Assembly: GCF_031157375.1 (NCBI RefSeq)
Contig: NZ_JAVIFV010000004.1
Span: 496,001-560,000, forward strand
Direction: 5' to 3'
Length of the DNA: 64,000 bases
Origin: Sphingosinicella sp. LHD-64
Lineage (GTDB): Bacteria; Pseudomonadota; Alphaproteobacteria; Sphingomonadales; Sphingomonadaceae
The position numbers and the translations under genes were made by a program. A model generated the notes under the pieces. It did not search any database and was not told the origin of the DNA. It saw only the letters and a list, made by a program, of their open reading frames with translations. Of this stretch, positions 1-64,000 are shown one piece after another. Every line of letters begins with the position of its first letter. Position 1 is the first letter of the stretch.

Positions 1-44
1 GCAAGCGCGGCCTCGCGTGCGCGCTGGATCAGCGGGTCGGTCAT
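1..44 (-). CDS. partial CDS start, unknown product
   Basis: An ATG on the minus strand at 44 opens a frame (reads MTDPLIQRAREAAL) that runs off the left edge. It lies just past the terminator of the upstream TonB receptor gene. There is no convincing Shine-Dalgarno, and 14 residues are too few to assign a family. It is reported only because the position, directly downstream of a terminator, suits a new gene. Confidence 0.3.
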   Translation of the reverse strand, partial: MTDPLIQRAREAAL

Positions 45-78
45 GCCCCGACCATAGCCGTTGCCGGTGCAAAAAGAA

Positions 79-108
79 GGGCCGCCGCGGCCTGTGCCGC
101 GGCGGCCC
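79..108 (-). terminator. intrinsic terminator of the TonB receptor gene
   Basis: A perfect 12-bp stem (GGGCCGCCGCGG / CCGCGGCGGCCC) with a 6-nt loop is followed, on the minus strand, by TTCTTTTTG. This is the classic layout of a Rho-independent terminator, 25 nt after the receptor stop codon. Confidence 0.85.
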
Positions 109-132
109 GATCTCTCACGCCGAACGTTCAGC

Positions 133-2829
133 CTAGAAGCCGACCACCAGGGTGGCGCTCACCGCCCGCGGCGCGCCGATCTGCGCGAACGGCACCTGTG
201 TCGGCAGCAGATTGGCGGTGAAGCCGCCGACATAGCGCTCGTCGAACAGGTTGGTGACGTTGAGCTGGAGGAAGGTGTCGTCGTTGAGACCGATGAAGCC
301 GAGCGGCAGACGCGCGTCCAGGTCGACGATGTTGTAGGCCGGGGTGCGCGCCGGGTAGACGGCGACGAGCTGGGAACCGGTCGGGCAATCGATCGTGTTC
401 ACGAACGGCACGCTTGCGCCCAAATTCGCCGGCAGGGTGCTGAAGCACTGGCCGATCGGCTGGTTAGAGTCGTTCACGTAGCGGCCACCAGTCCGCTTGA
501 ACTGGACGCCGATCTCCAGCGGCCCGACATTGCCCTGGACCCGGGCGCCGAACGTGTAGACCGGGGCACCGCCCTCCCGGCTGCCTTCGGTCGGCGCGAA
601 GATCTCCGTACCGACGCTGCCGGCCGGACAGCTCTCGCTGACTGTGGCCGAGCAGAGTCCGACCAATACGTCGTCCCGGATGTTCGACCAGAGATAGGAG
701 CCGAAGACGGAGAATTGCAGCTCGGGGATCACCTGCCACGACAGCAGGCCGTCGATGCCATATTTATCGACCGCACCGAGGTTGCGGTACACGCTGCGCT
801 CGAGCTCGGGGTCGAAGGACGACGCCAGACGATCCTGGAAGCGCGTATACCAGACGGAGGCCTGCGCCTGGATGGCGCCGGACCGGTACCGGAGGCCCAG
901 GTCGAAATTGTCCGTGGTTTCCGGGCGCGGATTGGCTTCCGGCGTATCCGACGAGAAATAGAAGCTATTGTAGAGGTTGTCGGTGCCCGGAACCTGCAGG
1001 CCGCGCGAGTAATTCGCGAAGAGGCTGAGGCGCGGCGTGAGATCGTAGGTGAAGCCCAGCGTCGGCAGGATGTCGTCATACTTGAAGACGCGGTTCTGCG
1101 GCCCCTGGACTGGCTGCACGCCGCCCGCCACCGGAACGGTGGGGTTGTTGATGAGCCAGGCCTGGAGGCCGGCGTCATTGGTGCTGAAGCATTCGACGAA
1201 GCCGGTCACGCTGGAGGTGGCGCAGAAGTTGGTCAGATCGCGCTTGAAGAAGGGAACGCGCACGCCGGCATTCACGACGAGGCGGCCGTCCAGGAATTCG
1301 CCGCGATATTCGCCCGAAATCTGGTTGAGGAGTGCGATCGACCGGCGGTCGCGCTTCTGCAGGATGTTTCCGTTCACGTCCACGAGCGGATCGTTGACGG
1401 GAAACACGTCGAACGGTTCGCCGTTGAGCTGAAGGAAGCCGGTCTCCCCCGTCTGACGGTGAATGCCGCGATCGAAGCTGTAGCTCAAGCGAACGCTGTG
1501 CTCGTCGGTAATGTCGTAGCGCAGCGAAGCCAGCAGCAGGTAACGATCGGTCTGCGTCTGGCTGGGAGCCAGCACGCGGATCGAGTCGAGGATGTCGCCG
1601 TCGCCGTTCAGGTCACGGCCGTAATAGGGAATGCCCGAAATATAGCCGGTCTGGCAGCTTTGCGTCGGCGAAGGCGCCGTCTGGCACCGTGTCGATACGG
1701 TCGAGCTGGGACCGCCGTTCGGATTGACGTCCCTGCGGCCTTCGAAGCCGACGACGGTGCCGCCGCCATTGGCCTTGGTATACTGGAACGCGCCGTCCAT
1801 GGTGAAGACCAGCCGATCGGTCAGCGTGAAGCGGGAACCGAAGCGGACGTTACCGGTGTTCGACGGATTGTAGCGTTCGTCGAAGGTGGAGCCGCAGGTG
1901 TTGGCTAACTGCGATCCTGGACCCGACGCCGTGTTAATCTGGCAGCGCGCGACCGTATAGAAGCGTTCGTCGTCCGTGAGCGGGAAACGATCGGGAACGT
2001 TGCGCGGCGCGCTGGTCGGTGACTGGGTCAGCGTCAGATCTTCGCGCAGCGAGACCGAGCCAAAGAAGTTGTTGCGGTTCTGGTTGTAGTGCGCGGCGAT
2101 CGAGACGAAGTCGCCATTGTCGCCGATCGGCTGATAGATGCGGGCGTTGTACTGCTGCTTATAGTTCGTGCCGCGGTTGTTATAGGGATTGTCGTAGGAC
2201 TGCATGCTCGCCGAGAGGAAGGCGCGCGTGCCCCAGGGGGTGAACTGGCCGGTGTCGACGACACCGAAGGCGCGGAACATATTGTATTCGCCGATCGAGC
2301 CCCGAAGGCTGACGTGGAAGTCCTCAGTGGGAAGACGGGTACGATAGTTGACCGTGCTGCCGCTGGCCGCCGCGGTCGGGCTGTCGATGTCGGTCGAGCC
2401 CAGGCTGACATTGACCTGGTCGATCAGCTCGGGATCGAGCTGCTGGTTCGAATAGAGCGCGTAATTGCCTGTGTCGTTCTGCGGGAAGCCGTCGAACGTT
2501 TGCGAAATGCGCGTGGCATCGAAGCCGCGAATGTTGAGGGTGCCGCCGCCGGCGCCATAGGGGTCGTTGTTCTGGAAGCTGACGCCCGGCAGGGAGTTGA
2601 TCACGTCGTTGATCGTCTGGCCTGGCGTCTGGCGCTGGATGAAGCTCGAATCGAGCACGGCGCGGGCGCGTGGCGTGTCCGGCACTTCAACGCCGCCCAC
2701 GTCGCGGGCGCGGCTGCCGGTGACGACGATCGCATCGCCTTCGAAATCGACGGTGCCGGTGGACTGGGCGAACGCGATGCCGGGCATGACGAACGCCGTG
2801 GTTGCGCAAAGCAGAGCAATTTTTTGCAT
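133..2829 (-). CDS. TonB-dependent receptor
   Basis: Outer-membrane receptor of 898 aa for TonB/ExbBD-driven uptake of an unidentified ligand. A signal peptide ending in AFA-Q (about residue 21) is followed by a short extension containing DAIVVTGSR. The plug domain comes next (about 45-165, with INDVINSLPGVSF and LNIRGFDATRISQTFDGF). A long beta-barrel ends in the C-terminal aromatic residue (LVVGF) expected for outer-membrane insertion. The barrel contains FANYSRGLQVPG and a LNVTNLFDERYVGGF motif typical of the family. It is monocistronic: a Shine-Dalgarno (GGGGGA) precedes the ATG and a strong terminator follows. There is no sigma/anti-sigma pair or periplasmic partner beside it, so the substrate cannot be guessed. 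Confidence 0.93.
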   Translation of the reverse strand: MQKIALLCATTAFVMPGIAFAQSTGTVDFEGDAIVVTGSRARDVGGVEVPDTPRARAVLDSSFIQRQTPGQTINDVINSLPGVSFQNNDPYGAGGGTLNIRGFDATRISQTFDGFPQNDTGNYALYSNQQLDPELIDQVNVSLGSTDIDSPTAAASGSTVNYRTRLPTEDFHVSLRGSIGEYNMFRAFGVVDTGQFTPWGTRAFLSASMQSYDNPYNNRGTNYKQQYNARIYQPIGDNGDFVSIAAHYNQNRNNFFGSVSLREDLTLTQSPTSAPRNVPDRFPLTDDERFYTVARCQINTASGPGSQLANTCGSTFDERYNPSNTGNVRFGSRFTLTDRLVFTMDGAFQYTKANGGGTVVGFEGRRDVNPNGGPSSTVSTRCQTAPSPTQSCQTGYISGIPYYGRDLNGDGDILDSIRVLAPSQTQTDRYLLLASLRYDITDEHSVRLSYSFDRGIHRQTGETGFLQLNGEPFDVFPVNDPLVDVNGNILQKRDRRSIALLNQISGEYRGEFLDGRLVVNAGVRVPFFKRDLTNFCATSSVTGFVECFSTNDAGLQAWLINNPTVPVAGGVQPVQGPQNRVFKYDDILPTLGFTYDLTPRLSLFANYSRGLQVPGTDNLYNSFYFSSDTPEANPRPETTDNFDLGLRYRSGAIQAQASVWYTRFQDRLASSFDPELERSVYRNLGAVDKYGIDGLLSWQVIPELQFSVFGSYLWSNIRDDVLVGLCSATVSESCPAGSVGTEIFAPTEGSREGGAPVYTFGARVQGNVGPLEIGVQFKRTGGRYVNDSNQPIGQCFSTLPANLGASVPFVNTIDCPTGSQLVAVYPARTPAYNIVDLDARLPLGFIGLNDDTFLQLNVTNLFDERYVGGFTANLLPTQVPFAQIGAPRAVSATLVVGF

Positions 2830-2972
2830 GAGTATGATTCCCCCAGGGCAGATATTGCCCCGTTGGGAATGCCTTTAACAATAGGTTTTTTACGGTTCAA
2901 AGACTCTTGCCGCGGTGCAGCAAGAATCCCCGGACTGTGGCTTTTCGGTCGCGCCTGCAGTAGGTGCTGCGC

Positions 2973-4430
2973 TCAGCGGAAAGGCGGCTCGTCGAAGGCG
3001 CGGAGCTTGCGCGAATGGAGCGCCGCGCCTTCATTCTTCAGGATACGCAGCGTCTCGATGCCGATCCTCAGGTGCTGGCTGATCGCGCGCTCGTAGAAGG
3101 CATTGGCCTGGCCCGGCAGCTTGATCTCGCCGTGGAGCGGCTTGTCGGAAACGCAGAGCAGCGTGCCGTAAGGAACGCGGAAGCGGTAGCCCTGGGCGGC
3201 GACGGTGGCCGACTCCATGTCGATCGCGACCGCGCGCGATTGGTTGAAGCGCAGCGCCGAGAGGGTGAACCTGAGCTCCCAGTTGCGGTCGTCGGTGGTG
3301 ACGACGGTGCCCGTCCTGAGGCGCTTCTTGATCTCCTGGGGCGATTCGCCGGTGATCTCGACCGCGGCGTTGAACAGCGCCTGCTGGATCTCGGCGATCG
3401 CGGGGATCGGCACCTCGACCGGGAGCACGTCGTCCATGACATGGTCGTCGCGCAGATAGGCGTGGGCGAGGACATAGTCGCCGATCGTCTGGCTGGGCCT
3501 GAGGCCGCCGCAATGGCCGATCATCAGCCAGGCCTCGGGCCGCATCACCGCGAGATGATCGCAGATCGTCTTGGCGTTGGACGGGCCGACGCCGATGTTC
3601 ACGAGCGTGATGCCCTCGCCGTTCGGGGCAATCAGGTGATAGGCCGGCATCTGGTGGCGCCGCCAGCCGCCTTCGGCGACCTGCAGCACCGCGTCGGGCG
3701 TGTCGCGGGTCACATAGACGCCGCCGGCCGCCGACAGCGCCTCATACGGGCTGTCCGGCTTCCTGAGCTCGTCCACCGCCCAGCGGACGAACTCGTCGAC
3801 ATAGCGGACATAGTTGGTGAACAGGAGATAGCGCTGGGTGTGCTCCGGCGGGGTGCCGGTATAGTGTTTGAGGCGCGCCAGGCTGAAGTCGACGCGGGGG
3901 CCGTCGAACAGCGACAGCGGCCGGGAGCCGTCAGGCAGTGCGATCCATTCGCCGTCGGCGACCTCGTCGCCGATATGGGAGAGCTCGGTGGACGGGAACC
4001 ACAGCGCGAGGTCGGCCGCCTGGGCGCCGTCGAGCCTGAGGTCGTCGGTGCCGTCGAGGACATAGGGGTAGGGGATCTCGCTCGCTGAGCGGCCGACCGA
4101 AATCTCGACATCGTAGTCGCGGGCGAGGAACTGGAGCTGCTCGGTGAGATATTTGCGGAAGAGCCAGGGGCGGGTGATGCTGGTCGCATAGCTGCCGGGC
4201 TGGTTGAGCCGGCCATAGGCGCGCGCCGGGAAGGCGATCGGCTGGCCCTGCGCATAATCGATGCGCAGCTCGGGATAGGCGAACAGCCCGTCGGCGCGGG
4301 CGGTGGGATCGGGGCGGACGCCGTCCCTCAGATAGGCGGCGAGGACGCCGCGCAGGTTGGCGACCGAGTCGTCGTAGATGGCGCAGAGCTGCTCGATGAG
4401 CGTCGGGATGTCGTCGGCGATGACGGGCAA
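2973..4430 (-). CDS. amn: AMP nucleosidase
   Basis: Cytosolic enzyme hydrolysing AMP to adenine and ribose 5-phosphate; 485 aa, the usual length. The N-terminal half is the AMN-specific domain (residues 1-180). The C-terminal half is a nucleoside-phosphorylase fold: VNIGVGPSNAKTICDHLAVM near 275-295, MIGHCGGLRPSQ near 303, and AIDMESATVAAQGY near 410, where the Glu binds the ribose. The start is a TTG at 4430 with an AAGGA box 8-9 nt upstream. It is transcribed divergently from the sugar-catabolism pair to its right. The fit to the family is full length with no defect. Confidence 0.93.
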   Translation of the reverse strand: MPVIADDIPTLIEQLCAIYDDSVANLRGVLAAYLRDGVRPDPTARADGLFAYPELRIDYAQGQPIAFPARAYGRLNQPGSYATSITRPWLFRKYLTEQLQFLARDYDVEISVGRSASEIPYPYVLDGTDDLRLDGAQAADLALWFPSTELSHIGDEVADGEWIALPDGSRPLSLFDGPRVDFSLARLKHYTGTPPEHTQRYLLFTNYVRYVDEFVRWAVDELRKPDSPYEALSAAGGVYVTRDTPDAVLQVAEGGWRRHQMPAYHLIAPNGEGITLVNIGVGPSNAKTICDHLAVMRPEAWLMIGHCGGLRPSQTIGDYVLAHAYLRDDHVMDDVLPVEVPIPAIAEIQQALFNAAVEITGESPQEIKKRLRTGTVVTTDDRNWELRFTLSALRFNQSRAVAIDMESATVAAQGYRFRVPYGTLLCVSDKPLHGEIKLPGQANAFYERAISQHLRIGIETLRILKNEGAALHSRKLRAFDEPPFR

Positions 4431-4587
4431 GTCGTGTTCCTTTTTTTGTTTTCGCTTTCCGTTTCGGCATGCCGCACGGCGATGTCAAATCGGCGACCTG
4501 CCGGCAGGCGGCGATCAGGCACCTTGATTTTTGTAGGAGTTATTGGGAGAGCCTCGTTCCGACTTGAGAGATGGAGAGAGGGATGAG

Positions 4588-5565
4588 GTGGTGATCCGTT
4601 CGCTCGTGCAGTTCGAGGAGGGCGCGCGGGGCATCGCGGCCATCGACGCGGCAGGCGGTGCGAGACGGATCGCCGGCGCCGCCTCGGTGCTCGAGCTGGC
4701 GCAGGCGGCGCTCGCCGCCGGCACGGGTCTCGCCGCCGCGGCGGCCGCGCGCCTTGGCGAGGCGGTCGACCTGGCTGCGGTGCGCCTGCTCGCCCCGATC
4801 GATCATCCCGATCCAGCGCATCTGCTCGTCTCCGGCACCGGCCTCACCCATCTCGGCTCGGCGGAAAGCCGCGACCGGATGCACCGGGCGGCGCTGGAGC
4901 CCGATACGGCGACCGATTCGATGAAGATGTTCCTGATGGGCGTTGCGGACGGCAAGCCCGCGGACGGCGCGGTCGGCGCGCAGCCGGAATGGTTCTACAA
5001 GGGCGACGGCTCGATCCTCGCCGCGCCCGGCGCGCCGCTCGCCATGCCCGATTTCGCGCTCGACGGCGGCGAGGAGCCGGAGATCGCCGGCATCTACCTG
5101 ATCGCGCCGGACGGCATGCCGGTGCGGCTCGGCTTCGCGCTCGGCAACGAATTTTCGGACCATGTGACCGAGCGGCACAATTATCTCTGGCTCGCCCATT
5201 CCAAGCTGCGGCCGGCGGCGCTCGGGCCGGAGCTGCTGCTGGGCGCGCTCCCCGCCGAGATCGCCGGTACCAGCCGCATCCTGCGCGCGGGACGGGCCAT
5301 CTGGGAGAAGCCGTTCCTGTCGGGCGAGGCGAACATGTCGCACAGCCTCGCCAATCTCGAGCACCACCATTTCAAATATGCGCCCTTCCGCCGCCCGGGC
5401 GACCTGCACGTCCACTTCCTCGGCACGGCGACCCTGTCCTTCGCCGACGGGATCGTGGCGGAGGAGGGGGACGTGTTCGAGATCGAGGCGCCGCCGTTCA
5501 CGCTGCCGGTGCGCAATCCGCTCGTCCGGGCGGCGGCGGAGTCGGTCGGGGTCCGCGCGCTTTGA
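4588..5565 (+). CDS. GguC/AraD1-type FAH-superfamily protein
   Basis: About 325 aa protein of the AraD1/GguC branch of the fumarylacetoacetate hydrolase superfamily, found with L-arabinose and D-galactose oxidative pathways. It may act on 2-keto-3-deoxy sugar acids. Visible family features are HLLVSGTGLTHLGSA near residue 80, PEWFYKGDG near 135, the EPEIAGIYLI metal-binding strand with its Glu pair near 165, and FALGNEFSDHVTE near 190. I chose GTG 4588, preceded by a purine-rich box; an upstream in-frame TTG at 4543 is possible. Its stop overlaps the start of the dehydrogenase gene (TTGA), so the two are probably co-translated. The exact substrate is not established. Confidence 0.8.
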   Translation: MVIRSLVQFEEGARGIAAIDAAGGARRIAGAASVLELAQAALAAGTGLAAAAAARLGEAVDLAAVRLLAPIDHPDPAHLLVSGTGLTHLGSAESRDRMHRAALEPDTATDSMKMFLMGVADGKPADGAVGAQPEWFYKGDGSILAAPGAPLAMPDFALDGGEEPEIAGIYLIAPDGMPVRLGFALGNEFSDHVTERHNYLWLAHSKLRPAALGPELLLGALPAEIAGTSRILRAGRAIWEKPFLSGEANMSHSLANLEHHHFKYAPFRRPGDLHVHFLGTATLSFADGIVAEEGDVFEIEAPPFTLPVRNPLVRAAAESVGVRAL

Positions 5566-6485
5566 AGCCGCTGCGCATCGGCATCGTCGGCGCCGGCAAG
5601 ATTGCGTGCGACCAGCATGTGCCGGCGATCCGCGCCTCGAACCGGTTCGAGCTCACGGCGATCGCCGATCCGATCGCGCGGCTCGACGACGTCGCTTGCT
5701 ACCCGGACGTTCAGGCGATGCTCGATGCCGAGCCGGCGCTTGACGCCGTTGCCCTGTGCCAGCCGCCCCAGGCGCGCAGCGACGCGGCGCGCCGCGCGAT
5801 CGCCGCGGGCAAGCATGTGCTGCTGGAGAAGCCGCCGGGCACGGACCCGGCCGAGGTCGGCGATCTCGTCGACGCGGCGCATGCGATCGGGGTCACCTTG
5901 TTCGCGGCCTGGCATTCGCGGCACGCAGCGGGGGTCGAGGCGGCGCGGGCGTGGCTGGCCGGCAAGCGGGTTCGCGCCATCCGGATGGACTGGAAGGAGG
6001 ACGTGCGCGTCTGGCATCCGGGGCAGGACTGGATCTGGCGCGCCGGCGGATTCGGCGTCTTCGATCCCGGGATCAACGCCTTGTCGATCCTCACCGCGAT
6101 CGTGCCCGGCGAGGTTCGCCTGACGGCGGCCTCACTCGACGTCCCGGAGAATCGCCAGGCGCCGATCGCTGCGGCGCTGACGCTCCGGGCCGGCGACATC
6201 CCGGTCGAGGCGGCATTTGACTGGCGGCAGCCGGGCGATCCTCTGTGGAACATCCGGGTCGAGGCCGACGCCGGCACGCTGCTGCTGTCCGAAGGCAGCA
6301 ACCGCCTCGCCATCGACGGGGTCGAGCAAAGATTGCCGCCCCAGACGGAATATCCGTCCGTCTATGCCGAGTTCGCCCGGCTGATCGACGAAGGCCGCAG
6401 CGATGTCGATCTCAAGCCTCTGGTGCTGGTCGCCGACGCGTTCCGCAAGGGGCGGCATCTGGCGACCGATCCGTTCCTGGATTGA
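5562..6485 (+). CDS. Gfo/Idh/MocA-family sugar dehydrogenase (galactose/arabinose 1-dehydrogenase type)
   Basis: 307 aa NAD(P)-dependent oxidoreductase. The N-terminal Rossmann motif IGIVGAGKIACDQHVPAI occupies residues 5-22, HVLLEKPPG (the EKP motif, whose Lys is catalytic) lies near residue 88, and an alpha/beta C-terminal domain follows. Sequence style (WKEDVRVWHPGQDWIWRAGGFGVFDPGINALSI) matches D-galactose/L-arabinose 1-dehydrogenases that make the aldonolactone. The start is TTG 5562, overlapping the GguC-like stop in a TTGA. Together with that gene it suggests the first and a late step of a non-phosphorylative sugar pathway. No lactonase or dehydratase is in this window. Confidence 0.85.
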   Translation: MKPLRIGIVGAGKIACDQHVPAIRASNRFELTAIADPIARLDDVACYPDVQAMLDAEPALDAVALCQPPQARSDAARRAIAAGKHVLLEKPPGTDPAEVGDLVDAAHAIGVTLFAAWHSRHAAGVEAARAWLAGKRVRAIRMDWKEDVRVWHPGQDWIWRAGGFGVFDPGINALSILTAIVPGEVRLTAASLDVPENRQAPIAAALTLRAGDIPVEAAFDWRQPGDPLWNIRVEADAGTLLLSEGSNRLAIDGVEQRLPPQTEYPSVYAEFARLIDEGRSDVDLKPLVLVADAFRKGRHLATDPFLD

Positions 6486-6572
6486 GCCGGCCGCCGGCTC
6501 GAGCCGCGGGCAACACCCCTGCATCGCCCATATCCTCGCCGATCACAGCGGCGGGCGTCGGAGGGGGCGAAG

Positions 6573-6604
6573 TTGCCATTTGGCATGAAATCCAGTATAT
6601 ACTG
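6573..6604 (+). promoter_or_regulatory. toxin-antitoxin promoter with palindromic operator
   Basis: The perfect 12-bp palindrome CAGTATATACTG (6593-6604) overlaps a -10-like TATATA/TATACT, 17-19 nt after TTGCCA (6573-6578). It lies 20 nt upstream of the antitoxin ATG. An operator over the -10 box is what autoregulation by an Xre-type antitoxin requires. Confidence 0.6.
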
Positions 6605-6624
6605 CCATATTGCAGGAGACCCAA

Positions 6625-7041
6625 ATGGCACTGGCGCTCATACAGGTCGATACGGAGCCGAGACCCTTCGCACCCGCGCCCATCACGAATGATGAGGCTG
6701 CGGCCATGTTCCGGGCCGTGGCGAACCTGTTTCTGAAATGGGACGTGACCGATGATCAGGCGGCCATCCTCCTCGACCTGTCGGTCAGGACCTTGCGCCG
6801 ATGGAAGGCGGAACAACCGGGCCGGATCAGCCGGGACGGCAAGGCGCGCCTCTCGAATCTCCTGGGCATCCACAAAGCCTTGCGCGTCATCTTCCGGGAG
6901 CCGGAACGCGGCTACCGCTGGATAAAGGCGCCAAATGAGGCCTTTGGCGGCGCATCGGCCCTGGATGTCATTCTGGGCGGCGAATTGACCGACCTGATGC
7001 GGGTGCGGCGCTATCTCGACAGCGAGCGTGGTGCCTGGTGA
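6625..7041 (+). CDS. Xre/MbcA/ParS-type antitoxin of a RES-Xre pair
   Basis: 138 aa DNA-binding antitoxin. An Xre-like HTH spans roughly residues 35-75 (DQAAILLDLSVRTLRRWK). The C-terminal toxin-binding DUF2384/MbcA domain follows (LLGIHKALRVIF, then YRWIKAPNEAFGGASALDVILGG, the WL..P...f.G..P hallmark). ATG 6625 has a CAGGAG box 7 nt upstream; an in-frame TTG at 6610 lacks one. The gene overlaps the RES toxin start by GTGA, as in other type II pairs. It probably represses its own promoter through the palindrome upstream. Confidence 0.88.
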   Translation: MALALIQVDTEPRPFAPAPITNDEAAAMFRAVANLFLKWDVTDDQAAILLDLSVRTLRRWKAEQPGRISRDGKARLSNLLGIHKALRVIFREPERGYRWIKAPNEAFGGASALDVILGGELTDLMRVRRYLDSERGAW

Positions 7042-7748
7042 TCGACGCGACGGCGATTCCAACGGCTGCCGTACACTGGAACCAGGCTCGCCGGATCATC
7101 CGCAGCATCTATCCGCCCGCGGATCTGTTCGAGGACATCGCCGATCCGGCAGACTGGCCGCTCCTGATTTCGGCAGAACAGAAAACCAACCCCCGGCTGA
7201 TGGACACGATCGGCAATCTGGATCTGGTGCCTCCGGATCGACGAGTGGGGGGCACAGGCGCAAGCTATCTCATGGCACCGTTCACGCACGTCAGTCCCGA
7301 TCGGCCAAGCCGCTTCGGCGCCGGCGCGTTCGGCGTTCTCTATGCCGGTGAAAGCTTCGAGACGGCTCTCGCGGAGACCATCCACCACCACGAACGGTTC
7401 ATGAGGCGCACCAGAGAGCCCGAGGGTTGGACCTCTCAGTTTCGCGAGCTGGTCCTCGACGTAAGCCTGACCGCGCACGATCTTACCGATAGCGGCGTCT
7501 ATGTCGAAGCCCTGGATCCGGACGATTATGGCGAGGCGCAGCGTGTCGGAGCGATTCTGAAGGCGAACGGCTCGGACGGAATCCTCTATCCCAGCGTGCG
7601 CAATGTCGGCGGCCGGTGTGTCGGGCTTTTCTATCCGGATCTGGCGGCCCTTCCGACGCAGGGTCGGCACCTCGACTACCATTGGAATGGCGACCGCGTC
7701 GACTTCTACAGGGAGCCGGCGAGCGGCACCGTGTTCGAAGTCCAGTGA
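7038..7748 (+). CDS. RES-domain toxin
   Basis: 236 aa RES-family protein. Characterised members (ParT, MbcT, Xre-RES toxins) degrade or modify NAD+ or ADP-ribosylate targets, stopping growth. The signature residues are present: Arg in PSRFGAGAFGVLYAG, Glu in ESFETALAETIHHHE, and Ser in DGILYPSVRN. GTG 7038 overlaps the antitoxin stop. Nothing is truncated, so the pair is probably active. The gene ends 118 nt from the convergent rpoD gene, and no other mobile genes are adjacent. Confidence 0.9.
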   Translation: MIDATAIPTAAVHWNQARRIIRSIYPPADLFEDIADPADWPLLISAEQKTNPRLMDTIGNLDLVPPDRRVGGTGASYLMAPFTHVSPDRPSRFGAGAFGVLYAGESFETALAETIHHHERFMRRTREPEGWTSQFRELVLDVSLTAHDLTDSGVYVEALDPDDYGEAQRVGAILKANGSDGILYPSVRNVGGRCVGLFYPDLAALPTQGRHLDYHWNGDRVDFYREPASGTVFEVQ

Positions 7749-7865
7749 ACGGTTTCCAGGCGGTCCGAAACCGGCACGCCGTGTCCCGCGCACGGTCCTG
7801 AAAACAAGCCGGACGGCGAGCCGAGGTCAGGCGTCTGGAATCGCCTCACAGGCCGGTGCGCAGGA

Positions 7866-9890
7866 CTATTGATCGAGGAACGAACGCATCTTCCGCGACC
7901 GGCTCGGATGCTTCAGCTTCCTCAGCGCCTTCGCCTCGATCTGCCGGATGCGCTCGCGGGTCACCGAGAATTGCTGGCCGACTTCCTCCAGCGTGTGATC
8001 GGTGTTCATGCCGATGCCGAAGCGCATCCTGAGCACGCGCTCCTCGCGCGGCGTCAGGGACGCCAGCACCCGGGTGACGGTTTCCTTGAGGTTGGACTGG
8101 ATCGCCGCGTCCACCGGGATGACGGCGTTCTTGTCCTCGATGAAGTCGCCGAGATGACTATCCTCCTCGTCGCCGATCGGCGTTTCGAGGCTGATCGGCT
8201 CCTTGGCGATCTTCATGACCTTGCGGACCTTCTCCAGCGGCATGGAGAGGCGCTCGGCGAGGTCCTCGGGCGTGGCTTCCCGGCCATGCTCGTGGAGGAA
8301 CTGGCGGCCGGTGCGGACCAGCTTGTTGATCGTCTCGATCATGTGGACCGGAATGCGGATCGTGCGCGCCTGATCGGCGATCGAGCGGGTGATCGCCTGC
8401 CGGATCCACCAGGTCGCGTAGGTCGAGAATTTGTAACCGCGGCGATACTCGAATTTGTCGACCGCCTTCATCAGGCCGATATTGCCCTCCTGGATGAGGT
8501 CCAGGAACTGCAGGCCGCGGTTCGTATATTTCTTGGCGATCGAGATGACGAGCCTCAGATTGGCCTCGACCATCTCCTTCTTGGCGATCCGCGCCTCGCG
8601 CTCGCCCTTCTGGACCATGTTCACGATCCGGCGGAACTCGGCGAGGCCGGTGCCGGTCGCCTGGGCGATCTCGGCGATCTCGGTGCGGATACGCTCGATC
8701 GCGTCCGCCTCGTTCTCGATGAACGCCGCCCATTTCTTGTCGAGTCCAACGACGCGCTCGGCCCAGCTCTCGTCGAGTTCGTGGCCCATATAGGCGTCGA
8801 GGAAGGCCCGGCGCGGCACCTTGTGGCGCTCGGCGAGGCGCAGCATCTGGCCACCCAAAGTGGTGAGCCGGCGGTTGTAGCTGTAGAGCTGGTCGACGAG
8901 ATATTCGATCTTGGCGCCGTGGAACTGGACGCTCTCCACCTCGGCAGTGAGCTGCTCACGGTATTTCTGATATTTGTTCTCGTCGGCCTTGGCGAACTCC
9001 TGGCCGGCGCCCATCGCATCCATGCGCGCCTGCTGGAGCTTCGAGAATTTCTTGTAGACGTCGGTGATCGCCGCGAACTTCTCGAGCGCGGCTGGCTTCA
9101 GCGTCTCTTCCATCTGGGCGAGGCTGAGCGTGTTGTCGTCCTCGTCCTCCTCGGCCGGCCGCGGGGCGCGGCGCTCGACCATCGACTCCTCGTCGTCCTC
9201 CTCCTCGGCGACGACCTCCTCGGGCTCGTCCTCCTCCTTGAAGGAGGGGCCGGCGGTGGATTCGGAAATGACGCCGTCATCCTCCTCGGCGCCCTCGACC
9301 TGCTCGGCGGTCGGGCCCTTGGAGAGCATCGCCTCGAGGTCGAGGATCTCGCGCAGCTGCATGTGGCCGGCATTGAGCTGGTTCGACCAGTCGATGATCG
9401 CGTTGAAGGTGATCGGGCTTTCGCACAGGCCCCAGATCATCGTGTCGCGGCCTGCCTCGATGCGCTTGGCGATGGCGATCTCGCCCTCGCGGGAGAGCAG
9501 CTCGACCGCGCCCATCTCGCGCAGGTACATGCGCACCGGATCGTCGGTGCGGTCGACGGTTTCCTTCTTCTTCTCGAGCACGAACGTCTCGCCGGCGCCG
9601 TCGACCTCGTCGACCCCGGCGTCGTTGTCCTGCTGGTCGTCGCATTCGTCGCTCTCGTCGCTCTCGACGATGTTGACGCCCATGTCGTTGAGCGCCGACA
9701 TGATGTCCTCGATCTGCTCGGACGACATCTGGTCCTGCGGCAGCGCCTCGTTGAGCTCGTCATAGGTGATCACGCCGCGCTTCTTGGCGCGGGCGATCAG
9801 CTTCTTGATGTCGGCCTCGTTGAGGTCGATCAGCGGCGCGTCGCCGCCCTCGATCTTCTCTTCGGTTTCCGCCGTGTTGGTCTTCGCCAT
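7866..9890 (-). CDS. rpoD: RNA polymerase sigma factor RpoD (sigma-70)
   Basis: 674 aa primary sigma factor. It contains region 1.1 ([23 protein letters not shown], residues 28-50) and an acidic spacer rich in Glu/Asp (about 190-260). The non-conserved region and region 1.2 follow, then regions 2.1-2.4 with [17 protein letters not shown] near 485, which melts and reads the -10 box. Region 3 comes next, and the region 4.2 helix-turn-helix [20 protein letters not shown] lies near 635-655. It sits downstream of dnaG in the same direction, the conserved macromolecular-synthesis arrangement in alphaproteobacteria, with a 93-nt gap that may carry its own promoter. Confidence 0.98.
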
Positions 9891-9983
9891 TCAATACGCC
9901 TTGTCACCTTGCCGGGGCCGATCCCGCCCTGGATTGCCGCGATTTCCGAGCCGTCAGATGTGTCCATCTGACTGGAAATCGCT

Positions 9984-11828
9984 TTAGTCCGCGTCGCCCT
10001 CGATCAATGTCGCCAGTTTTCGATCCGCCTCGTCCCTCGCCGCGCGCAGCCGCTGCTGCTCCGCGAATGCCGCTTCGTCGCCTGCCGCCTTCAGCCGGGC
10101 CGTCGCTGCCTCCAGCGCCGCGTCGAGCCCCGGCCGTGCGGCCAAGGTCTCGACCACCAGAACCAGGTCGCGTCGCGCACGATCCGGATCGGCATCCCGT
10201 CGCGTGAAGGAGAAAGCCAGCCCGCGGCGAAGGCGCAGCGCCTCCACCAAAGCCGCCACACCCCTCTCGGCCAATATGGTATGGAGGCGCTCCGGATCAA
10301 GCGCGGCGTGCGTCATCGCCGCTTCGAGGAGGGTATCGCGCAATTCCGCGGCCTGCCTGTCACCGATCGGCAACGCCGCGATCGCCTCGCCATGTTCGCC
10401 AATCAGCGCCGGAAAGCGCAGCAGGCCCTGCAGGACGGCGCCGGTGAGCTGGGGATCGAGCCCGCCGCGTCCGACGGCCTTCGCTTCGGCGGAAGCGGGG
10501 CGCCAGGGAACGAAGGGCGTGCGGCCGGGCGGGAAGCGGCGATCGGGGCGGGCAGGGGCCTGTCGGCGCGGCATCAGTCCATCGAGGCGGGCGAAGAACT
10601 CGGCGCGATACTGGTCGCGCACGTCGGGGTCGGCGATCGCCGCGGCATGGTCGATCAGACGGCGCTTGAGGCCGGCGCGCTGCTCGGGTGTCTTGAGCGG
10701 GCCGGCCTCCAGCTCATGCCGCCACAGCCGTTCGACCAGCGGCTCGGGCGCGTCCAGCAGCGCCTCCAGCGCGCCGCGGCCTTTGGCGCGGATCAAATCG
10801 TCCGGGTCCTGTCCCGTTGGCAGGGTGACGAAGCCCAGCGAGCGGCCCGGGGCGATCTGCGGGAGCGCCCGGAGCGCCGCGCGGACCGCGGCCTTCTGGC
10901 CGGCTGCGTCGCCGTCGAAGCAGAAGACCGGCACGGGCGAGAGGCGCCAGAGCAGGCCCAGCTGGGCCTCGGTCGTTGCCGTGCCAAGCGGTGCGACCGC
11001 CTCGCCGATCCCGGCCTGATCGAGCGCGATCACGTCCATCTGGCCCTCGACGACGATCACGCGCTTCGCGTCGCGGCTCGCCGGGGCGGCCTTGTCGAAG
11101 TTGAACAGGGTGCGGCCCTTGTCGAACAAGGGCGTATCCGGCGAGTTCAGATATTTGGGTTCACCCGCACCCAGGATGCGCGCCGAGAAGGCGATGACCC
11201 GTCCGCGCGGGTCGCGGATCGGGAAGGTGAGGCGGCCCCGGAACCGGTCATAGGGCTCGCGATTGCCGTCGTCCGGAGCGATCAGCAGGCCCGCTTCGAC
11301 CAGCTTGTCGTTGCCGAAGCGCGTGAGGGCGCCCTTGAGCCTGCCGCGCGCATCGGGGGCGAAGCCGAAACCGAACTTGGTGCGGGTCTTCGCATCGATG
11401 CCGCGCTTTTCAAGATAGGCGCGGGCACTCGCGCCCTCGAGGCCCCCCAGCTGCTCGGCGAACCAAGCCTGGGCCGCCTCCATGACCTCGTACAGCCCCG
11501 CCGCGCGCTCCGCCTTGGCCTGGGCGCGCGGATCGGGGGCGGGGACCTCCATGCCGGCGGCATCGGCGAGCTCCTTCACCGCATCCATGAAGGCGAGGCC
11601 GCGTGCGTCGGTCAGCCAGGAGATCGCATCGCCATGCGCCTGGCAGCCGAAGCAGTGATAGAAGCCCTTCTCGTCATTGACGTAGAAGCTCGGCGTCTTC
11701 TCGTTGTGGAACGGGCAGCAGGCCTTGAACTCGCGCCCCGCCTTGATGAGCCTGGTGGTGCGCCCGATCAGCGCCGACAGCAGGGTGCGGGCGCGGAGCT
11801 CGTCGAGAAAGGCAGGGGAGAGGGTCAT
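9984..11828 (-). CDS. dnaG: DNA primase DnaG
   Basis: 614 aa primase that makes RNA primers at the replication fork. The CHC2 zinc ribbon has ligands C38, H41, C59 and C62. The catalytic core follows, with FGFGFAPD and the Toprim motif VVEGQMDVIALDQAG near residue 257 (catalytic Glu) and the metal-binding FDGDAAGQKA near 300. The C-terminal 150 residues form the helicase-binding domain, poorly conserved as usual. It starts 16 nt after the yqeY-type gene and is probably co-transcribed with it. Confidence 0.97.
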   Translation of the reverse strand: MTLSPAFLDELRARTLLSALIGRTTRLIKAGREFKACCPFHNEKTPSFYVNDEKGFYHCFGCQAHGDAISWLTDARGLAFMDAVKELADAAGMEVPAPDPRAQAKAERAAGLYEVMEAAQAWFAEQLGGLEGASARAYLEKRGIDAKTRTKFGFGFAPDARGRLKGALTRFGNDKLVEAGLLIAPDDGNREPYDRFRGRLTFPIRDPRGRVIAFSARILGAGEPKYLNSPDTPLFDKGRTLFNFDKAAPASRDAKRVIVVEGQMDVIALDQAGIGEAVAPLGTATTEAQLGLLWRLSPVPVFCFDGDAAGQKAAVRAALRALPQIAPGRSLGFVTLPTGQDPDDLIRAKGRGALEALLDAPEPLVERLWRHELEAGPLKTPEQRAGLKRRLIDHAAAIADPDVRDQYRAEFFARLDGLMPRRQAPARPDRRFPPGRTPFVPWRPASAEAKAVGRGGLDPQLTGAVLQGLLRFPALIGEHGEAIAALPIGDRQAAELRDTLLEAAMTHAALDPERLHTILAERGVAALVEALRLRRGLAFSFTRRDADPDRARRDLVLVVETLAARPGLDAALEAATARLKAAGDEAAFAEQQRLRAARDEADRKLATLIEGDAD

Positions 11829-11844
11829 CTGGCCCCCTGGACCA

Positions 11845-12297
11845 TCAGGAAAGCCGCGCTTTCACCGCGCCGCTGGCCTTCGACATATCCACCTCGCCGG
11901 CATGGCGCTCCTTCAGCACGGCCATCACCCGGCCCATGTCCTTGACGCTGGCCGCGCCGGTTTCGGCGACGATCGCGTCGATCGCGGCGGCGAGCTCGGC
12001 CTCGTCCATCTGTTTCGGTAGGAAGCCTTCGATCACCGCCACTTCGGCCGCCTCGGCGGCCGCCAGCTCGGCGCGGCCGCCTTTCTCGTACATGTCGATC
12101 GATTCGCGGCGCTGCTTGATCATCTTCTGGAGGACCTCGGTGACCAGCACGTCGTCCCCGGGCGGGTTGGCCGCGCCGCGCAGCTCGATGTCGCGGTTCT
12201 TCAGCGCCGACTGGATCAGGCGGATCGCGTCGCGGGTCGCGGTGTCGCCGCTCTTCATGGCGCCGACCAGCGCCTGTTTGATGTCATCGCGAATCAT
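11845..12297 (-). CDS. GatB/YqeY domain-containing protein
   Basis: 150 aa cytosolic protein of the YqeY family, related to the tail domain of the GatB amidotransferase subunit. Visible features are an N-terminal helical part (DDIKQALVGAMKSGDTATRDAIRLI), the conserved QRRESIDMYEKGGR, and the C-terminal GRVMAVLKERHAGEVDMSKAS motif that resembles the tRNA-binding GatB tail. Members are often encoded beside dnaG/rpoD, as here, but their molecular role is not settled. Confidence 0.9.
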   Translation of the reverse strand: MIRDDIKQALVGAMKSGDTATRDAIRLIQSALKNRDIELRGAANPPGDDVLVTEVLQKMIKQRRESIDMYEKGGRAELAAAEAAEVAVIEGFLPKQMDEAELAAAIDAIVAETGAASVKDMGRVMAVLKERHAGEVDMSKASGAVKARLS

Positions 12298-12437
12298 GGG
12301 GCTCTCGAACGTCTTTCGGGAAACGGCCTGCTTAGCCGGGCCGGGGCGACTTTAACAGGATTGACGCGCCCGCCCGACAGGCTTAGCGGCTGGGTCTTAG
12401 CGACATCGCCAGCCAAGCTTGAAGGAGTGCCCGCCCC

Positions 12438-13715
12438 GTGGCCGACACCATGAACACGCCTGCGCCATCGGGAGCGACGGGCGTATTGGTCCTGGCCGAC
12501 GGCAGCACGATCTGGGGGAAGGGCTTCGGCGCCGAGGGCGAGGCGGTCGGCGAAGTGTGCTTCCACACCGCCATGACCGGCTATCAGGAGATCATGACCG
12601 ATCCGAGCTTCGCCGGCCAGATCATCAACTTCACCTTCCCGCACATCGGCAATGTCGGCGCGAACTACGAGGATGTCGAGGCGGACAATCCGCACGCCCT
12701 CGGCTGCGTGGTGCGACAGGACGTGACGGCGCCGTCCAACTTCCGCGCGGTGCAGACCTTCGTCGAGTGGATGAAGGCGAACGGGCGGATCGGCCTCAGC
12801 GGCATCGACACGCGGGCGCTGACCCGGCTGATCCGGCTGCAGGGCGCGCCGAACGGCGTGATCGCCTTTTCCGAGGACGGACAGTTCGACCTCGACGCGC
12901 TGCGGGAGAAGGCACGGGCCTGGCCGGGGCTGGAGGGCATGGACCTCGCGAAGGAGGTGACGACCCGGCAGACGCATCGCTGGCAGGGCGGGCTCTGGCA
13001 TCTGGGCGAAGGCTATGCGAGTACTCCCTCTCCCCGGCGGGGAGAGGGTGGGGGTGAGGGGGTTCGGCATTCGAGCGAACTCCCCGACGCCCGACCCCCT
13101 CACCCAACCCTCTCCCCCGAGGGAGAGGGCTTGCAAGGGGATACCCGCCCGCATGTCGTCGCGATCGACTATGGCGCCAAGCGCAACATCTTCCGCAATC
13201 TGGAGGCCGCCGGCGCGCGGGTGACCGTGCTCCCTGCCACCGCCACCTTCGACGAGGTGATGGCGCACGAGCCCGACGGCTTCTTCCTCTCCAACGGCCC
13301 GGGTGATCCGGCCGCGACCGGCGCGTACGCCGTGCCGGTGATCCGGCAGATGCTGGAGACCAAGAAGCCGCTGTTCGGCATCTGCCTCGGCCACCAGATG
13401 CTCGCCATCGCGGTCGGCGGGCAGACGGCCAAGATGCACCAGGGCCATCGCGGCGCGAACCATCCGGTGAAGCGGCTGGAGGACGGCCGGGTCGAGATCA
13501 CCAGCATGAACCATGGCTTCGCGGTGGATGCGGAAAGCCTGCCCGACCATGTCCGCCAGACCCACATCAGCCTGTTCGACGGCAGCAATTGCGGCATCGA
13601 GCTGACGGATCGGCCGGCCTTCAGCGTGCAATACCATCCCGAGGCCAACCCGGGACCGCAGGACAGCATTTATCTGTTCGGGAAGTTCGTGGATCAGTTG
13701 GGGAAAGACGAATGA
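12438..13715 (+). CDS. carA: carbamoyl-phosphate synthase small subunit, with repeat-encoded insert
   Basis: Glutamine amidotransferase subunit feeding ammonia to CarB for arginine and pyrimidine synthesis; 425 aa against about 380 for typical CarA. The N-terminal domain ends in WHLGEGYA. It is followed by about 38 residues encoded by a GC-rich palindromic repeat (13026-13129) with [12 protein letters not shown] and PHPTLSPEGEG. The glutaminase domain then resumes with HVVAIDYGAKRN. Catalytic GICLGHQML (Cys) and QYHPEANPGP (His, Glu) are intact, and the insert falls in the interdomain linker, so the enzyme is probably functional. GTG 12438 has a GAAGGAG box 11 nt upstream. Its stop overlaps the next gene (ATGA). 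Confidence 0.97.
   Translation: MADTMNTPAPSGATGVLVLADGSTIWGKGFGAEGEAVGEVCFHTAMTGYQEIMTDPSFAGQIINFTFPHIGNVGANYEDVEADNPHALGCVVRQDVTAPSNFRAVQTFVEWMKANGRIGLSGIDTRALTRLIRLQGAPNGVIAFSEDGQFDLDALREKARAWPGLEGMDLAKEVTTRQTHRWQGGLWHLGEGYASTPSPRRGEGGGEGVRHSSELPDARPPHPTLSPEGEGLQGDTRPHVVAIDYGAKRNIFRNLEAAGARVTVLPATATFDEVMAHEPDGFFLSNGPGDPAATGAYAVPVIRQMLETKKPLFGICLGHQMLAIAVGGQTAKMHQGHRGANHPVKRLEDGRVEITSMNHGFAVDAESLPDHVRQTHISLFDGSNCGIELTDRPAFSVQYHPEANPGPQDSIYLFGKFVDQLGKDE
13026..13129. repeat. palindromic repeat (GGGGAGAGGG family), full unit inside carA
   Basis: Two half-units in inverted orientation, each a tight hairpin (CCCTCTCCCCGGCGGGGAGAGGG and CCCTCTCCCCCGAGGGAGAGGG type) followed by a GGGTGAGGGGG-type arm, with a roughly 30-nt centre. 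Together they could form one long cruciform with two side hairpins. The element is translated in frame within carA. Related copies lie at 14465-14569 and 14942-14978. Confidence 0.93.
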
Positions 13716-14164
13716 GAATTTATGCATTCGCTTCCAACACGTTAACGAACATATGGGCTGGTATTGGAGCTAGTCGTTGGGCTGTCAGCCCATCCGACAA
13801 TGCAAGCTACACGAAGGGCCGTATTACCCACGCCCTCAAGATGCCCGTTGGTGCCGGCGGTATTCTATACTGCAACGAGACCAAGAGCTTCACCACTCCA
13901 TTCATCGTTTACTCGTCACCGAATCCTGATGAACAGGTCGAAAATATTTGGCCCGAACCTTGGGTCCTTCCGTTTTCTATCAAGCCCCTCGGAGACCCAA
14001 GAAGGGCGATGACGATTGCGGAATCAAAGAGGGCTTTGCCCACTTTGCGAACTCAAGGCGCCAACCTGAACAATACAGTCTACGTCCATGGAAAAATGGC
14101 CTTCACTCAGTCCAAGCTGGGTGAAGCTGACTGGATGGTCCTAATAGAGAAGCTGGCGATTTAG
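13712..14164 (+). CDS. hypothetical protein, AT-richer, possible PUA/EVE-like fold
   Basis: 150 aa protein whose ATG overlaps the carA stop (ATGA). Codon use is clearly less GC-biased than its neighbours (many ATT, AAT, TTT), hinting at acquisition. Its pattern is an N-terminal NIWAGIGASRWAVS, then GAGGILYCNE with TTPFIVYSSP, then IWPEPWVLPFSIKPLG. That resembles PUA-like EVE domains that bind modified bases, but this is recognition by eye and unconfirmed. No signal peptide or membrane segment is visible. It would be co-expressed with carA. Confidence 0.7.
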   Translation: MRIYAFASNTLTNIWAGIGASRWAVSPSDNASYTKGRITHALKMPVGAGGILYCNETKSFTTPFIVYSSPNPDEQVENIWPEPWVLPFSIKPLGDPRRAMTIAESKRALPTLRTQGANLNNTVYVHGKMAFTQSKLGEADWMVLIEKLAI

Positions 14165-14165
14165 C

Positions 14166-14441
14166 ATGGATCATCGATCCGGTATTCTCTTGGCTTTGTT
14201 GTGTGCCGGTGTGGCGGGATGTGTCGCGCCGACCTTGTCGCAGCAGGACATCGCCTCCGTCTCTCAGCGATGCGGCGTGCCGGAGGGACTGCTCTCCCAG
14301 GACGTCGAGCAGCGCCGCTTCCTGATCCTCGAGCCGGTCAATGCCGCGCGGCCCGCGCCGGAGGTGGCCTGCGTCAACCAGTGGGCGCGGCGGCGGCATA
14401 TGCGGCTTATCTACATCGAATCCATTGAGGAGGCGCAGTGA
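14166..14441 (+). CDS. small putative lipoprotein
   Basis: 91 aa. A short hydrophobic signal (residues 6-18) ends in the lipobox VAGC, so the protein is probably lipidated at Cys19 and anchored to a membrane. The mature part has two further Cys (RCGVPEG and VACVNQW) that could pair. No family recognised. It starts 1 nt after the preceding hypothetical gene and belongs to the cargo separating carA from carB. Confidence 0.72.
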   Translation: MDHRSGILLALLCAGVAGCVAPTLSQQDIASVSQRCGVPEGLLSQDVEQRRFLILEPVNAARPAPEVACVNQWARRRHMRLIYIESIEEAQ

Positions 14442-14464
14442 TGGGGTCGGTTTGCCTCGGTGCT

Positions 14465-14569
14465 CCCTCTCCCTGGCGGGGAGAGGGTTGGGGTGAGGGG
14501 GCTCTGAGTCTACGGATACCCCCACGCGCCGAGCCCCCTCACCCTGCCCTCTCCCCGCCGGGGAGAGGG
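14465..14569. repeat. palindromic repeat (GGGGAGAGGG family), full unit
   Basis: Same architecture as the unit in carA: an outer hairpin, a GGGGTGAGGGGG arm, a centre of about 30 nt, the inverted arm GCCCCCTCACCCTG and a terminal hairpin around CCGCCGG. It ends 12 nt from the stop codon of the DUF559 gene. The long stem-loop might also terminate transcripts from the left. Confidence 0.92.
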
Positions 14570-14581
14570 TTTGCACTGGCG

Positions 14582-14935
14582 TCATTCGCTGCGGTTGCGG
14601 GCGATCAGGAGTTCCCGGCGGATCGCTTCGAGGACGCCTTCGGTGTTGGCGAGGACGTCGTGGTTCCAGAAGCGAAGGACTCGATAGCCGTAGTTCTCGA
14701 TGATCGCGGTTCTGGCGGCGTCGCGGGCGGCGCCATGTTGCCCGCCGTCCAGTTCGATCGCCAGCCTCGCCGTGCGGCAGGCGAAGTCGGCGACGAAATT
14801 GTCGATCTGGAACTGGCGGACGAATTTCTCGCCTTCGAGCTGGCGAGCACGGAGATGATGCCACAGCCGTTCTTCAGCTTCTGTCCGGTTCGCGCGCAGC
14901 TTGCGCGCGATCGGAGTCAGGCGCTTGCTTCCCAA
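14582..14935 (-). CDS. DUF559 (Vsr-like) endonuclease-domain protein
   Basis: 117 aa protein of the DUF559 family, which shares the PD-(D/E)XK fold of the very-short-patch repair nuclease Vsr. Motifs are [19 protein letters not shown] (N-terminal helix), then [21 protein letters not shown] with the catalytic Asp/Glu positions, and [15 protein letters not shown]. The TTG start at 14935 has GAGGGGG (14942-14948) 7 nt upstream, and that box belongs to the adjacent palindromic repeat. The gene is bracketed by two repeat units in direct orientation and is antisense to the carAB operon. Substrate and role are unknown. Confidence 0.85.
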
Positions 14936-14941
14936 CTCAGT

Positions 14942-14978
14942 ACCCCCTCACCCAACCCTCTCCCCGACGGGGAGAGGG
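14942..14978. repeat. palindromic repeat (GGGGAGAGGG family), half unit
   Basis: A single half-unit: CCCCCTCACCCAA arm followed by the CCCTCTCCCCGACGGGGAGAGGG hairpin. It lies between the DUF559 start and carB, in the same orientation as the right half of the 14465-14569 unit. On the minus strand its arm serves as the likely ribosome-binding site of DUF559. Confidence 0.9.
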
Positions 14979-14999
14979 CTTATCAGAGTCTCCGCATAT

Positions 15000-18335
<3,336 letters not shown>

Positions 18336-18415
18336 TCCTGAACAAGTTGGCTTGGACAAGGCGATATCCCAGGGAGGGGTCGCCCAAGCAGAATTTTTGA
18401 CGAAAGGCACTGCGA

Positions 18416-18895
18416 ATGGCGACGGTCGAGAAGCTGCCCATGCTCGCCGAGGGCTATGAGAAGCTCCAGACGGACGTGCGTCACCTGAAAACCGTGGAGC
18501 GGCCGCAGGTGATCGACGCGATCGAGGAAGCGCGCGCCCATGGCGACCTTTCCGAAAATGCGGAATATCATGCCGCCAAGGAACGGCAGGGCCAGATCGA
18601 GGCGCAGATCGCCGACATCGAGGACCGGCTCAGCCGCGCGATGGTGATCGATCCCAAGACGCTCAATGGCGACAAGGTGATCTTCGGCGCCACCGTCACC
18701 CTGCTCGACGAGAACGACAAGAAGATCAAATACCAGATCGTCGGCGAGACCGAGGCGGACGCCAAGGTCGGGCGGATCAGCTACGCCTCGCCGCTCGGCC
18801 GCGCGCTGATCGGCCGCACCAAGGGCGAGGAGGTCGAATTCTCGGCGCCGTCCGGCGACAAATATTACGAGATCGCCAAGATCGAATTCATCTAG
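18416..18895 (+). CDS. greA: transcription elongation factor GreA
   Basis: 159 aa factor that rescues backtracked RNA polymerase by stimulating transcript cleavage. The N-terminal coiled coil occupies residues 1-75; its tip motif [20 protein letters not shown] carries the acidic pair that enters the secondary channel. The C-terminal FKBP-like domain includes the [28 protein letters not shown] signature. It follows carB by 80 nt in the same direction, a common order in alphaproteobacteria. Confidence 0.97.
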
Positions 18896-18909
18896 GCGAG
18901 GGCACGCCC

Positions 18910-19548
18910 GTGCGGCCTCCCGACAGCTGGTCCAGCGCTCGCGTGACGCTGGTCGTCACGCTGGCGACCGCCGCAGCCTGGCTGATCGTCTGGATGCTCG
19001 GCGCCGACGGGTTGGCCGCTGTCTGGGGCGGCTTCATTCCGGCCCGCATCGGCGCCGTGGGCGACGAGGCGCTGGCGCCGATCTGGCTGACCCCGCTCAC
19101 GGCGACCCTGGTCCACGCCAACTTCGCCCATGTCGCCCTCAACCTGCTGATCCTCGTGTTCTGCGGCCGACCGACCGAGGGCGTGCTCGGGCCGGTGAAC
19201 ATCGTGATCCTCTACGTGCTCGGCGCCTATGCGGCCGCGGCGGCGCAATGGGTGGTGCAGCCGGACTCGACGGTGCCGATGATCGGCGCGAGCGGAGCGA
19301 TCTCGGCGGTGCTCGGTGCCTATTCGATCCTGTTCGGGCGCAACAAGGTGCGGGTGGCGAACCCGACGGTGGCACGCTGGCTCAACGCGCTGTGGCTGAT
19401 GGTGGCGTGGGTCGTCCTGCAGATCGTCGTCGGCATCACCTTCGCCAGCGCCGGCATCGGCGTCGCCATCGCCGCCCATATCGGCGGCTTCGCGATCGGC
19501 CTGCTGCTGGCCAATCCGCTATTGCTGTTCCGCTATCGCAGGGCCTAG
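18910..19548 (+). CDS. rhomboid-family intramembrane serine protease
   Basis: 212 aa integral membrane protein with about six transmembrane helices. Catalytic Ser lies in GASGAIS (about residue 127) and the His in AAHIGGFAIG (about 190). HANFAHVALNLLIL is the conserved helix-2 region whose His/Asn stabilise the oxyanion. It would cleave transmembrane substrates within the inner membrane; targets are unknown. GTG 18910 lies 14 nt after the greA stop, so the two are probably co-transcribed. Confidence 0.9.
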   Translation: MRPPDSWSSARVTLVVTLATAAAWLIVWMLGADGLAAVWGGFIPARIGAVGDEALAPIWLTPLTATLVHANFAHVALNLLILVFCGRPTEGVLGPVNIVILYVLGAYAAAAAQWVVQPDSTVPMIGASGAISAVLGAYSILFGRNKVRVANPTVARWLNALWLMVAWVVLQIVVGITFASAGIGVAIAAHIGGFAIGLLLANPLLLFRYRRA

Positions 19549-19676
19549 CCGGCGAACGAAAGCGCTCGTGCCCGAGGCTCGACATCTCAAAGAATGAGAG
19601 GTCGCCGCGGGCCGTTTTTGACAGTGGCGGGCATTTGAATGGACGTCTCTCCGCCTGAGAGGTGGAGGCGTACACG

Positions 19677-20648
19677 ATGGAGTCTGCCGGACCGGCGAGG
19701 AAGGAGTCCTTGCCCAAGGCAAAAGCGGCGATCATCGGATCGGGCAATATCGGCACCGATCTGATGATGAAGGTGATCCGCACCTCGCAGCTGGTCGAGG
19801 TCGCGGCGCTGGTCGGGATCGATCCGGATTCCGACGGGCTGCGTCGCGCCGCCGAGCTCGGCATTGCCACCACGCATGGAGGCATGGACGGGCTCACCTG
19901 CCTCCCGGTCTGGCGTGACGGGGAGCTTGTCTTCGATGCGACGTCGGCGGGCGCGCACCGGCGCCACAACGATGTCGTCGCGGGCGCCGGCAAGGTGATG
20001 ATCGACCTCACGCCGGCCGCGATCGGCCCCTATGTGATCCCGGTCGTGAACGGCGATCGTCATCTCGACGCCGCCAATCTCAACATGGTCACCTGCGGCG
20101 GCCAGGCGACCATTCCGATCGTCGCCGCCGTCGCCTCGGTCGCGACCGTCCACTATGCCGAGATCGTCGCCTCGATCGCGTCGAAGTCGGCCGGACCCGG
20201 CACCCGCGCCAATATCGACGAGTTCACCGAGACCACGGCGCGCGGCGTCGAGGAGGTCGGCGGCGCGGCCAAGGGCAAGGCGATCATCATCCTCAACCCG
20301 GCCGAGCCGCCGATGATCATGCGCGACACGGTGTTCACCCTGTCGTCGGGCGCCGGGGAGGCCGAGATCGAAGCGGCGGTGGAGGCGATGGTCGCACGGG
20401 TCCAGGATTATGTGCCCGGCTACCGCCTCAAGCAGAAGGTGCAGTTCGAGCGGTTCGGCTCGAACAATCCCGTCCACATCCCGGGCGTCGGCACGTTCGA
20501 GGGGATCAAGTCGACGGTGTTCCTCGAGGTCGAGGGCGCCGGCCACTATCTGCCGGTCTACGCCGGCAATCTCGACATCATGACCTCGGCGGCGCTCAGG
20601 ACCGCCGAGAAGATCGTCGAGCGCCGCCGCGCGAAGGTCGCGGCATGA
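19677..20648 (+). CDS. dmpF: acetaldehyde dehydrogenase (acylating)
   Basis: 323 aa enzyme converting acetaldehyde, NAD+ and CoA to acetyl-CoA, the last step of meta-cleavage degradation of aromatics. The Rossmann motif [15 protein letters not shown] lies near residue 16, the catalytic Cys is in [14 protein letters not shown] (about 140), and [18 protein letters not shown] forms the C-terminal aldolase-contact region. ATG 19677 has GGAGG 8 nt upstream. It overlaps the aldolase gene by ATGA; the two proteins normally form a channelling complex. No ring-cleavage genes are nearby, so this pair is detached from the rest of its pathway. Confidence 0.93.
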
Positions 20649-21685
20649 GCTTCGATCCGACCGCCACCAAGCTCTACATCCAGGACGTGACGCTGCGCGA
20701 CGGCATGCACGCGATCCGGCACCAATATGGGCTGGGCCACGTCCAGGCAATCGCGCGGGCGCTCGACGAGGCCAAGGTCGATGCGATCGAGGTGGCGCAT
20801 GGCGACGGCCTCAACGGCTCCAGCTTCAACTACGGCTTCGGCGCGCACACCGACTGGGCCTGGCTCGAGGCGGCGGCCGACGTCGTCCGCCATGCGCGGC
20901 TCACCACGCTGCTCCTCCCGGGCATCGGCACGATCGAGGACCTGAAGCAGGCGCACCGGCTCGGCGCGACCTCGGTCCGCATCGCCACCCACTGCACCGA
21001 GGCGGACATCTCGAAGCAGCATGTCGCCGCGGCGCGCGACCTCGGCATGGATGTCGCGACCTTCCTGATGATGGCGCACATGATCGCGCCGGACGCGCTC
21101 GCCGAGCAGGCGCGGCTCATGGAAAGCTACGGCGCGACCTGCGTCTACATCACCGACAGCGGCGGCGCGCTCGACATGGACGGCTACCGCGCCCGCTTCG
21201 AGGCGTTCGACCGGGTGCTGAAGCCGGAGACCGAGCGCGGCGTCCACGCGCATCACAATTTGTCGCTCGGCGTCGCCAATTCGATCGTCGCGGTGCAGAG
21301 CGGCGCGATCCGGATCGACGCGAGCCTTGCCGGCATGGGCGCCGGCGCGGGCAATGCACCGCTCGAAGTGTTCATCGGCGTGGCCTCGCTGAAGGGCTGG
21401 AATCACGGCGTCGACCTGTTGAAGGTGATGGACGCGGCCGAGGATCTGGTGCGCCCGATCCAGGACCGGCCGGTCCGGGTCGACCGCGAGACTTTGAGCC
21501 TCGGCTATGCCGGGGTCTATTCCTCCTTCCTGCGCCACGCGGAGAAGGCGAGCCGCGACTATGGCGTGGACACGCGCGCCATCCTGGTCGAGCTCGGCCG
21601 CCGCCGGATGGTCGGCGGGCAGGAGGACATGATCGTCGACGTCGCGCTGGACCTTCTCAAGGAGGCCGGGAAGGCCGGCAACTGA
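20645..21685 (+). CDS. dmpG: 4-hydroxy-2-oxovalerate aldolase
   Basis: 346 aa aldolase splitting 4-hydroxy-2-oxovalerate into pyruvate and acetaldehyde, passed to the partner dehydrogenase. The HMGL-like TIM barrel opens with [12 protein letters not shown] (metal-binding Asp and catalytic Arg, residues 13-24). It has [11 protein letters not shown], the metal-binding [12 protein letters not shown] near 200, and [11 protein letters not shown] near 236. The C-terminal helical communication domain binds the dehydrogenase. Full length; overlaps the upstream gene by 4 nt. Confidence 0.94.
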
Positions 21686-21704
21686 AGGGAGAGGGAGGAA
21701 GGAT

Positions 21705-21808
21705 ATGCACCGCAGGGAATTTCTGGGCCTCGCCGCACTGATGCCGGCGCTGGCGGCCTTTCCGGGCCTGGCGGAGGCGCGGCGGCCGGACCTGTCGCGC
21801 GGCCAGCG
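21705..21808 (+). pseudogene. 5' fragment of a Tat-exported protein gene
   Basis: A strong Shine-Dalgarno (GAGGGAGGAAGG) precedes ATG 21705, which opens a twin-arginine signal: HRREFLGLAALMPALAAFPGLAEA. About 35 codons are gene-like. From about 21809 the DNA is the antisense of a PQQ-dehydrogenase gene, and the frame then ends at a TAA in about 12 codons. It therefore looks like the broken first tenth of a gene once co-transcribed with the aldolase. Its family cannot be told from the signal alone. Confidence 0.65.
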
Positions 21809-23179
21809 GCTGAGCACAGCGGGGGAGAAGACGGAGCCGCCGAGCTTATAATCGGCCACGAGCCGCTCCGCCTCGGCGCGCAGCTCCGGCGTGAAGTCGA
21901 TGAGATCATCCGGGCGGACGCCCTGCCGGTCGAAGGCGGGCGGGCGCGTCGGATGCGGCTGGGTGCGCGCATACCATTCGGTCGGCACGTTGCCGCGCGG
22001 GACGGGACGCTCGCGGATCGGCCAGACCGGCCGGCCTGTCTCGCGATCGAGCACGAACAGCCAGCCATGCTTGACCGGCTGTGCGATCGCCTTGATCGCG
22101 CGTCCGTCGACGGTGAGGTCGGCGAGGATCGCCGCGCAGGGAATGTCCATGTCCCAGATGCCGTGATGGACGGTCTGACAGTGCCAGCGCCGCTCGCCGG
22201 TGCGCACGTCGAGCGCGACGATGCTCTCGCCGAACAGGCCGTTGCCGGGGCGGTGGCCGCCATACCAGTCGCCGGTCGGCAGCTCGATCCCGACATAGAC
22301 GAGGCCAAGCTCGGGATCGGCGCTCATCTGGGCCCAGCTGCCGGTGTTGCCGACGCGCTCGGCGGACCCGTTCAGCCACGTCTCGTGGCCAAACTCGCCC
22401 GGGCGCGGCACCGGGTGGAAGATCCACAGCCGCCGGCCGGTCCGCACGTCATAGCCGCGGATCTTGCCCTTGACGTTCCCGTTGCGGGCATTGGGGAACA
22501 TGGACGGGAAATGGGCCGAGCCGACGACGACCACGTCGCCGACGACCAGTGGCGTCGCGTGCAAGCCGACGTCCGCCGTTGCCGCGACCTCTTCGTCCAT
22601 CTCGCGCTTGAGGTCGACGATCCCGTTCGCGCCGAAGCTCTGCACGGGGTGGCCGGTGCGCGCGTCGAGCGCGATCATCTGGTAGCCGGGCGTCACGTAG
22701 AGGATCCGCCCGACCCCGCCGTCGGTCCAGTAGCTGAGGCCGCGGCCGCTGCCGGTGCGCGGCGCGCGTGCGCCGCGTTCGCCCTCGTCGATGTTGAATT
22801 TCCACAGCAGCTCGCCGGTCTGCGCGTCGAGCGCGACCGCGGCGCGCCGCGAGCCGGCGGTAAGATACAGGACGCCGTTCACCATCAGCGGCGTCGCCTG
22901 GAGATTGGGGTCGGGCCGGGGGCCGAGATTGTCGGACCGGAACGTCCAGGCGAGCTCGAGCCGGCCGAAATTTTCGGCAGTGATCTGATCGAGCGGCGAA
23001 TAGCGGGCGCTGGCAAGGTTGCCGCCGTAGGTCGGCCACTGGCCGTCGCGCGTGCCGATGGCAATCGCATCGCGCCGCGCCGCCGGACGCGGCGCCGGCT
23101 GGGCGGCCAATGGCGCCGACTTCGCCGCCAGAACAAGGGCGAGCGCCGTCGCCCCCAGATCGCGTCTCGTGATCCTCAT
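21809..23179 (-). pseudogene. PQQ-dependent dehydrogenase, 3'-truncated
   Basis: About 457 codons of a quinoprotein dehydrogenase, against about 650-700 aa for complete relatives. The N-terminus has a Tat-like signal (ITRRDLGATALALVLAA). Beta-propeller W-motifs follow (DGQWPTYGGNLASARYSPLDQI, LYLTAGSRRAAVALDAQTGELLWKF). DWYGGHRPGNGLFGESIVALDVRTGERRW and HHGIWDMDIPCAAI are typical of the active-site half. Similarity ends at YKLGGSVFSPAVLS near 21809; beyond that the frame only reads antisense through neighbouring genes. The start has GGAGGA just upstream. The missing last third makes it inactive. Confidence 0.82.
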
Positions 23180-23370
23180 GCATCCTCCGCGGGAGCCACG
23201 ACGTCGATCGGTGTCGTTTCGGCCCGCGGCCGAGCCTTTCGAAACGCGCATCCAAGTCAAAAAACGGGCCGCCGATCCTCTCAAGGAATGAGCGGCGAGC
23301 GCGACCTTCGTTTTGCGGTCGCGAAGGTCGTGGCTAGGATTGCCGTCAACAAGGTGTTTGAGGCTGATCC

Positions 23371-23676
23371 ATGACCTGGCGTTTCAAGGCGTTCTTCGTT
23401 CTGGCCCTTGCCGCGTCGCAGCTCTCCGCGGCGCTCTCGCAGTCCGGCACGGGTGGCGCGCCCGACCCCGACCGCTCTTTGGTCGAAAACAAGTGTACGG
23501 GCTGCCATCTTGCAGCGACCTACACGACGCAGCACTGATCCGAGGCGCAGTGGGCCGAAACCATCGAACGCATGGTCGCGCACGGCGCCGAGATCACCGA
23601 CGCCGAATATTCGCGAATCCTCACCTATCTCACGCGTCACCATCCGGCGGCGTCCCGGGGAGATCGAGGCCCCTGA
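23371..23676 (+). pseudogene. small c-type cytochrome with internal TGA stop
   Basis: 101-codon frame with a signal peptide (residues 1-24) and one heme-binding CTGCH motif (about residue 43). An in-frame TGA at 23536-23538 interrupts it after YTTQH. Reading continues as coherent cytochrome sequence (SEAQWAETIERMVAHGAEITDAEYSRILTYLTRHH) to the second TGA. The disrupted position is probably a mutated Arg or Trp codon. It lies beside and divergent from the truncated PQQ dehydrogenase, which often uses such a cytochrome as electron acceptor. Stop-codon readthrough is possible but less likely. Confidence 0.75.
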
Positions 23677-23716
23677 CGGATTCGATCCGTCTGCGTCCGG
23701 ATGCGCGGCCGTAAGA

Positions 23717-24556
23717 TCAGTCGAATGCGGAGATGCGACGGGCAAGCGGATAGGCGATCAGGACGTCGCCCGTCCGGATCGCGTCGAAAAAGGTTCTTCC
23801 GTCGATTCGCCAGACCTCGCCGGCCGTCCAGCGCTCGCCGTCCAGGCTGCCCTCGCCGGACAGCGGGACGAACCAGCCGGGAACAGGATCGGGCAGGGTC
23901 AAGGTGCGACCGGATTCAAGCGTCCAGCGTTCGAGGACGAACTTTGGGCCCTCGCACAGGATCATGCGGCCGGGTCCGGCTTCCTCGGGCGTGAAATTCG
24001 GCTCGAACGGCTGCGCGTTCGAGACGGCGATCCCGGCATCGAGATGGAGCGCGCGGGGACGGCCATAATCATAGAGCCGGTAGGTCAGGTCGACATTCTG
24101 CTGGACTTCCACGAGCGTGATGCCGGCGCCGATCGCGTGCACCGTGCCCGCCGGCGAATAGAAGACATCGCCCGCCTGCACCGGGCGCCAGTCCATCATC
24201 GCCTCGATGCTCCCGTCCTCCGCCGCGGCGCGAAGACGGGGGTGATCGACGGAAGATCGGGTGCCGATGGCGATGGTCGAATCCGCCGCCGCATCGAGGA
24301 CGAGCCAGGCTTCGTCCTTGCCGCGCGGATGGCCGGAAGCCCGGGCCGCGGCATCGTCGGGATGGACCTGGATGGAAAGCCGTTCCGACGTGAACAGATA
24401 TTTCACCAGCAGCTCGGCCTGCGGATCGGCATCGTCCTGGAACCAGATCTCGCCCACCGGGCCCTGGTCCGGCGCCGGGTCCGCGAAGCCGGGCCACAGG
24501 CTCCGGCGTCCCCACGGCTTTTCGACCCGGTGCATTTTCAATCGCCTGGCTGGCAT
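23717..24556 (-). CDS. manA: class I mannose-6-phosphate isomerase
   Basis: 279 aa zinc-dependent isomerase linking fructose 6-phosphate and mannose 6-phosphate. It has the cupin-fold features GEIWFQ, LSIQVHPDD (metal-binding Gln/His, near residue 61), KDEAWLVLDA (metal-binding Glu) and AGTVHAIGAGITLVEVQQNVDLTYRLYDYGR near 137. Length and style match the short alphaproteobacterial form. ATG 24556 has AGGAGG 6 nt upstream; an in-frame ATG at 24535 is an alternative. It stands alone between the cytochrome remnant and the ALDH gene. Confidence 0.88.
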   Translation of the reverse strand: MPARRLKMHRVEKPWGRRSLWPGFADPAPDQGPVGEIWFQDDADPQAELLVKYLFTSERLSIQVHPDDAAARASGHPRGKDEAWLVLDAAADSTIAIGTRSSVDHPRLRAAAEDGSIEAMMDWRPVQAGDVFYSPAGTVHAIGAGITLVEVQQNVDLTYRLYDYGRPRALHLDAGIAVSNAQPFEPNFTPEEAGPGRMILCEGPKFVLERWTLESGRTLTLPDPVPGWFVPLSGEGSLDGERWTAGEVWRIDGRTFFDAIRTGDVLIAYPLARRISAFD

Positions 24557-24616
24557 TCCGCGCCTCCTGCCATCGGCGATACATCACAAAGGCCGCGCCG
24601 CGCGGAATTTCTTGCG

Positions 24617-26161
24617 CTACTCCGGCAGCTCGAACCGGATGCCCTGCGCCAGCGGCAGCGCGCCCGAGAAGTTCACCGTCGAGGTCGCGCGGCGCATATA
24701 GTTCTTCCAGCTGTCCGAGCCTGCGACGCGCCCGCCGCCGGTCGCCTTGTTGCCGCCGAACGCGCCGCCGATCTCGGCGCCGCTGGTGCCGATGTTGACG
24801 TTGACGATGCCGCAGTCGCTGCCCAGCGCCGACTGGAAATATTCGGCTTCGCGAATGTCTTGCGTGAAGATGCTGGAGGACAGTCCATAGGGCGTCGCAT
24901 TGTTGAGGAGCACGGCCTCGTCCAGCTCCGCATAGGGCATGATGTAGAGGATCGGCGCGAAGGTCTCCTCGCGGACGATCGCGGTCTGCGCCGGCATCTC
25001 GACGATCGCGGGGAGGACATAGACGCCGTCCCCGACCAGGCCCGCGAGCCGCTCGCCGCCATGGACCCGCCCGCCCTGCTGCCGGGCTTGGTCAAGCGCG
25101 GCCTGCATCCTCTCGAACGCGCGCTCGTCGATCAGCGGGCCGATATGTACGGCCGGATCGAGCGGGTGGCCGATACACATCTGCTGCGCCGCGTCGATCA
25201 GGCGCTGGGTGAAGGTCGCGCGGATCGACTGATGGAGGAACAGCCGGCGCAGCGTCGTGCAGCGCTGACCCGCCGTCCCGAAGGCGGAGAAGAGGATCGC
25301 CCGCAACGCGAGCGCCAGATCGGCGCTCGGCGTCACGATCGCGGCATTGTTTCCGCCCAGCTCGCAGATCACCCGAGCGAAGCGGGTGCCGGCCCGGCCG
25401 AGGACGTCCTGCCCCATCGCCGTGCTGCCGGTAACGCTGAGAATGGCAATATCCGGATGCTCGGCGAGCGCCCGCCCGATCGCTGCGCCGCCGAGCACCA
25501 CCTGCATCAGATCGGCGGGTGCCTGCGCGTCCTCGGCGATCGCCTGGTCGAGCAGGCCGGCGAAGGCGAGGGCGGTGAGCGGTGCCTTCTCGGAGGGCTT
25601 CCAGATGCCGCTGTTGCCGCACACCAGCGAGACCGCCATCCCCCACGACCAGACCGCGGCCGGGAAATTGAAGGCGGAGACGAGGCCGAACACGCCCATC
25701 GGATGCCAGTGTTCGGACAGATGATGGCCGGGGCGCTCGGAGGGCAACGTGCGTCCGCCGATCTGGCGCGACAGGCCGACGGCATAATCACAGATGTCGA
25801 TGACCTCCTGTACCTCGCCGAGCGCCTCCTGCTCGATCTTGCCGTTCTCGAGCGAGATCAGGCGGGCGAGTGCCGGCTTGTGCATGCGCACCCGGTCGCC
25901 GAAGCGCCGGATCAGCTCGCCACGCGCCGGGGCGGGCACGCGGCGCCAGGCGTCGAAGGCCTGGACCGCGCGCGAGACGACGCCGTCGATGTCCGCCGCG
26001 GTCGTCGGCTCCAGCCCGGCCAGGAGGCTGCCATCGACGGGCGAGCGTACCGCCAGGGATCCGTTCACGTCGGGGCCGTCGAGCCCGAGGCTCGCGAGGA
26101 GTCCCGCGACATGACGCGCGGAATCTGCACCGGCCGGCGCAAAGGAGTTGGTCAGAGTCAT
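24617..26161 (-). CDS. amaB: ALDH7-type aldehyde dehydrogenase (aminoadipate-semialdehyde/P6C dehydrogenase-like)
   Basis: 514 aa NAD+-dependent aldehyde dehydrogenase of the ALDH7 (antiquitin/AmaB/Pcd) branch, which oxidises alpha-aminoadipic semialdehyde in lysine and pipecolate degradation. Key sites are ELGGNNAAIV (catalytic Glu, about 265), GTAGQRCTTLRRLF (catalytic Cys near 300), and the branch-specific tail NIGTSGAEIGGAFGGNKATGGGRVAGSDSWKNYMRR. ATG 26161 is chosen because the 31-residue upstream extension comes from the promoter region. It is divergent from an XRE-cupin regulator, with two inverted repeats directly upstream (26184-26206 and 26219-26234). Branch assignment is good; the true substrate may be another amino-aldehyde. 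Confidence 0.88.
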   Translation of the reverse strand: MTLTNSFAPAGADSARHVAGLLASLGLDGPDVNGSLAVRSPVDGSLLAGLEPTTAADIDGVVSRAVQAFDAWRRVPAPARGELIRRFGDRVRMHKPALARLISLENGKIEQEALGEVQEVIDICDYAVGLSRQIGGRTLPSERPGHHLSEHWHPMGVFGLVSAFNFPAAVWSWGMAVSLVCGNSGIWKPSEKAPLTALAFAGLLDQAIAEDAQAPADLMQVVLGGAAIGRALAEHPDIAILSVTGSTAMGQDVLGRAGTRFARVICELGGNNAAIVTPSADLALALRAILFSAFGTAGQRCTTLRRLFLHQSIRATFTQRLIDAAQQMCIGHPLDPAVHIGPLIDERAFERMQAALDQARQQGGRVHGGERLAGLVGDGVYVLPAIVEMPAQTAIVREETFAPILYIMPYAELDEAVLLNNATPYGLSSSIFTQDIREAEYFQSALGSDCGIVNVNIGTSGAEIGGAFGGNKATGGGRVAGSDSWKNYMRRATSTVNFSGALPLAQGIRFELPE

Positions 26162-26183
26162 CGGCAAAAGTCTCCAATATGGT

Positions 26184-26234
26184 ATCGGAAGGAACTGTGT
26201 TCCGATAGTAAAATTATTGACTATTGGAATAGTC
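26184..26234. promoter_or_regulatory. operator candidates upstream of the ALDH7 gene
   Basis: Two inverted repeats lie 22-73 nt upstream of the ALDH start: ATCGGAA-N9-TTCCGAT (26184-26206) and GACTATT-GG-AATAGTC (26219-26234). They are separated by an AT-rich stretch with AAAATTATTG. The half-site TTCC(G/A/T)AT recurs before the dipeptidase, TonB receptor and TPR genes of this locus, so these are likely sites for the adjacent XRE-cupin regulator. Confidence 0.6.
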
Positions 26235-26407
26235 GGGCTTCGCCAGAGTGGCAATAGGCCGAAGGATTCCTGAGGCCCGTGCAGCCTGGCGCCGACCGGC
26301 GTCGGGAAATTTGACCATGGCTTTAGTCGAATATTTTTCTTTCGGAAAAGCGCGTATAGACCGGCGATGCGGCCTTGCTCCGAGCCCGCTCAGTGGAAGA
26401 CGTGCAG

Positions 26408-27031
26408 ATGGTCAAACGAATAGCCAGTGCCAACGAAGCGGTTCGGGAAGCTCAGCAAGGCAATGGGTTGAGCAGTGAGCCAATCCATCTCGGACACAGG
26501 CTGCGCCGATTGCGTCGCGACAAGGGGATGACGCTCGAAGAAGCCGGGCGGATCACCGGCCTGGCGGCGTCGACGCTTTCGAAAATCGAGAACAATATGA
26601 TGTCACCGACCTTCGACGTCGTCCAGAAACTCGTCAGTGGTCTGAATATCGACATCACCTACTTGTTCGGCCAGTCGCGCGGCACGGAAGCCTCCGGTCG
26701 CCGCAGCGTCACCAAGGATGGCGATGGCCGGGTGATGGAAACGCAGGTCTATCGTCATCGCCTTCTCGCCACCGAATTGGTGCACAAACGCATCCTGCCA
26801 TTCGTGACACGGATCAAGGCACGGAGTCTGGCCGACTTTACCGAATGGTCATGCCATGCCGGCGAGGAGTTTTTCTACGTGCTGAGCGGCGAGGTCTGCT
26901 TCAACACCGAACATTACGAGCCGGTCGTCTTGGGAGCGGGTGACAGCATCTACATCGACAGCGGCATGCGCCACGCCTGCTATTCGACCAGCAAGGAGGA
27001 TGCCGAGGCGATCTGGATCAACACCGGCTAG
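26408..27031 (+). CDS. XRE-family regulator with C-terminal cupin domain
   Basis: 207 aa one-component regulator. The helix-turn-helix is at residues 27-82 (LGHRLRRLRRDKGMTLEEAGRITGLAASTLSKIENN). The cupin sensor domain is at about 130-205 (WSCHAGEEFFYVLSGEVCF, then LGAGDSIYIDSGMRHACYS), similar to PuuR-type regulators of polyamine and amino-acid catabolism. It probably binds a small ligand and represses the divergent ALDH7 gene and the other genes sharing TTCCGAT motifs. TTTCGGAAA at 26340-26348 lies in its own promoter region, suggesting autoregulation. ATG 26408 is chosen; a TTG 33 nt upstream is in frame. Confidence 0.88.
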   Translation: MVKRIASANEAVREAQQGNGLSSEPIHLGHRLRRLRRDKGMTLEEAGRITGLAASTLSKIENNMMSPTFDVVQKLVSGLNIDITYLFGQSRGTEASGRRSVTKDGDGRVMETQVYRHRLLATELVHKRILPFVTRIKARSLADFTEWSCHAGEEFFYVLSGEVCFNTEHYEPVVLGAGDSIYIDSGMRHACYSTSKEDAEAIWINTG

Positions 27032-27059
27032 GGTGTTCTTCGAAGATATTCCTGCCTTG

Positions 27060-27081
27060 CAGAAATTTTCCGATCGGATAA
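27060..27081. promoter_or_regulatory. shared 15-nt motif plus TCCGATCGGA palindrome
   Basis: CAGAAATTTTCCGAT (27060-27074) is identical to 31823-31837 upstream of the TonB receptor gene. Here it runs into the palindrome TCCGATCGGA. It lies 28 nt before the dipeptidase ATG, within the expected promoter. Confidence 0.6.
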
Positions 27082-27109
27082 TCTGGCAGAAAATTCGAGG
27101 AGGCACGGG

Positions 27110-28174
27110 ATGAACCGACGCAGCTTCATGCTGGGATGCGCGACCGCCCTGTCCTTCGCAGGAGGAGCCTGGGCGCAGCCGGCGCGGCGACGGACGCCGC
27201 TGATCTTCGATGCGATGGGCGAGCTGCGGACGACCTACGACCGCGCCCTCATCACCGAGATGAAGCAGAGCGGGCTCGATGCGATCACGCTCACGCTCTG
27301 CGATCCCAAGACGGTTGGCCCGCGCGCCTTCGAGGAGGCGGTCGCCGCGATCCGCGAGCATGACCGCTTTGTCGCGGCGAACAGCGACCTGCTTCTCTTC
27401 GCGACCAGTGCCAGCGATATCGACCGCGCCCGGGAAAGCGGCCGGATCGCGGTCTTCTACTATTTCCAGAACACCGAGCCGTTCGGGGCGGACCTCGACA
27501 ATGTCGCGCTCTTCCACCGGCTCGGCATCCGCTCCTGCCAGCTCACCTACAATTTCCAGAACCGCGCCGGATCGGGCAGCCGCGAGCCGGCCGGCAATGG
27601 CATCAGCGTGTTCGGCCGTCAGCTCGTCGAGCGGATGAATCGCGAGCGGATGCTGATCGATCTCTCGCACGCCAACATGAAGACGATGGCCGATGCGATC
27701 GCCGCCTCCAGCGCGCCCGTCATCGTCTCCCACACCGGCTGCACGGGCGTCTACGAGAACTACCGGAACACGACGGACGAGAATCTGCGGGCCCTCGCCG
27801 ACAAGGGCGGCGTCGTCGGCATCTACCAGATCCGCCCCTTCCTGACCGCGCGCCCGAGCAACGCGGCGCTGCCCGATTACTTCGCCCATATCGACCACGC
27901 GGTGCGCACCTGCGGCGCCGACCATGTCGCGATCGGCAGCGACCGCGACCACCGCGTCATCGTCATGACCGAAGCCTATCTCGCCGAGGTGCGCCGCGAG
28001 GAGGGCAGCAACTTCCACGAGGCCGACTGGCCGCTGTTCATCGACGAGCTCAATGGCCCACGCCGCATGGAGGTGGTGTGGGACGGGCTGCGCCGGCTCG
28101 GCTATGCCTCGGGCGACATCGAGAAGATCCTCGGCGGCAACCTCAGGCGGCTCTACGAAACCGTGATCGGCTGA
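27110..28174 (+). CDS. M19 (membrane dipeptidase)-family protein, exported
   Basis: 354 aa member of the renal-dipeptidase family, which hydrolyses dipeptides including those with D-residues. A Tat-type signal (NRRSFMLGCATALSFAGGAWA) sends it to the periplasm. The IDLSHANMKTM and PVIVSHTGCTG motifs supply two metal-binding His, and DHVAIGSD is conserved. The usual N-terminal HxD metal pair is not visible: the matching stretch reads LIFDAMGELR. The binuclear site may thus be altered. It follows the XRE-cupin gene by 78 nt with the shared motif between them, so it is probably in that regulon. Confidence 0.82.
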   Translation: MNRRSFMLGCATALSFAGGAWAQPARRRTPLIFDAMGELRTTYDRALITEMKQSGLDAITLTLCDPKTVGPRAFEEAVAAIREHDRFVAANSDLLLFATSASDIDRARESGRIAVFYYFQNTEPFGADLDNVALFHRLGIRSCQLTYNFQNRAGSGSREPAGNGISVFGRQLVERMNRERMLIDLSHANMKTMADAIAASSAPVIVSHTGCTGVYENYRNTTDENLRALADKGGVVGIYQIRPFLTARPSNAALPDYFAHIDHAVRTCGADHVAIGSDRDHRVIVMTEAYLAEVRREEGSNFHEADWPLFIDELNGPRRMEVVWDGLRRLGYASGDIEKILGGNLRRLYETVIG

Positions 28175-28214
28175 CCGCCCTTCCCCCATTCCCGACGATC
28201 GGAGCCCCGCATCC

Positions 28215-29165
28215 ATGAAGAGCCGTGTCAGCCCATTCGCCCTCGCTGTCGCTGCCCTCTGGGCCGCCGGCCCCGCCCACGCGCAAGACGGGGAGATCCC
28301 CCTCCCGTATCGCGGGGCGCACTGCACGACGACGCTGACGGACCAGCCCGCCCGCCCGCCCGCTTTCCCACCCGCCGTGCAGACCCGGCTGGATCAGGAC
28401 CTGCGCATTGCCGAGGCCGCGCTGTCCATTGCGCCGGACCGCGAGGATCATCATATCTGGCTCGGGCGGCGCCTTTCCTATCTCGGCCGGCTGTGCGAGG
28501 CGATCGACGCCTTCTCGCGCGGGATCGAGCGCTTCCCGGACAGCTACAAGCTGCGCCGTTTCCGGGGCCAGACGCTGACCCGGGTGCGCGCCTTCGATCT
28601 TGCGGTCCGGGATTTCGAGCGGGCCGCCGCGCTGGATGCCGGCGCCACCGACAGTTTCGAGCCCGACGGCGCGCCCAATGCGCAGAATCTCGCGCTCGGC
28701 ACCTATCGGTCGAACATCTTCTATTACCTTGCCCAGACCCAGTTCGCGACCGGCGACTATCGCGGCCTCGTCGCCAACATGGAGCGCTCGATCGCCGCGA
28801 TGCCGGCCCACATCCTGCCCGAGCATCTGATCCCGACCACCTTCTGGCGCTACCTCGCGCTCAGGAAGGCGGGCGAGGGCGCGGCGGCGCAGCAGCTGCT
28901 GGCCGCGCTGTCCGACGACATCCGGCCGGTCGAAGCGGCGCAATATTATGAGGCAGTGCGGCTGCTGCGCGGGCAGGTGCGCGAAGAGGCGCTCACCATG
29001 CCGCGCGATTCCATTGTCCGTTTCGCAGTGGCGATGAAGCATCGCTTCGATGGCGACGAGGCCGGTGCCCGTCTGCGCCTCGCTGCCCTGATCGCCGATA
29101 CGCCCAACGGCTACTGGCCCGCCGAGGTCGAGCTGGCCATGTCCGATCGCGGGCGATCCCGCTAG
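28215..29165 (+). CDS. exported TPR-like protein, paralogue of the 31.9-kb gene
   Basis: 316 aa with a cleavable signal (residues 1-24, ending AHA-Q). TPR-like repeats span about 75-270 (IWLGRRLSYLGRLCEAIDAF, GIERFPDSYKLRRFRGQTL, AFDLAVRDFERAAAL) with the distinctive EPDGAPNA and SNIFYYLAQTQF. The same landmarks occur in the same order in the protein at 31934-32896, so the two are clear paralogues flanking the TonB receptor gene. It starts 40 nt after the dipeptidase gene. Function unknown; a periplasmic adaptor or scaffold role is inference. Confidence 0.8.
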   Translation: MKSRVSPFALAVAALWAAGPAHAQDGEIPLPYRGAHCTTTLTDQPARPPAFPPAVQTRLDQDLRIAEAALSIAPDREDHHIWLGRRLSYLGRLCEAIDAFSRGIERFPDSYKLRRFRGQTLTRVRAFDLAVRDFERAAALDAGATDSFEPDGAPNAQNLALGTYRSNIFYYLAQTQFATGDYRGLVANMERSIAAMPAHILPEHLIPTTFWRYLALRKAGEGAAAQQLLAALSDDIRPVEAAQYYEAVRLLRGQVREEALTMPRDSIVRFAVAMKHRFDGDEAGARLRLAALIADTPNGYWPAEVELAMSDRGRSR

Positions 29166-29174
29166 CCGCAAAAG

Positions 29175-29200
29175 AAAGGCCGGACCTGCGTCCGGCCTTT
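29175..29200. terminator. bidirectional intrinsic terminator
   Basis: AAAGGCCGGAC-CTGC-GTCCGGCCTTT forms an 11-bp perfect stem with a 4-nt loop between two convergent genes. The stem ends give a short U-run on each strand, so it should stop transcription from both the TPR gene and the TonB receptor gene. Confidence 0.85.
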
Positions 29201-29249
29201 CCCCGACAGGTGCCCCGGCCGACGGGCGGGGGTCGGCCGGGACGATCGA

Positions 29250-31715
29250 TCAGAACCGGTAGCGCAGCCCCGCATAATAATAGCCGCCGCTGAGGCCGAA
29301 GGGGCTGTGATTGTCGTGGATGATGCCGAGCGCCCGGATCGCCGGGCCGCGATCCGGCGGCAGGATGTTGAACAGGTTGCGCGCCCCCACATTGACGTCG
29401 ACATTCTCCAGCGCATGGTAGGTCACCTCGAGATCGACCAGCATCACGCCCTCGCGGGGCAGGAAGGTGGTGCCGGCACGCCGCCGCCACGGACCGTAAT
29501 AGACGCCGCGGGCGGTCAATTCGAAATCGCCGACCTGATGGGTGGCTGTGAGGTTGGCGCGCCAGCGCGGCGTGCCGCGCTCGAACTCCTGGACCGTGCC
29601 GGCGTCGAAGAAGCCGGTGGGATCGCTGCGCAGGATCTGCTCGTTGTAGTTGATCGCGGCGCTGAGCTCGGTCGTGTTGCTGTCGTTCCAGCGCAGCCGG
29701 TAGGTGCCGACCAGATCGAAGCCGCGCACGCGGGTATCGAGCTTGTTCTGGAAGAAGCGCACCTGCTGGACCGAGGCGCCGTTGGGGAAGCCCAGGGCGA
29801 CGAGCGCCGCGCGCTGCGCCGCGGTGGTGGTGATCGGCGGGGTGAGCAACAGTCGGTCGTCGACGTCGATCTGGTAGAAATCGAGCGTCGCGGTGAAGCC
29901 GCCGGTGTTGACGACGATGCCGGCCGAGATGTTGAACGAGGTTTCCGGCACGAGCGGAGTCGAGCCGAACACCTGCGCCGCCGGCGAGCCGGGGATCAGC
30001 ACGGCATCGAGGATGAAGTCGTTGGTGACGGGGCTGATCTGCGACGTCTGGCTGGTGCCGAACAGTTGCCCGGCCGCCGGGGCGCGGAAGCCCGTACTGA
30101 CTGCCCCGCGGATCGCGACGGCGTCGGCGAGCTCGTAGCGGGTCGCGACCTTGTAGCTGAAATTGTCGCCGAACGCGGCATAGTCCTCGTAGCGGCCGGC
30201 GACCTGGACCTCCCACCGGTCGGTGACATCCACATCGAGCTCGATGAAGGCCGCATAGCTGTCGGTCGAGAAGGAGCCGGCGATGTCGGGCGTGAAGCCC
30301 TGGAAGCCGTTCGAGCCGACCGGCAGGTCGCGCAGCGGGCCGACGGCATAGGAGGCAGGGTCGCCGACGCCGATCTCGTAGGTCTCGCGTCGGTAGCTGA
30401 CGCCGCCGAAGAGCAGGATCGAGTCGCTGAACTGGTAGGACGCTTCGGCCGTGCCTTCAACCTCGCGCTGGAGCAGCGAGCCGGGCCGGAAGCTGGTCGG
30501 CGAGTTCACGCCGAGCGAGGGATTGATCGAATTGTCGAGCCGGTAGCGCACCTTGCTGACGCCGATCCGTCCGCCGAGATCGAAGGTGAAACGGCCATCG
30601 TCATATTTCACGCCCGCGACGGTGCTGAAGTCGGTCAGACGCCCGCTGAACTGCGGCACGTAGCCGCCCGGATAGATGCGGGTGAGATCGAAGATCTCGG
30701 GGTGCGCCGGCGTCCCGTCATAGATCGAATTGCCGAACGAGACGTGGGCGGGGAATCCACCCGCCGCGCGCGACTGGCGATAGGAGAAACCCACCGTGCT
30801 GTCCGACTGCATGTAGTTGCCGAACATATAGGCGTTGACGTCCGAGCCGAGCTCGATCCCCGAATTCCAGACCAGCTTGTAGGCACGGTAGAAGGGCTCG
30901 CCGAGCTCGGCAGGATAGCGGGGGACACCTTGAACGCCCTGGGCCCGCAATGCCTCGGCTCCGGCCACCGGCCCGCCGCGGAAGGTCTTGTCCTGGCGCG
31001 TGAACTGGCCGCTCACGTTGAGGAAGCCGCTCCGCGTCAGCGGCAGGCCGATATTGCCCTGGAGGTCGATCGTGTAGCCGTCGCCCTCATAATATTGGCC
31101 CATCTGGGCGGCGAGCGTGCCGCCTTCATTGTCGTCGCGCAGCGCGAGGTTGATGACGCCGGCAATCGCGTCCGATCCGTACTGGGCGGCGGCGCCGTCG
31201 CGCAGCACCTCGACCCGCTCGAAGGCGATCGGCGGGATCGCGTTGAAATCCTGACCCTGCGAGCCGGAGGTCGTCGCGTGACCGGTGCCGATCTGGACGA
31301 TCGCGGAGCGATGCCGCCGCCGGCCGTTCATCAGCAGCAGGACATGGTCGGCGGGCGAGCTGCGCAGCGTCACGGGGCGAACGAAGGAGGAGCCGTCGTT
31401 GAGCGGCAGGCGCTGGGCATTGAAGGAGGGCACGAGGCTGCGCAGCGAATCGTTGAGATCGGTATAGCCCGACCGCTCGAGCGCCTCGGGCTGAAGGATG
31501 TCGATCGGCACCGTGCTTTCGAGCACGCTGCGATTGGCACGCCGGCTGCCGATGACGACGATCTCGCCCGGCCCTTCGTCGGACGCAGCGAGTTCCGTGC
31601 CCGCCTCCGGGGCAGGCTCAGGCTGAGCGGGCACAGTCTGGGCCTGCGCCGCGCCTGCGCCCATGAGCGCCATCGCCATGACCGACGGTCCGAGCGCAAC
31701 CTTCATTCCAATCAT
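29250..31715 (-). CDS. TonB-dependent receptor
   Basis: 821 aa outer-membrane receptor. The signal peptide ends AAQA-Q (about residue 25). A TonB-box-like EIVVIGSRRANR follows, then the plug domain (about 60-180: YTDLNDSLRSLVPSFNAQ, VLLLMNGRRRHRSAIVQI, QYGSDAIAGVINLAL). The barrel contains DVNVGARNLFNILPPDRGPAI and ends with C-terminal Phe (LRYRF). GGGAGGT precedes ATG 31715. The shared motifs TTTCCGAT (31801-31808) and CAGAAATTTTCCGAT (31823-31837) lie upstream. Context (dipeptidase, amino-aldehyde dehydrogenase, TPR proteins) suggests a peptide or amine ligand, which is inference. Confidence 0.92.
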   Translation of the reverse strand: MIGMKVALGPSVMAMALMGAGAAQAQTVPAQPEPAPEAGTELAASDEGPGEIVVIGSRRANRSVLESTVPIDILQPEALERSGYTDLNDSLRSLVPSFNAQRLPLNDGSSFVRPVTLRSSPADHVLLLMNGRRRHRSAIVQIGTGHATTSGSQGQDFNAIPPIAFERVEVLRDGAAAQYGSDAIAGVINLALRDDNEGGTLAAQMGQYYEGDGYTIDLQGNIGLPLTRSGFLNVSGQFTRQDKTFRGGPVAGAEALRAQGVQGVPRYPAELGEPFYRAYKLVWNSGIELGSDVNAYMFGNYMQSDSTVGFSYRQSRAAGGFPAHVSFGNSIYDGTPAHPEIFDLTRIYPGGYVPQFSGRLTDFSTVAGVKYDDGRFTFDLGGRIGVSKVRYRLDNSINPSLGVNSPTSFRPGSLLQREVEGTAEASYQFSDSILLFGGVSYRRETYEIGVGDPASYAVGPLRDLPVGSNGFQGFTPDIAGSFSTDSYAAFIELDVDVTDRWEVQVAGRYEDYAAFGDNFSYKVATRYELADAVAIRGAVSTGFRAPAAGQLFGTSQTSQISPVTNDFILDAVLIPGSPAAQVFGSTPLVPETSFNISAGIVVNTGGFTATLDFYQIDVDDRLLLTPPITTTAAQRAALVALGFPNGASVQQVRFFQNKLDTRVRGFDLVGTYRLRWNDSNTTELSAAINYNEQILRSDPTGFFDAGTVQEFERGTPRWRANLTATHQVGDFELTARGVYYGPWRRRAGTTFLPREGVMLVDLEVTYHALENVDVNVGARNLFNILPPDRGPAIRALGIIHDNHSPFGLSGGYYYAGLRYRF

Positions 31716-31800
31716 CGTGTGAAACCTCCCCTTTTGGCCCGCCCGCCCGGGCCCTGACCCGGCGGAACGCTTCGCGGTGCACTGCCTCCGCGAGCCTTCC

Positions 31801-31837
31801 TTTCCGATATTGCGATTTCTAACAGAAATTTTCCGAT
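31801..31837. promoter_or_regulatory. operator candidates upstream of the TonB receptor gene
   Basis: TTTCCGAT occurs twice, at 31801-31808 and 31830-31837, 29 nt apart (about three helical turns, same DNA face). The second lies in CAGAAATTTTCCGAT, identical to the site before the dipeptidase gene. They lie 86-122 nt upstream of the receptor start. Confidence 0.6.
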
Positions 31838-31933
31838 AATAAAAGTACCGCACGCGTGTCGCCGTTCTGGGAAACGCGACGATGAGGGATCGGCGATGCT
31901 GCGAGCTTCCAGGAAACTCCGCCGCGCGATCGG

Positions 31934-32896
31934 CTAAGGCGTCCGACGCGCGTTGTGGAAGGCGAGGTCGGCCTCGGCGGCGATATAGGCGAAGTTCGCC
32001 CAGCCGGGCCCGTTGACGATCTCGTTCATCAGCGCGAAGGCCCGGTCCCGATTGCCATTGTAGAGATGCCAATTGGCCACGCCGTAGCCCGAGGCGACGC
32101 CTTCGAAGCTGTGCAGGCTGTGGCGCAGCACCTCTTCCTCGCTGACCTCGCCCTTGGCGAAGCGCAACGCGAGAAGGTACATGCCGGACTCCAGCAGGTC
32201 GAGCGTATCGGCCGCCGGCACGGTCTGCAGGAACGCGGCCGCCTCCTGATCCGCGCCCATCCGCCGCAGCGTCATATAATACCAGTGCGACGCCGAGATC
32301 CGGCGATCGTCGTTGCCGGCGACCGCCAGTTCCTGCTCATAGGCGCGGCGCGCATTCCGCCAGTCACGCTTGAGATAGTAAGCGAGCCCGAGGTGATAGC
32401 GGATGTTGCTGTGGAGGGTCGAAATCGGAATGCCGCGTGCATTCGGGGCGCCGTCCGGCTCGATCTCGTCCCGGGTTCCTTCGATCAGCCGGTTCGCCCG
32501 CTCGAGATCCTCCACTGCGCGGTCAAACTGCCGGGTGGTGATGTAACGATGCCCGCGATGGCGCAGGAAGCGTGCGTCGCGGGGAAACCGCTCCACGCCG
32601 ATGCCGAAGATGCGGATCGCCTCGTTGAAGCGGCCGAGATAGGCGGTACGCCGGCCATACCAGACGAGCTTGTCGGGGTTGCTGGGATCGGCCTCATAAT
32701 CCGCCTTCGCCGCCTCGTATCTCGCGAGCGCTTCGGCCGAAGGTGATGCAGATCGGAGAGGCGCGCCCAGGAGGGAGATTGCCTCCGGCGCGGGCGGCTG
32801 CTCCCCTGCGGCAGGCTGATGCGCCAGGATGGACGACGTCGGAAGGAGGGTAAACGCCACCAGCAGCAAGGCGTATGACATCCTCAATTTCTGCAT
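31934..32896 (-). CDS. exported TPR-like protein, paralogue of the 28.2-kb gene
   Basis: 320 aa with an N-terminal signal (residues 6-24, ending LAHQ). The TPR-like core includes VWYGRRTAYLGRFNEAIRIF, GVERFPRDARFLRHRGHRYI, QFDRAVEDLERANRL, EPDGAPNARG and SNIRYHLGLAYYL. It shares its landmark motifs and order with the protein at 28215. ATG 32896 follows a GGAGGGAGA box. The palindrome TTCCTATAGGAA (32944-32955) lies 48 nt upstream and may be a variant operator of the locus regulator. Function unknown. Confidence 0.8.
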   Translation of the reverse strand: MQKLRMSYALLLVAFTLLPTSSILAHQPAAGEQPPAPEAISLLGAPLRSASPSAEALARYEAAKADYEADPSNPDKLVWYGRRTAYLGRFNEAIRIFGIGVERFPRDARFLRHRGHRYITTRQFDRAVEDLERANRLIEGTRDEIEPDGAPNARGIPISTLHSNIRYHLGLAYYLKRDWRNARRAYEQELAVAGNDDRRISASHWYYMTLRRMGADQEAAAFLQTVPAADTLDLLESGMYLLALRFAKGEVSEEEVLRHSLHSFEGVASGYGVANWHLYNGNRDRAFALMNEIVNGPGWANFAYIAAEADLAFHNARRTP

Positions 32897-33253
32897 GCAA
32901 TCTCCCTCCTCCGGCATTGTCGACGGTGTCGCCGAAGAAGGCATTCCTATAGGAAAATTATTGCCGATCAAGCATATTTGCCTGTCATATGGCATGGTCA
33001 TGCCCTGATGACGACGCCTCCAACTCAAGAGGTCACGATACTTTGGTGGCGTTCATAAGGTCAGGAGCAGGGTGAACAGGCACACCGGTTATGCCTCCTA
33101 TCGGGCAGACCATTGCTACTATTGGAGGTGGTTTGCCGATTCGGCGTCGGGAGTGGCGTTGGTCAGGTATCCGTTACTATTGACAGCGATGTAAATCCTT
33201 GACCGTCGCGGTGGCGGGGCTAAGGCTGACCGCGCATCCAAGGGAGAGCGATC
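32897..33253. other. 357-nt intergenic region, regulatory content only
   Basis: This divergent spacer has no supported gene. Near its left end is the perfect palindrome TTCCTATAGGAA (32944-32955), followed by AAAATTATTG, also seen at 26211. Near its right end, TTGACC (33199-33204), a 16-nt spacer and TAAGGC (33221-33226) form a plausible promoter for the SCP2 gene, and GGGAGAG serves as its ribosome-binding site. The middle is AT-richer than the genes around it and I see nothing recognisable in it. Confidence 0.5.
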
Positions 33254-33556
33254 ATGGCGACCAAGAGCGAGATGGCGGCGAAGCTGAAGGAGGCCGGCGC
33301 CTACCTTCCGGGCAAGAAGGTGAAGCTCGACTTCGGCAGCGAAGGCGCGGTGATGCTCGACGGCGTCGGCCAGACCGTGACCGAGGACGACGGCGCTGCC
33401 GACACCACGATCAAGGTCGCCTGGTCCGACTGGCAGGACATGGCCGACGGCAAGCTCGACGGCATGACCGCCTTCATGCAGGGCAAGCTCGCGGTCGAGG
33501 GCGAAATGTCCAACGCCATGCAGCTCCAGGGCGTGCTGGCGAAGCTCAAGGGCTGA
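33254..33556 (+). CDS. SCP2 sterol-binding-domain protein
   Basis: 100 aa, essentially a single SCP2 lipid-carrier domain that binds sterols, fatty acids or acyl-CoA in a hydrophobic tunnel. Features are VKLDFGSEGAVMLDG, then ADTTIKVAWSDWQDMADGKLDGMTAFMQGKLAVEGEM, the family's strongest signature (the D/GK(L)..M....G.L...G pattern). There is no signal peptide, so it is cytosolic. It is followed by the methyltransferase gene 85 nt on. The partner enzyme is not identified. Confidence 0.9.
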   Translation: MATKSEMAAKLKEAGAYLPGKKVKLDFGSEGAVMLDGVGQTVTEDDGAADTTIKVAWSDWQDMADGKLDGMTAFMQGKLAVEGEMSNAMQLQGVLAKLKG

Positions 33557-33641
33557 CGACTGCGCCTGACTACACGGCGTGGGCTGTGTCCGCGCCGCGG
33601 TCATGCTATGCTCGGCGCCTTCCCAAGCGACGGAGGGCGCC

Positions 33642-34379
33642 ATGGCACGTGGCCTCTATCTGCTGTTCGCATTGCTTGCCTATGCGATCTTCTTCGCGAC
33701 GTTCCTCTACCTGATCGGGTTCGTCGGAAATCTGCCCGGTCCGCCGCGGACGGTCGACCGGGGCCCTGAAAGCACCCTCGCCGTCGCCCTCGCCGTCAAC
33801 GTCGCGCTGATCGCGCTGTTCGGGTTGCAGCACAGCGTGATGGCGCGGCGCGGCTTCAAGCGGGCGTGGACGCGGGTCGTGCCGGAGCCGATCGAGCGCA
33901 GCGTCTATGTCCTGATCGCCAGCCTGACGCTGATCCTGCTGTTCGTCTTCTGGCGGCCGATCCCGGCGCAGGTGTGGCATGTCGAGAATGCCGCCGGTGC
34001 CGCGATCCTGTGGGCGCTGTTCGGCGTCGGCTGGCTGATCGTCCTGCTCAGCACCTTCCTCATCAACCATTTCGAGCTGTTCGGGCTGCAGCAGGTCTAT
34101 CTCCACGCCCGCGGCCGGGAGGCGGCGCCGCCGAGGTTCCGCATGCCCTTCTTCTACCGGGCGGTGCGCCACCCGCTCTATTCGGGCTTCCTTCTCGCCT
34201 TCTGGGCGACGCCGGTGATGAGCGTTGGCCATCTGCTGCTCGCCGCCGGCGTCTCGATCTACATGCTGATCGCCATCCGCTACGAGGAACGCGACCTCAT
34301 CCACCTGTTCGGCGACGACTACGACAACTATCGACGTGAGGTCGGCATGCTGACGCCCAAGCTCCGGCGTCGCGCCTAG
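33642..34379 (+). CDS. mddA: methanethiol S-methyltransferase-like membrane protein
   Basis: 245 aa integral membrane methyltransferase of the NnrU/isoprenylcysteine-methyltransferase superfamily, most like MddA, which methylates methanethiol to dimethyl sulfide using S-adenosylmethionine. It has five or six transmembrane segments, GLQHSVMARRGFKRAWTR near residue 65, and ERSVYVLIASLTLILLFVFWRPIP near 85. FYRAVRHPLYSGFLLAFWATP near 170 and RYEERDLIHLFGDDYDNYRREVGML form the SAM-binding end. ATG 33642. It is convergent with the SDR gene 5 nt away. Activity is predicted from family resemblance only. Confidence 0.8.
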   Translation: MARGLYLLFALLAYAIFFATFLYLIGFVGNLPGPPRTVDRGPESTLAVALAVNVALIALFGLQHSVMARRGFKRAWTRVVPEPIERSVYVLIASLTLILLFVFWRPIPAQVWHVENAAGAAILWALFGVGWLIVLLSTFLINHFELFGLQQVYLHARGREAAPPRFRMPFFYRAVRHPLYSGFLLAFWATPVMSVGHLLLAAGVSIYMLIAIRYEERDLIHLFGDDYDNYRREVGMLTPKLRRRA

Positions 34380-34384
34380 CCGCA

Positions 34385-35143
34385 TCAGACCCGCACGGCC
34401 GACACGCCGCCATCGGCATAGAGCGTGCTTCCCGTGACGAAGCTCGCCATGTCGGAGGCGAGAAAGAGCGCGGCGCGGGCAATCTCGTCCGGTGCGGCGA
34501 TGCGCCTGAGGGCGTGGAAACCTTCGACGAAGGCCCGTTCCTCGGGCGTCTTGAACGTCGCCATCGGCGTGTCGGTGCCGCCCGGGAGCAGCGCGTTGGC
34601 GCGGATGCCCTGCGGGCTGTAGTCCGCCGCCAGCTCGCGCACCAGGCCGACGATCCCGGCCTTGGCGGCGCCATAGGCGCCCATGTTCGAGACGCCCAGC
34701 GCGCTACCGACGAAGCTCGACGTGAACAGGATCGATCCGCCTTCGCCCGCGAGCATCGCCGGAATCTGGTATTTGGCCGCCAGGAAGGCGGAGGTGAGAT
34801 TGGCGTCGATCACCTCGCGCCATTGTGCGAGCGAGAGGTCCGCGAGAGGAGCCATCTCGCCCACCGTGCCGACATTGTTGAAGCCGATGTCCAGCCGTCC
34901 GAAGACATCGCGCGCGACGGCGACCGTTGCCTCGGCATCGGCGGGATCGGTGGCGTCGCCCGCGACCGCTTCGGCGCGCCCGCCTTCGGCCCGGATCTCG
35001 CCGACCACAGCCTCCAGCCGGTCCGCGCCGCGCGCGGTCAGGACCAACGCGGCGCCGTGCTGCGCGAAGAGGAGAGCCGCCGCCCGCCCGATCCCCGAAC
35101 TGGCACCGGTGATGATCGCGACCTTGTTTTCCAGCAATTTCAT
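34385..35143 (-). CDS. SDR-family oxidoreductase
   Basis: 252 aa classical short-chain dehydrogenase. The cofactor motif TGASSGIGRAA is at residues 13-23, followed by NNVG near 88. The catalytic Ser lies in ILFTSSFVG (about 140) and YGAAK carries Tyr and Lys (about 155-159). The C-terminus has RIAAPDEIARAALFLASDMASFVTGSTLYADGG. It is predicted cytosolic and NAD(P)-dependent; an Arg in LTARGADR after beta-2 hints at NADP. Substrate unknown. ATG 35143; a heme-binding-protein remnant lies upstream on the other strand. Confidence 0.9.
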   Translation of the reverse strand: MKLLENKVAIITGASSGIGRAAALLFAQHGAALVLTARGADRLEAVVGEIRAEGGRAEAVAGDATDPADAEATVAVARDVFGRLDIGFNNVGTVGEMAPLADLSLAQWREVIDANLTSAFLAAKYQIPAMLAGEGGSILFTSSFVGSALGVSNMGAYGAAKAGIVGLVRELAADYSPQGIRANALLPGGTDTPMATFKTPEERAFVEGFHALRRIAAPDEIARAALFLASDMASFVTGSTLYADGGVSAVRV

Positions 35144-35269
35144 GTCGTTCGCTCCGATTTTTGGTTGGCGTGGAGCATCGTCGTCGTGGCGATCGGACGA
35201 AATCCGTTTCTTGCGCCCGAACCACGGCGCTTGACCGCTCAACGCCGAAGGCGCGCGGCACGCCCGGCG

Positions 35270-35434
35270 CCCTATGTCGTCACGGTCGCCGGCGGCGTGC
35301 CGGTCTTCTCCGCGGACGGGCGCGAGCGACTCGGCGCGGTCGGCGCGTCGGGCGAGGCGCCGGCCGACGATGCAGCCTGCGCCGAAGCCGGCGTCGCCGC
35401 GGCAGGCCTGCACACGCGCCGCCCGCAAAGTTGA
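35270..35434 (+). pseudogene. C-terminal remnant of a GlcG/HbpS-type protein
   Basis: The last 50 or so codons of a plus-strand frame (YVVTVAGGVPVFSADGRERL, then GAVGASGEAPADDAACAEAG, VAAAGL) match the closing half of GlcG/HbpS heme-binding-type proteins, whose hallmark is GG(I/L)P...G...GAIGVSG....D...A.AG. The N-terminal half is missing: upstream the same frame runs antisense to the SDR gene. It is therefore a truncated leftover. The left limit is approximate. Confidence 0.5.
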
Positions 35435-35435
35435 A

Positions 35436-35481
35436 AGTTGATTCAACTCCGCTTGACCGGACTCGGGACGCTTGACTATCG
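35436..35481 (+). promoter_or_regulatory. promoter and palindromic operator upstream of the CoA-transferase operon
   Basis: The palindrome AGTTGATTCAACT (35436-35448) sits directly before TTGACC (35453-35458). A 17-nt spacer and CTATCG (35476-35481) follow, a common alphaproteobacterial promoter shape. It ends 26 nt before the scoA ATG, and a repressor or activator bound to the palindrome would touch the -35 box. Confidence 0.45.
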
Positions 35482-35506
35482 CGGTCTCATCGGAGGAGCG
35501 CGATCC

Positions 35507-36226
35507 ATGAAGAAAATCTATCCCGACGCGGCGACAGCGCTCGACGGCCTGCTGTTCGACGGCATGACCATCTGCGCGGGCGGCTTTGGCCTGTGCGGTG
35601 TTCCGGAGCGGCTGATCGATGCGATCCAGGCGTCGGGCGTCAAGGACCTCACCATCGCCTCGAACAATGCCGGGATCGACGGCGAGGGGCTGGGCAAGCT
35701 GCTGCGCTCGCGCCAGGTAAAGAAGATGATTTCCTCCTATGTCGGGGAGAACAAGGAGTTCGAGCGGCAGTATCTGGCGGGCGAGCTCGAGGTGGAATTC
35801 TGTCCGCAGGGGACGCTCGCCGAGCGCTGCCGCGCCGGCGGCGCCGGCATTCCCGGCTTCTACACCAAGACCGGCGTCGGCACCCAGGTTGCCGAGGGCA
35901 AGGAGGTCAAGACTTTCGACGGGCAGGACTATATCCTGGAACGCGGCATCCGCGCCGACCTGTCGATCATCAAGGGCTGGAAGGCGGACGAGGCGGGCAA
36001 TCTCGTCTTCCGCAAGACCGCGCGCAACTTCAATCAGCCGATGGCGACCGCCGGCAAGGTCTGCGTGGCCGAGGTCGAGGAGATCGTGCCGGTCGGCAGC
36101 ATCGATCCCGACGCGGTGCATCTGCCGAGCATCTATGTGAAGCGCCTGATCCTCGGCGCGCCCTACGACAAGAAGATCGAATTCGTGACGACCCGGCCGC
36201 GCCCAGAGAGCGTCGGGGCCGCGTGA
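35507..36226 (+). CDS. scoA: 3-oxoacid CoA-transferase subunit A
   Basis: 239 aa alpha subunit of succinyl-CoA:3-ketoacid CoA-transferase, which activates acetoacetate. Its conserved features are GMTICAGGFGLCGVPERLIDAI near residue 25, TIASNNAGIDGEGLGKLL near 55, and EFCPQGTLAERCRAGGAGIPGFYTKTGVGT near 110. Length is normal. ATG 35507 follows CGGAGGAG. Unusually the B subunit is not next: the acid-phosphatase gene starts by a GTGA overlap with the scoA stop, and scoB comes 1.34 kb later. Confidence 0.94.
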   Translation: MKKIYPDAATALDGLLFDGMTICAGGFGLCGVPERLIDAIQASGVKDLTIASNNAGIDGEGLGKLLRSRQVKKMISSYVGENKEFERQYLAGELEVEFCPQGTLAERCRAGGAGIPGFYTKTGVGTQVAEGKEVKTFDGQDYILERGIRADLSIIKGWKADEAGNLVFRKTARNFNQPMATAGKVCVAEVEEIVPVGSIDPDAVHLPSIYVKRLILGAPYDKKIEFVTTRPRPESVGAA

Positions 36227-37098
36227 AGCGCCTGGCGCTTCTCGCGCTGACCTTGCTCGCGGGCTGCGCGACGGCGCCCGCGCCGACCGCTGCGTCGTCT
36301 TCGACGCCAGCGGCGGCGCCGCAAGTCCCGGCCACGATGCAGTGGATGTACGGGTCCGGCGAGAGCGGGGCATCGAGCATTCAGGCCTATCATGCGTTCC
36401 GCGACCATGTCCTTGCCGCGGCGCGGTCGCGGCCGGTGGAGAGCGTGGTGCTGGCGGAGGGTGCGACGTTGGCGGCGCCGCGCTTCATCCCCTGCGGTGA
36501 CCGGACGCTCGCCGTGGTGCTCGACGTCGACGAGACGGCGATCCAGAATCTCGGCTACGAATATGACGAGGCGCTTCGCGGCCGTTCCTATGACGAAGGC
36601 ATCTGGGCGCGCTGGGAGCAGACCGGGGGAAATGCCGTGCTGCCGATGCCGGGCGCGGTGACGGCGCTCCGGGCGGTGCGCGCGGCGGGGGTCACCGTGA
36701 TCTTCAACTCGAACCGGGTGAGCGCCTATGCCGCCCAGACCGCGGCGGCGATCGAGGGCGCCGGGCTGGGTCCGGCCCGCCACCGCGAGACGCTCTGGCT
36801 GAAGGGCGACGTCGGCGCGGGATCGGCGAAGGATCCGCGCCGCGCGGCGATCTCCGAACGCCATTGCGTGATCGCCATGGCCGGCGACCAGCTCGGCGAC
36901 TTCTCCGATCTGTTCAACGTGCGCGAGCTCAGCCTCCCCGATCGCCGCCGCGCCGCGACGAGCGGGCGGTTTGCGCAGATGTGGGGCAATGGCTGGTTCC
37001 TGCTCTCCAACCCGGTTTACGGTCCGGGCATCCGGGGCGGCTTCGACGACGTCTTCCCGGCGGACCGCCGCTGGACCGATCCCGGGGCGGGGCACTGA
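36223..37098 (+). CDS. class C acid phosphatase / e(P4)-like lipoprotein
   Basis: 291 aa HAD-superfamily phosphatase like the e(P4) 5'-nucleotidase. The signal peptide ends with lipobox LLAGC (Cys15), so it is an anchored lipoprotein facing the periplasm. LAVVLDVDETAIQNLGYE near residue 100 contains the nucleophile/acid pair (DVDET). Later motifs are VIFNSNR near 160 and a Lys in WLKGDVGAGSAKDPRRAAI, and AMAGDQLGDFSDLF holds the metal-binding Asp pair. GTG 36223 overlaps the scoA stop. It would release phosphate or nucleosides from nucleotides outside the cytosol; its place inside a CoA-transferase operon is unexplained. Confidence 0.88.
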   Translation: MKRLALLALTLLAGCATAPAPTAASSSTPAAAPQVPATMQWMYGSGESGASSIQAYHAFRDHVLAAARSRPVESVVLAEGATLAAPRFIPCGDRTLAVVLDVDETAIQNLGYEYDEALRGRSYDEGIWARWEQTGGNAVLPMPGAVTALRAVRAAGVTVIFNSNRVSAYAAQTAAAIEGAGLGPARHRETLWLKGDVGAGSAKDPRRAAISERHCVIAMAGDQLGDFSDLFNVRELSLPDRRRAATSGRFAQMWGNGWFLLSNPVYGPGIRGGFDDVFPADRRWTDPGAGH

Positions 37099-37100
37099 CC

Positions 37101-37556
37101 ATGGTGGCGGACGCGCAGACCGGAGCGATCGGCGGCATCAACTGGCTCGCCATCGGCGGCGGCCTCAGCCTCGTCGCGGCTGCGCTGCATCTCGCCTGCA
37201 TCGTCGGCGGACCGAACTGGTATCGCTTTTTCGGCGCCGGCGAGGGAATGGCGCGGATGACCGAGCAGGGCGACTGGCGGCCGGTGGCGATCACCCTGTG
37301 CGTGGCCGCCGCGCTGGCCGTTGCAGGCGCCTATGCCTTTTCGGGCGCGGGCCTGATCCCGCGCCTGCCGCTCCTGCGGATCGCGCTCGTCGTGATCAGC
37401 AGCGTCTATCTGCTGCGCGGGCTGGTGCTGTTCATGCCGTCCGCGCTGCAACGTCCCGATCTGACCATGACGTTCCTCGTCTGGTCCTCAGCCATCGTGC
37501 TCGTCATCGGGCTGGTCCATGCGATCGGCACCTGGCGCGCCTGGAACACTCTTTAG
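37101..37556 (+). CDS. four-helix membrane protein, unknown function
   Basis: 151 aa with four predicted transmembrane segments (about residues 14-36, 63-85, 90-112 and 122-143). A conserved-looking loop [15 protein letters not shown] lies between the first two. No enzyme motif is visible and I do not recognise the family by name. ATG 37101 follows the acid-phosphatase stop by 2 nt, and scoB starts 13 nt after it, so it is within the CoA-transferase transcript. Confidence 0.8.
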
Positions 37557-37569
37557 ACGGAGACCGACT

Positions 37570-38205
37570 ATGCCCTGGGACCGCAATCAGATGGCCGCCC
37601 GCGCCGCCAGGGAGCTGCGCGACGGTTACTACGTCAATCTCGGCATCGGCATCCCGACGCTCGTCGCCAACAACATTCCGGACGGGATGGAGGTGACGCT
37701 GCAGAGCGAGAACGGCATGCTCGGCATCGGGCCGTTCCCCTATGAGGACGAGGTCGATCCGGACCTCATCAATGCCGGCAAGCAGACGATCAGCCAGCTG
37801 CCGTCGTCGAGCTATTTCTCCTCGTCGGACAGCTTCGCGATGATCCGCGGCGGGCATATCGACCTCACCGTGCTCGGCGCGATGGAGGTCGCGGAAAATG
37901 GCGACATCGCCAACTGGATGATCCCGGGCAAGATGATCAAGGGCATGGGCGGTGCGATGGACCTGGTCGCGGGCGTCAAGAAGATCATCGTCGTCATGGA
38001 GCACACGTCGAAGAACGGCGATCCCAAGTTCATCCCGAAATGCACCTTGCCGCTGACCGGCAAGAACGTCGTCGACATGATCGTGACCGACCTTTGCGTC
38101 TTCCATCGGCCGGACCATGACAGCCCGTTCAGGCTGATCGAGCTGGCGCCCGACGTGACGGCGGACGAGGTCGCGGCCAAGACGACGGCGCGATACGAAG
38201 CCTGA
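37570..38205 (+). CDS. scoB: 3-oxoacid CoA-transferase subunit B
   Basis: 211 aa beta subunit carrying the catalytic Glu in [12 protein letters not shown] (about residue 50), to which CoA is transferred as a thioester. Other family features are [41 protein letters not shown] and VTDLCVF. Length is normal. It forms the enzyme with the subunit encoded at 35507. An 86-nt palindromic element follows 9 nt after its stop. Confidence 0.94.
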
Positions 38206-38214
38206 ATTTTTAAA

Positions 38215-38300
38215 CGTCATGCCAGCGAAAGCTGGCATCTCGGTGCCCTTTCTGCCTCGTTGGAAGAACAAGAGGGATTCCAGCTTTCGCTGGAATGACG
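38215..38300. repeat. CGTCAT/TGACG palindromic element, copy 1
   Basis: 86 nt, beginning CGTCATGCCAGCGAAAGCTGGCAT and ending in the matching CCAGCTTTCGCTGGAATGACG. The left arm forms its own hairpin, and the two ends pair over about 20 nt. It starts 9 nt after the scoB stop and its right end runs into the next gene's start region. Related copies are at 42138, 46342 and 63050. Confidence 0.92.
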
Positions 38301-38309
38301 GGTGGTTTG

Positions 38310-39278
38310 ATGCGGATTCTCCTGACCGGTTCCTCCGGCTGGCTCGGCCGGTTCCTCGCGCCGCGCCTGCGTGAAGCGGGGCATGCGGTGGTCGGGCTCG
38401 ATGTCGCACCGGGCGCGGATACCGACATCGTCGGCTCTGTCGCCGATCGGGCGGTAATCGACTTGGCGTTCGGCGAGCACGGCATCGAGGCGGTGATCCA
38501 TGGCGGGGCGCTGCACAAGCCGGACATCGCCCGCTACCCGAAACAAGCGTTCGTCGACGTCAATGTGACCGGCACCCTGAACCTGCTGGAAGCGGCCGCC
38601 GCAGCAGGGCACGACCGGTTCGTCCTCACCTCGACGACATCGCTGATGATCTCGGAGGCCGTCCGCGCCGGCAAGGCCGGCGGGGCAGGGAAGGCGGTCT
38701 GGCTGACCGAGGAGTTCGGGCCGCTCGAGCCGCGCAACATCTACGGCGTCACCAAGAGGTCCGCAGAGCAGCTCTGCCCGCTGTTCCACCGCGCGCACGG
38801 CATTGGCATCGCGATCCTGCGCACCGGCCGCTTCTTTCCGGAGGAGGACGATACGCACCGTCATCTCTCCGGCGAGAACATCAAGGCGAACGAATTTCTG
38901 CACCGCCGCCTGACGGTCGAGGATGCCGCCGAAGCCCATGTCGTGGCACTGGAGCGGGCGCCGTCGCTCGGCTGCGAGACCTTCGTCCTGTCGGCGCCGC
39001 CGCCCTTTCATCCGGACGAGGCGGAGGAGCTGATCCGCGACGCCCCGGCGGTGATCGCGCGCCATTTCCCGCACGCCGCGGAGCTCTACGCGCGGCGCGG
39101 CTGGCGGCTGCCCGACCATATCGACCGGATCTACGATCCGTCGAAGGCGGAGCAGATGATCGGTTTTCGCTGCCGCACCGATTTTGCTGCGGTGCTGGCT
39201 GCGCTCGTAGCCGGCGGGACATTGCCCTTCGCCCACGACCCAACCTATGTCTCTCCCAAGGAATCGACGACGGCCTGA
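38310..39278 (+). CDS. NAD-dependent epimerase/dehydratase-family protein
   Basis: 322 aa extended-SDR protein. The cofactor motif ILLTGSSGWLGRFLAPRL is at residues 3-20, followed by a Ser/Thr-rich VLTSTTSLM near 110. The catalytic YGVTK motif (Tyr, Lys) is near 144, and LRTGRFFPEEDD is in the substrate half. It would act on a nucleotide sugar or related substrate, which is not identifiable from sequence. ATG 38310 is chosen, since an ATG 15 nt upstream lies inside the palindromic element; the ribosome site is weak. Confidence 0.85.
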   Translation: MRILLTGSSGWLGRFLAPRLREAGHAVVGLDVAPGADTDIVGSVADRAVIDLAFGEHGIEAVIHGGALHKPDIARYPKQAFVDVNVTGTLNLLEAAAAAGHDRFVLTSTTSLMISEAVRAGKAGGAGKAVWLTEEFGPLEPRNIYGVTKRSAEQLCPLFHRAHGIGIAILRTGRFFPEEDDTHRHLSGENIKANEFLHRRLTVEDAAEAHVVALERAPSLGCETFVLSAPPPFHPDEAEELIRDAPAVIARHFPHAAELYARRGWRLPDHIDRIYDPSKAEQMIGFRCRTDFAAVLAALVAGGTLPFAHDPTYVSPKESTTA

Positions 39279-39304
39279 AGCGCCGGCTCGAACAGGGAGG
39301 ACAT

Positions 39305-40147
39305 ATGCTGAAACGGATATTCGGAGCGGCTCTCGGCAGCCTCGCCCTCGCGCTCACGCCCGCCGCCGCGCAGGATACGAGCGCCGCGGGGCCGGAAATC
39401 TGGCGGCTCGACTGCGGCGAGATTCTGGTCACCAACCTCAACGTATTCTCGGACAGCTACCTGTACGAAGGCCGGCAGAAGCGGCTGGTCGACAGCTGCT
39501 ACCTGATCCGCCACGGCGACCGGTACCTGCTCTGGGACACCGGCCTCGCTCCCCGCATGCTTGGCCAGACCGTCGAGCAGGGCGTGTTTCGCATGACCCT
39601 GCGCGAACGGATCGGGCCGCAGCTCGCCCGGATCAACGTGCGGCCGGAGCAGATCAATTTCGTCGGCATCAGCCATTTCCATTTCGATCACACCGGCCAG
39701 CTCGCCGACTTTCCCGGCGCGACCTTGCTGATCGGCGCCGAAGACTGGGAGGTCCTGCGTAGCGGGCAGGGGCCCGAGGGCCTCGCCACGCCGTTCCGCC
39801 ACTGGATCGACGGCGGCGGCACCGCAGAGCCGGTGGCGCGGGACCACGACGTGTTCGGCGACGGCAGCGTCGTGATGCTCGACATGCCCGGCCATACGCC
39901 CGGCCACCACGCTTTGCTGGTGCGCCTGCGCGGCAGGGCGCCGGTGCTGCTCAGCGGCGACCAGTTCCACTTCACCGAACAGGTCCGCAACAATGGGGTG
40001 CCGAGCTTCAACACCGACCGCGCCGACACGCTCGCGTCGTCGGACCGGCTGCTCTCCATCGCCCGCAGCCTCAATGCCGAGCTGATCATCCAGCATGAGG
40101 CGAATGATGTGGCCAGGCTGCCGGCCTTTCCCGAGTCGGCGCGATGA
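39305..40147 (+). CDS. exported metallo-beta-lactamase-fold hydrolase, AHL-lactonase-like
   Basis: 280 aa with a signal peptide (residues 1-22, ending AAA-Q). The zinc motif SHFHFDHTGQL (HxHxDH, residues 124-130) is followed by the metal His in MPGHTPGHHALLV (about 199) and LSGDQFHF. Overall style matches N-acyl-homoserine-lactone lactonases and related lactonases. If so it would destroy quorum signals or open lactones in the periplasm. The lactone substrate is inference. It overlaps the next gene by ATGA. Confidence 0.82.
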   Translation: MLKRIFGAALGSLALALTPAAAQDTSAAGPEIWRLDCGEILVTNLNVFSDSYLYEGRQKRLVDSCYLIRHGDRYLLWDTGLAPRMLGQTVEQGVFRMTLRERIGPQLARINVRPEQINFVGISHFHFDHTGQLADFPGATLLIGAEDWEVLRSGQGPEGLATPFRHWIDGGGTAEPVARDHDVFGDGSVVMLDMPGHTPGHHALLVRLRGRAPVLLSGDQFHFTEQVRNNGVPSFNTDRADTLASSDRLLSIARSLNAELIIQHEANDVARLPAFPESAR

Positions 40148-41142
40148 AGGCACTGCTATCCCGTGCCGCCGGCGGCCCGGAAACGCTGGAGCTTGCCGAC
40201 ATTCCCGCTCCAGTCCCGGGGCCGGGCCAGCTGCTCGTCGACGTGAAGGCCTGCGCGATCAACTATCCCGACGTGCTGATCATCGAGGACAAATACCAGT
40301 TCAAGCCGCCACGCCCGTTCGCGCCGGGCGGCGAAATCGCCGGCACCGTCGCCGCAATGGGGGAGGGCGTTGCCGGCTGGGCTCCGGGCGACCGGCTGAT
40401 CGCGATGCTCGGCCATGGCGGCCTCGCCGAGAAGGTGCTGGTCGACGCGAAGAAGGCGCTGCCGCTGCCCGAAGGGCGCAGCTTCGCCGACGGATCGGCG
40501 CTGATCCTGACCTACGGCACGACCATCCATGCGCTGCTCGACCGCGGACGGCTCAAGGCCGGCGAGACCCTGCTGGTGCTCGGCGCGGCCGGCGGCGTCG
40601 GCCTGGCGGCGATCGAGCTCGGCAAGGCCTTCGGCGCGCGGGTGGTCGCCGCCGTTTCGTCGGACGAGAAAGCCGAAGCCGCCCGGGCGGCCGGCGCGGA
40701 CGACGCGATCGTCTACCCGCGCGGCCCGTTCGATAAGGACGGCGCCAAGGCGCTGGCGCAGCAGTTCAAGGACGCGGTCGGGCCGAACGGCGCGGACGTG
40801 GTCTATGACCCGGTCGGCGGCGATTATACCGAGGCCGCGCTGCGCTCGCTGGGCTGGGAGGGGCGGCTGCTCGTCGTCGGCTTCCCGGCGGGCATCCCGA
40901 AGCTGCCGCTCAACCTCACTTTGCTCAAGAGCTGCGACGTGCGCGGCGTCTTCTGGGGCGCGTTCGCGGCCCGCGATCCCAAGGCCAATGCGGCGCATAT
41001 CCAGACGCTCTTTAAATTGTGGGACGAGGGCCGGATCGCGCCGAAGGTCAGCCGCACCTGGCCATTGGCGGAGGGGGCAAAGGCGATCGCCCACATGGCG
41101 GCGCGCCAGGCGGTGGGGAAACTGGTCGTCACGATGGATTGA
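40144..41142 (+). CDS. NADPH:quinone oxidoreductase-family (zinc-free MDR) protein
   Basis: 332 aa medium-chain dehydrogenase/reductase without zinc ligands. The N-terminal GroES-like domain has CAINYPDVLIIEDKYQFKPPRPFAPGGEIAG, typical of quinone reductase and acyl-CoA reductase-like members. The Rossmann motif VLGAAGGVGLAAIEL lies near residue 145, and DVVYDPVGGDYTEAALRSLGWEGRLLVVGF near 222. Cytosolic, NADPH-dependent. It is co-translated with the upstream lactonase-like gene, but a shared pathway is not evident. Confidence 0.9.
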   Translation: MKALLSRAAGGPETLELADIPAPVPGPGQLLVDVKACAINYPDVLIIEDKYQFKPPRPFAPGGEIAGTVAAMGEGVAGWAPGDRLIAMLGHGGLAEKVLVDAKKALPLPEGRSFADGSALILTYGTTIHALLDRGRLKAGETLLVLGAAGGVGLAAIELGKAFGARVVAAVSSDEKAEAARAAGADDAIVYPRGPFDKDGAKALAQQFKDAVGPNGADVVYDPVGGDYTEAALRSLGWEGRLLVVGFPAGIPKLPLNLTLLKSCDVRGVFWGAFAARDPKANAAHIQTLFKLWDEGRIAPKVSRTWPLAEGAKAIAHMAARQAVGKLVVTMD

Positions 41143-41221
41143 CGCCCGGGGTTCGAAGCCGTTGCGCCCCGGCGCGCGCGCCCCTATCTGACACCCGACA
41201 TTCGACAGCCAAGGGGCCGCC

Positions 41222-41548
41222 ATGACCACGTTCGACGATCGCCAGCGCGCGTTCGAAACCAAATATGCCCGCGATCAGGAACTGCAGTTCAAGGTCGTCG
41301 CGCGGCGCAACCGGCTGCTCGGCCAATGGGCCGCCAAGAAGATGGGCCTGACCGAGGCCGAGGCCGACGCCTATGCACGCGACGTGATCCGTGCCGATTT
41401 CGAGGAAGCGGGCGACGACGACGTGGTGCGCAAGCTGCTCGGCGACCTGACCTCTGCCGGTGTCGAGATCGACGATGGGGCGATCCGCGAGCAGCTCGAG
41501 CACAAGACGGTCGAGGCGCGGCGTCACTTCATCGAGACGATGGAGTAA
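41222..41548 (+). CDS. DUF1476 protein (F1-ATPase inhibitor zeta-subunit family)
   Basis: 108 aa alphaproteobacterial DUF1476 protein; the Paracoccus member is the zeta subunit that blocks ATP hydrolysis by F1-ATPase through an N-terminal helix. It shows the typical start TTFDDRQRAFETKYARDQELQFKVVARRNRLLG, then the four-helix body ending KTVEARRHFIETM. Cytosolic. It heads a tight cluster with the BolA-like and Grx4 genes, a linkage common in this class. Confidence 0.92.
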   Translation: MTTFDDRQRAFETKYARDQELQFKVVARRNRLLGQWAAKKMGLTEAEADAYARDVIRADFEEAGDDDVVRKLLGDLTSAGVEIDDGAIREQLEHKTVEARRHFIETME

Positions 41549-41555
41549 CGGGCCG

Positions 41556-41789
41556 ATGCCGATGGCCGCCGATGCGATCGAGGCGCTGATCCGGGAGGGC
41601 ATTCCGGACGCGCATGTCGAGATCGTCGATCTGGCGGGCGACGGCGATCATTACGAGGCGCGCGTCGTCTCGGAGAGCTTCAGGGGCCAATCGCGCGTCC
41701 AGCAGCAGCGGCGCGTCTACGAGGCACTGGGCGGACGCATGGGCAACGAGCTGCACGCGCTCAAGCTCAGCACCGCCGTGCCGGAATGA
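41556..41789 (+). CDS. BolA-family protein
   Basis: 77 aa single-domain BolA/IbaG-like protein that pairs with monothiol glutaredoxins to handle iron-sulfur clusters or sense iron. The KH-like fold is visible as [54 protein letters not shown], and LHALKLST contains the conserved C-terminal His that ligates the cluster. ATG 41556 lies 7 nt after the DUF1476 stop. The Grx4 gene follows 11 nt later, its natural partner. Confidence 0.93.
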
Positions 41790-41800
41790 AGGAAGAGACC

Positions 41801-42124
41801 ATGAGCGACGCCAGCACCCGCATCGACGAGATCGTCAAGTCGAACGACATCGTCCTGTTCATGAAGGGCACCGCCCTGTTCCCGCAATGCGGCTTCTCGT
41901 CGCGGGCGGTGGCGATCCTCGACCATCTCGGCGTCGCGTTCGAGACGGTCGACGTGCTCCAGGACGCGGAGATCCGCCAGGGGATCAAGGACTATTCCGA
42001 CTGGCCGACGATCCCGCAGCTCTACGTGAAGGGCGAGTTCGTCGGCGGATCGGACATCATGATGGAGATGTTCCAGGCCGGCGAGCTTCAGGAGCTGGTC
42101 GGCGGGCTGAAACAGGCGTCCTGA
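41801..42124 (+). CDS. grxD: Grx4-type monothiol glutaredoxin
   Basis: 107 aa glutaredoxin with the monothiol CGFS active site (QCGFSSRAV, Cys near residue 31) and the family motif [27 protein letters not shown] is the glutathione-binding loop. It carries a glutathione-bridged [2Fe-2S] cluster and acts with BolA in cluster transfer. ATG 41801 follows AGGAAGAG. An 84-nt palindromic element lies 13 nt downstream. Confidence 0.96.
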
Positions 42125-42137
42125 ACGTACAGTCAAT

Positions 42138-42221
42138 CGTCATTGCGAGAAGCGTAGCGACGAAGCAATCCAGCGGGCGTCGGAGGCCGCACTGGATTGC
42201 TTCGCTGCGCTCGCAATGACG
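42138..42221. repeat. CGTCAT/TGACG palindromic element, copy 2 (AATCCAG variant)
   Basis: 84 nt, from CGTCATTGCGAGAAGCG to GCTCGCAATGACG. The inner arms CGAAGCAATCCAG and CTGGATTGCTTCG pair to give a near-continuous hairpin. It shares end sequences and length with the other three copies but has a different body. It lies 13 nt after the grxD stop and between convergent genes. Confidence 0.92.
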
Positions 42222-42229
42222 GTATAAGG

Positions 42230-42616
42230 TCACGCCGTCGCGGTCGCTCTGCGGACCCCCGTATATTCCAGAATCGCCATCAGCAGAACGAACGCCGCCT
42301 GGCTGGTCACGAAGGCGATGCCGAGCGGCGTGATTTCGGGATGGCCGAAGGCGAGGGCGAGGCTCTTGGCGACCCAGGCGGCATTGCCGAGGATCACCAA
42401 CCAGACGAACATCGCGGCTGCGTTCAGCCGAAGGCCCAGCCAGCCCATGTAGAGCCCGATCGGCAGCAGCGCGATTCCGGCCCCTTCGAGCAAGGCGGCC
42501 GACATGCCGAACGGCCCGCTCAGCAAATCGGCGCCGAAGATCAGCATGGCGCCCATGCCGAGGCAGCTCGCCGCGTCGAGAAGAAGCACGCGCTTCAGGA
42601 AAAGGGTGATCTGCAT
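42230..42616 (-). CDS. small membrane protein, unknown
   Basis: 128 aa with four predicted transmembrane helices (about residues 8-30, 38-60, 66-88 and 95-117) and very short loops. No catalytic motif. The ATG follows an AGGAGGA box. It is divergent from the MmyB-type regulator gene 124 nt away, so it could be that regulator's target. Confidence 0.75.
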   Translation of the reverse strand: MQITLFLKRVLLLDAASCLGMGAMLIFGADLLSGPFGMSAALLEGAGIALLPIGLYMGWLGLRLNAAAMFVWLVILGNAAWVAKSLALAFGHPEITPLGIAFVTSQAAFVLLMAILEYTGVRRATATA

Positions 42617-42740
42617 GTCGTCCTCCTGTGCTTGGGGCCGATGTGCCCCGGATGACGCAATCATGCTCCCTCGAACGGAACGCCGTCGATTACCTGACGG
42701 GTAGTGGCGCACGCGGTTCGAATGCGGCAGGAAGGAGCGC

Positions 42741-43544
42741 ATGACCAAGCCCATCGATCAGCAGAGCTTCGGCGACCAGCTTCGCGCCTGGCGCCAACGG
42801 CGTCATCTGAGCCAGCTCGATCTCGCCCTCGAAGCCGACATCTCCGCCCGCCATCTGAGCTTCATCGAGACCGGACGCTCGCGCCCCTCGCGCGAGATGG
42901 TGATGCGGCTCGCCGAGTGCCTGTCACTCCCGTTGCGCGGGTGCAATGCGCTGCTGCTCGCGGCGGGCTTCGCGCCGGCCTATCGCGAGCGCAGCCTCGA
43001 CGATCCCGAGCTCGAATCGGCCCGCATCGCCGTGCAGCGGATCCTGGACGGCCACGTGCCCTATCCGGCGCTTGCCGTCGACCGGCACTGGACCTTCATC
43101 GCCCACAATGCGGTGGTGCCGCTGCTGCTCGAAGGCGTCGCGCAGCACCTCCGCGACCCTCCCTGCAACGTGCTGCGCCTCAGCCTTCACCCCGAAGGAC
43201 TGGCGCCGCGCATCCGCAATCTCGGCGAGTGGAAGCGACACCTGCTGGAGCGGCTCGACGGCCAGATCTGGGCGAGCGCCGATCCGGTGCTGGAAGAGCT
43301 GCGCGACGAGCTCCGCGGCTATCCGGCCCCGGCGAGCAAGGCGCCGTGGGAGGAATCCACGGCCATCGTCGTGCCGATGGAGATGGATTCGCCGCTGGGG
43401 CCGCTCTCCTTCTTCTCGACGACCACCATGTTCGGCACGCCGGTCGAAGTCACGCTGTCGGAGATCGCGATCGAGGCCTTCTTTCCGGCCAATCCGGAAA
43501 CGGCGGAGAAGATGCGGGCGATTGCCGCGGCCGCCGCGGCATAG
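42741..43544 (+). CDS. XRE-family regulator with MmyB-like ligand domain
   Basis: 267 aa regulator. The helix-turn-helix is at residues 10-65 (FGDQLRAWRQRRHLSQLDLALEADISARHLSFIETGRSRPS). The C-terminal half is an MmyB-like domain with PYPALAVDRHWTFIAHNAVV near 113, a PAS-like fold reported in relatives to bind fatty acids. ATG 42741 follows GGAAGGAG. It probably controls the divergent membrane-protein gene and itself. Confidence 0.9.
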   Translation: MTKPIDQQSFGDQLRAWRQRRHLSQLDLALEADISARHLSFIETGRSRPSREMVMRLAECLSLPLRGCNALLLAAGFAPAYRERSLDDPELESARIAVQRILDGHVPYPALAVDRHWTFIAHNAVVPLLLEGVAQHLRDPPCNVLRLSLHPEGLAPRIRNLGEWKRHLLERLDGQIWASADPVLEELRDELRGYPAPASKAPWEESTAIVVPMEMDSPLGPLSFFSTTTMFGTPVEVTLSEIAIEAFFPANPETAEKMRAIAAAAAA

Positions 43545-43749
43545 AAAAACCAAGGGCGGGCCGCGCGACCGGAGGAAAGCGCTGGCCCGCCCGGGAAGTG
43601 GAACCGTGGACGCCGGAACAGATACAGGCTGCGTGCCAGTTCCGGAAAGCCGCAGAAATCCATGCTTTTCATGGTGAACCGGCATTAACCGTGTCCCGCG
43701 GGTGTAAGATTCCCCGACATATCTTCATTTTCGGTCCGGGCGGTGCCAC

Positions 43750-44616
43750 ATGGCCGACATGGAGGACTGGCCCACCGGCAAGGTCGAGGATGTGCATCCG
43801 AAGGTGCGGCGGCTGCTTGCGGGCAACCCGTCGCCGTTCACCTATACCGGCACCCAGACCTATCTCGTCGGCCATGGCGAGGTCGCGGTGATCGATCCGG
43901 GGCCGGACCTCGCCGCGCATGTCGCGACGATCCTCGCCGCCACCGGGGGCGAGCGCATCGTCGCGATCCTGTGCACCCACACCCATCATGATCACAGCCC
44001 GGCGAGCCGGGCGCTGACGAAGGCCACCGGCGCGCCGATCATCGGCTGTGCGCCGCTGGCGATTCCCGACGACGGACCGCGCGCCGACGCGGCGTTCGAT
44101 TTCGACTATCGGCCCGATCGCGCGCTGGCCGACGGCGAACAGGTGAGCGGCGGCGACTGGACGCTGACCGCGGTGGCGACACCGGGGCATACCTCCAACC
44201 ATCTCTGCTTCGCGCTGGAAGGGGAGGGTGTGCTGTTCACCGGCGATCATGTGATGGGCTGGTCGACCACCGTGATCGCGCCGCCGGACGGGGACATGAC
44301 CGCCTATTTCGCCAGCCTCGACACGCTGCTGAAGCGCGACGACAGGGTGTATTTTCCGGCGCACGGCCCTGCGGTCGAGAAACCACGCGCGCATGTCCGC
44401 GCTCTGGTCACCCATCGGCGGATGCGCGAGAAGCAGATCCTGGCGCGGCTGGGCGAGGGCGAGGACCGCATTCCGGCGATGGTCGCGACCATGTACCGCG
44501 ACGTCGATCCGCGGCTGCATGGCGCGGCGGGGCGGTCGGTGCTCGCCCATCTCCTCGATCTGGAGCGGCGCGGGCTCGTCAAAGCGGAGGGGGAGCGGTG
44601 GACCCTGGCCGCCTGA
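43750..44616 (+). CDS. metallo-beta-lactamase-fold hydrolase (LACTB2-like)
   Basis: 288 aa cytosolic hydrolase. The zinc motif THTHHDHSPASRAL is at residues 76-82, followed by ATPGHTSNHLCFAL (metal His) and LFTGDHVMGWSTTVI, a signature of LACTB2-type proteins. The C-terminal winged-helix region (about 215-285) resembles LACTB2 as well. Relatives act as RNases or thioester/lactone hydrolases, and which applies here is open. Its stop lies inside the next gene, overlapping by 19 nt. Confidence 0.88.
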   Translation: MADMEDWPTGKVEDVHPKVRRLLAGNPSPFTYTGTQTYLVGHGEVAVIDPGPDLAAHVATILAATGGERIVAILCTHTHHDHSPASRALTKATGAPIIGCAPLAIPDDGPRADAAFDFDYRPDRALADGEQVSGGDWTLTAVATPGHTSNHLCFALEGEGVLFTGDHVMGWSTTVIAPPDGDMTAYFASLDTLLKRDDRVYFPAHGPAVEKPRAHVRALVTHRRMREKQILARLGEGEDRIPAMVATMYRDVDPRLHGAAGRSVLAHLLDLERRGLVKAEGERWTLAA

Positions 44617-45335
44617 GGCCCTTCGCCTGGCCGGCCGCTGCGATCGTTGCGCTGCTGGCCGGCCTGCTGCTGGGCTATGTTCTGAGGCCCGCGTCCGAAG
44701 CTGCTCGGCCCGATCCCGAGCGGCTGGCCGATGCGACGCTGCTGTCGGTGCGCGAGCAGGGGCGGCTGACGCTGTTCACCGCCCGCTTCGTGGCCATCGT
44801 GACCTCCACCGAGAGCCGCATGGGCCTGACTGCGCGCAAGACACTGATCATGCCGGGCGATGTGCGCTACGGCGTCGACCTCTCCCGGCTCCGGCGCGAG
44901 AATCTCTCGTGGAACTCGGCGACGCGGACGCTCAGCGTGACGCTTCCGCCCCTTGAAATGTCGGGTCCGCAGATCGACCTCAACCAGGTGAATGAATATG
45001 CGGAAGGCGGCTTCCTGATGGCGATCACCGATGCGGAAGAAACGCTCGACGAGACCAACCGGCGCCGCGCCCAGGACGAGCTGATGCGCCAGGCGCGCGA
45101 GACCGGGCCGATGACCCGGGCGCGCGAGGCGGCGATGCGCTCGGTGGCACGGAGCTTCGCGATGCCGCTGCGCGCCGCGGGGATTGACGCCAGCGTCGCG
45201 GTGCGGTTCGTGGGGCCGTCCGGCCAGGAGGAGGCTGCCTTCCTCGACCGGCCGCGCCGGACCGAGGATGTGATCGACGACCGGCGGGCCGGCCCGCCAC
45301 CCAGTCAACCCGGGCAGGGAGAGGCCCAGAAATGA
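44598..45335 (+). CDS. DUF4230-domain protein
   Basis: 245 aa with a single N-terminal transmembrane anchor (residues 9-30) and a DUF4230 domain outside it (ADATLLSVREQGRLTLFTARFVAIVTSTES, then PGDVRYGVDLSRL). The C-terminus is Pro-rich. GTG 44598 overlaps the preceding gene, and its stop overlaps nadA (ATGA). The role of DUF4230 proteins is unknown. It is a likely envelope protein. Confidence 0.85.
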   Translation: MDPGRLRPFAWPAAAIVALLAGLLLGYVLRPASEAARPDPERLADATLLSVREQGRLTLFTARFVAIVTSTESRMGLTARKTLIMPGDVRYGVDLSRLRRENLSWNSATRTLSVTLPPLEMSGPQIDLNQVNEYAEGGFLMAITDAEETLDETNRRRAQDELMRQARETGPMTRAREAAMRSVARSFAMPLRAAGIDASVAVRFVGPSGQEEAAFLDRPRRTEDVIDDRRAGPPPSQPGQGEAQK

Positions 45336-46333
45336 ACGCACCCAATCCAGTCCTGAAGGGCCTCGACGTCCGCGCCGAGATCGATCGCCTGCGCGTCGAG
45401 CGCAAGGCCGTCGTCCTCGCCCACTACTATCAGGCCCCCGAAATCCAGGATCTCGCCGATTTCGTCGGCGACAGCCTCGATCTCAGCCGCAAGGCGCAGG
45501 CGACCGACGCCGAGGTGATCGCCTTCTGCGGCGTGCGCTTCATGGCCGAGACCGCCAAGATCCTCTCGCCCGACAAGATCGTCGTGCTGCCCGACATGAA
45601 TGCCGGCTGCAGCCTGGAGGACAGCTGTCCGCCGGACCAGTTCCGGGCGTTCCGCGAGGCCCACCCGGACCATATCGCGCTCACCTATATCAACAGCTCA
45701 GCCGAGGTGAAAGCGCTGAGCGACATCATCGTCACCAGCTCGTCCGCCGAGACGATCCTCGCCCAGATCCCCGAGAGCCAGAAGATCATCTTCGGCCCGG
45801 ACAAGCATCTCGGCGGCTGGCTCGCGCGCAAGACGGGGCGCGACATGCTGCTCTGGCCGGGCACCTGCATCGTCCACGAGGCCTTCTCGGAGACCGAGCT
45901 GCTCAAGCTCAAGGCGCAGTATCCGGGCGCGCCGGTGCTCGCCCATCCCGAATGTCCCGGCCACATCCTCGACCATGCCGACTATGTCGGCGCGACCTCG
46001 GGCATCCTCAAATATGCGCTGGAGGCGGAAGGGGACATCTTCATCGTCGCCACCGAGCCGCACATCATCCACCAGATGGAGAAAGCGGCGCCGGACAAGA
46101 CCTTCATCGGCGCCCCCGGCGCGGACGGGAACTGCAACTGCAACATGTGTCCGTATATGGCGCTGAACACGCTGGAGAAGCTCTACGTGGCGCTGCGCGA
46201 CCTGGAGCCGCGCATCGAGATGGCAGAGAGCCTGCGGCTCGAGGCGAAGAAGAGCCTCGACCGCATGCTGGAAATGGCCGCGCACACCGTCGGCAAGGGC
46301 GACGTCGGCAAGCCGCACATCACAGGGGATTGA
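45332..46333 (+). CDS. nadA: quinolinate synthase
   Basis: 333 aa [4Fe-4S] enzyme condensing iminoaspartate and dihydroxyacetone phosphate to quinolinate in NAD synthesis. Cluster ligands are visible in MNAGCSLEDSC (about 88), GTCIVHEAF/HPECPGHIL (about 208) and GNCNCNMCPYM (about 270). AHYYQAPEIQDLADFVGDSLDLS is the substrate-binding start. nadB and nadC are not adjacent. It is co-translated with the DUF4230 gene, and a palindromic element follows 8 nt after its stop. Confidence 0.96.
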   Translation: MNAPNPVLKGLDVRAEIDRLRVERKAVVLAHYYQAPEIQDLADFVGDSLDLSRKAQATDAEVIAFCGVRFMAETAKILSPDKIVVLPDMNAGCSLEDSCPPDQFRAFREAHPDHIALTYINSSAEVKALSDIIVTSSSAETILAQIPESQKIIFGPDKHLGGWLARKTGRDMLLWPGTCIVHEAFSETELLKLKAQYPGAPVLAHPECPGHILDHADYVGATSGILKYALEAEGDIFIVATEPHIIHQMEKAAPDKTFIGAPGADGNCNCNMCPYMALNTLEKLYVALRDLEPRIEMAESLRLEAKKSLDRMLEMAAHTVGKGDVGKPHITGD

Positions 46334-46341
46334 GCCCTTTC

Positions 46342-46425
46342 CGTCATGCCAGCAAAAGGCTGGCATCTCGGGACCAGAGGTCGAGGTCTTTTTTCGCTGA
46401 GACCCCAGCCTTCGCTGGGGTGACG
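46342..46425. repeat. CGTCAT/TGACG palindromic element, copy 3
   Basis: 84 nt: CGTCATGCCAGCAAAAGGCTGGCATCTCGGGA, a centre with a TTTTTT run, then GACCCCAGCCTTCGCTGGGGTGACG. Each end forms its own hairpin. It lies between convergent nadA and the RDD gene, 8 nt and 2 nt from their stops, and might act as a terminator for both. Confidence 0.92.
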
Positions 46426-46427
46426 GA

Positions 46428-47327
46428 TCAGCCAGGCCCTTTCAGCCGGAGCGCGGTGCGGTCGAACTTGTCCTCGCGCCGTTTGCCGAACAGCAGGCCG
46501 CGCTCCATCTTCGCGCGGGCGGCGTCGTAATAGGCGATCAGGAAATCGCGGTCGGCGCCGAGCATCGTCGTCTCGATCTTGTGCCGGATCGTCGCGGCGA
46601 CGGTGGCGATCGTCTCGGCATTGTCGTCGCGTAGTACCTGTTCCAGCGTCTGCAGCTCGTAGATGCCGTAGACGTCGAGCTGCGCGTCGGTGAAGCTGAA
46701 GCTCTCCTGCGGCCGCTCGGCCTGCAGCCGGTCGACGCTCAGCTTGCGCTTCGGCACATTCACCACCCAGGTCCCCGCGAGCAGGTCGCCGACCCGCAGC
46801 CGATCCTGGTTGAACAGCGGGAAGAAGATGAAGATCGCCGTCCAGGCGAGCCCGGCCAGCGCGACGAGGCCGCTGCCGCTGCCTTCCGCCGCATTGTAGC
46901 CGAGGAAGGAGAGGGGGAGGTAGAATTCGATCTCCCGCATGAGGTTGCGCGCCACGACGCGGTCGGCGATGAGCCGCTCGCCGCTGCGCGCGATGACGCG
47001 CAGGCCGACCGCGCGCTTGCCCCAGGTCGCGGCGCGCGGCCCCATTTCCATCACGATGAAGTAGAAGTTCCGCAGCAGGAAGAAGCCCAGCAGCCAGATC
47101 ACCGCGGCAATCTCGAATCCCTGCGCGCCGATGCTCGAGATGAAGGTGAGGACGAGCAGCGAGAAGCCGACCAGGATCAGCACCATCACGATGAGATCGA
47201 TCAGGAAGGCACCGGCGCGCTGGCCGAACTCGCCGAGGCTGAGGCTGAGGTCGACCCCCTCCGGCGTCACCAGGGTGCGGCGGCGTCCGGTGAGGGCGCG
47301 GCGGTTGACGGCGGCGAACTCAGCCAT
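46428..47327 (-). CDS. RDD-family membrane protein
   Basis: 299 aa inner-membrane protein. The RDD domain occupies residues 30-170: FGQRAGAFLIDLIVMVLILVGFSLL (the Arg of RDD), DLIV with the Asp, and helices near 75-95 and 150-170. PRAATWGKRAVGLRV is a family hallmark. The C-terminal 110 residues are soluble and charged. It overlaps the SpoIIM-like gene by 8 nt and is the last gene of the MoxR-DUF58 operon. Possible ion-exchange or transport role, unproven. Confidence 0.9.
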   Translation of the reverse strand: MAEFAAVNRRALTGRRRTLVTPEGVDLSLSLGEFGQRAGAFLIDLIVMVLILVGFSLLVLTFISSIGAQGFEIAAVIWLLGFFLLRNFYFIVMEMGPRAATWGKRAVGLRVIARSGERLIADRVVARNLMREIEFYLPLSFLGYNAAEGSGSGLVALAGLAWTAIFIFFPLFNQDRLRVGDLLAGTWVVNVPKRKLSVDRLQAERPQESFSFTDAQLDVYGIYELQTLEQVLRDDNAETIATVAATIRHKIETTMLGADRDFLIAYYDAARAKMERGLLFGKRREDKFDRTALRLKGPG

Positions 47328-48333
47328 TGGCCGGCCCCCGCGGCACGTAGAAATAGCCGAGCCAGACGAGCAGCATGGCGCCGCCGACCGCGTAGCGGGT
47401 CATGTCGTCGGTGACGAGCTGGCGGCCGAAGCCTTCGAGCAGGCCGGCGACGAGCAGCATGACGACGACCCCCCCCATCACCACCGCGGCCGAGCGGCCG
47501 GAGTCCGCGGCGGCGGCGAGGCGGGTCTTCTCGCCCGGGAAGACCACGCTCCAGCCGATCCGGAATCCGGCCGCGCCGGCGAGCACGATCGCGAACAGCT
47601 CGGTCGAGCCGTGGATGATCAGCCAGCCGCCCATCTCGAACCCGAGATCGCGCGAGGCGAAGAGCGCGAGGATCGCGCCCAGCATCGTGCCGTTGTGGAC
47701 GATCAGCATCGCCGTCGGCACGCCGAAGGCGAAGCCGAGCGCGAAGCACATGATCGAGACCTGGCTGTTGTGGGTGAAGAGGTAGGTCGCGAAGACGCTC
47801 AGGCCGCTCGTGCCCTCGTCATGATAGAGCGTCTCGCGCAGCGCCGCGGCCGAGGCGCCGAAATCGCGGCCGCCCGCCAGCCCGGACGGCACGAAGCCGT
47901 CGTACCAGCTCGGATCGGAGGAAACGAGCATGTAGCCGGCGAGCGCGCCGATCAGCATGAGCAGGCCGGAGATCAAAGTCTCCTTCCAGAGCCCCCGAAC
48001 GGCCGCCGGCCAGTCGCGCGCGAAGAAGGCGCCGATCCGCGCGGCCGCGGTGGTACGTACGCCGTAGACGAAGAAATAGGCGCGGGCGCACAGGCCCTCG
48101 AGATAGTTGACGAGCTCGAGGTCGAGCGAGGTCTCGCGCGCCACCGAAAGGGCCGAGAGCGCGCCGCGATAGAGGATCGGGAGCGCGAGCAGGTCCTCGT
48201 CCGGAAGCTTGCGGAGCGATCCTTTCTCGGCGCGCGTCAATATGTCCTCCAGCCGGCGCCAGTCGGCCTCCCGCGCGGCCCGGAAGCGGCGGGTGTCGGC
48301 GGGGAGGAGGGCGATGTCGGGCGCGGTGCTCAC
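47320..48333 (-). CDS. stage II sporulation protein M-like membrane protein
   Basis: 337 aa SpoIIM-superfamily protein in a non-sporulating lineage. A cytosolic N-terminal region (1-110, including WRRLEDILTRAEKGSLRKLPDEDL) precedes about six transmembrane helices (112-335). HNSQVSIMCFALGFAFGVPTAMLIVHNGTMLGAI and GWLIIHGSTELFAIVLAGAAGF are the conserved core with its His-Gly-x-x-Glu. It overlaps both neighbours by 4-8 nt. Such genes regularly travel with MoxR, DUF58, DUF4129, DUF4350 and RDD genes, as here. Confidence 0.9.
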   Translation of the reverse strand: MSTAPDIALLPADTRRFRAAREADWRRLEDILTRAEKGSLRKLPDEDLLALPILYRGALSALSVARETSLDLELVNYLEGLCARAYFFVYGVRTTAAARIGAFFARDWPAAVRGLWKETLISGLLMLIGALAGYMLVSSDPSWYDGFVPSGLAGGRDFGASAAALRETLYHDEGTSGLSVFATYLFTHNSQVSIMCFALGFAFGVPTAMLIVHNGTMLGAILALFASRDLGFEMGGWLIIHGSTELFAIVLAGAAGFRIGWSVVFPGEKTRLAAAADSGRSAAVVMGGVVVMLLVAGLLEGFGRQLVTDDMTRYAVGGAMLLVWLGYFYVPRGPANG

Positions 48334-49643
48334 AGCAGCGCCCTCCGCTTGAGATCGAGATAGGCGTTGACCAGCGCCGGCCCCGCCTGGTCGCCGGTCG
48401 CCTCGACGAGATGGACGCCGAGATGGCGAAGCCTGGTGAGGACCAGCCGCCGCTCCCGCAGCAGCAGCGAGGCGGTGACGGCGCGGCTGATGTCGTCGGG
48501 CTCGGCCGGCTCGGCGGCGGTGAAGCCTTCCAACTCCTCGTCGCGCAGCACGACGAACAGGACGAGGTGGCGCTTCAGCAGCGTGCCGACGGATTCCAGC
48601 ATCAGCTCCGCGCTGATCGAGTCGGCGAACTCCGTGAAGATGACGATCAGCGAACGGCGAGCGAGACTCTCGGCGAGAGTCGCGATGCCGAGCGTGTAAT
48701 TGGTCTCATGGTCCGAATAGTCGATCCCGGCCGCCACCCGCTGAAGCATCGCGAAGGCGCGCGGGCCCGAGATCGGCTTGCTCGACGCACGCGGGCGGGA
48801 ATCGAAGGCGAACAGGCCGACGCGGTCGCCGTCCTTCAATGCGATATAGGCGGTGAGCAGGGCCGCCGAGACCGCACGGTCGATCCGCGGCATGCCGCCG
48901 TGCGGCTCGCACATCGCCCGGCCGGTATCGAGCGCCATCACGATGTTGTTGTTGCGCTCGGTGCGATATTCCTTGGCGACGAGATGGGTGTGGCGGGCCG
49001 ACGTCTTCCAGTCGATCGCCCGCCGGTCCATGCCCTGGCGGTAGTCGGCCAGCGCCTCGAACTCGGCGCCTTCGCCGACCTGCATCTGGGCGATCATGCC
49101 ATGGAGCGCATCGCGGTTGATGAGCCTGGGCGCCTGCTCGCGGACCGGGCGGATGTCGGGGCTGATCAGCACCGGCTGGTCGAGCGCGAGCTGGCGTTGC
49201 CTCCAGACCAGCCCGAGCGGACCCCGCCAGCGCGCCCAGACGGCGTCGAGCGTCGCCGTGCCCCGCCGCTCGGCCTTGAGCACGACCGCCGCCGTCCCGC
49301 CCGTCTTCGCCATCTCCGCCCCGGCGCGCCAGCCGAGCGGCGCCGAGACCGGGCCCGAGGCGCCGAGCGCGACCTCGACGGCGCCGGGTGCGGCTGCCTT
49401 GAAATGCGCGCGGACGAGAACCGCGAAACTCTCGCCGACGCCGACCGCGCCCGGACCCTCGCAGGCGACCTCGACGCTCCGCGCGCCGGCGCCGACGAAG
49501 ACATCGACCGCGGCGGCCGCGGCCAGCGCGACCAGCAGGGCGAGCCCCGCCGTCCAGAAGGCGGGAAAGAAGATGCCGATCAGCAGCGCCACCGGCGCCA
49601 CCGCGGCGGCGAGCAGCACGGCCAGGCGGGTCGGGTAGATCAT
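48330..49643 (-). CDS. DUF58-domain protein
   Basis: 437 aa. Two N-terminal transmembrane helices (about 7-50) precede a large domain with the DUF58 signature FEALADYRQGMDRRAIDWKTSARHTHLVAKEYR near residue 200. A von Willebrand A-like fold follows (NIVMALDTGRAM near 245, then GDRVGLFAFD near 280) that binds a metal through a MIDAS-like site. It is expected to work with the adjacent MoxR ATPase as a chaperone pair. ATG 49643 overlaps the DUF559 stop (ATGA), and GGGGAGGA from the neighbouring repeat serves as ribosome site, with only 4 nt spacing. Confidence 0.92.
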   Translation of the reverse strand: MIYPTRLAVLLAAAVAPVALLIGIFFPAFWTAGLALLVALAAAAAVDVFVGAGARSVEVACEGPGAVGVGESFAVLVRAHFKAAAPGAVEVALGASGPVSAPLGWRAGAEMAKTGGTAAVVLKAERRGTATLDAVWARWRGPLGLVWRQRQLALDQPVLISPDIRPVREQAPRLINRDALHGMIAQMQVGEGAEFEALADYRQGMDRRAIDWKTSARHTHLVAKEYRTERNNNIVMALDTGRAMCEPHGGMPRIDRAVSAALLTAYIALKDGDRVGLFAFDSRPRASSKPISGPRAFAMLQRVAAGIDYSDHETNYTLGIATLAESLARRSLIVIFTEFADSISAELMLESVGTLLKRHLVLFVVLRDEELEGFTAAEPAEPDDISRAVTASLLLRERRLVLTRLRHLGVHLVEATGDQAGPALVNAYLDLKRRALL

Positions 49644-50044
49644 AGTTCCTCCCCGGAACGGGGAGGGGGACCGCGACGCGCAGCGTCGTGGTGGAGGGGC
49701 CGGCACTGAGTCAGAATATGAGTGACCACCGCACCGATATCCTTCAGCACCTCGCGAGCCGGAATGCGCAGGGTGCGGAAACCCTGGTTCGCCAGCCATT
49801 CGTCGCGCGTGTGGTCGCGGACCGGCCGGCCCCCGCGATCATGTACTTCGCCATCGATCTCGATCGCCAGCTTCGCCTCCAGGCAGGCGAAGTCGAGTAC
49901 GAAAGGCCCTGCGGGATGCTGTTTTCGAAAGCGAAAGCCGGTCTGTCGTTTTCTCAACTCGCGCCAGAGCAGACCCTCGGGGAGGGTGAGATTTCTGCGC
50001 AGCTTGCGCGCCTTTCCAACGGCTGAGGCGGTTCCTCTCAGCAT
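49640..50044 (-). CDS. DUF559 (Vsr-like) endonuclease-domain protein inserted in MoxR operon
   Basis: 134 aa if ATG 50044 is used; in-frame ATGs at 50065 and 50074 and longer starts fall in repeat DNA. Motifs are VGKARKLRRNLTLPEGLLWRELRKR, FVLDFACLEAKLAIEIDGEVHD (PD-(D/E)XK-type acidic positions), RDEWLANQGFRTLRIPAREVL. The last 16 or so residues (HDAARRGPPPRSGEEL) are encoded by repeat 49648-49700. GGAGGGG (50054-50060), also repeat-derived, lies 9 nt upstream of the start. The gene sits between moxR and DUF58, where most relatives of this operon have nothing. Confidence 0.85.
   Translation of the reverse strand: MLRGTASAVGKARKLRRNLTLPEGLLWRELRKRQTGFRFRKQHPAGPFVLDFACLEAKLAIEIDGEVHDRGGRPVRDHTRDEWLANQGFRTLRIPAREVLKDIGAVVTHILTQCRPLHHDAARRGPPPRSGEEL
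49648..49700. repeat. palindromic repeat (CCTCCCCGG family), left copy
   Basis: 53 nt: a CCTCCCCGGAACGGGGAGG hairpin, GGGACC, a small stem GCGACGCGCAGCGTCGT and GGTGGAGGGGC. It matches the right copy (50053-50099) in inverted orientation. It encodes the DUF559 tail and overlaps the DUF58 ribosome-binding site. Confidence 0.92.
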
Positions 50045-50052
50045 TCGTGCCA

Positions 50053-50099
50053 GCCCCTCCACCATGCTTCGCATGGTCCCCCTCCCCGTACCGGGGAGG
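50053..50099. repeat. palindromic repeat (CCTCCCCGG family), right copy
   Basis: 47 nt: GCCCCTCCACC, the small stem ATGCTTCGCAT, GGTCCC and the CCTCCCCGTACCGGGGAGG hairpin. It is the inverted counterpart of 49648-49700, so the DUF559 gene lies between terminal inverted repeats. Its GGAGGGG on the minus strand is the probable DUF559 ribosome-binding site. Confidence 0.92.
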
Positions 50100-50117
50100 A
50101 ATTGGCGCGTTCCCGTC

Positions 50118-51070
<953 letters not shown>

Positions 51071-51095
<25 letters not shown>

Positions 51096-52267
51096 TGATA
51101 GAGGGCGCGCGCCGCCTGCATCAGGCTGGGGCGGTCGCGGGCGAGAGCGAGGCGGCCGGCGAGCGCGCTGAACGGCTCATGGCCACGGTTCATCCGGTCG
51201 AGATAGGCATCAAGCGCCTCGTCCTGCAGCCAGGCGGGCGCATTGGCGGCGCGGGCGGTTTCCTGCCGCAGCACGTCGGCATAGGCACCGCCGAGATTGG
51301 CTTCGCGCCCCGCGAGCCGGATGAGGCCCGCGCTGTTCTCGACCAGCGCCGCCTTGCCGAGCGGGATCGCCCGCTCCTCGGTCCGCGCGGGGCCGAAGCG
51401 AAAGGCGCCGTGGAGGCCGGCGAGCAGGGCGGCGATGACCAGCGCCAGCGTCATGGCGAGGAAGGGCGGTTCGAAGGCGAGGCGCAGCAGGTTGGGCGAA
51501 TTGTCGGCGCCGAGGCCATTCGTCGTGACGTCGAAATCGACGCCCGTCGCGCCGGTGGCGTTGAGCGCGTCGATCAGCGTCACCGCGGCGCGCGCGCGGG
51601 CCGGGTCGGCGAGGCCCTGATTGTTGAGCAGATCGGGATCGGCGACGATGTAGTGCGGCTGATTGCCGATCCGCGCGACCAGCGCATCACCGCTTGAGAG
51701 GCGCACCAGCGGCGCCAACATCGTCCCTGAGACGACCTGGGCCGAGTCCGGCATCGACAGACTCAGCCCTTCGAGAAAGTCCCGGCCATAGGCGGTGCGC
51801 GTCGCCGGGTTCCGCCAGGGCGCGACCCGCAGGTCCTTGCCCAGCGCGGCGATCGCCGGAACCGGCACGCCGGTGCCGATGCGGCGTACCCAGCCGCGAT
51901 GCCCGGGATCGGGCACGGTCACCCATTTCGGCAGGATGAGCAGCGTCGCGCGGCCCTGCCGGCGCTCCAGCAGCTGGGTGAGCTGTGCGGCGTTGGTGGC
52001 CGGCTCGATCGACACCACCAGCAGATTCTCCGAATAGACGTCGGAGGCGTCGCGGATGATCCGCGTCTCGCGGAAGGCGCCGACGAGCGTCACCAGCCCC
52101 TTGAACCCGGTCGCCGAGACCGACAGGACATGTGCTCTCCCGTCGCGCGGGGTACCGAGATTGCTCCCGTAGGCCAGCAGCAGGAGCAAAGCGGCAAAGC
52201 CTGCAATCCCTGCCGCGATCAGGCCGAAGACCAGCTTCGGATTGAACGGATTGGCCGCCTTGCTCAT
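51071..52267 (-). CDS. DUF4350-domain protein
   Basis: 398 aa. One transmembrane helix (about 13-36), then a DUF4350 domain in the periplasm ([55 protein letters not shown]) with a GATase-like fold. A second helix lies near 265-285, and the cytosolic C-terminal tail includes [12 protein letters not shown] 52267 overlaps the DUF4129 stop (ATGA); a GTG 9 nt upstream is an alternative. It is a standard member of the MoxR-DUF58 operon; biochemical role unknown. Confidence 0.88.
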
Positions 52268-52935
52268 CCGCGCCACCCGTCGGCGAAGGCGAAGTCCTCA
52301 TAGGCCGCGCGGCAGTCACGCCAGTCGTCGGCGCCGAGCGGGCGGCGCGCGAACAGGCTGCGCTCGACCATCGCCGCGATCCGCGCGAAGGCGCCGCGCG
52401 GCCGGTCCGGAATCGCCGGCAGCGCGGCGATGTCGCGGCTGGTGAGGGCGGGGCGGACGAGCTCCGGGCGGCGCTGGTCGATATCCTCGATGCTGCGGAA
52501 GAGCAGCAGGTGCGCGGCCTCCGAATAGAGACCGCGGGCGGCGAGCGCGTCCGCCTCGCTCAGCAATTGCCGCGCCGGCGCCTCCTCCGGCCGCCAGCTC
52601 TCGTCCGGCGCTTCGGCCGGCGGCTTGCGCCAGGGCCATTCCGAGCCCGAGAAACGCAGGTAGAGCGCGTAGAGGATGTAGAGCACGAACGCCGCGACCG
52701 CGGCCCAGAACAGGATTTCGACCACCGGCCAGATGGTCCGGATGAAATTGCCCATCGATCCCGACCACTCGGGCATGTCCGGCGGATCAGGCGGGGTGAA
52801 CGGCTCCATCCGGAACTGGATGGATTCATCGGCCAGCAGGCGACGGTGCGCCTCGGCGAAGGCTGCGGGGTCGGGCGCGGGAAGGTCCGCCGCCATGTCG
52901 GGCTTGCCCGGTCCGATCGGCGGCTTGACTGTCAT
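52264..52935 (-). CDS. DUF4129-domain protein
   Basis: 223 aa, first gene of the MoxR-DUF58 operon. A Pro-rich N-terminus precedes one transmembrane helix (about 69-91), and a C-terminal DUF4129 domain follows (ARQLLSEADALAARGLYSEAAHLLLFRSIEDIDQR, then LTSRDIAALPAIP). The membrane arrangement matches homologues in transglutaminase and MoxR clusters. The gap upstream to the flavoprotein stop is 65 nt and contains no clear terminator. Confidence 0.87.
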   Translation of the reverse strand: MTVKPPIGPGKPDMAADLPAPDPAAFAEAHRRLLADESIQFRMEPFTPPDPPDMPEWSGSMGNFIRTIWPVVEILFWAAVAAFVLYILYALYLRFSGSEWPWRKPPAEAPDESWRPEEAPARQLLSEADALAARGLYSEAAHLLLFRSIEDIDQRRPELVRPALTSRDIAALPAIPDRPRGAFARIAAMVERSLFARRPLGADDWRDCRAAYEDFAFADGWRG

Positions 52936-53000
52936 GCCTGCGTGATTCCCCCTTTCGTCCCCGTATCCTAGGCGGGGGCCGTCCGGGCCTGCAAGCCGGA

Positions 53001-54377
53001 TCAGGCCGGTCTGAGGTCGCCGATCAGGGTAGGGATGAGCTCGGAGACGGTCGGGTGGATCGGCACCGCCCAGCGCAGCGCATCGATCGTCTGGTCGGCA
53101 TTCATCATGTCGAGGATGCCGTGGATCGCCTCGTCGCCGCCGGCGCCGAGGATCGCCGCGCCGAGGATGCGGCGGGTTTCCGCGTCGGCGACCATGGTCA
53201 TCAGGCCCTTGGTCTCGCCCTTCTCTATGGCGCGGCCGACGCGGGTCATCGGCCGCGAGGAGACGAGCAGCGGCCGTCCGGACTTGCGCGCCTCGGTTTC
53301 GGTCATGCCGACCCGGCCGAGCGGCGGATCGGTGTAGAGCGCATAGCCGGGGAGGCGCTGGTGGAGGCCGCGATCCTGGCCGTCGAGCAGGTTGGCCGCT
53401 ACGATCTCGTAATCGTTGTACGAGGTGTGGGTGAAGGCGCCGCGGCCGTTGCAGTCGCCGATCGCCCAGATGCCGGGCACACTGGTCTCCAGCCTGTCAT
53501 TGACCGTAATGTAGCCGCGCGCGTCGGCGGTGATGCCGGCGGCCTCCAGACCGAGATCGTCCGTGTTCGGCCGGCGCCCGACGGCGAGCAGGATGTGGCT
53601 TCCGACCGCGACCGGTGGCCCTTCCCGGCAGTCGACGCCGATCGCCGGACCGTCCGGATGGGCGATGAGGCTGATGCATTCGGCCTTGAGGCGGATGTTG
53701 ATGCCCTCGTCCTCGAGGATCTGGCGGATCGTGTCGGAGATGACCGGGTCCTCGCGGCCGATCAGCCGGTCGGCCTTCTCGACAATCGTGACCTCGGTGC
53801 CGAAGCGGCGGAAGATCTGGCCGAACTCCAGCCCGACATAGGAGCCGCCGACGACGATCAGGTGGCGGGGCAGCTCCTCGAGCGCGAGAATCGAGCTGTT
53901 GTCGAGGTGCGGCACCTCGCCGACGCCGGGGAAGTCCGGGACGTTCGCGCGGCCGCCGACATTGATGAAGATGCGTGGTGCGGTGATCAGGTCGCCGCCG
54001 ACACGGACAGCATTCGGTCCTTCGAAGCGGGCATGTTCGTGATAGAGGGTGAGCCGCTCCATCCCGGCGAGCCATTTCTCGTTGTTGGTGCGCGCGTTCA
54101 GAGTCACCTGATGCGCGCGGGCGTGGACCTTGGCGTAATCGATGCCGACCTCCGGCACGATCACGCCGTAATCGGCGGCCCGCCGGGCCAGGTGGGCGGC
54201 ATAGGCGCTGGCGACCAGCGCCTTGGTCGGCATGCAGCCGGTGTTGACGCAGGTGCCGCCAATCAGGTGGCGCTCGGCCAGCGCGACCGTCATGCCGGCA
54301 TCGTTGAGGCGTCCGGCGAGCGACGGCCCGGCCTGGCCGGCGCCGATGACGATCGCGTCGAAGGCGCGCGCGCTCAC
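53001..54377 (-). CDS. FAD-dependent pyridine nucleotide-disulfide oxidoreductase (mercuric/dihydrolipoyl reductase-like)
   Basis: 458 aa flavoprotein. The FAD motif IVIGAGQAGPSLAGRL is at residues 9-24, the redox-active disulfide GGTCVNTGC has C43 and C48, and the NAD(P) motif VVGGSYVGLEFGQIFRRFG lies near 175. AIGDCNGRGAFTHTS is near 308 and the dimer-interface HPTVSELIPTL is at the end. It lacks the HMA domain and C-terminal Cys pair of MerA, so mercury reduction is unlikely. The true disulfide or quinone substrate is unknown. GTG 54377 overlaps the DUF4126 stop (GTGA). Confidence 0.88.
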   Translation of the reverse strand: MSARAFDAIVIGAGQAGPSLAGRLNDAGMTVALAERHLIGGTCVNTGCMPTKALVASAYAAHLARRAADYGVIVPEVGIDYAKVHARAHQVTLNARTNNEKWLAGMERLTLYHEHARFEGPNAVRVGGDLITAPRIFINVGGRANVPDFPGVGEVPHLDNSSILALEELPRHLIVVGGSYVGLEFGQIFRRFGTEVTIVEKADRLIGREDPVISDTIRQILEDEGINIRLKAECISLIAHPDGPAIGVDCREGPPVAVGSHILLAVGRRPNTDDLGLEAAGITADARGYITVNDRLETSVPGIWAIGDCNGRGAFTHTSYNDYEIVAANLLDGQDRGLHQRLPGYALYTDPPLGRVGMTETEARKSGRPLLVSSRPMTRVGRAIEKGETKGLMTMVADAETRRILGAAILGAGGDEAIHGILDMMNADQTIDALRWAVPIHPTVSELIPTLIGDLRPA

Positions 54378-54832
54378 AGCGCGCAAACGATCAGCGCCGC
54401 GCCGCCGACCGCGATCACGTCCTCGACCAGCGCAGCCGGCAGGTCGCGGCCGAAGCGCGCGGCGAGAGCGGACCGGAGCGCGGCGCCGCCATAGGTGCCG
54501 ATCACGGCTCCGACGATGCCGGCGATCAGGCCGGGGATCAGCAGCCCAGCCGTTGCGCCGATCGTGGCGCCCGAGAGCCCGCCGGTCAGCAGCCGCGCGC
54601 CGAACTGGATCGGCACCTTGCGGCTGGGCGTTCGGGCGAGCTGATCGGTGACCAGTTCACCGACGGCCAGAAGCGCGAAGAGGATGGCCGCCCAGCATGA
54701 CGCCATGAATGCCAATGGCGTTCCGGCGAGCGAGAAAAGGCCAAGCCACGCGCCGATGCTGACGGCTGCGGGCGCCGTCATCGCGCGGAGCCCGGCAACC
54801 ACGCCGATCAGGGTGGCAAGCAGGTAGATCAT
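54374..54832 (-). CDS. DUF4126-family membrane protein
   Basis: 152 aa, Gly/Ala-rich, four or five transmembrane segments. DUF4126 features are GVVAGLRAMTAPAAVSIGAWLGL at the start, VGELVTDQLARTPSRKVP near 60, and GARLLTGGLSGATIGATAGLLIPGLIAGIVGAVIGTYGG. Function unknown. It is co-translated with the flavoprotein; the pair may be functionally linked. Confidence 0.88.
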   Translation of the reverse strand: MIYLLATLIGVVAGLRAMTAPAAVSIGAWLGLFSLAGTPLAFMASCWAAILFALLAVGELVTDQLARTPSRKVPIQFGARLLTGGLSGATIGATAGLLIPGLIAGIVGAVIGTYGGAALRSALAARFGRDLPAALVEDVIAVGGAALIVCAL

Positions 54833-54929
54833 CGCCTGTTCCTTTCAAGACTCATGAGCCACCCACCAGGCGTCTTGGTGCAACGCTCCTGCCGGGCCGT
54901 CAATTCATGGCGAGAACGAAACGAGCGGC

Positions 54930-56600
54930 CTACCGGCCGAGATTGGGATCCGTAACCGGATCGGCCATCTCGCGCGGTCCCGGTTCCCGCGTGTGCGGCA
55001 GCGAGCCGGTCTGGCGTTCGACCATGCGGCGGATTTTCAGCGGTTCCGGTCCCTGGTGGAGCGCGCGCAGCCGCTGGGTGATCTCGGCATCGGCCTGGGT
55101 GATGCGGTTGTTGTGGCGGATATAGTCGACCCAGGTCGGCGTCTGGAACCGCTCGATCCAGATCTCCGGATCGGCGAGGTCACGCATCAGCGACCAGTGC
55201 CGCGCGCCGTCGCGAATCCGCACCCGCCGCCGCTCGGCCATAGCGGACAGGAAGGCGGGGATGTCGCTCGCCCGGATGCGATAGTCGACCGTCACCACGA
55301 TCGGGCCGCTGCGCGATTCGATCGGCACCGCGGTATCGGGCGGCACCCATTCGCGCAGGGGATCGAGGTTGACGTCGGCGGCCGCCGGCAGCGAGCGCCA
55401 GAATCCGAGCAGCGCGCTCGCCGCCAGCACGGCCGCCGCGCCGAACAGCGCGATCCGGATCGAGCCCGCCTCCGCCGTGCGGCCCCAGGCCCAGCTGCCG
55501 ATCGCCATGCCGCCGAACGCGCTCATCTGATAGAGCGAGAGGGCGCGAGCGACGACCCAGCGCGGCGAGTGGAGCTGGACCGTCACGTTGAAGGTCGACA
55601 GGCCGAGCACCCAGGAGAGGCCGGCCAGGGCCAGCAGGGCCATAGTTGCCGGCAGGAGCGTGCTGATCGCGGCCAGCGCCGCGGCCAGCGCGAATCCGGC
55701 GCAGGCGATCCGTACGATTGCCTCGGAATTGAACCGACGCCGCAACCGCGCGCTCGCCAGCGCGCCGCCGACCGCGCCTGCCCCGAACGCGCCGAGCAGA
55801 AGGCCGTAGGTCAGCGGGCCGCCGGCGATCACGTCGCGCGCGATCAGCGGCATCAGCGCCGGCACCGCGCTCGCGCCGATGCCGAACAGCAACGCACGGC
55901 TCAGCACCACGCGGATCGCCGGCGACATGGCGGCGTAGCGCAACCCCGCGCCGATCGCGACGCCGAGCCGCTCGGGCGGCAACTTGCGCGGCGGCAGGTC
56001 CGGCCGCCAGCGCGCGAGCACCGCGACCAGCCCCACATAGCTGAGCGCATTGATCGCGAACGCCGCCGCCGCCCCGGCCGCGGCGACGATCGCGCCGCCG
56101 AGCGCGGGACCGAGGCTCCGAGCGATGTTGAAGCCGGCGCTGTTCAGCGCGACCGCGCCGGGCAGGTCGCCGCGCGGCACCATCTCGCCGACCGAGGCCT
56201 GCCAGGCCGGCCCGTTGAATGCGGTGCCGCAGCCGATCAGGAAGGTGAAGGCGAGCAGCAGCCAGGGGGTGATCAGCCCGAACCAGGCGCAGGCGGAGAG
56301 CGCGGCCGAGACGACCAGCATGAAGACCTGCGCGCCGAGCATCATCCGCCGCCGGTCGAAATTGTCGGCCAGTGCTCCGGCGACGAGCGACAGCAGCATG
56401 ATCGGCAAGGTGACCGAGGTCTGGACGAGCGCCACCATCTCGGCCGAGGTCGCGATCGACGCCATCATCCACGAGGCGCCGACCGACTGGATCATGCCCC
56501 CGAAATTGGAGGCCATGCTGGCGATCCACACCGCGCGGAACACGGGATGCCGGAGCGGTGCGAAGCCGGAGCCGGAAGACGTTGCGGGAGACGCGGGCAC
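54930..56600 (-). CDS. MFS transporter with C-terminal soluble domain
   Basis: About 556 aa permease of the MFS_3/EntS-like group. Twelve transmembrane segments cover roughly residues 20-410 (FRAVWIASMASNFGGMIQSVGASWMM, LADNFDRRRMMLGAQVFML with the loop 2-3 motif). A soluble domain of about 110 residues (VTVDYRIRASDIPAFLSAMAERRRVRIRDGARHWSLMRDL) resembles an antibiotic-biosynthesis-monooxygenase/dimeric ferredoxin-like fold and is common in this subgroup. It probably exports small molecules. The start is uncertain: GTG 56600 has GGGAAGG upstream; a TTG at 56636 is the longest option. Confidence 0.87.
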   Translation of the reverse strand: MPASPATSSGSGFAPLRHPVFRAVWIASMASNFGGMIQSVGASWMMASIATSAEMVALVQTSVTLPIMLLSLVAGALADNFDRRRMMLGAQVFMLVVSAALSACAWFGLITPWLLLAFTFLIGCGTAFNGPAWQASVGEMVPRGDLPGAVALNSAGFNIARSLGPALGGAIVAAAGAAAAFAINALSYVGLVAVLARWRPDLPPRKLPPERLGVAIGAGLRYAAMSPAIRVVLSRALLFGIGASAVPALMPLIARDVIAGGPLTYGLLLGAFGAGAVGGALASARLRRRFNSEAIVRIACAGFALAAALAAISTLLPATMALLALAGLSWVLGLSTFNVTVQLHSPRWVVARALSLYQMSAFGGMAIGSWAWGRTAEAGSIRIALFGAAAVLAASALLGFWRSLPAAADVNLDPLREWVPPDTAVPIESRSGPIVVTVDYRIRASDIPAFLSAMAERRRVRIRDGARHWSLMRDLADPEIWIERFQTPTWVDYIRHNNRITQADAEITQRLRALHQGPEPLKIRRMVERQTGSLPHTREPGPREMADPVTDPNLGR

Positions 56601-56647
56601 GAGGCGCACCCTTCCCGAACGGGCGCGCGCGGGCAAGTCCCGGTGGC

Positions 56648-56869
56648 TTACTTCTTTTCGTCCGCCTCCGGCTCCAGCAGCCGGTGGAGGTGGACCACGA
56701 CATATTTCATTTCGGCATCGTCCACGGTGCGCTGCGCCTTGCCGCGCCAGGCGTCCACGGCGCTCGCATAGTCGGGATAGAGACCGACCATATCGATGGT
56801 CGAGAGATCGAAATCGAGGCCGCGCGGATCCTTGACCCGGCCGCCGAACACGAAGTGAAGCTTGCTCAT
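56648..56869 (-). CDS. DUF4170-domain protein
   Basis: 73 aa alphaproteobacterial DUF4170 protein: KLHFVFGGRVKDPRGLDFDLSTIDMVGLYPDYASAVDAWRGKAQRTVDDAEMKYVVVHLHRLLEP. It has no membrane segment or catalytic motif. ATG 56869 is preferred over an in-frame start 36 nt upstream because conservation begins at KLHFVFGG. Function unknown; small and monocistronic-looking. Confidence 0.85.
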   Translation of the reverse strand: MSKLHFVFGGRVKDPRGLDFDLSTIDMVGLYPDYASAVDAWRGKAQRTVDDAEMKYVVVHLHRLLEPEADEKK

Positions 56870-56927
56870 GCGCGGCCGCCTATGCCGGATCGAACAAGGG
56901 CGCAACCCGGCACCTGCAGACGCCGGA

Positions 56928-57314
56928 TCAATCCCGAGAGCCGACCGCCTCGCCGACGGCGCGGACGACCTTGCCGGTGATCTCGTCGGTGCGGGCGCGG
57001 CCGGCGTCGATGCCCTTGCGCGCGGCCTCGCGGCCCGCCTCGACCAGCCGGTGGCCGGTCTTGCCGAGCCATTCGGTCTCGCGGCGGGTGCGGGGCGCGA
57101 GCGCGCCGATCAGCGCGCCGATCGCGAGGCCGCCGAGCACCGCGGCGACCGGATAGACGCCGAGCTGGTCGGTGACCTCGCTGGTCCGCTCGCGCGCCGC
57201 TTCATAGGCGGACTGGGTGCGCGACCGGGCGGTATCGAGCGCGCGGGCGGCGCGACCCTTCTGCTCCGCCTTCGCCTCGGGGGTGCCGCCGCCGTTCGTC
57301 TTCTTCGCAACCAT
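56928..57314 (-). CDS. small YqjD/DUF883-like tail-anchored protein
   Basis: 128 aa. A charged helical N-terminal part (AEQKGRAARALDTARSRTQSAYEAARERTSEVTDQLG) precedes one transmembrane Gly-rich helix (about 52-71, AAVLGGLAIGALIGAL) and a long amphipathic tail (GRARTDEITGKVVRAVGEAVG). The layout resembles YqjD/ElaB-type membrane-associated stress proteins. It is last in a four-gene cluster of such proteins. Confidence 0.78.
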   Translation of the reverse strand: MVAKKTNGGGTPEAKAEQKGRAARALDTARSRTQSAYEAARERTSEVTDQLGVYPVAAVLGGLAIGALIGALAPRTRRETEWLGKTGHRLVEAGREAARKGIDAGRARTDEITGKVVRAVGEAVGSRD

Positions 57315-57346
57315 GACCTAAAGCTCCTTGCCGCGCGTCGAACCGT

Positions 57347-57661
57347 TCAACTCCGGTCTTCCGCGTTCGATCCTTCCTCGTCGTCGCCCGAGATCAGGCG
57401 GGCGGCCGCCCGTTTCAATGGGCCCCGCGCCAGAAACAGCGCGACGGCGCCGAGCGTCGCAGTGACCGCGACCGGACGGCTTTTCACCGCCTCGACCGCA
57501 GTGTCGGCGATCTCGGCGCCCTTGCCCTTGACCCCGTCCCACGCCTCTTCGGCGAGCGCATTGGGGTGCAGCCGTGCCTGCGCCGAGGCGAGGGTGACAT
57601 CGAATCGCCGCCGTGCCCGCTCCGCGGCACGTTTCGCGTCCTCGATCTCCCCGAGGATCAT
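57347..57661 (-). CDS. DUF3618-like membrane protein
   Basis: 104 aa. The N-terminal ILGEIEDAKRAAERARRRFDVTLASAQARLHP is the DUF3618-type region. It is followed by a helical segment, one transmembrane helix (about 66-83, VAVTATLGAVALFLARGP) and an acidic tail. Its start overlaps the YqjE-like stop (ATGA), so the two are co-translated. Probably a membrane-surface structural or stress protein. Confidence 0.8.
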   Translation of the reverse strand: MILGEIEDAKRAAERARRRFDVTLASAQARLHPNALAEEAWDGVKGKGAEIADTAVEAVKSRPVAVTATLGAVALFLARGPLKRAAARLISGDDEEGSNAEDRS

Positions 57662-58041
57662 GGCCGCTGCTCGCCGCGCTCGATCGCTGCGCGCTCCAGC
57701 GGGTCCTGGCCGAGGCCCTTGACGCCGGTCCAGCCATAGCGTGCCAGCGCATAGCCGCCGGCGGCCAGCGGCACACCGACGACGAAGCCGGCAAGCAACG
57801 GCCCGATCGCCTGGGAAAGGCTGACCATCGCGGCGATGACCAGCGCGGTCATCGCCGCGAACAGCAGGAACCAGCCGATCGCCAGCGCGACCAGCGCCTT
57901 GCGGGCGCGCACGGCACGGTAGCGGGCAATCGTCTTGTAGAGCTCGATCTCGGCTTCCGCATAGGCGCGCCCGTCCTCGACCAGCCGGCCGACGAGATCG
58001 CCGATCGATTCCTCCTTCGGATCGGGCCCCCCGTTCGCCAA
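57658..58041 (-). CDS. phage-holin-superfamily / YqjE-like protein
   Basis: 127 aa with two transmembrane helices (about 49-72 and 80-102). An amphipathic start (SIGDLVGRLVEDGRAYAEAEIELYKTIARYRAVRARKAL) is the hallmark of the YqjE/putative-holin-X family. Despite the name there are no phage genes nearby, and such proteins are ordinary chromosomal membrane proteins. It lies between the YqjD-like and DUF3618-like genes. Confidence 0.85.
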   Translation of the reverse strand: MANGGPDPKEESIGDLVGRLVEDGRAYAEAEIELYKTIARYRAVRARKALVALAIGWFLLFAAMTALVIAAMVSLSQAIGPLLAGFVVGVPLAAGGYALARYGWTGVKGLGQDPLERAAIERGEQRP

Positions 58042-58045
58042 GCGA

Positions 58046-58564
58046 TCAGTCTCCGTCGTTGGCCGCGTCGCCGCGCTTGGCGCCGGTCACGTCGTCGAGA
58101 CCGGTGCGCAGCACGCGGACCAAAGCGAAGCCGACCACCGCCGCCGCCGCGATTGCGACGACTGGGCTCTTGCGGACGACCGACTTGGCGTCGTCGACGA
58201 TGTCGTCGACGCTCTTCTCGCGGACCTTGCCGGCAAAATCGGACACCGCGCCGGCGGCGCGATGGGCGTAGCCGCCATAATCCGCGCCGAGCCGCTCCTC
58301 GATCGACTTGGCCGCATCCTCGATCACCGCGCTGATGTCGTCGAGCAGGGTCGCGCCCTTGCCCTTGCCGTCGTCGGCATAGGCGCGCAGCTTCTCGCCC
58401 GCCTGGCCGCGCAGGGTGGTGACCTGGTCTCTGACCTGGCGGACCAGCTTGTCGCTGGCATCGCGCGCCGCGCCGCTCTTGGCGACGAAGCCGCCGCCGG
58501 TTTCTGACGCGCCGTTCACCACCTTGTCGGTGCCTTCGGGAAGTTCGGGGTCGCGACGGGGCAT
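58046..58564 (-). CDS. YqjD-like membrane-anchored protein
   Basis: 172 aa. It is mostly long amphipathic helix (DKLVRQVRDQVTTLRGQAGEKLRAYADDGKGKGATLLDDISAVIEDAAKSIEERL) with one transmembrane segment near the C-terminus (about 132-150, VVAIAAAAVVGFALVRVL). This architecture is that of YqjD/DUF883 proteins that tether ribosomes or act in stress, though identity is too low by eye to be sure. ATG 58564 is chosen over upstream frames lacking conservation. First gene of the cluster. Confidence 0.8.
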   Translation of the reverse strand: MPRRDPELPEGTDKVVNGASETGGGFVAKSGAARDASDKLVRQVRDQVTTLRGQAGEKLRAYADDGKGKGATLLDDISAVIEDAAKSIEERLGADYGGYAHRAAGAVSDFAGKVREKSVDDIVDDAKSVVRKSPVVAIAAAAVVGFALVRVLRTGLDDVTGAKRGDAANDGD

Positions 58565-58716
58565 GCTGGTCCTCCACTCTCTTGGAAACGTCTCGTCCGG
58601 TGAAAACACGTGCCTTGCCGCTTCCGTTCCGGGCACCGGACAGGAAAGTTGCAAGTGCCGCCACCGGCCGATAATCGGCCCTCGACGCATATAGTCGCCC
58701 CGCTCCCGTTCGATAA

Positions 58717-60012
<1,296 letters not shown>

Positions 60013-60099
60013 GGCCGGTGAATCGGGTTGGCGGTTTTTTTCGGGTTCGGCCTCAAATGGCTTGATTCGACGCGGTTTTACTGATTCTGTGGCATCGCG

Positions 60100-60450
60100 A
60101 TGACGGCGATGCGCAATCCCTTGCAGCTGATGAAACGGGCGATCCTGCCCGCGCTCGGGCTGCTCGTGATCGCGAACTTCGTCGGCTATGCCGTGGTCGG
60201 CGAGAATGGCGTCCTCTCCTGGGGCGACTATCGTCGCGCGAAGGCGGAAAAGGCGGCGCAGCTCGCCCAGCTCCAGACCGAGCGCGACCGGCTCCAGCAC
60301 CGTGCGCAACTCCTCGATCCGCGCAACGTCGATCCCGATCTCGCCGAAGAAATGGTGCGCCGCAATCTCGGCCTCGTCCGTCCGGACGAGGTGATCGTCG
60401 AGCTGCCCGCGGATCCCGCGGCCGCACCCGCCGTCGCGCCGCGCCGCTGA
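60100..60450 (+). CDS. ftsB: septum formation initiator family protein (FtsB-like)
   Basis: 116 aa divisome protein. A short cytosolic start, one transmembrane helix (about 12-31) and a periplasmic coiled coil (about 45-75, KAEKAAQLAQLQTERDRLQHRAQLL). Then come the conserved LDPRNVDPDLAEEMVRRNLGLVRPDEVIVEL and a Pro/Ala-rich tail. It would bridge FtsL and FtsQ at the division site. Its position between eno and pdhA is the conserved alphaproteobacterial order. Confidence 0.92.
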   Translation: MTAMRNPLQLMKRAILPALGLLVIANFVGYAVVGENGVLSWGDYRRAKAEKAAQLAQLQTERDRLQHRAQLLDPRNVDPDLAEEMVRRNLGLVRPDEVIVELPADPAAAPAVAPRR

Positions 60451-60551
60451 ACCGTCCACCGGTTTCCGTAACGTCGTCCCCCGGTTGCACCCCGGTCCGT
60501 TTGCGGCCATAGGGGCGCCAGTCACAGCCGAGAGGAAAGGGCCGGATCGAA

Positions 60552-61637
60552 GTGGCCAGGGCAGCATCGTCGAAGGGCGCCGCACCGCGCGGGGCGGCGA
60601 AGAAGCAGACTCCCGGGGCCGCGCCGCCCGCGCCCAATCGCGAGCGGCCGCCTGAACCAAAAAGGTACAAGGCGACCCGCGACGAGCTGCTCGACTATTA
60701 CAAGCAGATGCTGCTCATCCGCCGCTTCGAGGAGCGCGCGGGCCAGCTTTACGGCCTCGGCCTGATCGGCGGCTTCTGCCACCTCTATATCGGCCAAGAG
60801 GCGGTCGCCGTCGGGCTCCAGTCGGCGCTCGAGGTCGGCAAGGACAGCGTCATCACCGGCTATCGCGACCATGGCCATATGCTCGCCTACGGCATCGATC
60901 CCAAAGTGATCATGGCCGAATTGACCGGCCGCGAGGCGGGGATCAGCCGCGGCAAGGGCGGCTCGATGCACATGTTCAGCGTCGAGCACCGCTTCTACGG
61001 CGGCCACGGCATCGTCGGCGCGCAGGTCGCGCTTGGAACCGGACTTGCCTTCAAGCACAAATATGCCGGCGACGGCGGCGTCGCCATGGCCTATTTCGGC
61101 GACGGCGCGGCCAACCAGGGCCAGGTCTACGAGAGCTTCAACATGGCGGAGCTCTGGAAGCTGCCGATCATCTACGTGATCGAGAACAACCAGTACGCGA
61201 TGGGCACGAGCGTCAACCGCTCGTCGGCCGAGGACCAGCTCTACCGGCGCGGCGAATCGTTCCGCATCCCGGGAATACAGGTCGACGGCATGGACGTGCT
61301 TGCGGTGCGCGGCGCCGCGAACGTGGCGGTCGACTGGGTCCGCTCGGGCAAGGGGCCGATCCTGCTCGAGCTCAAGACCTACCGCTATCGCGGCCACTCC
61401 ATGTCCGACCCGGCCAAATACCGTTCGCGCGAGGAGGTGCAGGCGGTGCGCGACAAGTCCGATCCGATCGAGCATGCCAGGAAGGAGCTCGAGGCGATGG
61501 GCGCGACCGAGGACGAGCTGAAGGCGATCGACCAGCAGACCAAGCAGGTCGTCGTCGAAGCCGCCGATTTCGCCGAGCAGGCGCCCGAGCCCGATGCGTC
61601 CGAACTCTATACCGACGTCCTGGTAGGCAGCTACTGA
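60552..61637 (+). CDS. pdhA: pyruvate dehydrogenase E1 component, alpha subunit
   Basis: 361 aa thiamine-diphosphate-binding alpha subunit. A disordered Ala/Pro/Lys-rich N-terminus (about 40 residues) precedes the E1-alpha core: [58 protein letters not shown], the thiamine motif [17 protein letters not shown] (about 177-193), and [20 protein letters not shown]. It overlaps pdhB by one base (TGATG), so expression is coupled. Confidence 0.96.
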
Positions 61638-63046
61638 TGCCCGTAGAACTGAAAATGCCCGCGCTTTCCCCGACGATGGAGGAAGGCACCCTCGCCAAAT
61701 GGCTCGTCAAGGAAGGCGACACGGTCAAGTCCGGGGACATCCTGGCGGAGATCGAGACCGACAAGGCGACGATGGAGTTCGAGGCGGTCGACGAAGGGAC
61801 CATTGCCAAGATTCTGGTGCCGGAGGGCACGGACGAGGTGAAGGTCGGGGCGGTGATCGCGCTGATTGCGGCCGAGGGCGAGGATGCGTCCGCCGCTGCT
61901 GCGGCATCTCCGCCGGCTCCCGCCCCGGCGCCCGCGGCTGAGGCGCCCAAGGTTCCGGCGCCCGAATCCGGCGAGCCGAAGCAGATGGAGACAGGCGCGC
62001 GCGATCTCGTGGCGTCAGTCGCGCGGACCGAGGTCGCCGATCCCGAGGTTCCGGCGGGGACCGAGATGGTCAAGCAGACCGTTCGCGAGGCGCTGCGCGA
62101 TGCGATGGCCGAGGAAATGCGCACGGACGAGCGCGTCTTCGTGATGGGCGAGGAGGTCGCCGAATATCAGGGCGCCTACAAGGTGACCCAGGGGTTGCTC
62201 GAGGAGTTCGGCGACAGGCGCGTCATCGACACGCCGATCACCGAATATGGCTTTGCCGGCCTCGGCGCCGGCGCGGCGATGGGCGGCCTGAAGCCGGTCA
62301 TCGAGTTCATGACGTTCAACTTCGCCATGCAGGCGATCGATCACGTCATCAATTCGGCCGCCAAGACCAACTACATGTCCGGCGGCCAGATGCGCTGTCC
62401 GATCGTGTTCCGCGGCCCCAACGGCGCCGCCGCACGCGTCGGCGCGCAGCACAGCCAGAATTACGGGCCGTGGTATGCGGCGGTGCCCGGCCTGATCGTG
62501 ATCGCGCCCTACAGCGCGGCCGACGCCAAGGGTCTTCTGAAGGCCGCGATCCGGTGCGAGGATCCGGTCGTGTTCCTGGAGAACGAGCTGCTCTACGGCC
62601 ACAGTTTCGAGGTGCCGAAGCTCGATGACTATGTCCTGCCGATCGGCAAGGCGCGGGTGGTGCGCGAGGGGCGTGACGTGACCCTGGTCTCCTATTCGAT
62701 CGGCGTCGGCGTCGCGCTCGACGCGGCCGAGCGGCTGGCGGGCGAGGGGATCGACGCCGAGGTGATCGACCTTCGTACCCTCCGTCCGCTCGACAAGGAC
62801 ACGGTGCTGAAGAGCCTCAAGAAGACCAACCGCATGGTCTGCGTCGAGGAAGGCTGGCCGGTCTGCTCGATCTCCTCCGAGCTCGCCGCGGTCGCGATGG
62901 AGGAAGGATTCGACGATCTCGACGCCCCGGTCCTCCGGGTGACCGACGAGGATGTGCCGCTCCCCTATGCCGCCAACCTCGAGAAGCTCGCGCTGGTGAA
63001 GGCCGAGGACGTGGTCGAGGCGGCGAAGAAGGTCTGCTATCGATAA
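61637..63046 (+). CDS. pdhB: pyruvate dehydrogenase E1 component, beta subunit with lipoyl domain
   Basis: 469 aa. An N-terminal lipoyl domain (1-80) has the lipoylated Lys in [15 protein letters not shown] (about 43), then an Ala/Pro linker (85-125). The E1-beta transketolase-like core follows: [35 protein letters not shown] and [16 protein letters not shown]. The extra lipoyl domain on E1-beta is typical of alphaproteobacteria. E2 and E3 are not in the window. An 82-nt palindromic element begins 3 nt after the stop. Confidence 0.96.
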
Positions 63047-63049
63047 TCC

Positions 63050-63131
63050 CGTCATCCCGGCGCAGGCCGGGATCTCGGGACAAGAGGTCTCGGCCCTTCC
63101 CAGCAAGACCCCGGCCTGCGCCGGGGTGACG
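63050..63131. repeat. CGTCAT/TGACG palindromic element, copy 4
   Basis: 82 nt: CGTCATCCCGGCGCAGGCCGGGATCTCGGGACAAGAGG, a short centre, then AAGACCCCGGCCTGCGCCGGGGTGACG. The two arms pair nearly perfectly. It starts 3 nt after the pdhB stop and ends 7 nt before the next gene's ATG, filling the whole intergenic gap. Confidence 0.93.
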
Positions 63132-63138
63132 GTTTGAA

Positions 63139-63789
63139 ATGGCCGATCTCGACCCCGACCGCGCGCTCGCGCTGGCCTATGTGCCGGCCGCGAAGCGCCC
63201 TGCGCTGGAGGCGCTCTGGCGGCTGGACGCCGCCCTGGGTTCCGTGCTCGCAACGGGAAGCGAGCCGATGGTGACGCGTATCCGCCTGGCCTGGTGGCGC
63301 GAGGCGCTGGAGCGGCTGGACCGGGAAGCGCCGCCGCCCGAGCCCTTGCTGCAGGCGCTTGCCGTTCATGTCCTGCCGGCCGGCATAACCGGCGACGAGC
63401 TGGCCGCAATGGAGGAAGGCTGGGAAGCGATCGTGGCGCCTGGAGCTCTGGCCGCCGAAGACCTGGAAATCTACGCCCGCGCACGGGGAGCCATCCTGTT
63501 CCGGCTGTCCGCCCGGCTGCTGGGGCGCGGCGATTTTTCGGTCGGGGTGGTCGGTGAGCGGTGGGCTATGGTCGACCTCGCGCGTCACAGTTCCGCGCCG
63601 ACCGATGTCCGAGATGCCCTGACGATCGCGCGGGAAAAACACGTCGATATGACCTGGCCCAGCGCGCTGCGCCCGCTGGGTATGCTTGCGATCCTCGCCA
63701 ACCGTGACTTGAGTCGCACCAGTCCCGAGCGAGCCGGCTCGCCGAAGCGCATGATGCGGATGGCGCTACACCGAATGACCGGTCGCTAG
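63139..63789 (+). CDS. squalene/phytoene synthase-family protein, probably non-catalytic
   Basis: 216 aa, shorter than active squalene or phytoene synthases (about 280-350). The family fold is seen in DRALALAYVPAAKRPALEALWRLDAALGSVL and RIRLAWWREALERLDREAPPPEPLLQAL. The two Asp-rich metal-binding motifs are not evident: the first region reads LWRLDAALGSVL and the second VDLARHSSAPTD. It resembles NDUFAF6-like members thought to assist complex I assembly, so a prenyl-synthase activity is doubtful. It follows pdhB with only the palindrome between. Confidence 0.78.
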   Translation: MADLDPDRALALAYVPAAKRPALEALWRLDAALGSVLATGSEPMVTRIRLAWWREALERLDREAPPPEPLLQALAVHVLPAGITGDELAAMEEGWEAIVAPGALAAEDLEIYARARGAILFRLSARLLGRGDFSVGVVGERWAMVDLARHSSAPTDVRDALTIAREKHVDMTWPSALRPLGMLAILANRDLSRTSPERAGSPKRMMRMALHRMTGR

Positions 63790-63806
63790 TCTACTTTAAG
63801 TTAACT

Positions 63807-63834
63807 TTGACTCTTCTTGAGATAGAGCTAAATT
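63807..63834 (+). promoter_or_regulatory. sigma-70-type promoter of the last gene
   Basis: TTGACT (63807-63812), a 16-nt spacer and TAAATT (63829-63834) lie 22 nt before the ATG at 63856, in an AT-rich pocket unlike the surrounding DNA. Confidence 0.6.
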
Positions 63835-63855
63835 CGCTCCGATCTGGAGTGAATC

Positions 63856-64000
63856 ATGCTGAGATACTTCGCGGGCGCAGGATCCGCATTGCTGCTGATT
63901 CTGACGGGATTCTTCGCCTGGAAAGGTATGGCGCAGGAGGATCAGAATCCGGTGCCCGCGCCACCCGCGGCCGTTGCGGCGCCAGCGCAGCCCGATGCTC
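63856..64000 (+). CDS. exported or membrane-anchored protein, partial at window edge
   Basis: The first 48 codons are visible. One hydrophobic segment (about residues 8-24: AGSALLLILTGFFAWKG) precedes a Pro/Ala-rich stretch. It could be a signal peptide ending MAQ-E or a single anchor. The remainder lies beyond the window, so no family can be given. A good promoter precedes it. Confidence 0.65.
   Translation, partial: MLRYFAGAGSALLLILTGFFAWKGMAQEDQNPVPAPPAAVAAPAQPDA

Follow-up and report, generated by a model that had tools for sequence, protein, structure and literature searches.

A small gene of the DUF559 family, lodged between inverted repeats in an operon of Sphingosinicella sp. LHD-64, is probably part of a mobile element in which the DUF559 nuclease acts on folded ends of the BoxC/PIT type and spreads copies both with and without the gene. 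This reading builds on what we observed in the window (the whole stretch of 64,000 nucleotides that was analysed) and in other genomes, namely a discrete unit, its derived insertion in the operon, gene-less copies of its repeats, co-occurrence and class matching of gene and repeat, active-site residues in the protein, and covariation of mirror blocks within the repeats. The gene and the repeats are associated; cleavage of the repeat by DUF559 and a copying step are what we infer. If DUF559 is indeed the enzyme of these repeats, an orphan class of repeats and a domain of unknown function would explain each other, and the explanation would include ycjD of E. coli. It would also place the spreading of DNA by a nuclease only beside transposases and RAYTs, and add an enzyme with a possible ability to read non-B DNA.

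The DUF559 cassette in the moxR-DUF58 operon

The gene order on the minus strand is moxR, DUF559, DUF58, with the cassette between two host genes, and Pfam recognises the DUF559 product (PF04480, E 6e-29) as well as both neighbours, a DUF58 protein and a MoxR-type AAA protein. The features of this site, and those of the first DUF559 cassette of the window, are as follows.

48330-49643, minus strand: DUF58 gene of the host operon, its start overlapping the DUF559 stop as ATGA
49640-50044, minus strand: DUF559 gene, 134 codons, ATG at 50044 and stop at 49640, domain at 49703-50014
49646-49699, plus strand, mirror orientation: 3' family-A repeat, with hairpin 1 at 49648-49666, hairpin 2 at 49670-49692 and third block GGAGGGG at 49693-49699
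50054-50101, minus strand: 5' family-A repeat, with hairpin 1 at 50081-50099, hairpin 2 at 50061-50077 and third block GGAGGGG at 50054-50060
50118-51095, minus strand: moxR gene of the host operon, overlapping DUF58 in 10 of the 12 relatives read
14609-14923, minus strand: first DUF559 cassette of the window (domain only), with class-B repeats, between carA and carB
14465-14487 and 14547-14569 (span 14465-14569): two class-B hairpins forming a doublet, left of the first cassette
14956-14978: class-B hairpin, right of the first cassette

Reading toward DUF559, each family-A repeat consists of hairpin 1 (CCTCCCC..GGGGAGG), hairpin 2 and GGAGGGG, and the DNA fold z, which considers Watson-Crick folding only, was -5.35 for the 5' repeat and -3.53 for the 3' repeat. 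The inverted repeats that an earlier note on this DNA had placed around the gene are confirmed by two pairs of arms, 49646-49672 with 50075-50101 (27 nt, 96%) and 49689-49706 with 50047-50064 (18 nt, 94%). The cassette extends over about 49646-50101 (~456 bp); the location proposed in that note stands, and the right end of the element is to be moved two bases further, to 50101. Its account of how the unit is fitted into the operon also proved accurate. The third purine block of the 5' repeat, GGAGGGG (50054-50060, minus strand), lies 9 nt before the DUF559 start (ATG at 50044) and can double as its Shine-Dalgarno sequence; on the opposite side, the 3' repeat encodes the C-terminal tail of DUF559 (PLHHDAARRGPPPRSGEEL) and gives the DUF58 gene its ribosome-binding site, GGGGAGG, four nt before the DUF58 ATG (49643), and the two genes overlap as ATGA at 49640-49643. 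Since ribosome-binding sites are supplied by the repeats on both sides, translation of the operon could continue if, as we propose, the ~456 bp unit entered the moxR-DUF58 junction. The only sequence common to both sides of this cassette, when checked for a target-site duplication, is TGA.

The earlier note had also held that the cassette split a normally contiguous moxR-DUF58 pair, and the empty junctions it suggested looking for were found among congeneric relatives. Fifteen of the 26 congeneric genomes searched (the genome under study included) encode a close MoxR orthologue, and 13 junctions were read, two being left out as cut or broken (G214, G215). The cassette is absent from all 12 readable congeneric junctions, and in 10 of these moxR and DUF58 adjoin directly, stop codon overlapping start codon; of the remaining two, one (G203) carries a short linker without a repeat and the other (G218) a lone palindrome of another repeat class. 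Because the junctions of the relatives lack it, with 10 of 12 overlapping, DUF559 is derived in this operon, and its ancestral membership is ruled out. Neither do repeats that arrived late and at random around an ancestral gene agree with these empty junctions, with the match between repeat class and protein tree, or with the existence of solo and gene-bearing copies alike. Given the palindrome in G218, presumably either two or more insertions took place at this junction, or an ancestor common to the two strains already had a repeat there.

Inverted repeats around DUF559 genes and gene-less copies

All six DUF559 genes of the genome have inverted-repeat flanks. Among 95 DUF559 loci of the order to which this genome belongs, a flank-to-flank inverted match score of at least 15 was reached at 85, against 0 of 218 virtual genes, and a clear inverted repeat is missing at the other 10. 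These loci were taken from the best-scoring DUF559 matches listed (6 from the genome under study; some listed loci were left out), a set that excludes weak single-copy genes (E about 1e-12 to 1e-16) in repeat-poor genomes. Because all these repeats belong to a single superfamily, mismatched pairs of flanks taken from two different genomes reach a match in 33% as well. Among the 67 loci read outside the order, again from the matches listed, inverted flanks were seen at 22 of 33 in other orders of the class and at 18 of 34 in other classes (1 of 134 for the controls), with no clear inverted repeat at 11 and 16 loci, respectively. The loci are related, and these counts are not independent. That the repeats are chance GC-rich palindromes is rejected by the flank controls together with the reversed-pattern counts in the order, where the reversed pattern gave at most 5 matches per genome; some genomes of the phylum gave more, up to 54.

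Inverted flanks were likewise present at 35 of the 37 closest named relatives, with family-A repeats on at least one flank at 29 of these loci and on both at 21, counts that are biased to family A because the peptides used as queries in the scan of named genomes included repeat-encoded ones. Family-A flanks occur in Sphingomonas, Novosphingobium, Erythrobacter and Sphingopyxis, and also in Caulobacter, Brevundimonas, Chelatococcus and a Rhizobiaceae bacterium. When A-type loci were chosen by a profile of the domain only, all 29 loci read out of 30 (own included; one short locus dropped) had inverted flanks, and 22 carried the A motif in a flank. In the genome under study, the flank matches of the two family-A loci, L005 and L006, span 27 and 34 nt (E 3e-8 and 5e-10), which speaks against chance.

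Terminal inverted repeats, a trait of transposons and MITEs, are thus a feature of DUF559 cassettes. The carA-carB site is too variable to fix the boundaries of the first cassette, and plasmid searches yielded no clean full/empty pair. Relatives of two DUF559 queries were found in 39 and 43 of 72,556 plasmid records, and a relative of one query in 2 of 50,697 phage records.

A search for solo and DUF559-bearing repeat copies, as the earlier note had recommended, found both in this genome and in named genomes. The 9 exact family-A motifs of the genome are distributed over two cassettes (4 motifs), two gene-less doublets (4) and one single copy, and family-A repeats are present in 42 of 43 short matches of named genomes, in 26 of them as doublets. 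Among 50 of the 81 palindromes in the genome, 21 neighbouring pairs lie less than 600 nt apart; two of these are DUF559 cassettes, and the other 19 are spaced 67-111 nt, which leaves no room for a gene. Mirror orientation was found in all seven of these 19 gene-less pairs that were read in sequence. The spacer of gene-less family-A doublets has a median of 38.5 nt (34 distinct). By eye, the inner bases at which some of these doublets start are those of cassettes, as with CACAGG in L140, L176 and L211 or CTGGCACGAA in L005 and L007.

Gene-less doublets insert on their own. In the CarA linker, a class-D doublet lies in frame in 2 of 19 readable congeners (G217, G199), 16 have no repeat there, and one (G198) has a different repeat. 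Three of the doublets read (L218, L226, L228) are enclosed in a longer MITE whose ends resemble GGACCAATCGACATTC and whose matched ends are about 155 nt apart in L218 and L226; as this MITE has terminal repeats of its own, another enzyme may move these three doublets.

Design of the repeats and their co-divergence with the nuclease

The earlier note had treated the repeats of the two cassettes as two unrelated families with the same architecture. They do form separate sequence classes (classes A-F are defined by our own regular expressions), and the common architecture was borne out, as both follow the three-block BoxC/PIT design, a polypyrimidine hairpin made of two blocks followed by a purine block that mirrors block two. 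It is the lack of kinship that we reject, since this mirror-block design is common to both families and both belong to one BoxC/triplex superfamily. The mirror test took in 121 of 264 flanks, chosen for a perfect hairpin that lies 40 nt or more from the domain; the mirror block was perfect in 87 of them, compared with 2 of 121 when the region of another locus was used and 3 with shuffled regions. The direct-orientation control was high (36 of 121) because some blocks are their own mirror; with blocks that are not their own mirror, 68 of 96 matched in mirror and 17 in direct orientation, and with distinct asymmetric blocks the counts were 19 and 0. Such mirror covariation across classes would be predicted by a conserved three-strand fold and needless for an end that is read as sequence only.

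Where the third block is perfect, the distance to it is 18-20 nt for class A, 22-32 nt for class C, and 2-3 nt for class D and many repeats of classes B and E. The 18-20 nt of the second loop in class A contain another hairpin, the arms of which vary with their pairing kept: 68 of 75 distinct inserts have 5 or more stem pairs, of which the pattern itself fixes three, against 13 when shuffled.

The DUF559 product of the moxR-DUF58 cassette has all the residues of catalytic type (E, D, E-x-D-G, H), which at six positions are conserved in 130/132, 129/130, 130/130, 129/130, 130/130 and 129/130 sequences. An AlphaFold model of the protein (pLDDT 86.6) matched 3hrl (E 5.6e-6), 3r3p, which is the EDxHD homing endonuclease I-Bth0305I (E 1.6e-4, TM about 0.7), and 1vsr (E 8e-3) in Foldseek, and a DUF559 profile search recovered 3hrl (2e-36) and 3r3p (1.6e-4). 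Residues and modelled fold both agree with a predicted Vsr/EDxHD-like nuclease of the PD-(D/E)XK type; in the literature, a DUF559 gene is placed in the EDxHD family (PMC9403480) and YcjD had earlier been assigned to the PD-(D/E)XK superfamily (PMC1189080). The dN/dS ratio of DUF559 has a median of 0.21 and a maximum of 0.45 (89 pairs).

A phylogeny of DUF559 against repeat family, also recommended in the earlier note, showed that class follows the tree. On a maximum-likelihood tree of 132 domains, which has few columns and many weak forks, the repeat class changes 17 times against a shuffled mean of 63.8 (0 of 200 shuffles as low), in a count that drops the 17 of 132 loci without one clear repeat class; family A has 2 changes. 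The nearest protein neighbour in another genome has the same repeat class in 67 of 83 cases, against 23.5 expected. Co-divergence alone is no proof that the enzyme reads the repeat, because any mobile unit keeps its gene and ends together.

The gene and the repeat also occur together. In 196 genomes the palindrome count is correlated with the number of DUF559 copies (Spearman 0.81, or 0.77 when taken by genus), 56 of the 57 genomes of the order with at least 10 palindromes have DUF559 at E<=1e-18, and outside family f1 all 9 genomes with DUF559 at this threshold have 14-65 palindromes, compared with at most 6 in the other 74. Elsewhere in the phylum gene and repeats are also strongly, even though not strictly, linked: at least 10 palindromes were counted in 40 of 47 genomes with DUF559 and 8 of 66 without in other orders of the class, and in 26 of 40 with and 13 of 223 without in other classes. 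Type matching goes in the same direction: of the family-f1 genomes, 34 of the 46 that have an A-type gene contain at least 4 family-A repeats, compared with 8 of the 30 that have other types only. Taken together, co-occurrence and class matching support the functional association that the earlier note had read into the pairing of repeat families with DUF559. Exceptions exist on either side. Fewer than 10 palindromes are found in 29 of 85 DUF559 genomes of the order, and few repeats in 7 of 47 (other orders) and 14 of 40 (other classes) elsewhere; G167, in the order, has repeats without DUF559; 8 genomes have at least 4 A repeats and no A-type gene, and 5 have an A-type gene and no exact A repeat. 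These exceptions fit the loss of either part, and are also compatible with the weaker reading in which the nuclease is only homing into repeats.

Possible mechanisms and known systems

Co-occurrence and type matching in many bacteria suggest that DUF559 is the missing enzyme that spreads these repeats. In the mechanism we propose, DUF559 would recognise the folded end, that is, the hairpin with its mirror block and, in class A, the extra hairpin, when the repeat strand becomes exposed, such as at a replication fork, and would cut it there. Cellular repair or recombination at the cut would then generate a new copy elsewhere, which with the gene would be a cassette, and without it a MITE-like doublet; the route of copying might be copy-out, homing-like repair or single-strand transposition. 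Such a mechanism would account for the cohesion of gene and class, for the gene-less doublets and for the scarcity of repeats where the gene is missing.

Alternatively, DUF559 might be a selfish homing nuclease that invades repeats spread by another process, with a doublet being cut, repair copying the gene in, and the repeats serving as homology arms. I-Bth0305I is in fact the nearest characterised fold by both sequence and structure, the cassette looks, by eye, like a doublet with a gene set into its spacer, and some genomes have repeats without DUF559; however, repeats are almost absent in the order where DUF559 is absent, repeat class tracks the protein tree, and 11 of the 12 cassette-free junctions offer no repeat to home into, so that we consider homing alone unlikely. 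Under homing, the repeats would be independent of DUF559. A role in the host, as an enzyme of very-short-patch repair or a restriction-like one next to repeats that are regulatory or instability hot spots, appears very improbable to us. The relation of the fold to Vsr favours it, as does VsrA of Caulobacter (CCNA_02930), a DUF559 protein that, according to PMC12907096, is required for the SOS response of cells without the ScmA methylase, and for which the authors favour mismatch repair; yet such a role predicts neither class-matched inverted repeats on both sides at many loci, nor several copies per genome, nor insertion into an operon. The SOS requirement of VsrA suggests that the DUF559 domain can probably damage DNA in vivo.

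The repeats could finally be REP elements moved by a tyrosine transposase of the RAYT/IS200 type, or by another insertion sequence, with DUF559 as cargo. The gene-less doublets do look like REPINs, and three of those read are surrounded by a MITE that has terminal repeats of its own; nevertheless, a search for the Y1/RAYT transposase (PF01797) found none in this genome, a Y1 gene is present in 38 of 196 genomes of the order and in 13 of its 57 repeat-rich genomes, and 3 of 200 hairpins have GTAG or its complement CTAC no more than 8 nt away (CGTC/GACG in 4 of 200), these 200 hairpins being counted without the spacing rule of the mirror test. Mobilisation by a RAYT is thus rejected, and the broader explanation seems very improbable.

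We return to DUF559 as the enzyme that probably spreads the repeats. Knowledge of BoxC/PIT/TM repeats dates back to the 1990s. According to Holder et al. 2015 (PMC4666352), those of E. coli K-12 are intergenic, with 10 of 23 in five inverted pairs, over 260 genomes contain the G/C-rich BoxC/PIT/TM form, and no mobility functions were ever found around the E. coli repeats, their origin being left open. The repeats that flank DUF559 share with them the hairpin of two blocks and the third, mirror purine block, and differ in pairing with a nuclease gene and, in classes A and C, in an additional hairpin that separates block 2 from block 3; class D and many repeats of B and E lie within the loop of 1-6 nt that is the search rule in that text, and A and C lie outside it. 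By their design, family-A and class-B repeats are of the intrastrand-triplex type, with a predicted triplex fold. The architecture of the cassette resembles that of the REPtron as described by Di Nocera et al. 2013 (PMC3733652), with a small gene between palindromic repeats and gene-less copies elsewhere, single or as inverted doublets. The enzyme of the REPtron, however, is a Y1 HUH transposase, to which a PD-(D/E)XK/Vsr-like nuclease such as DUF559 is unrelated, and the DUF559-flanking repeats are of the triplex type, without the GTAG tag used as a criterion in that source. Enzyme and repeat therefore fall outside REP/RAYT and the other mobile families tested, which would make the element new in its parts, with the action itself a proposal.

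Whether DUF559 cassettes represent a whole class of mobile DNA in bacteria that relies on a Vsr/EDxHD-type nuclease, without a transposase or recombinase, to recognise and multiply intrastrand-triplex DNA, with DUF559 as the dedicated enzyme of BoxC/PIT repeats from sphingomonads to E. coli (YcjD) and enzyme and repeat classes coevolving, is in our judgement evenly balanced. In the titles and first parts of abstracts of the DUF559, ycjD, BoxC and triplex literature, with few subscription journals among them, we found no link between such a nuclease and such repeats, and prior notice is possible.

I-Bth0305I is an intron-type phage enzyme with added DNA-binding domains (PMC3943268), whereas DUF559 is a lone domain between repeats. 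The very-short-patch repair endonuclease Vsr (1vsr) is of the same superfamily, but DUF559 genes are repeat-flanked and often multicopy. Caulobacter VsrA, itself a DUF559 protein, has an in vivo phenotype related to DNA damage, and differs in being read as mismatch repair in its source. YcjD of E. coli (sapF-ycjD-fabI) is a DUF559 protein with BoxC-type repeats adjoining; it differs in having, within 220 nt, repeats on the 3' side only, and in its fixed locus, where the eef operon replaces it in other lineages (PMC12817139). With ycjD in place, at least 80% of the sapC-yciW query was covered in 3363 of 5426 genomes.

The carA-carB junction and gene-less repeat elements

The window carries its first DUF559 cassette, which holds a predicted Vsr/EDxHD-like nuclease gene, at the following position:

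14465-14978, first DUF559 cassette, class-B repeats, between carA and carB

On its left side the cassette has an additional doublet, two repeats close together and without a gene. Among the 23 congeneric loci read, our own included, DUF559 was present at the carB locus only in genomes G000, G197 and G213. Repeat doublets inserted in frame were also seen in three other genomes (L262 in G217, L271 in G199 and L264 in G198), where they lie ahead of the VVAIDYGSKRN motif in the linker of CarA; the repeat of G198 differs from that of G217 and G199 and occupies the same linker position. In the source genome, a class-B triplex doublet is enclosed by a MITE, a longer gene-less element with terminal repeats, at three loci (L218, L226 and L228), the ends of which resemble GGACCAATCGACATTC and, in two copies, match at a distance of ~155 nt.

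Plasmid-borne and enterobacterial loci

On a Sphingomonas parapaucimobilis plasmid (L328, 1986-2381), a DUF559 gene with a family-A repeat on its upstream side interrupts the NAD(P) transhydrogenase operon, with the next gene one base away, and in this operon insertion it is much like the moxR-DUF58 cassette of the window. The DUF559 gene of Sinorhizobium meliloti pSymB (L326), which adjoins an ISRm16 transposase gene, lies between long matching inverted stretches (score 86, 96 nt), with a triplex-type hairpin on each side. Between sapF and fabI of E. coli (L324, L332), ycjD is a DUF559 gene with two BoxC-type repeats downstream of it, a clear one and a degenerate one; in other lineages the eef operon is found in place of ycjD.

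Distant and weakly matching DUF559 genes

Because the DUF559 of Bacillus sp. 2B10 (L170) groups tightly with the copies of Sphingomonas sp. Leaf10 and Leaf32, it is likely to reflect contamination or recent transfer. Outside Proteobacteria, two Oscillospiraceae MAGs (L166, L168) carry DUF559 between family-A-like repeats, which are opposite in orientation, with the third block, the purine block mirroring hairpin block 2, directed outward. Among the matches listed, many genomes of genera g3 and g7 have a single, weakly scoring DUF559 gene (E 1e-12 to 1e-16), which is possibly domesticated or of a different subfamily; repeats are almost absent from these genomes.
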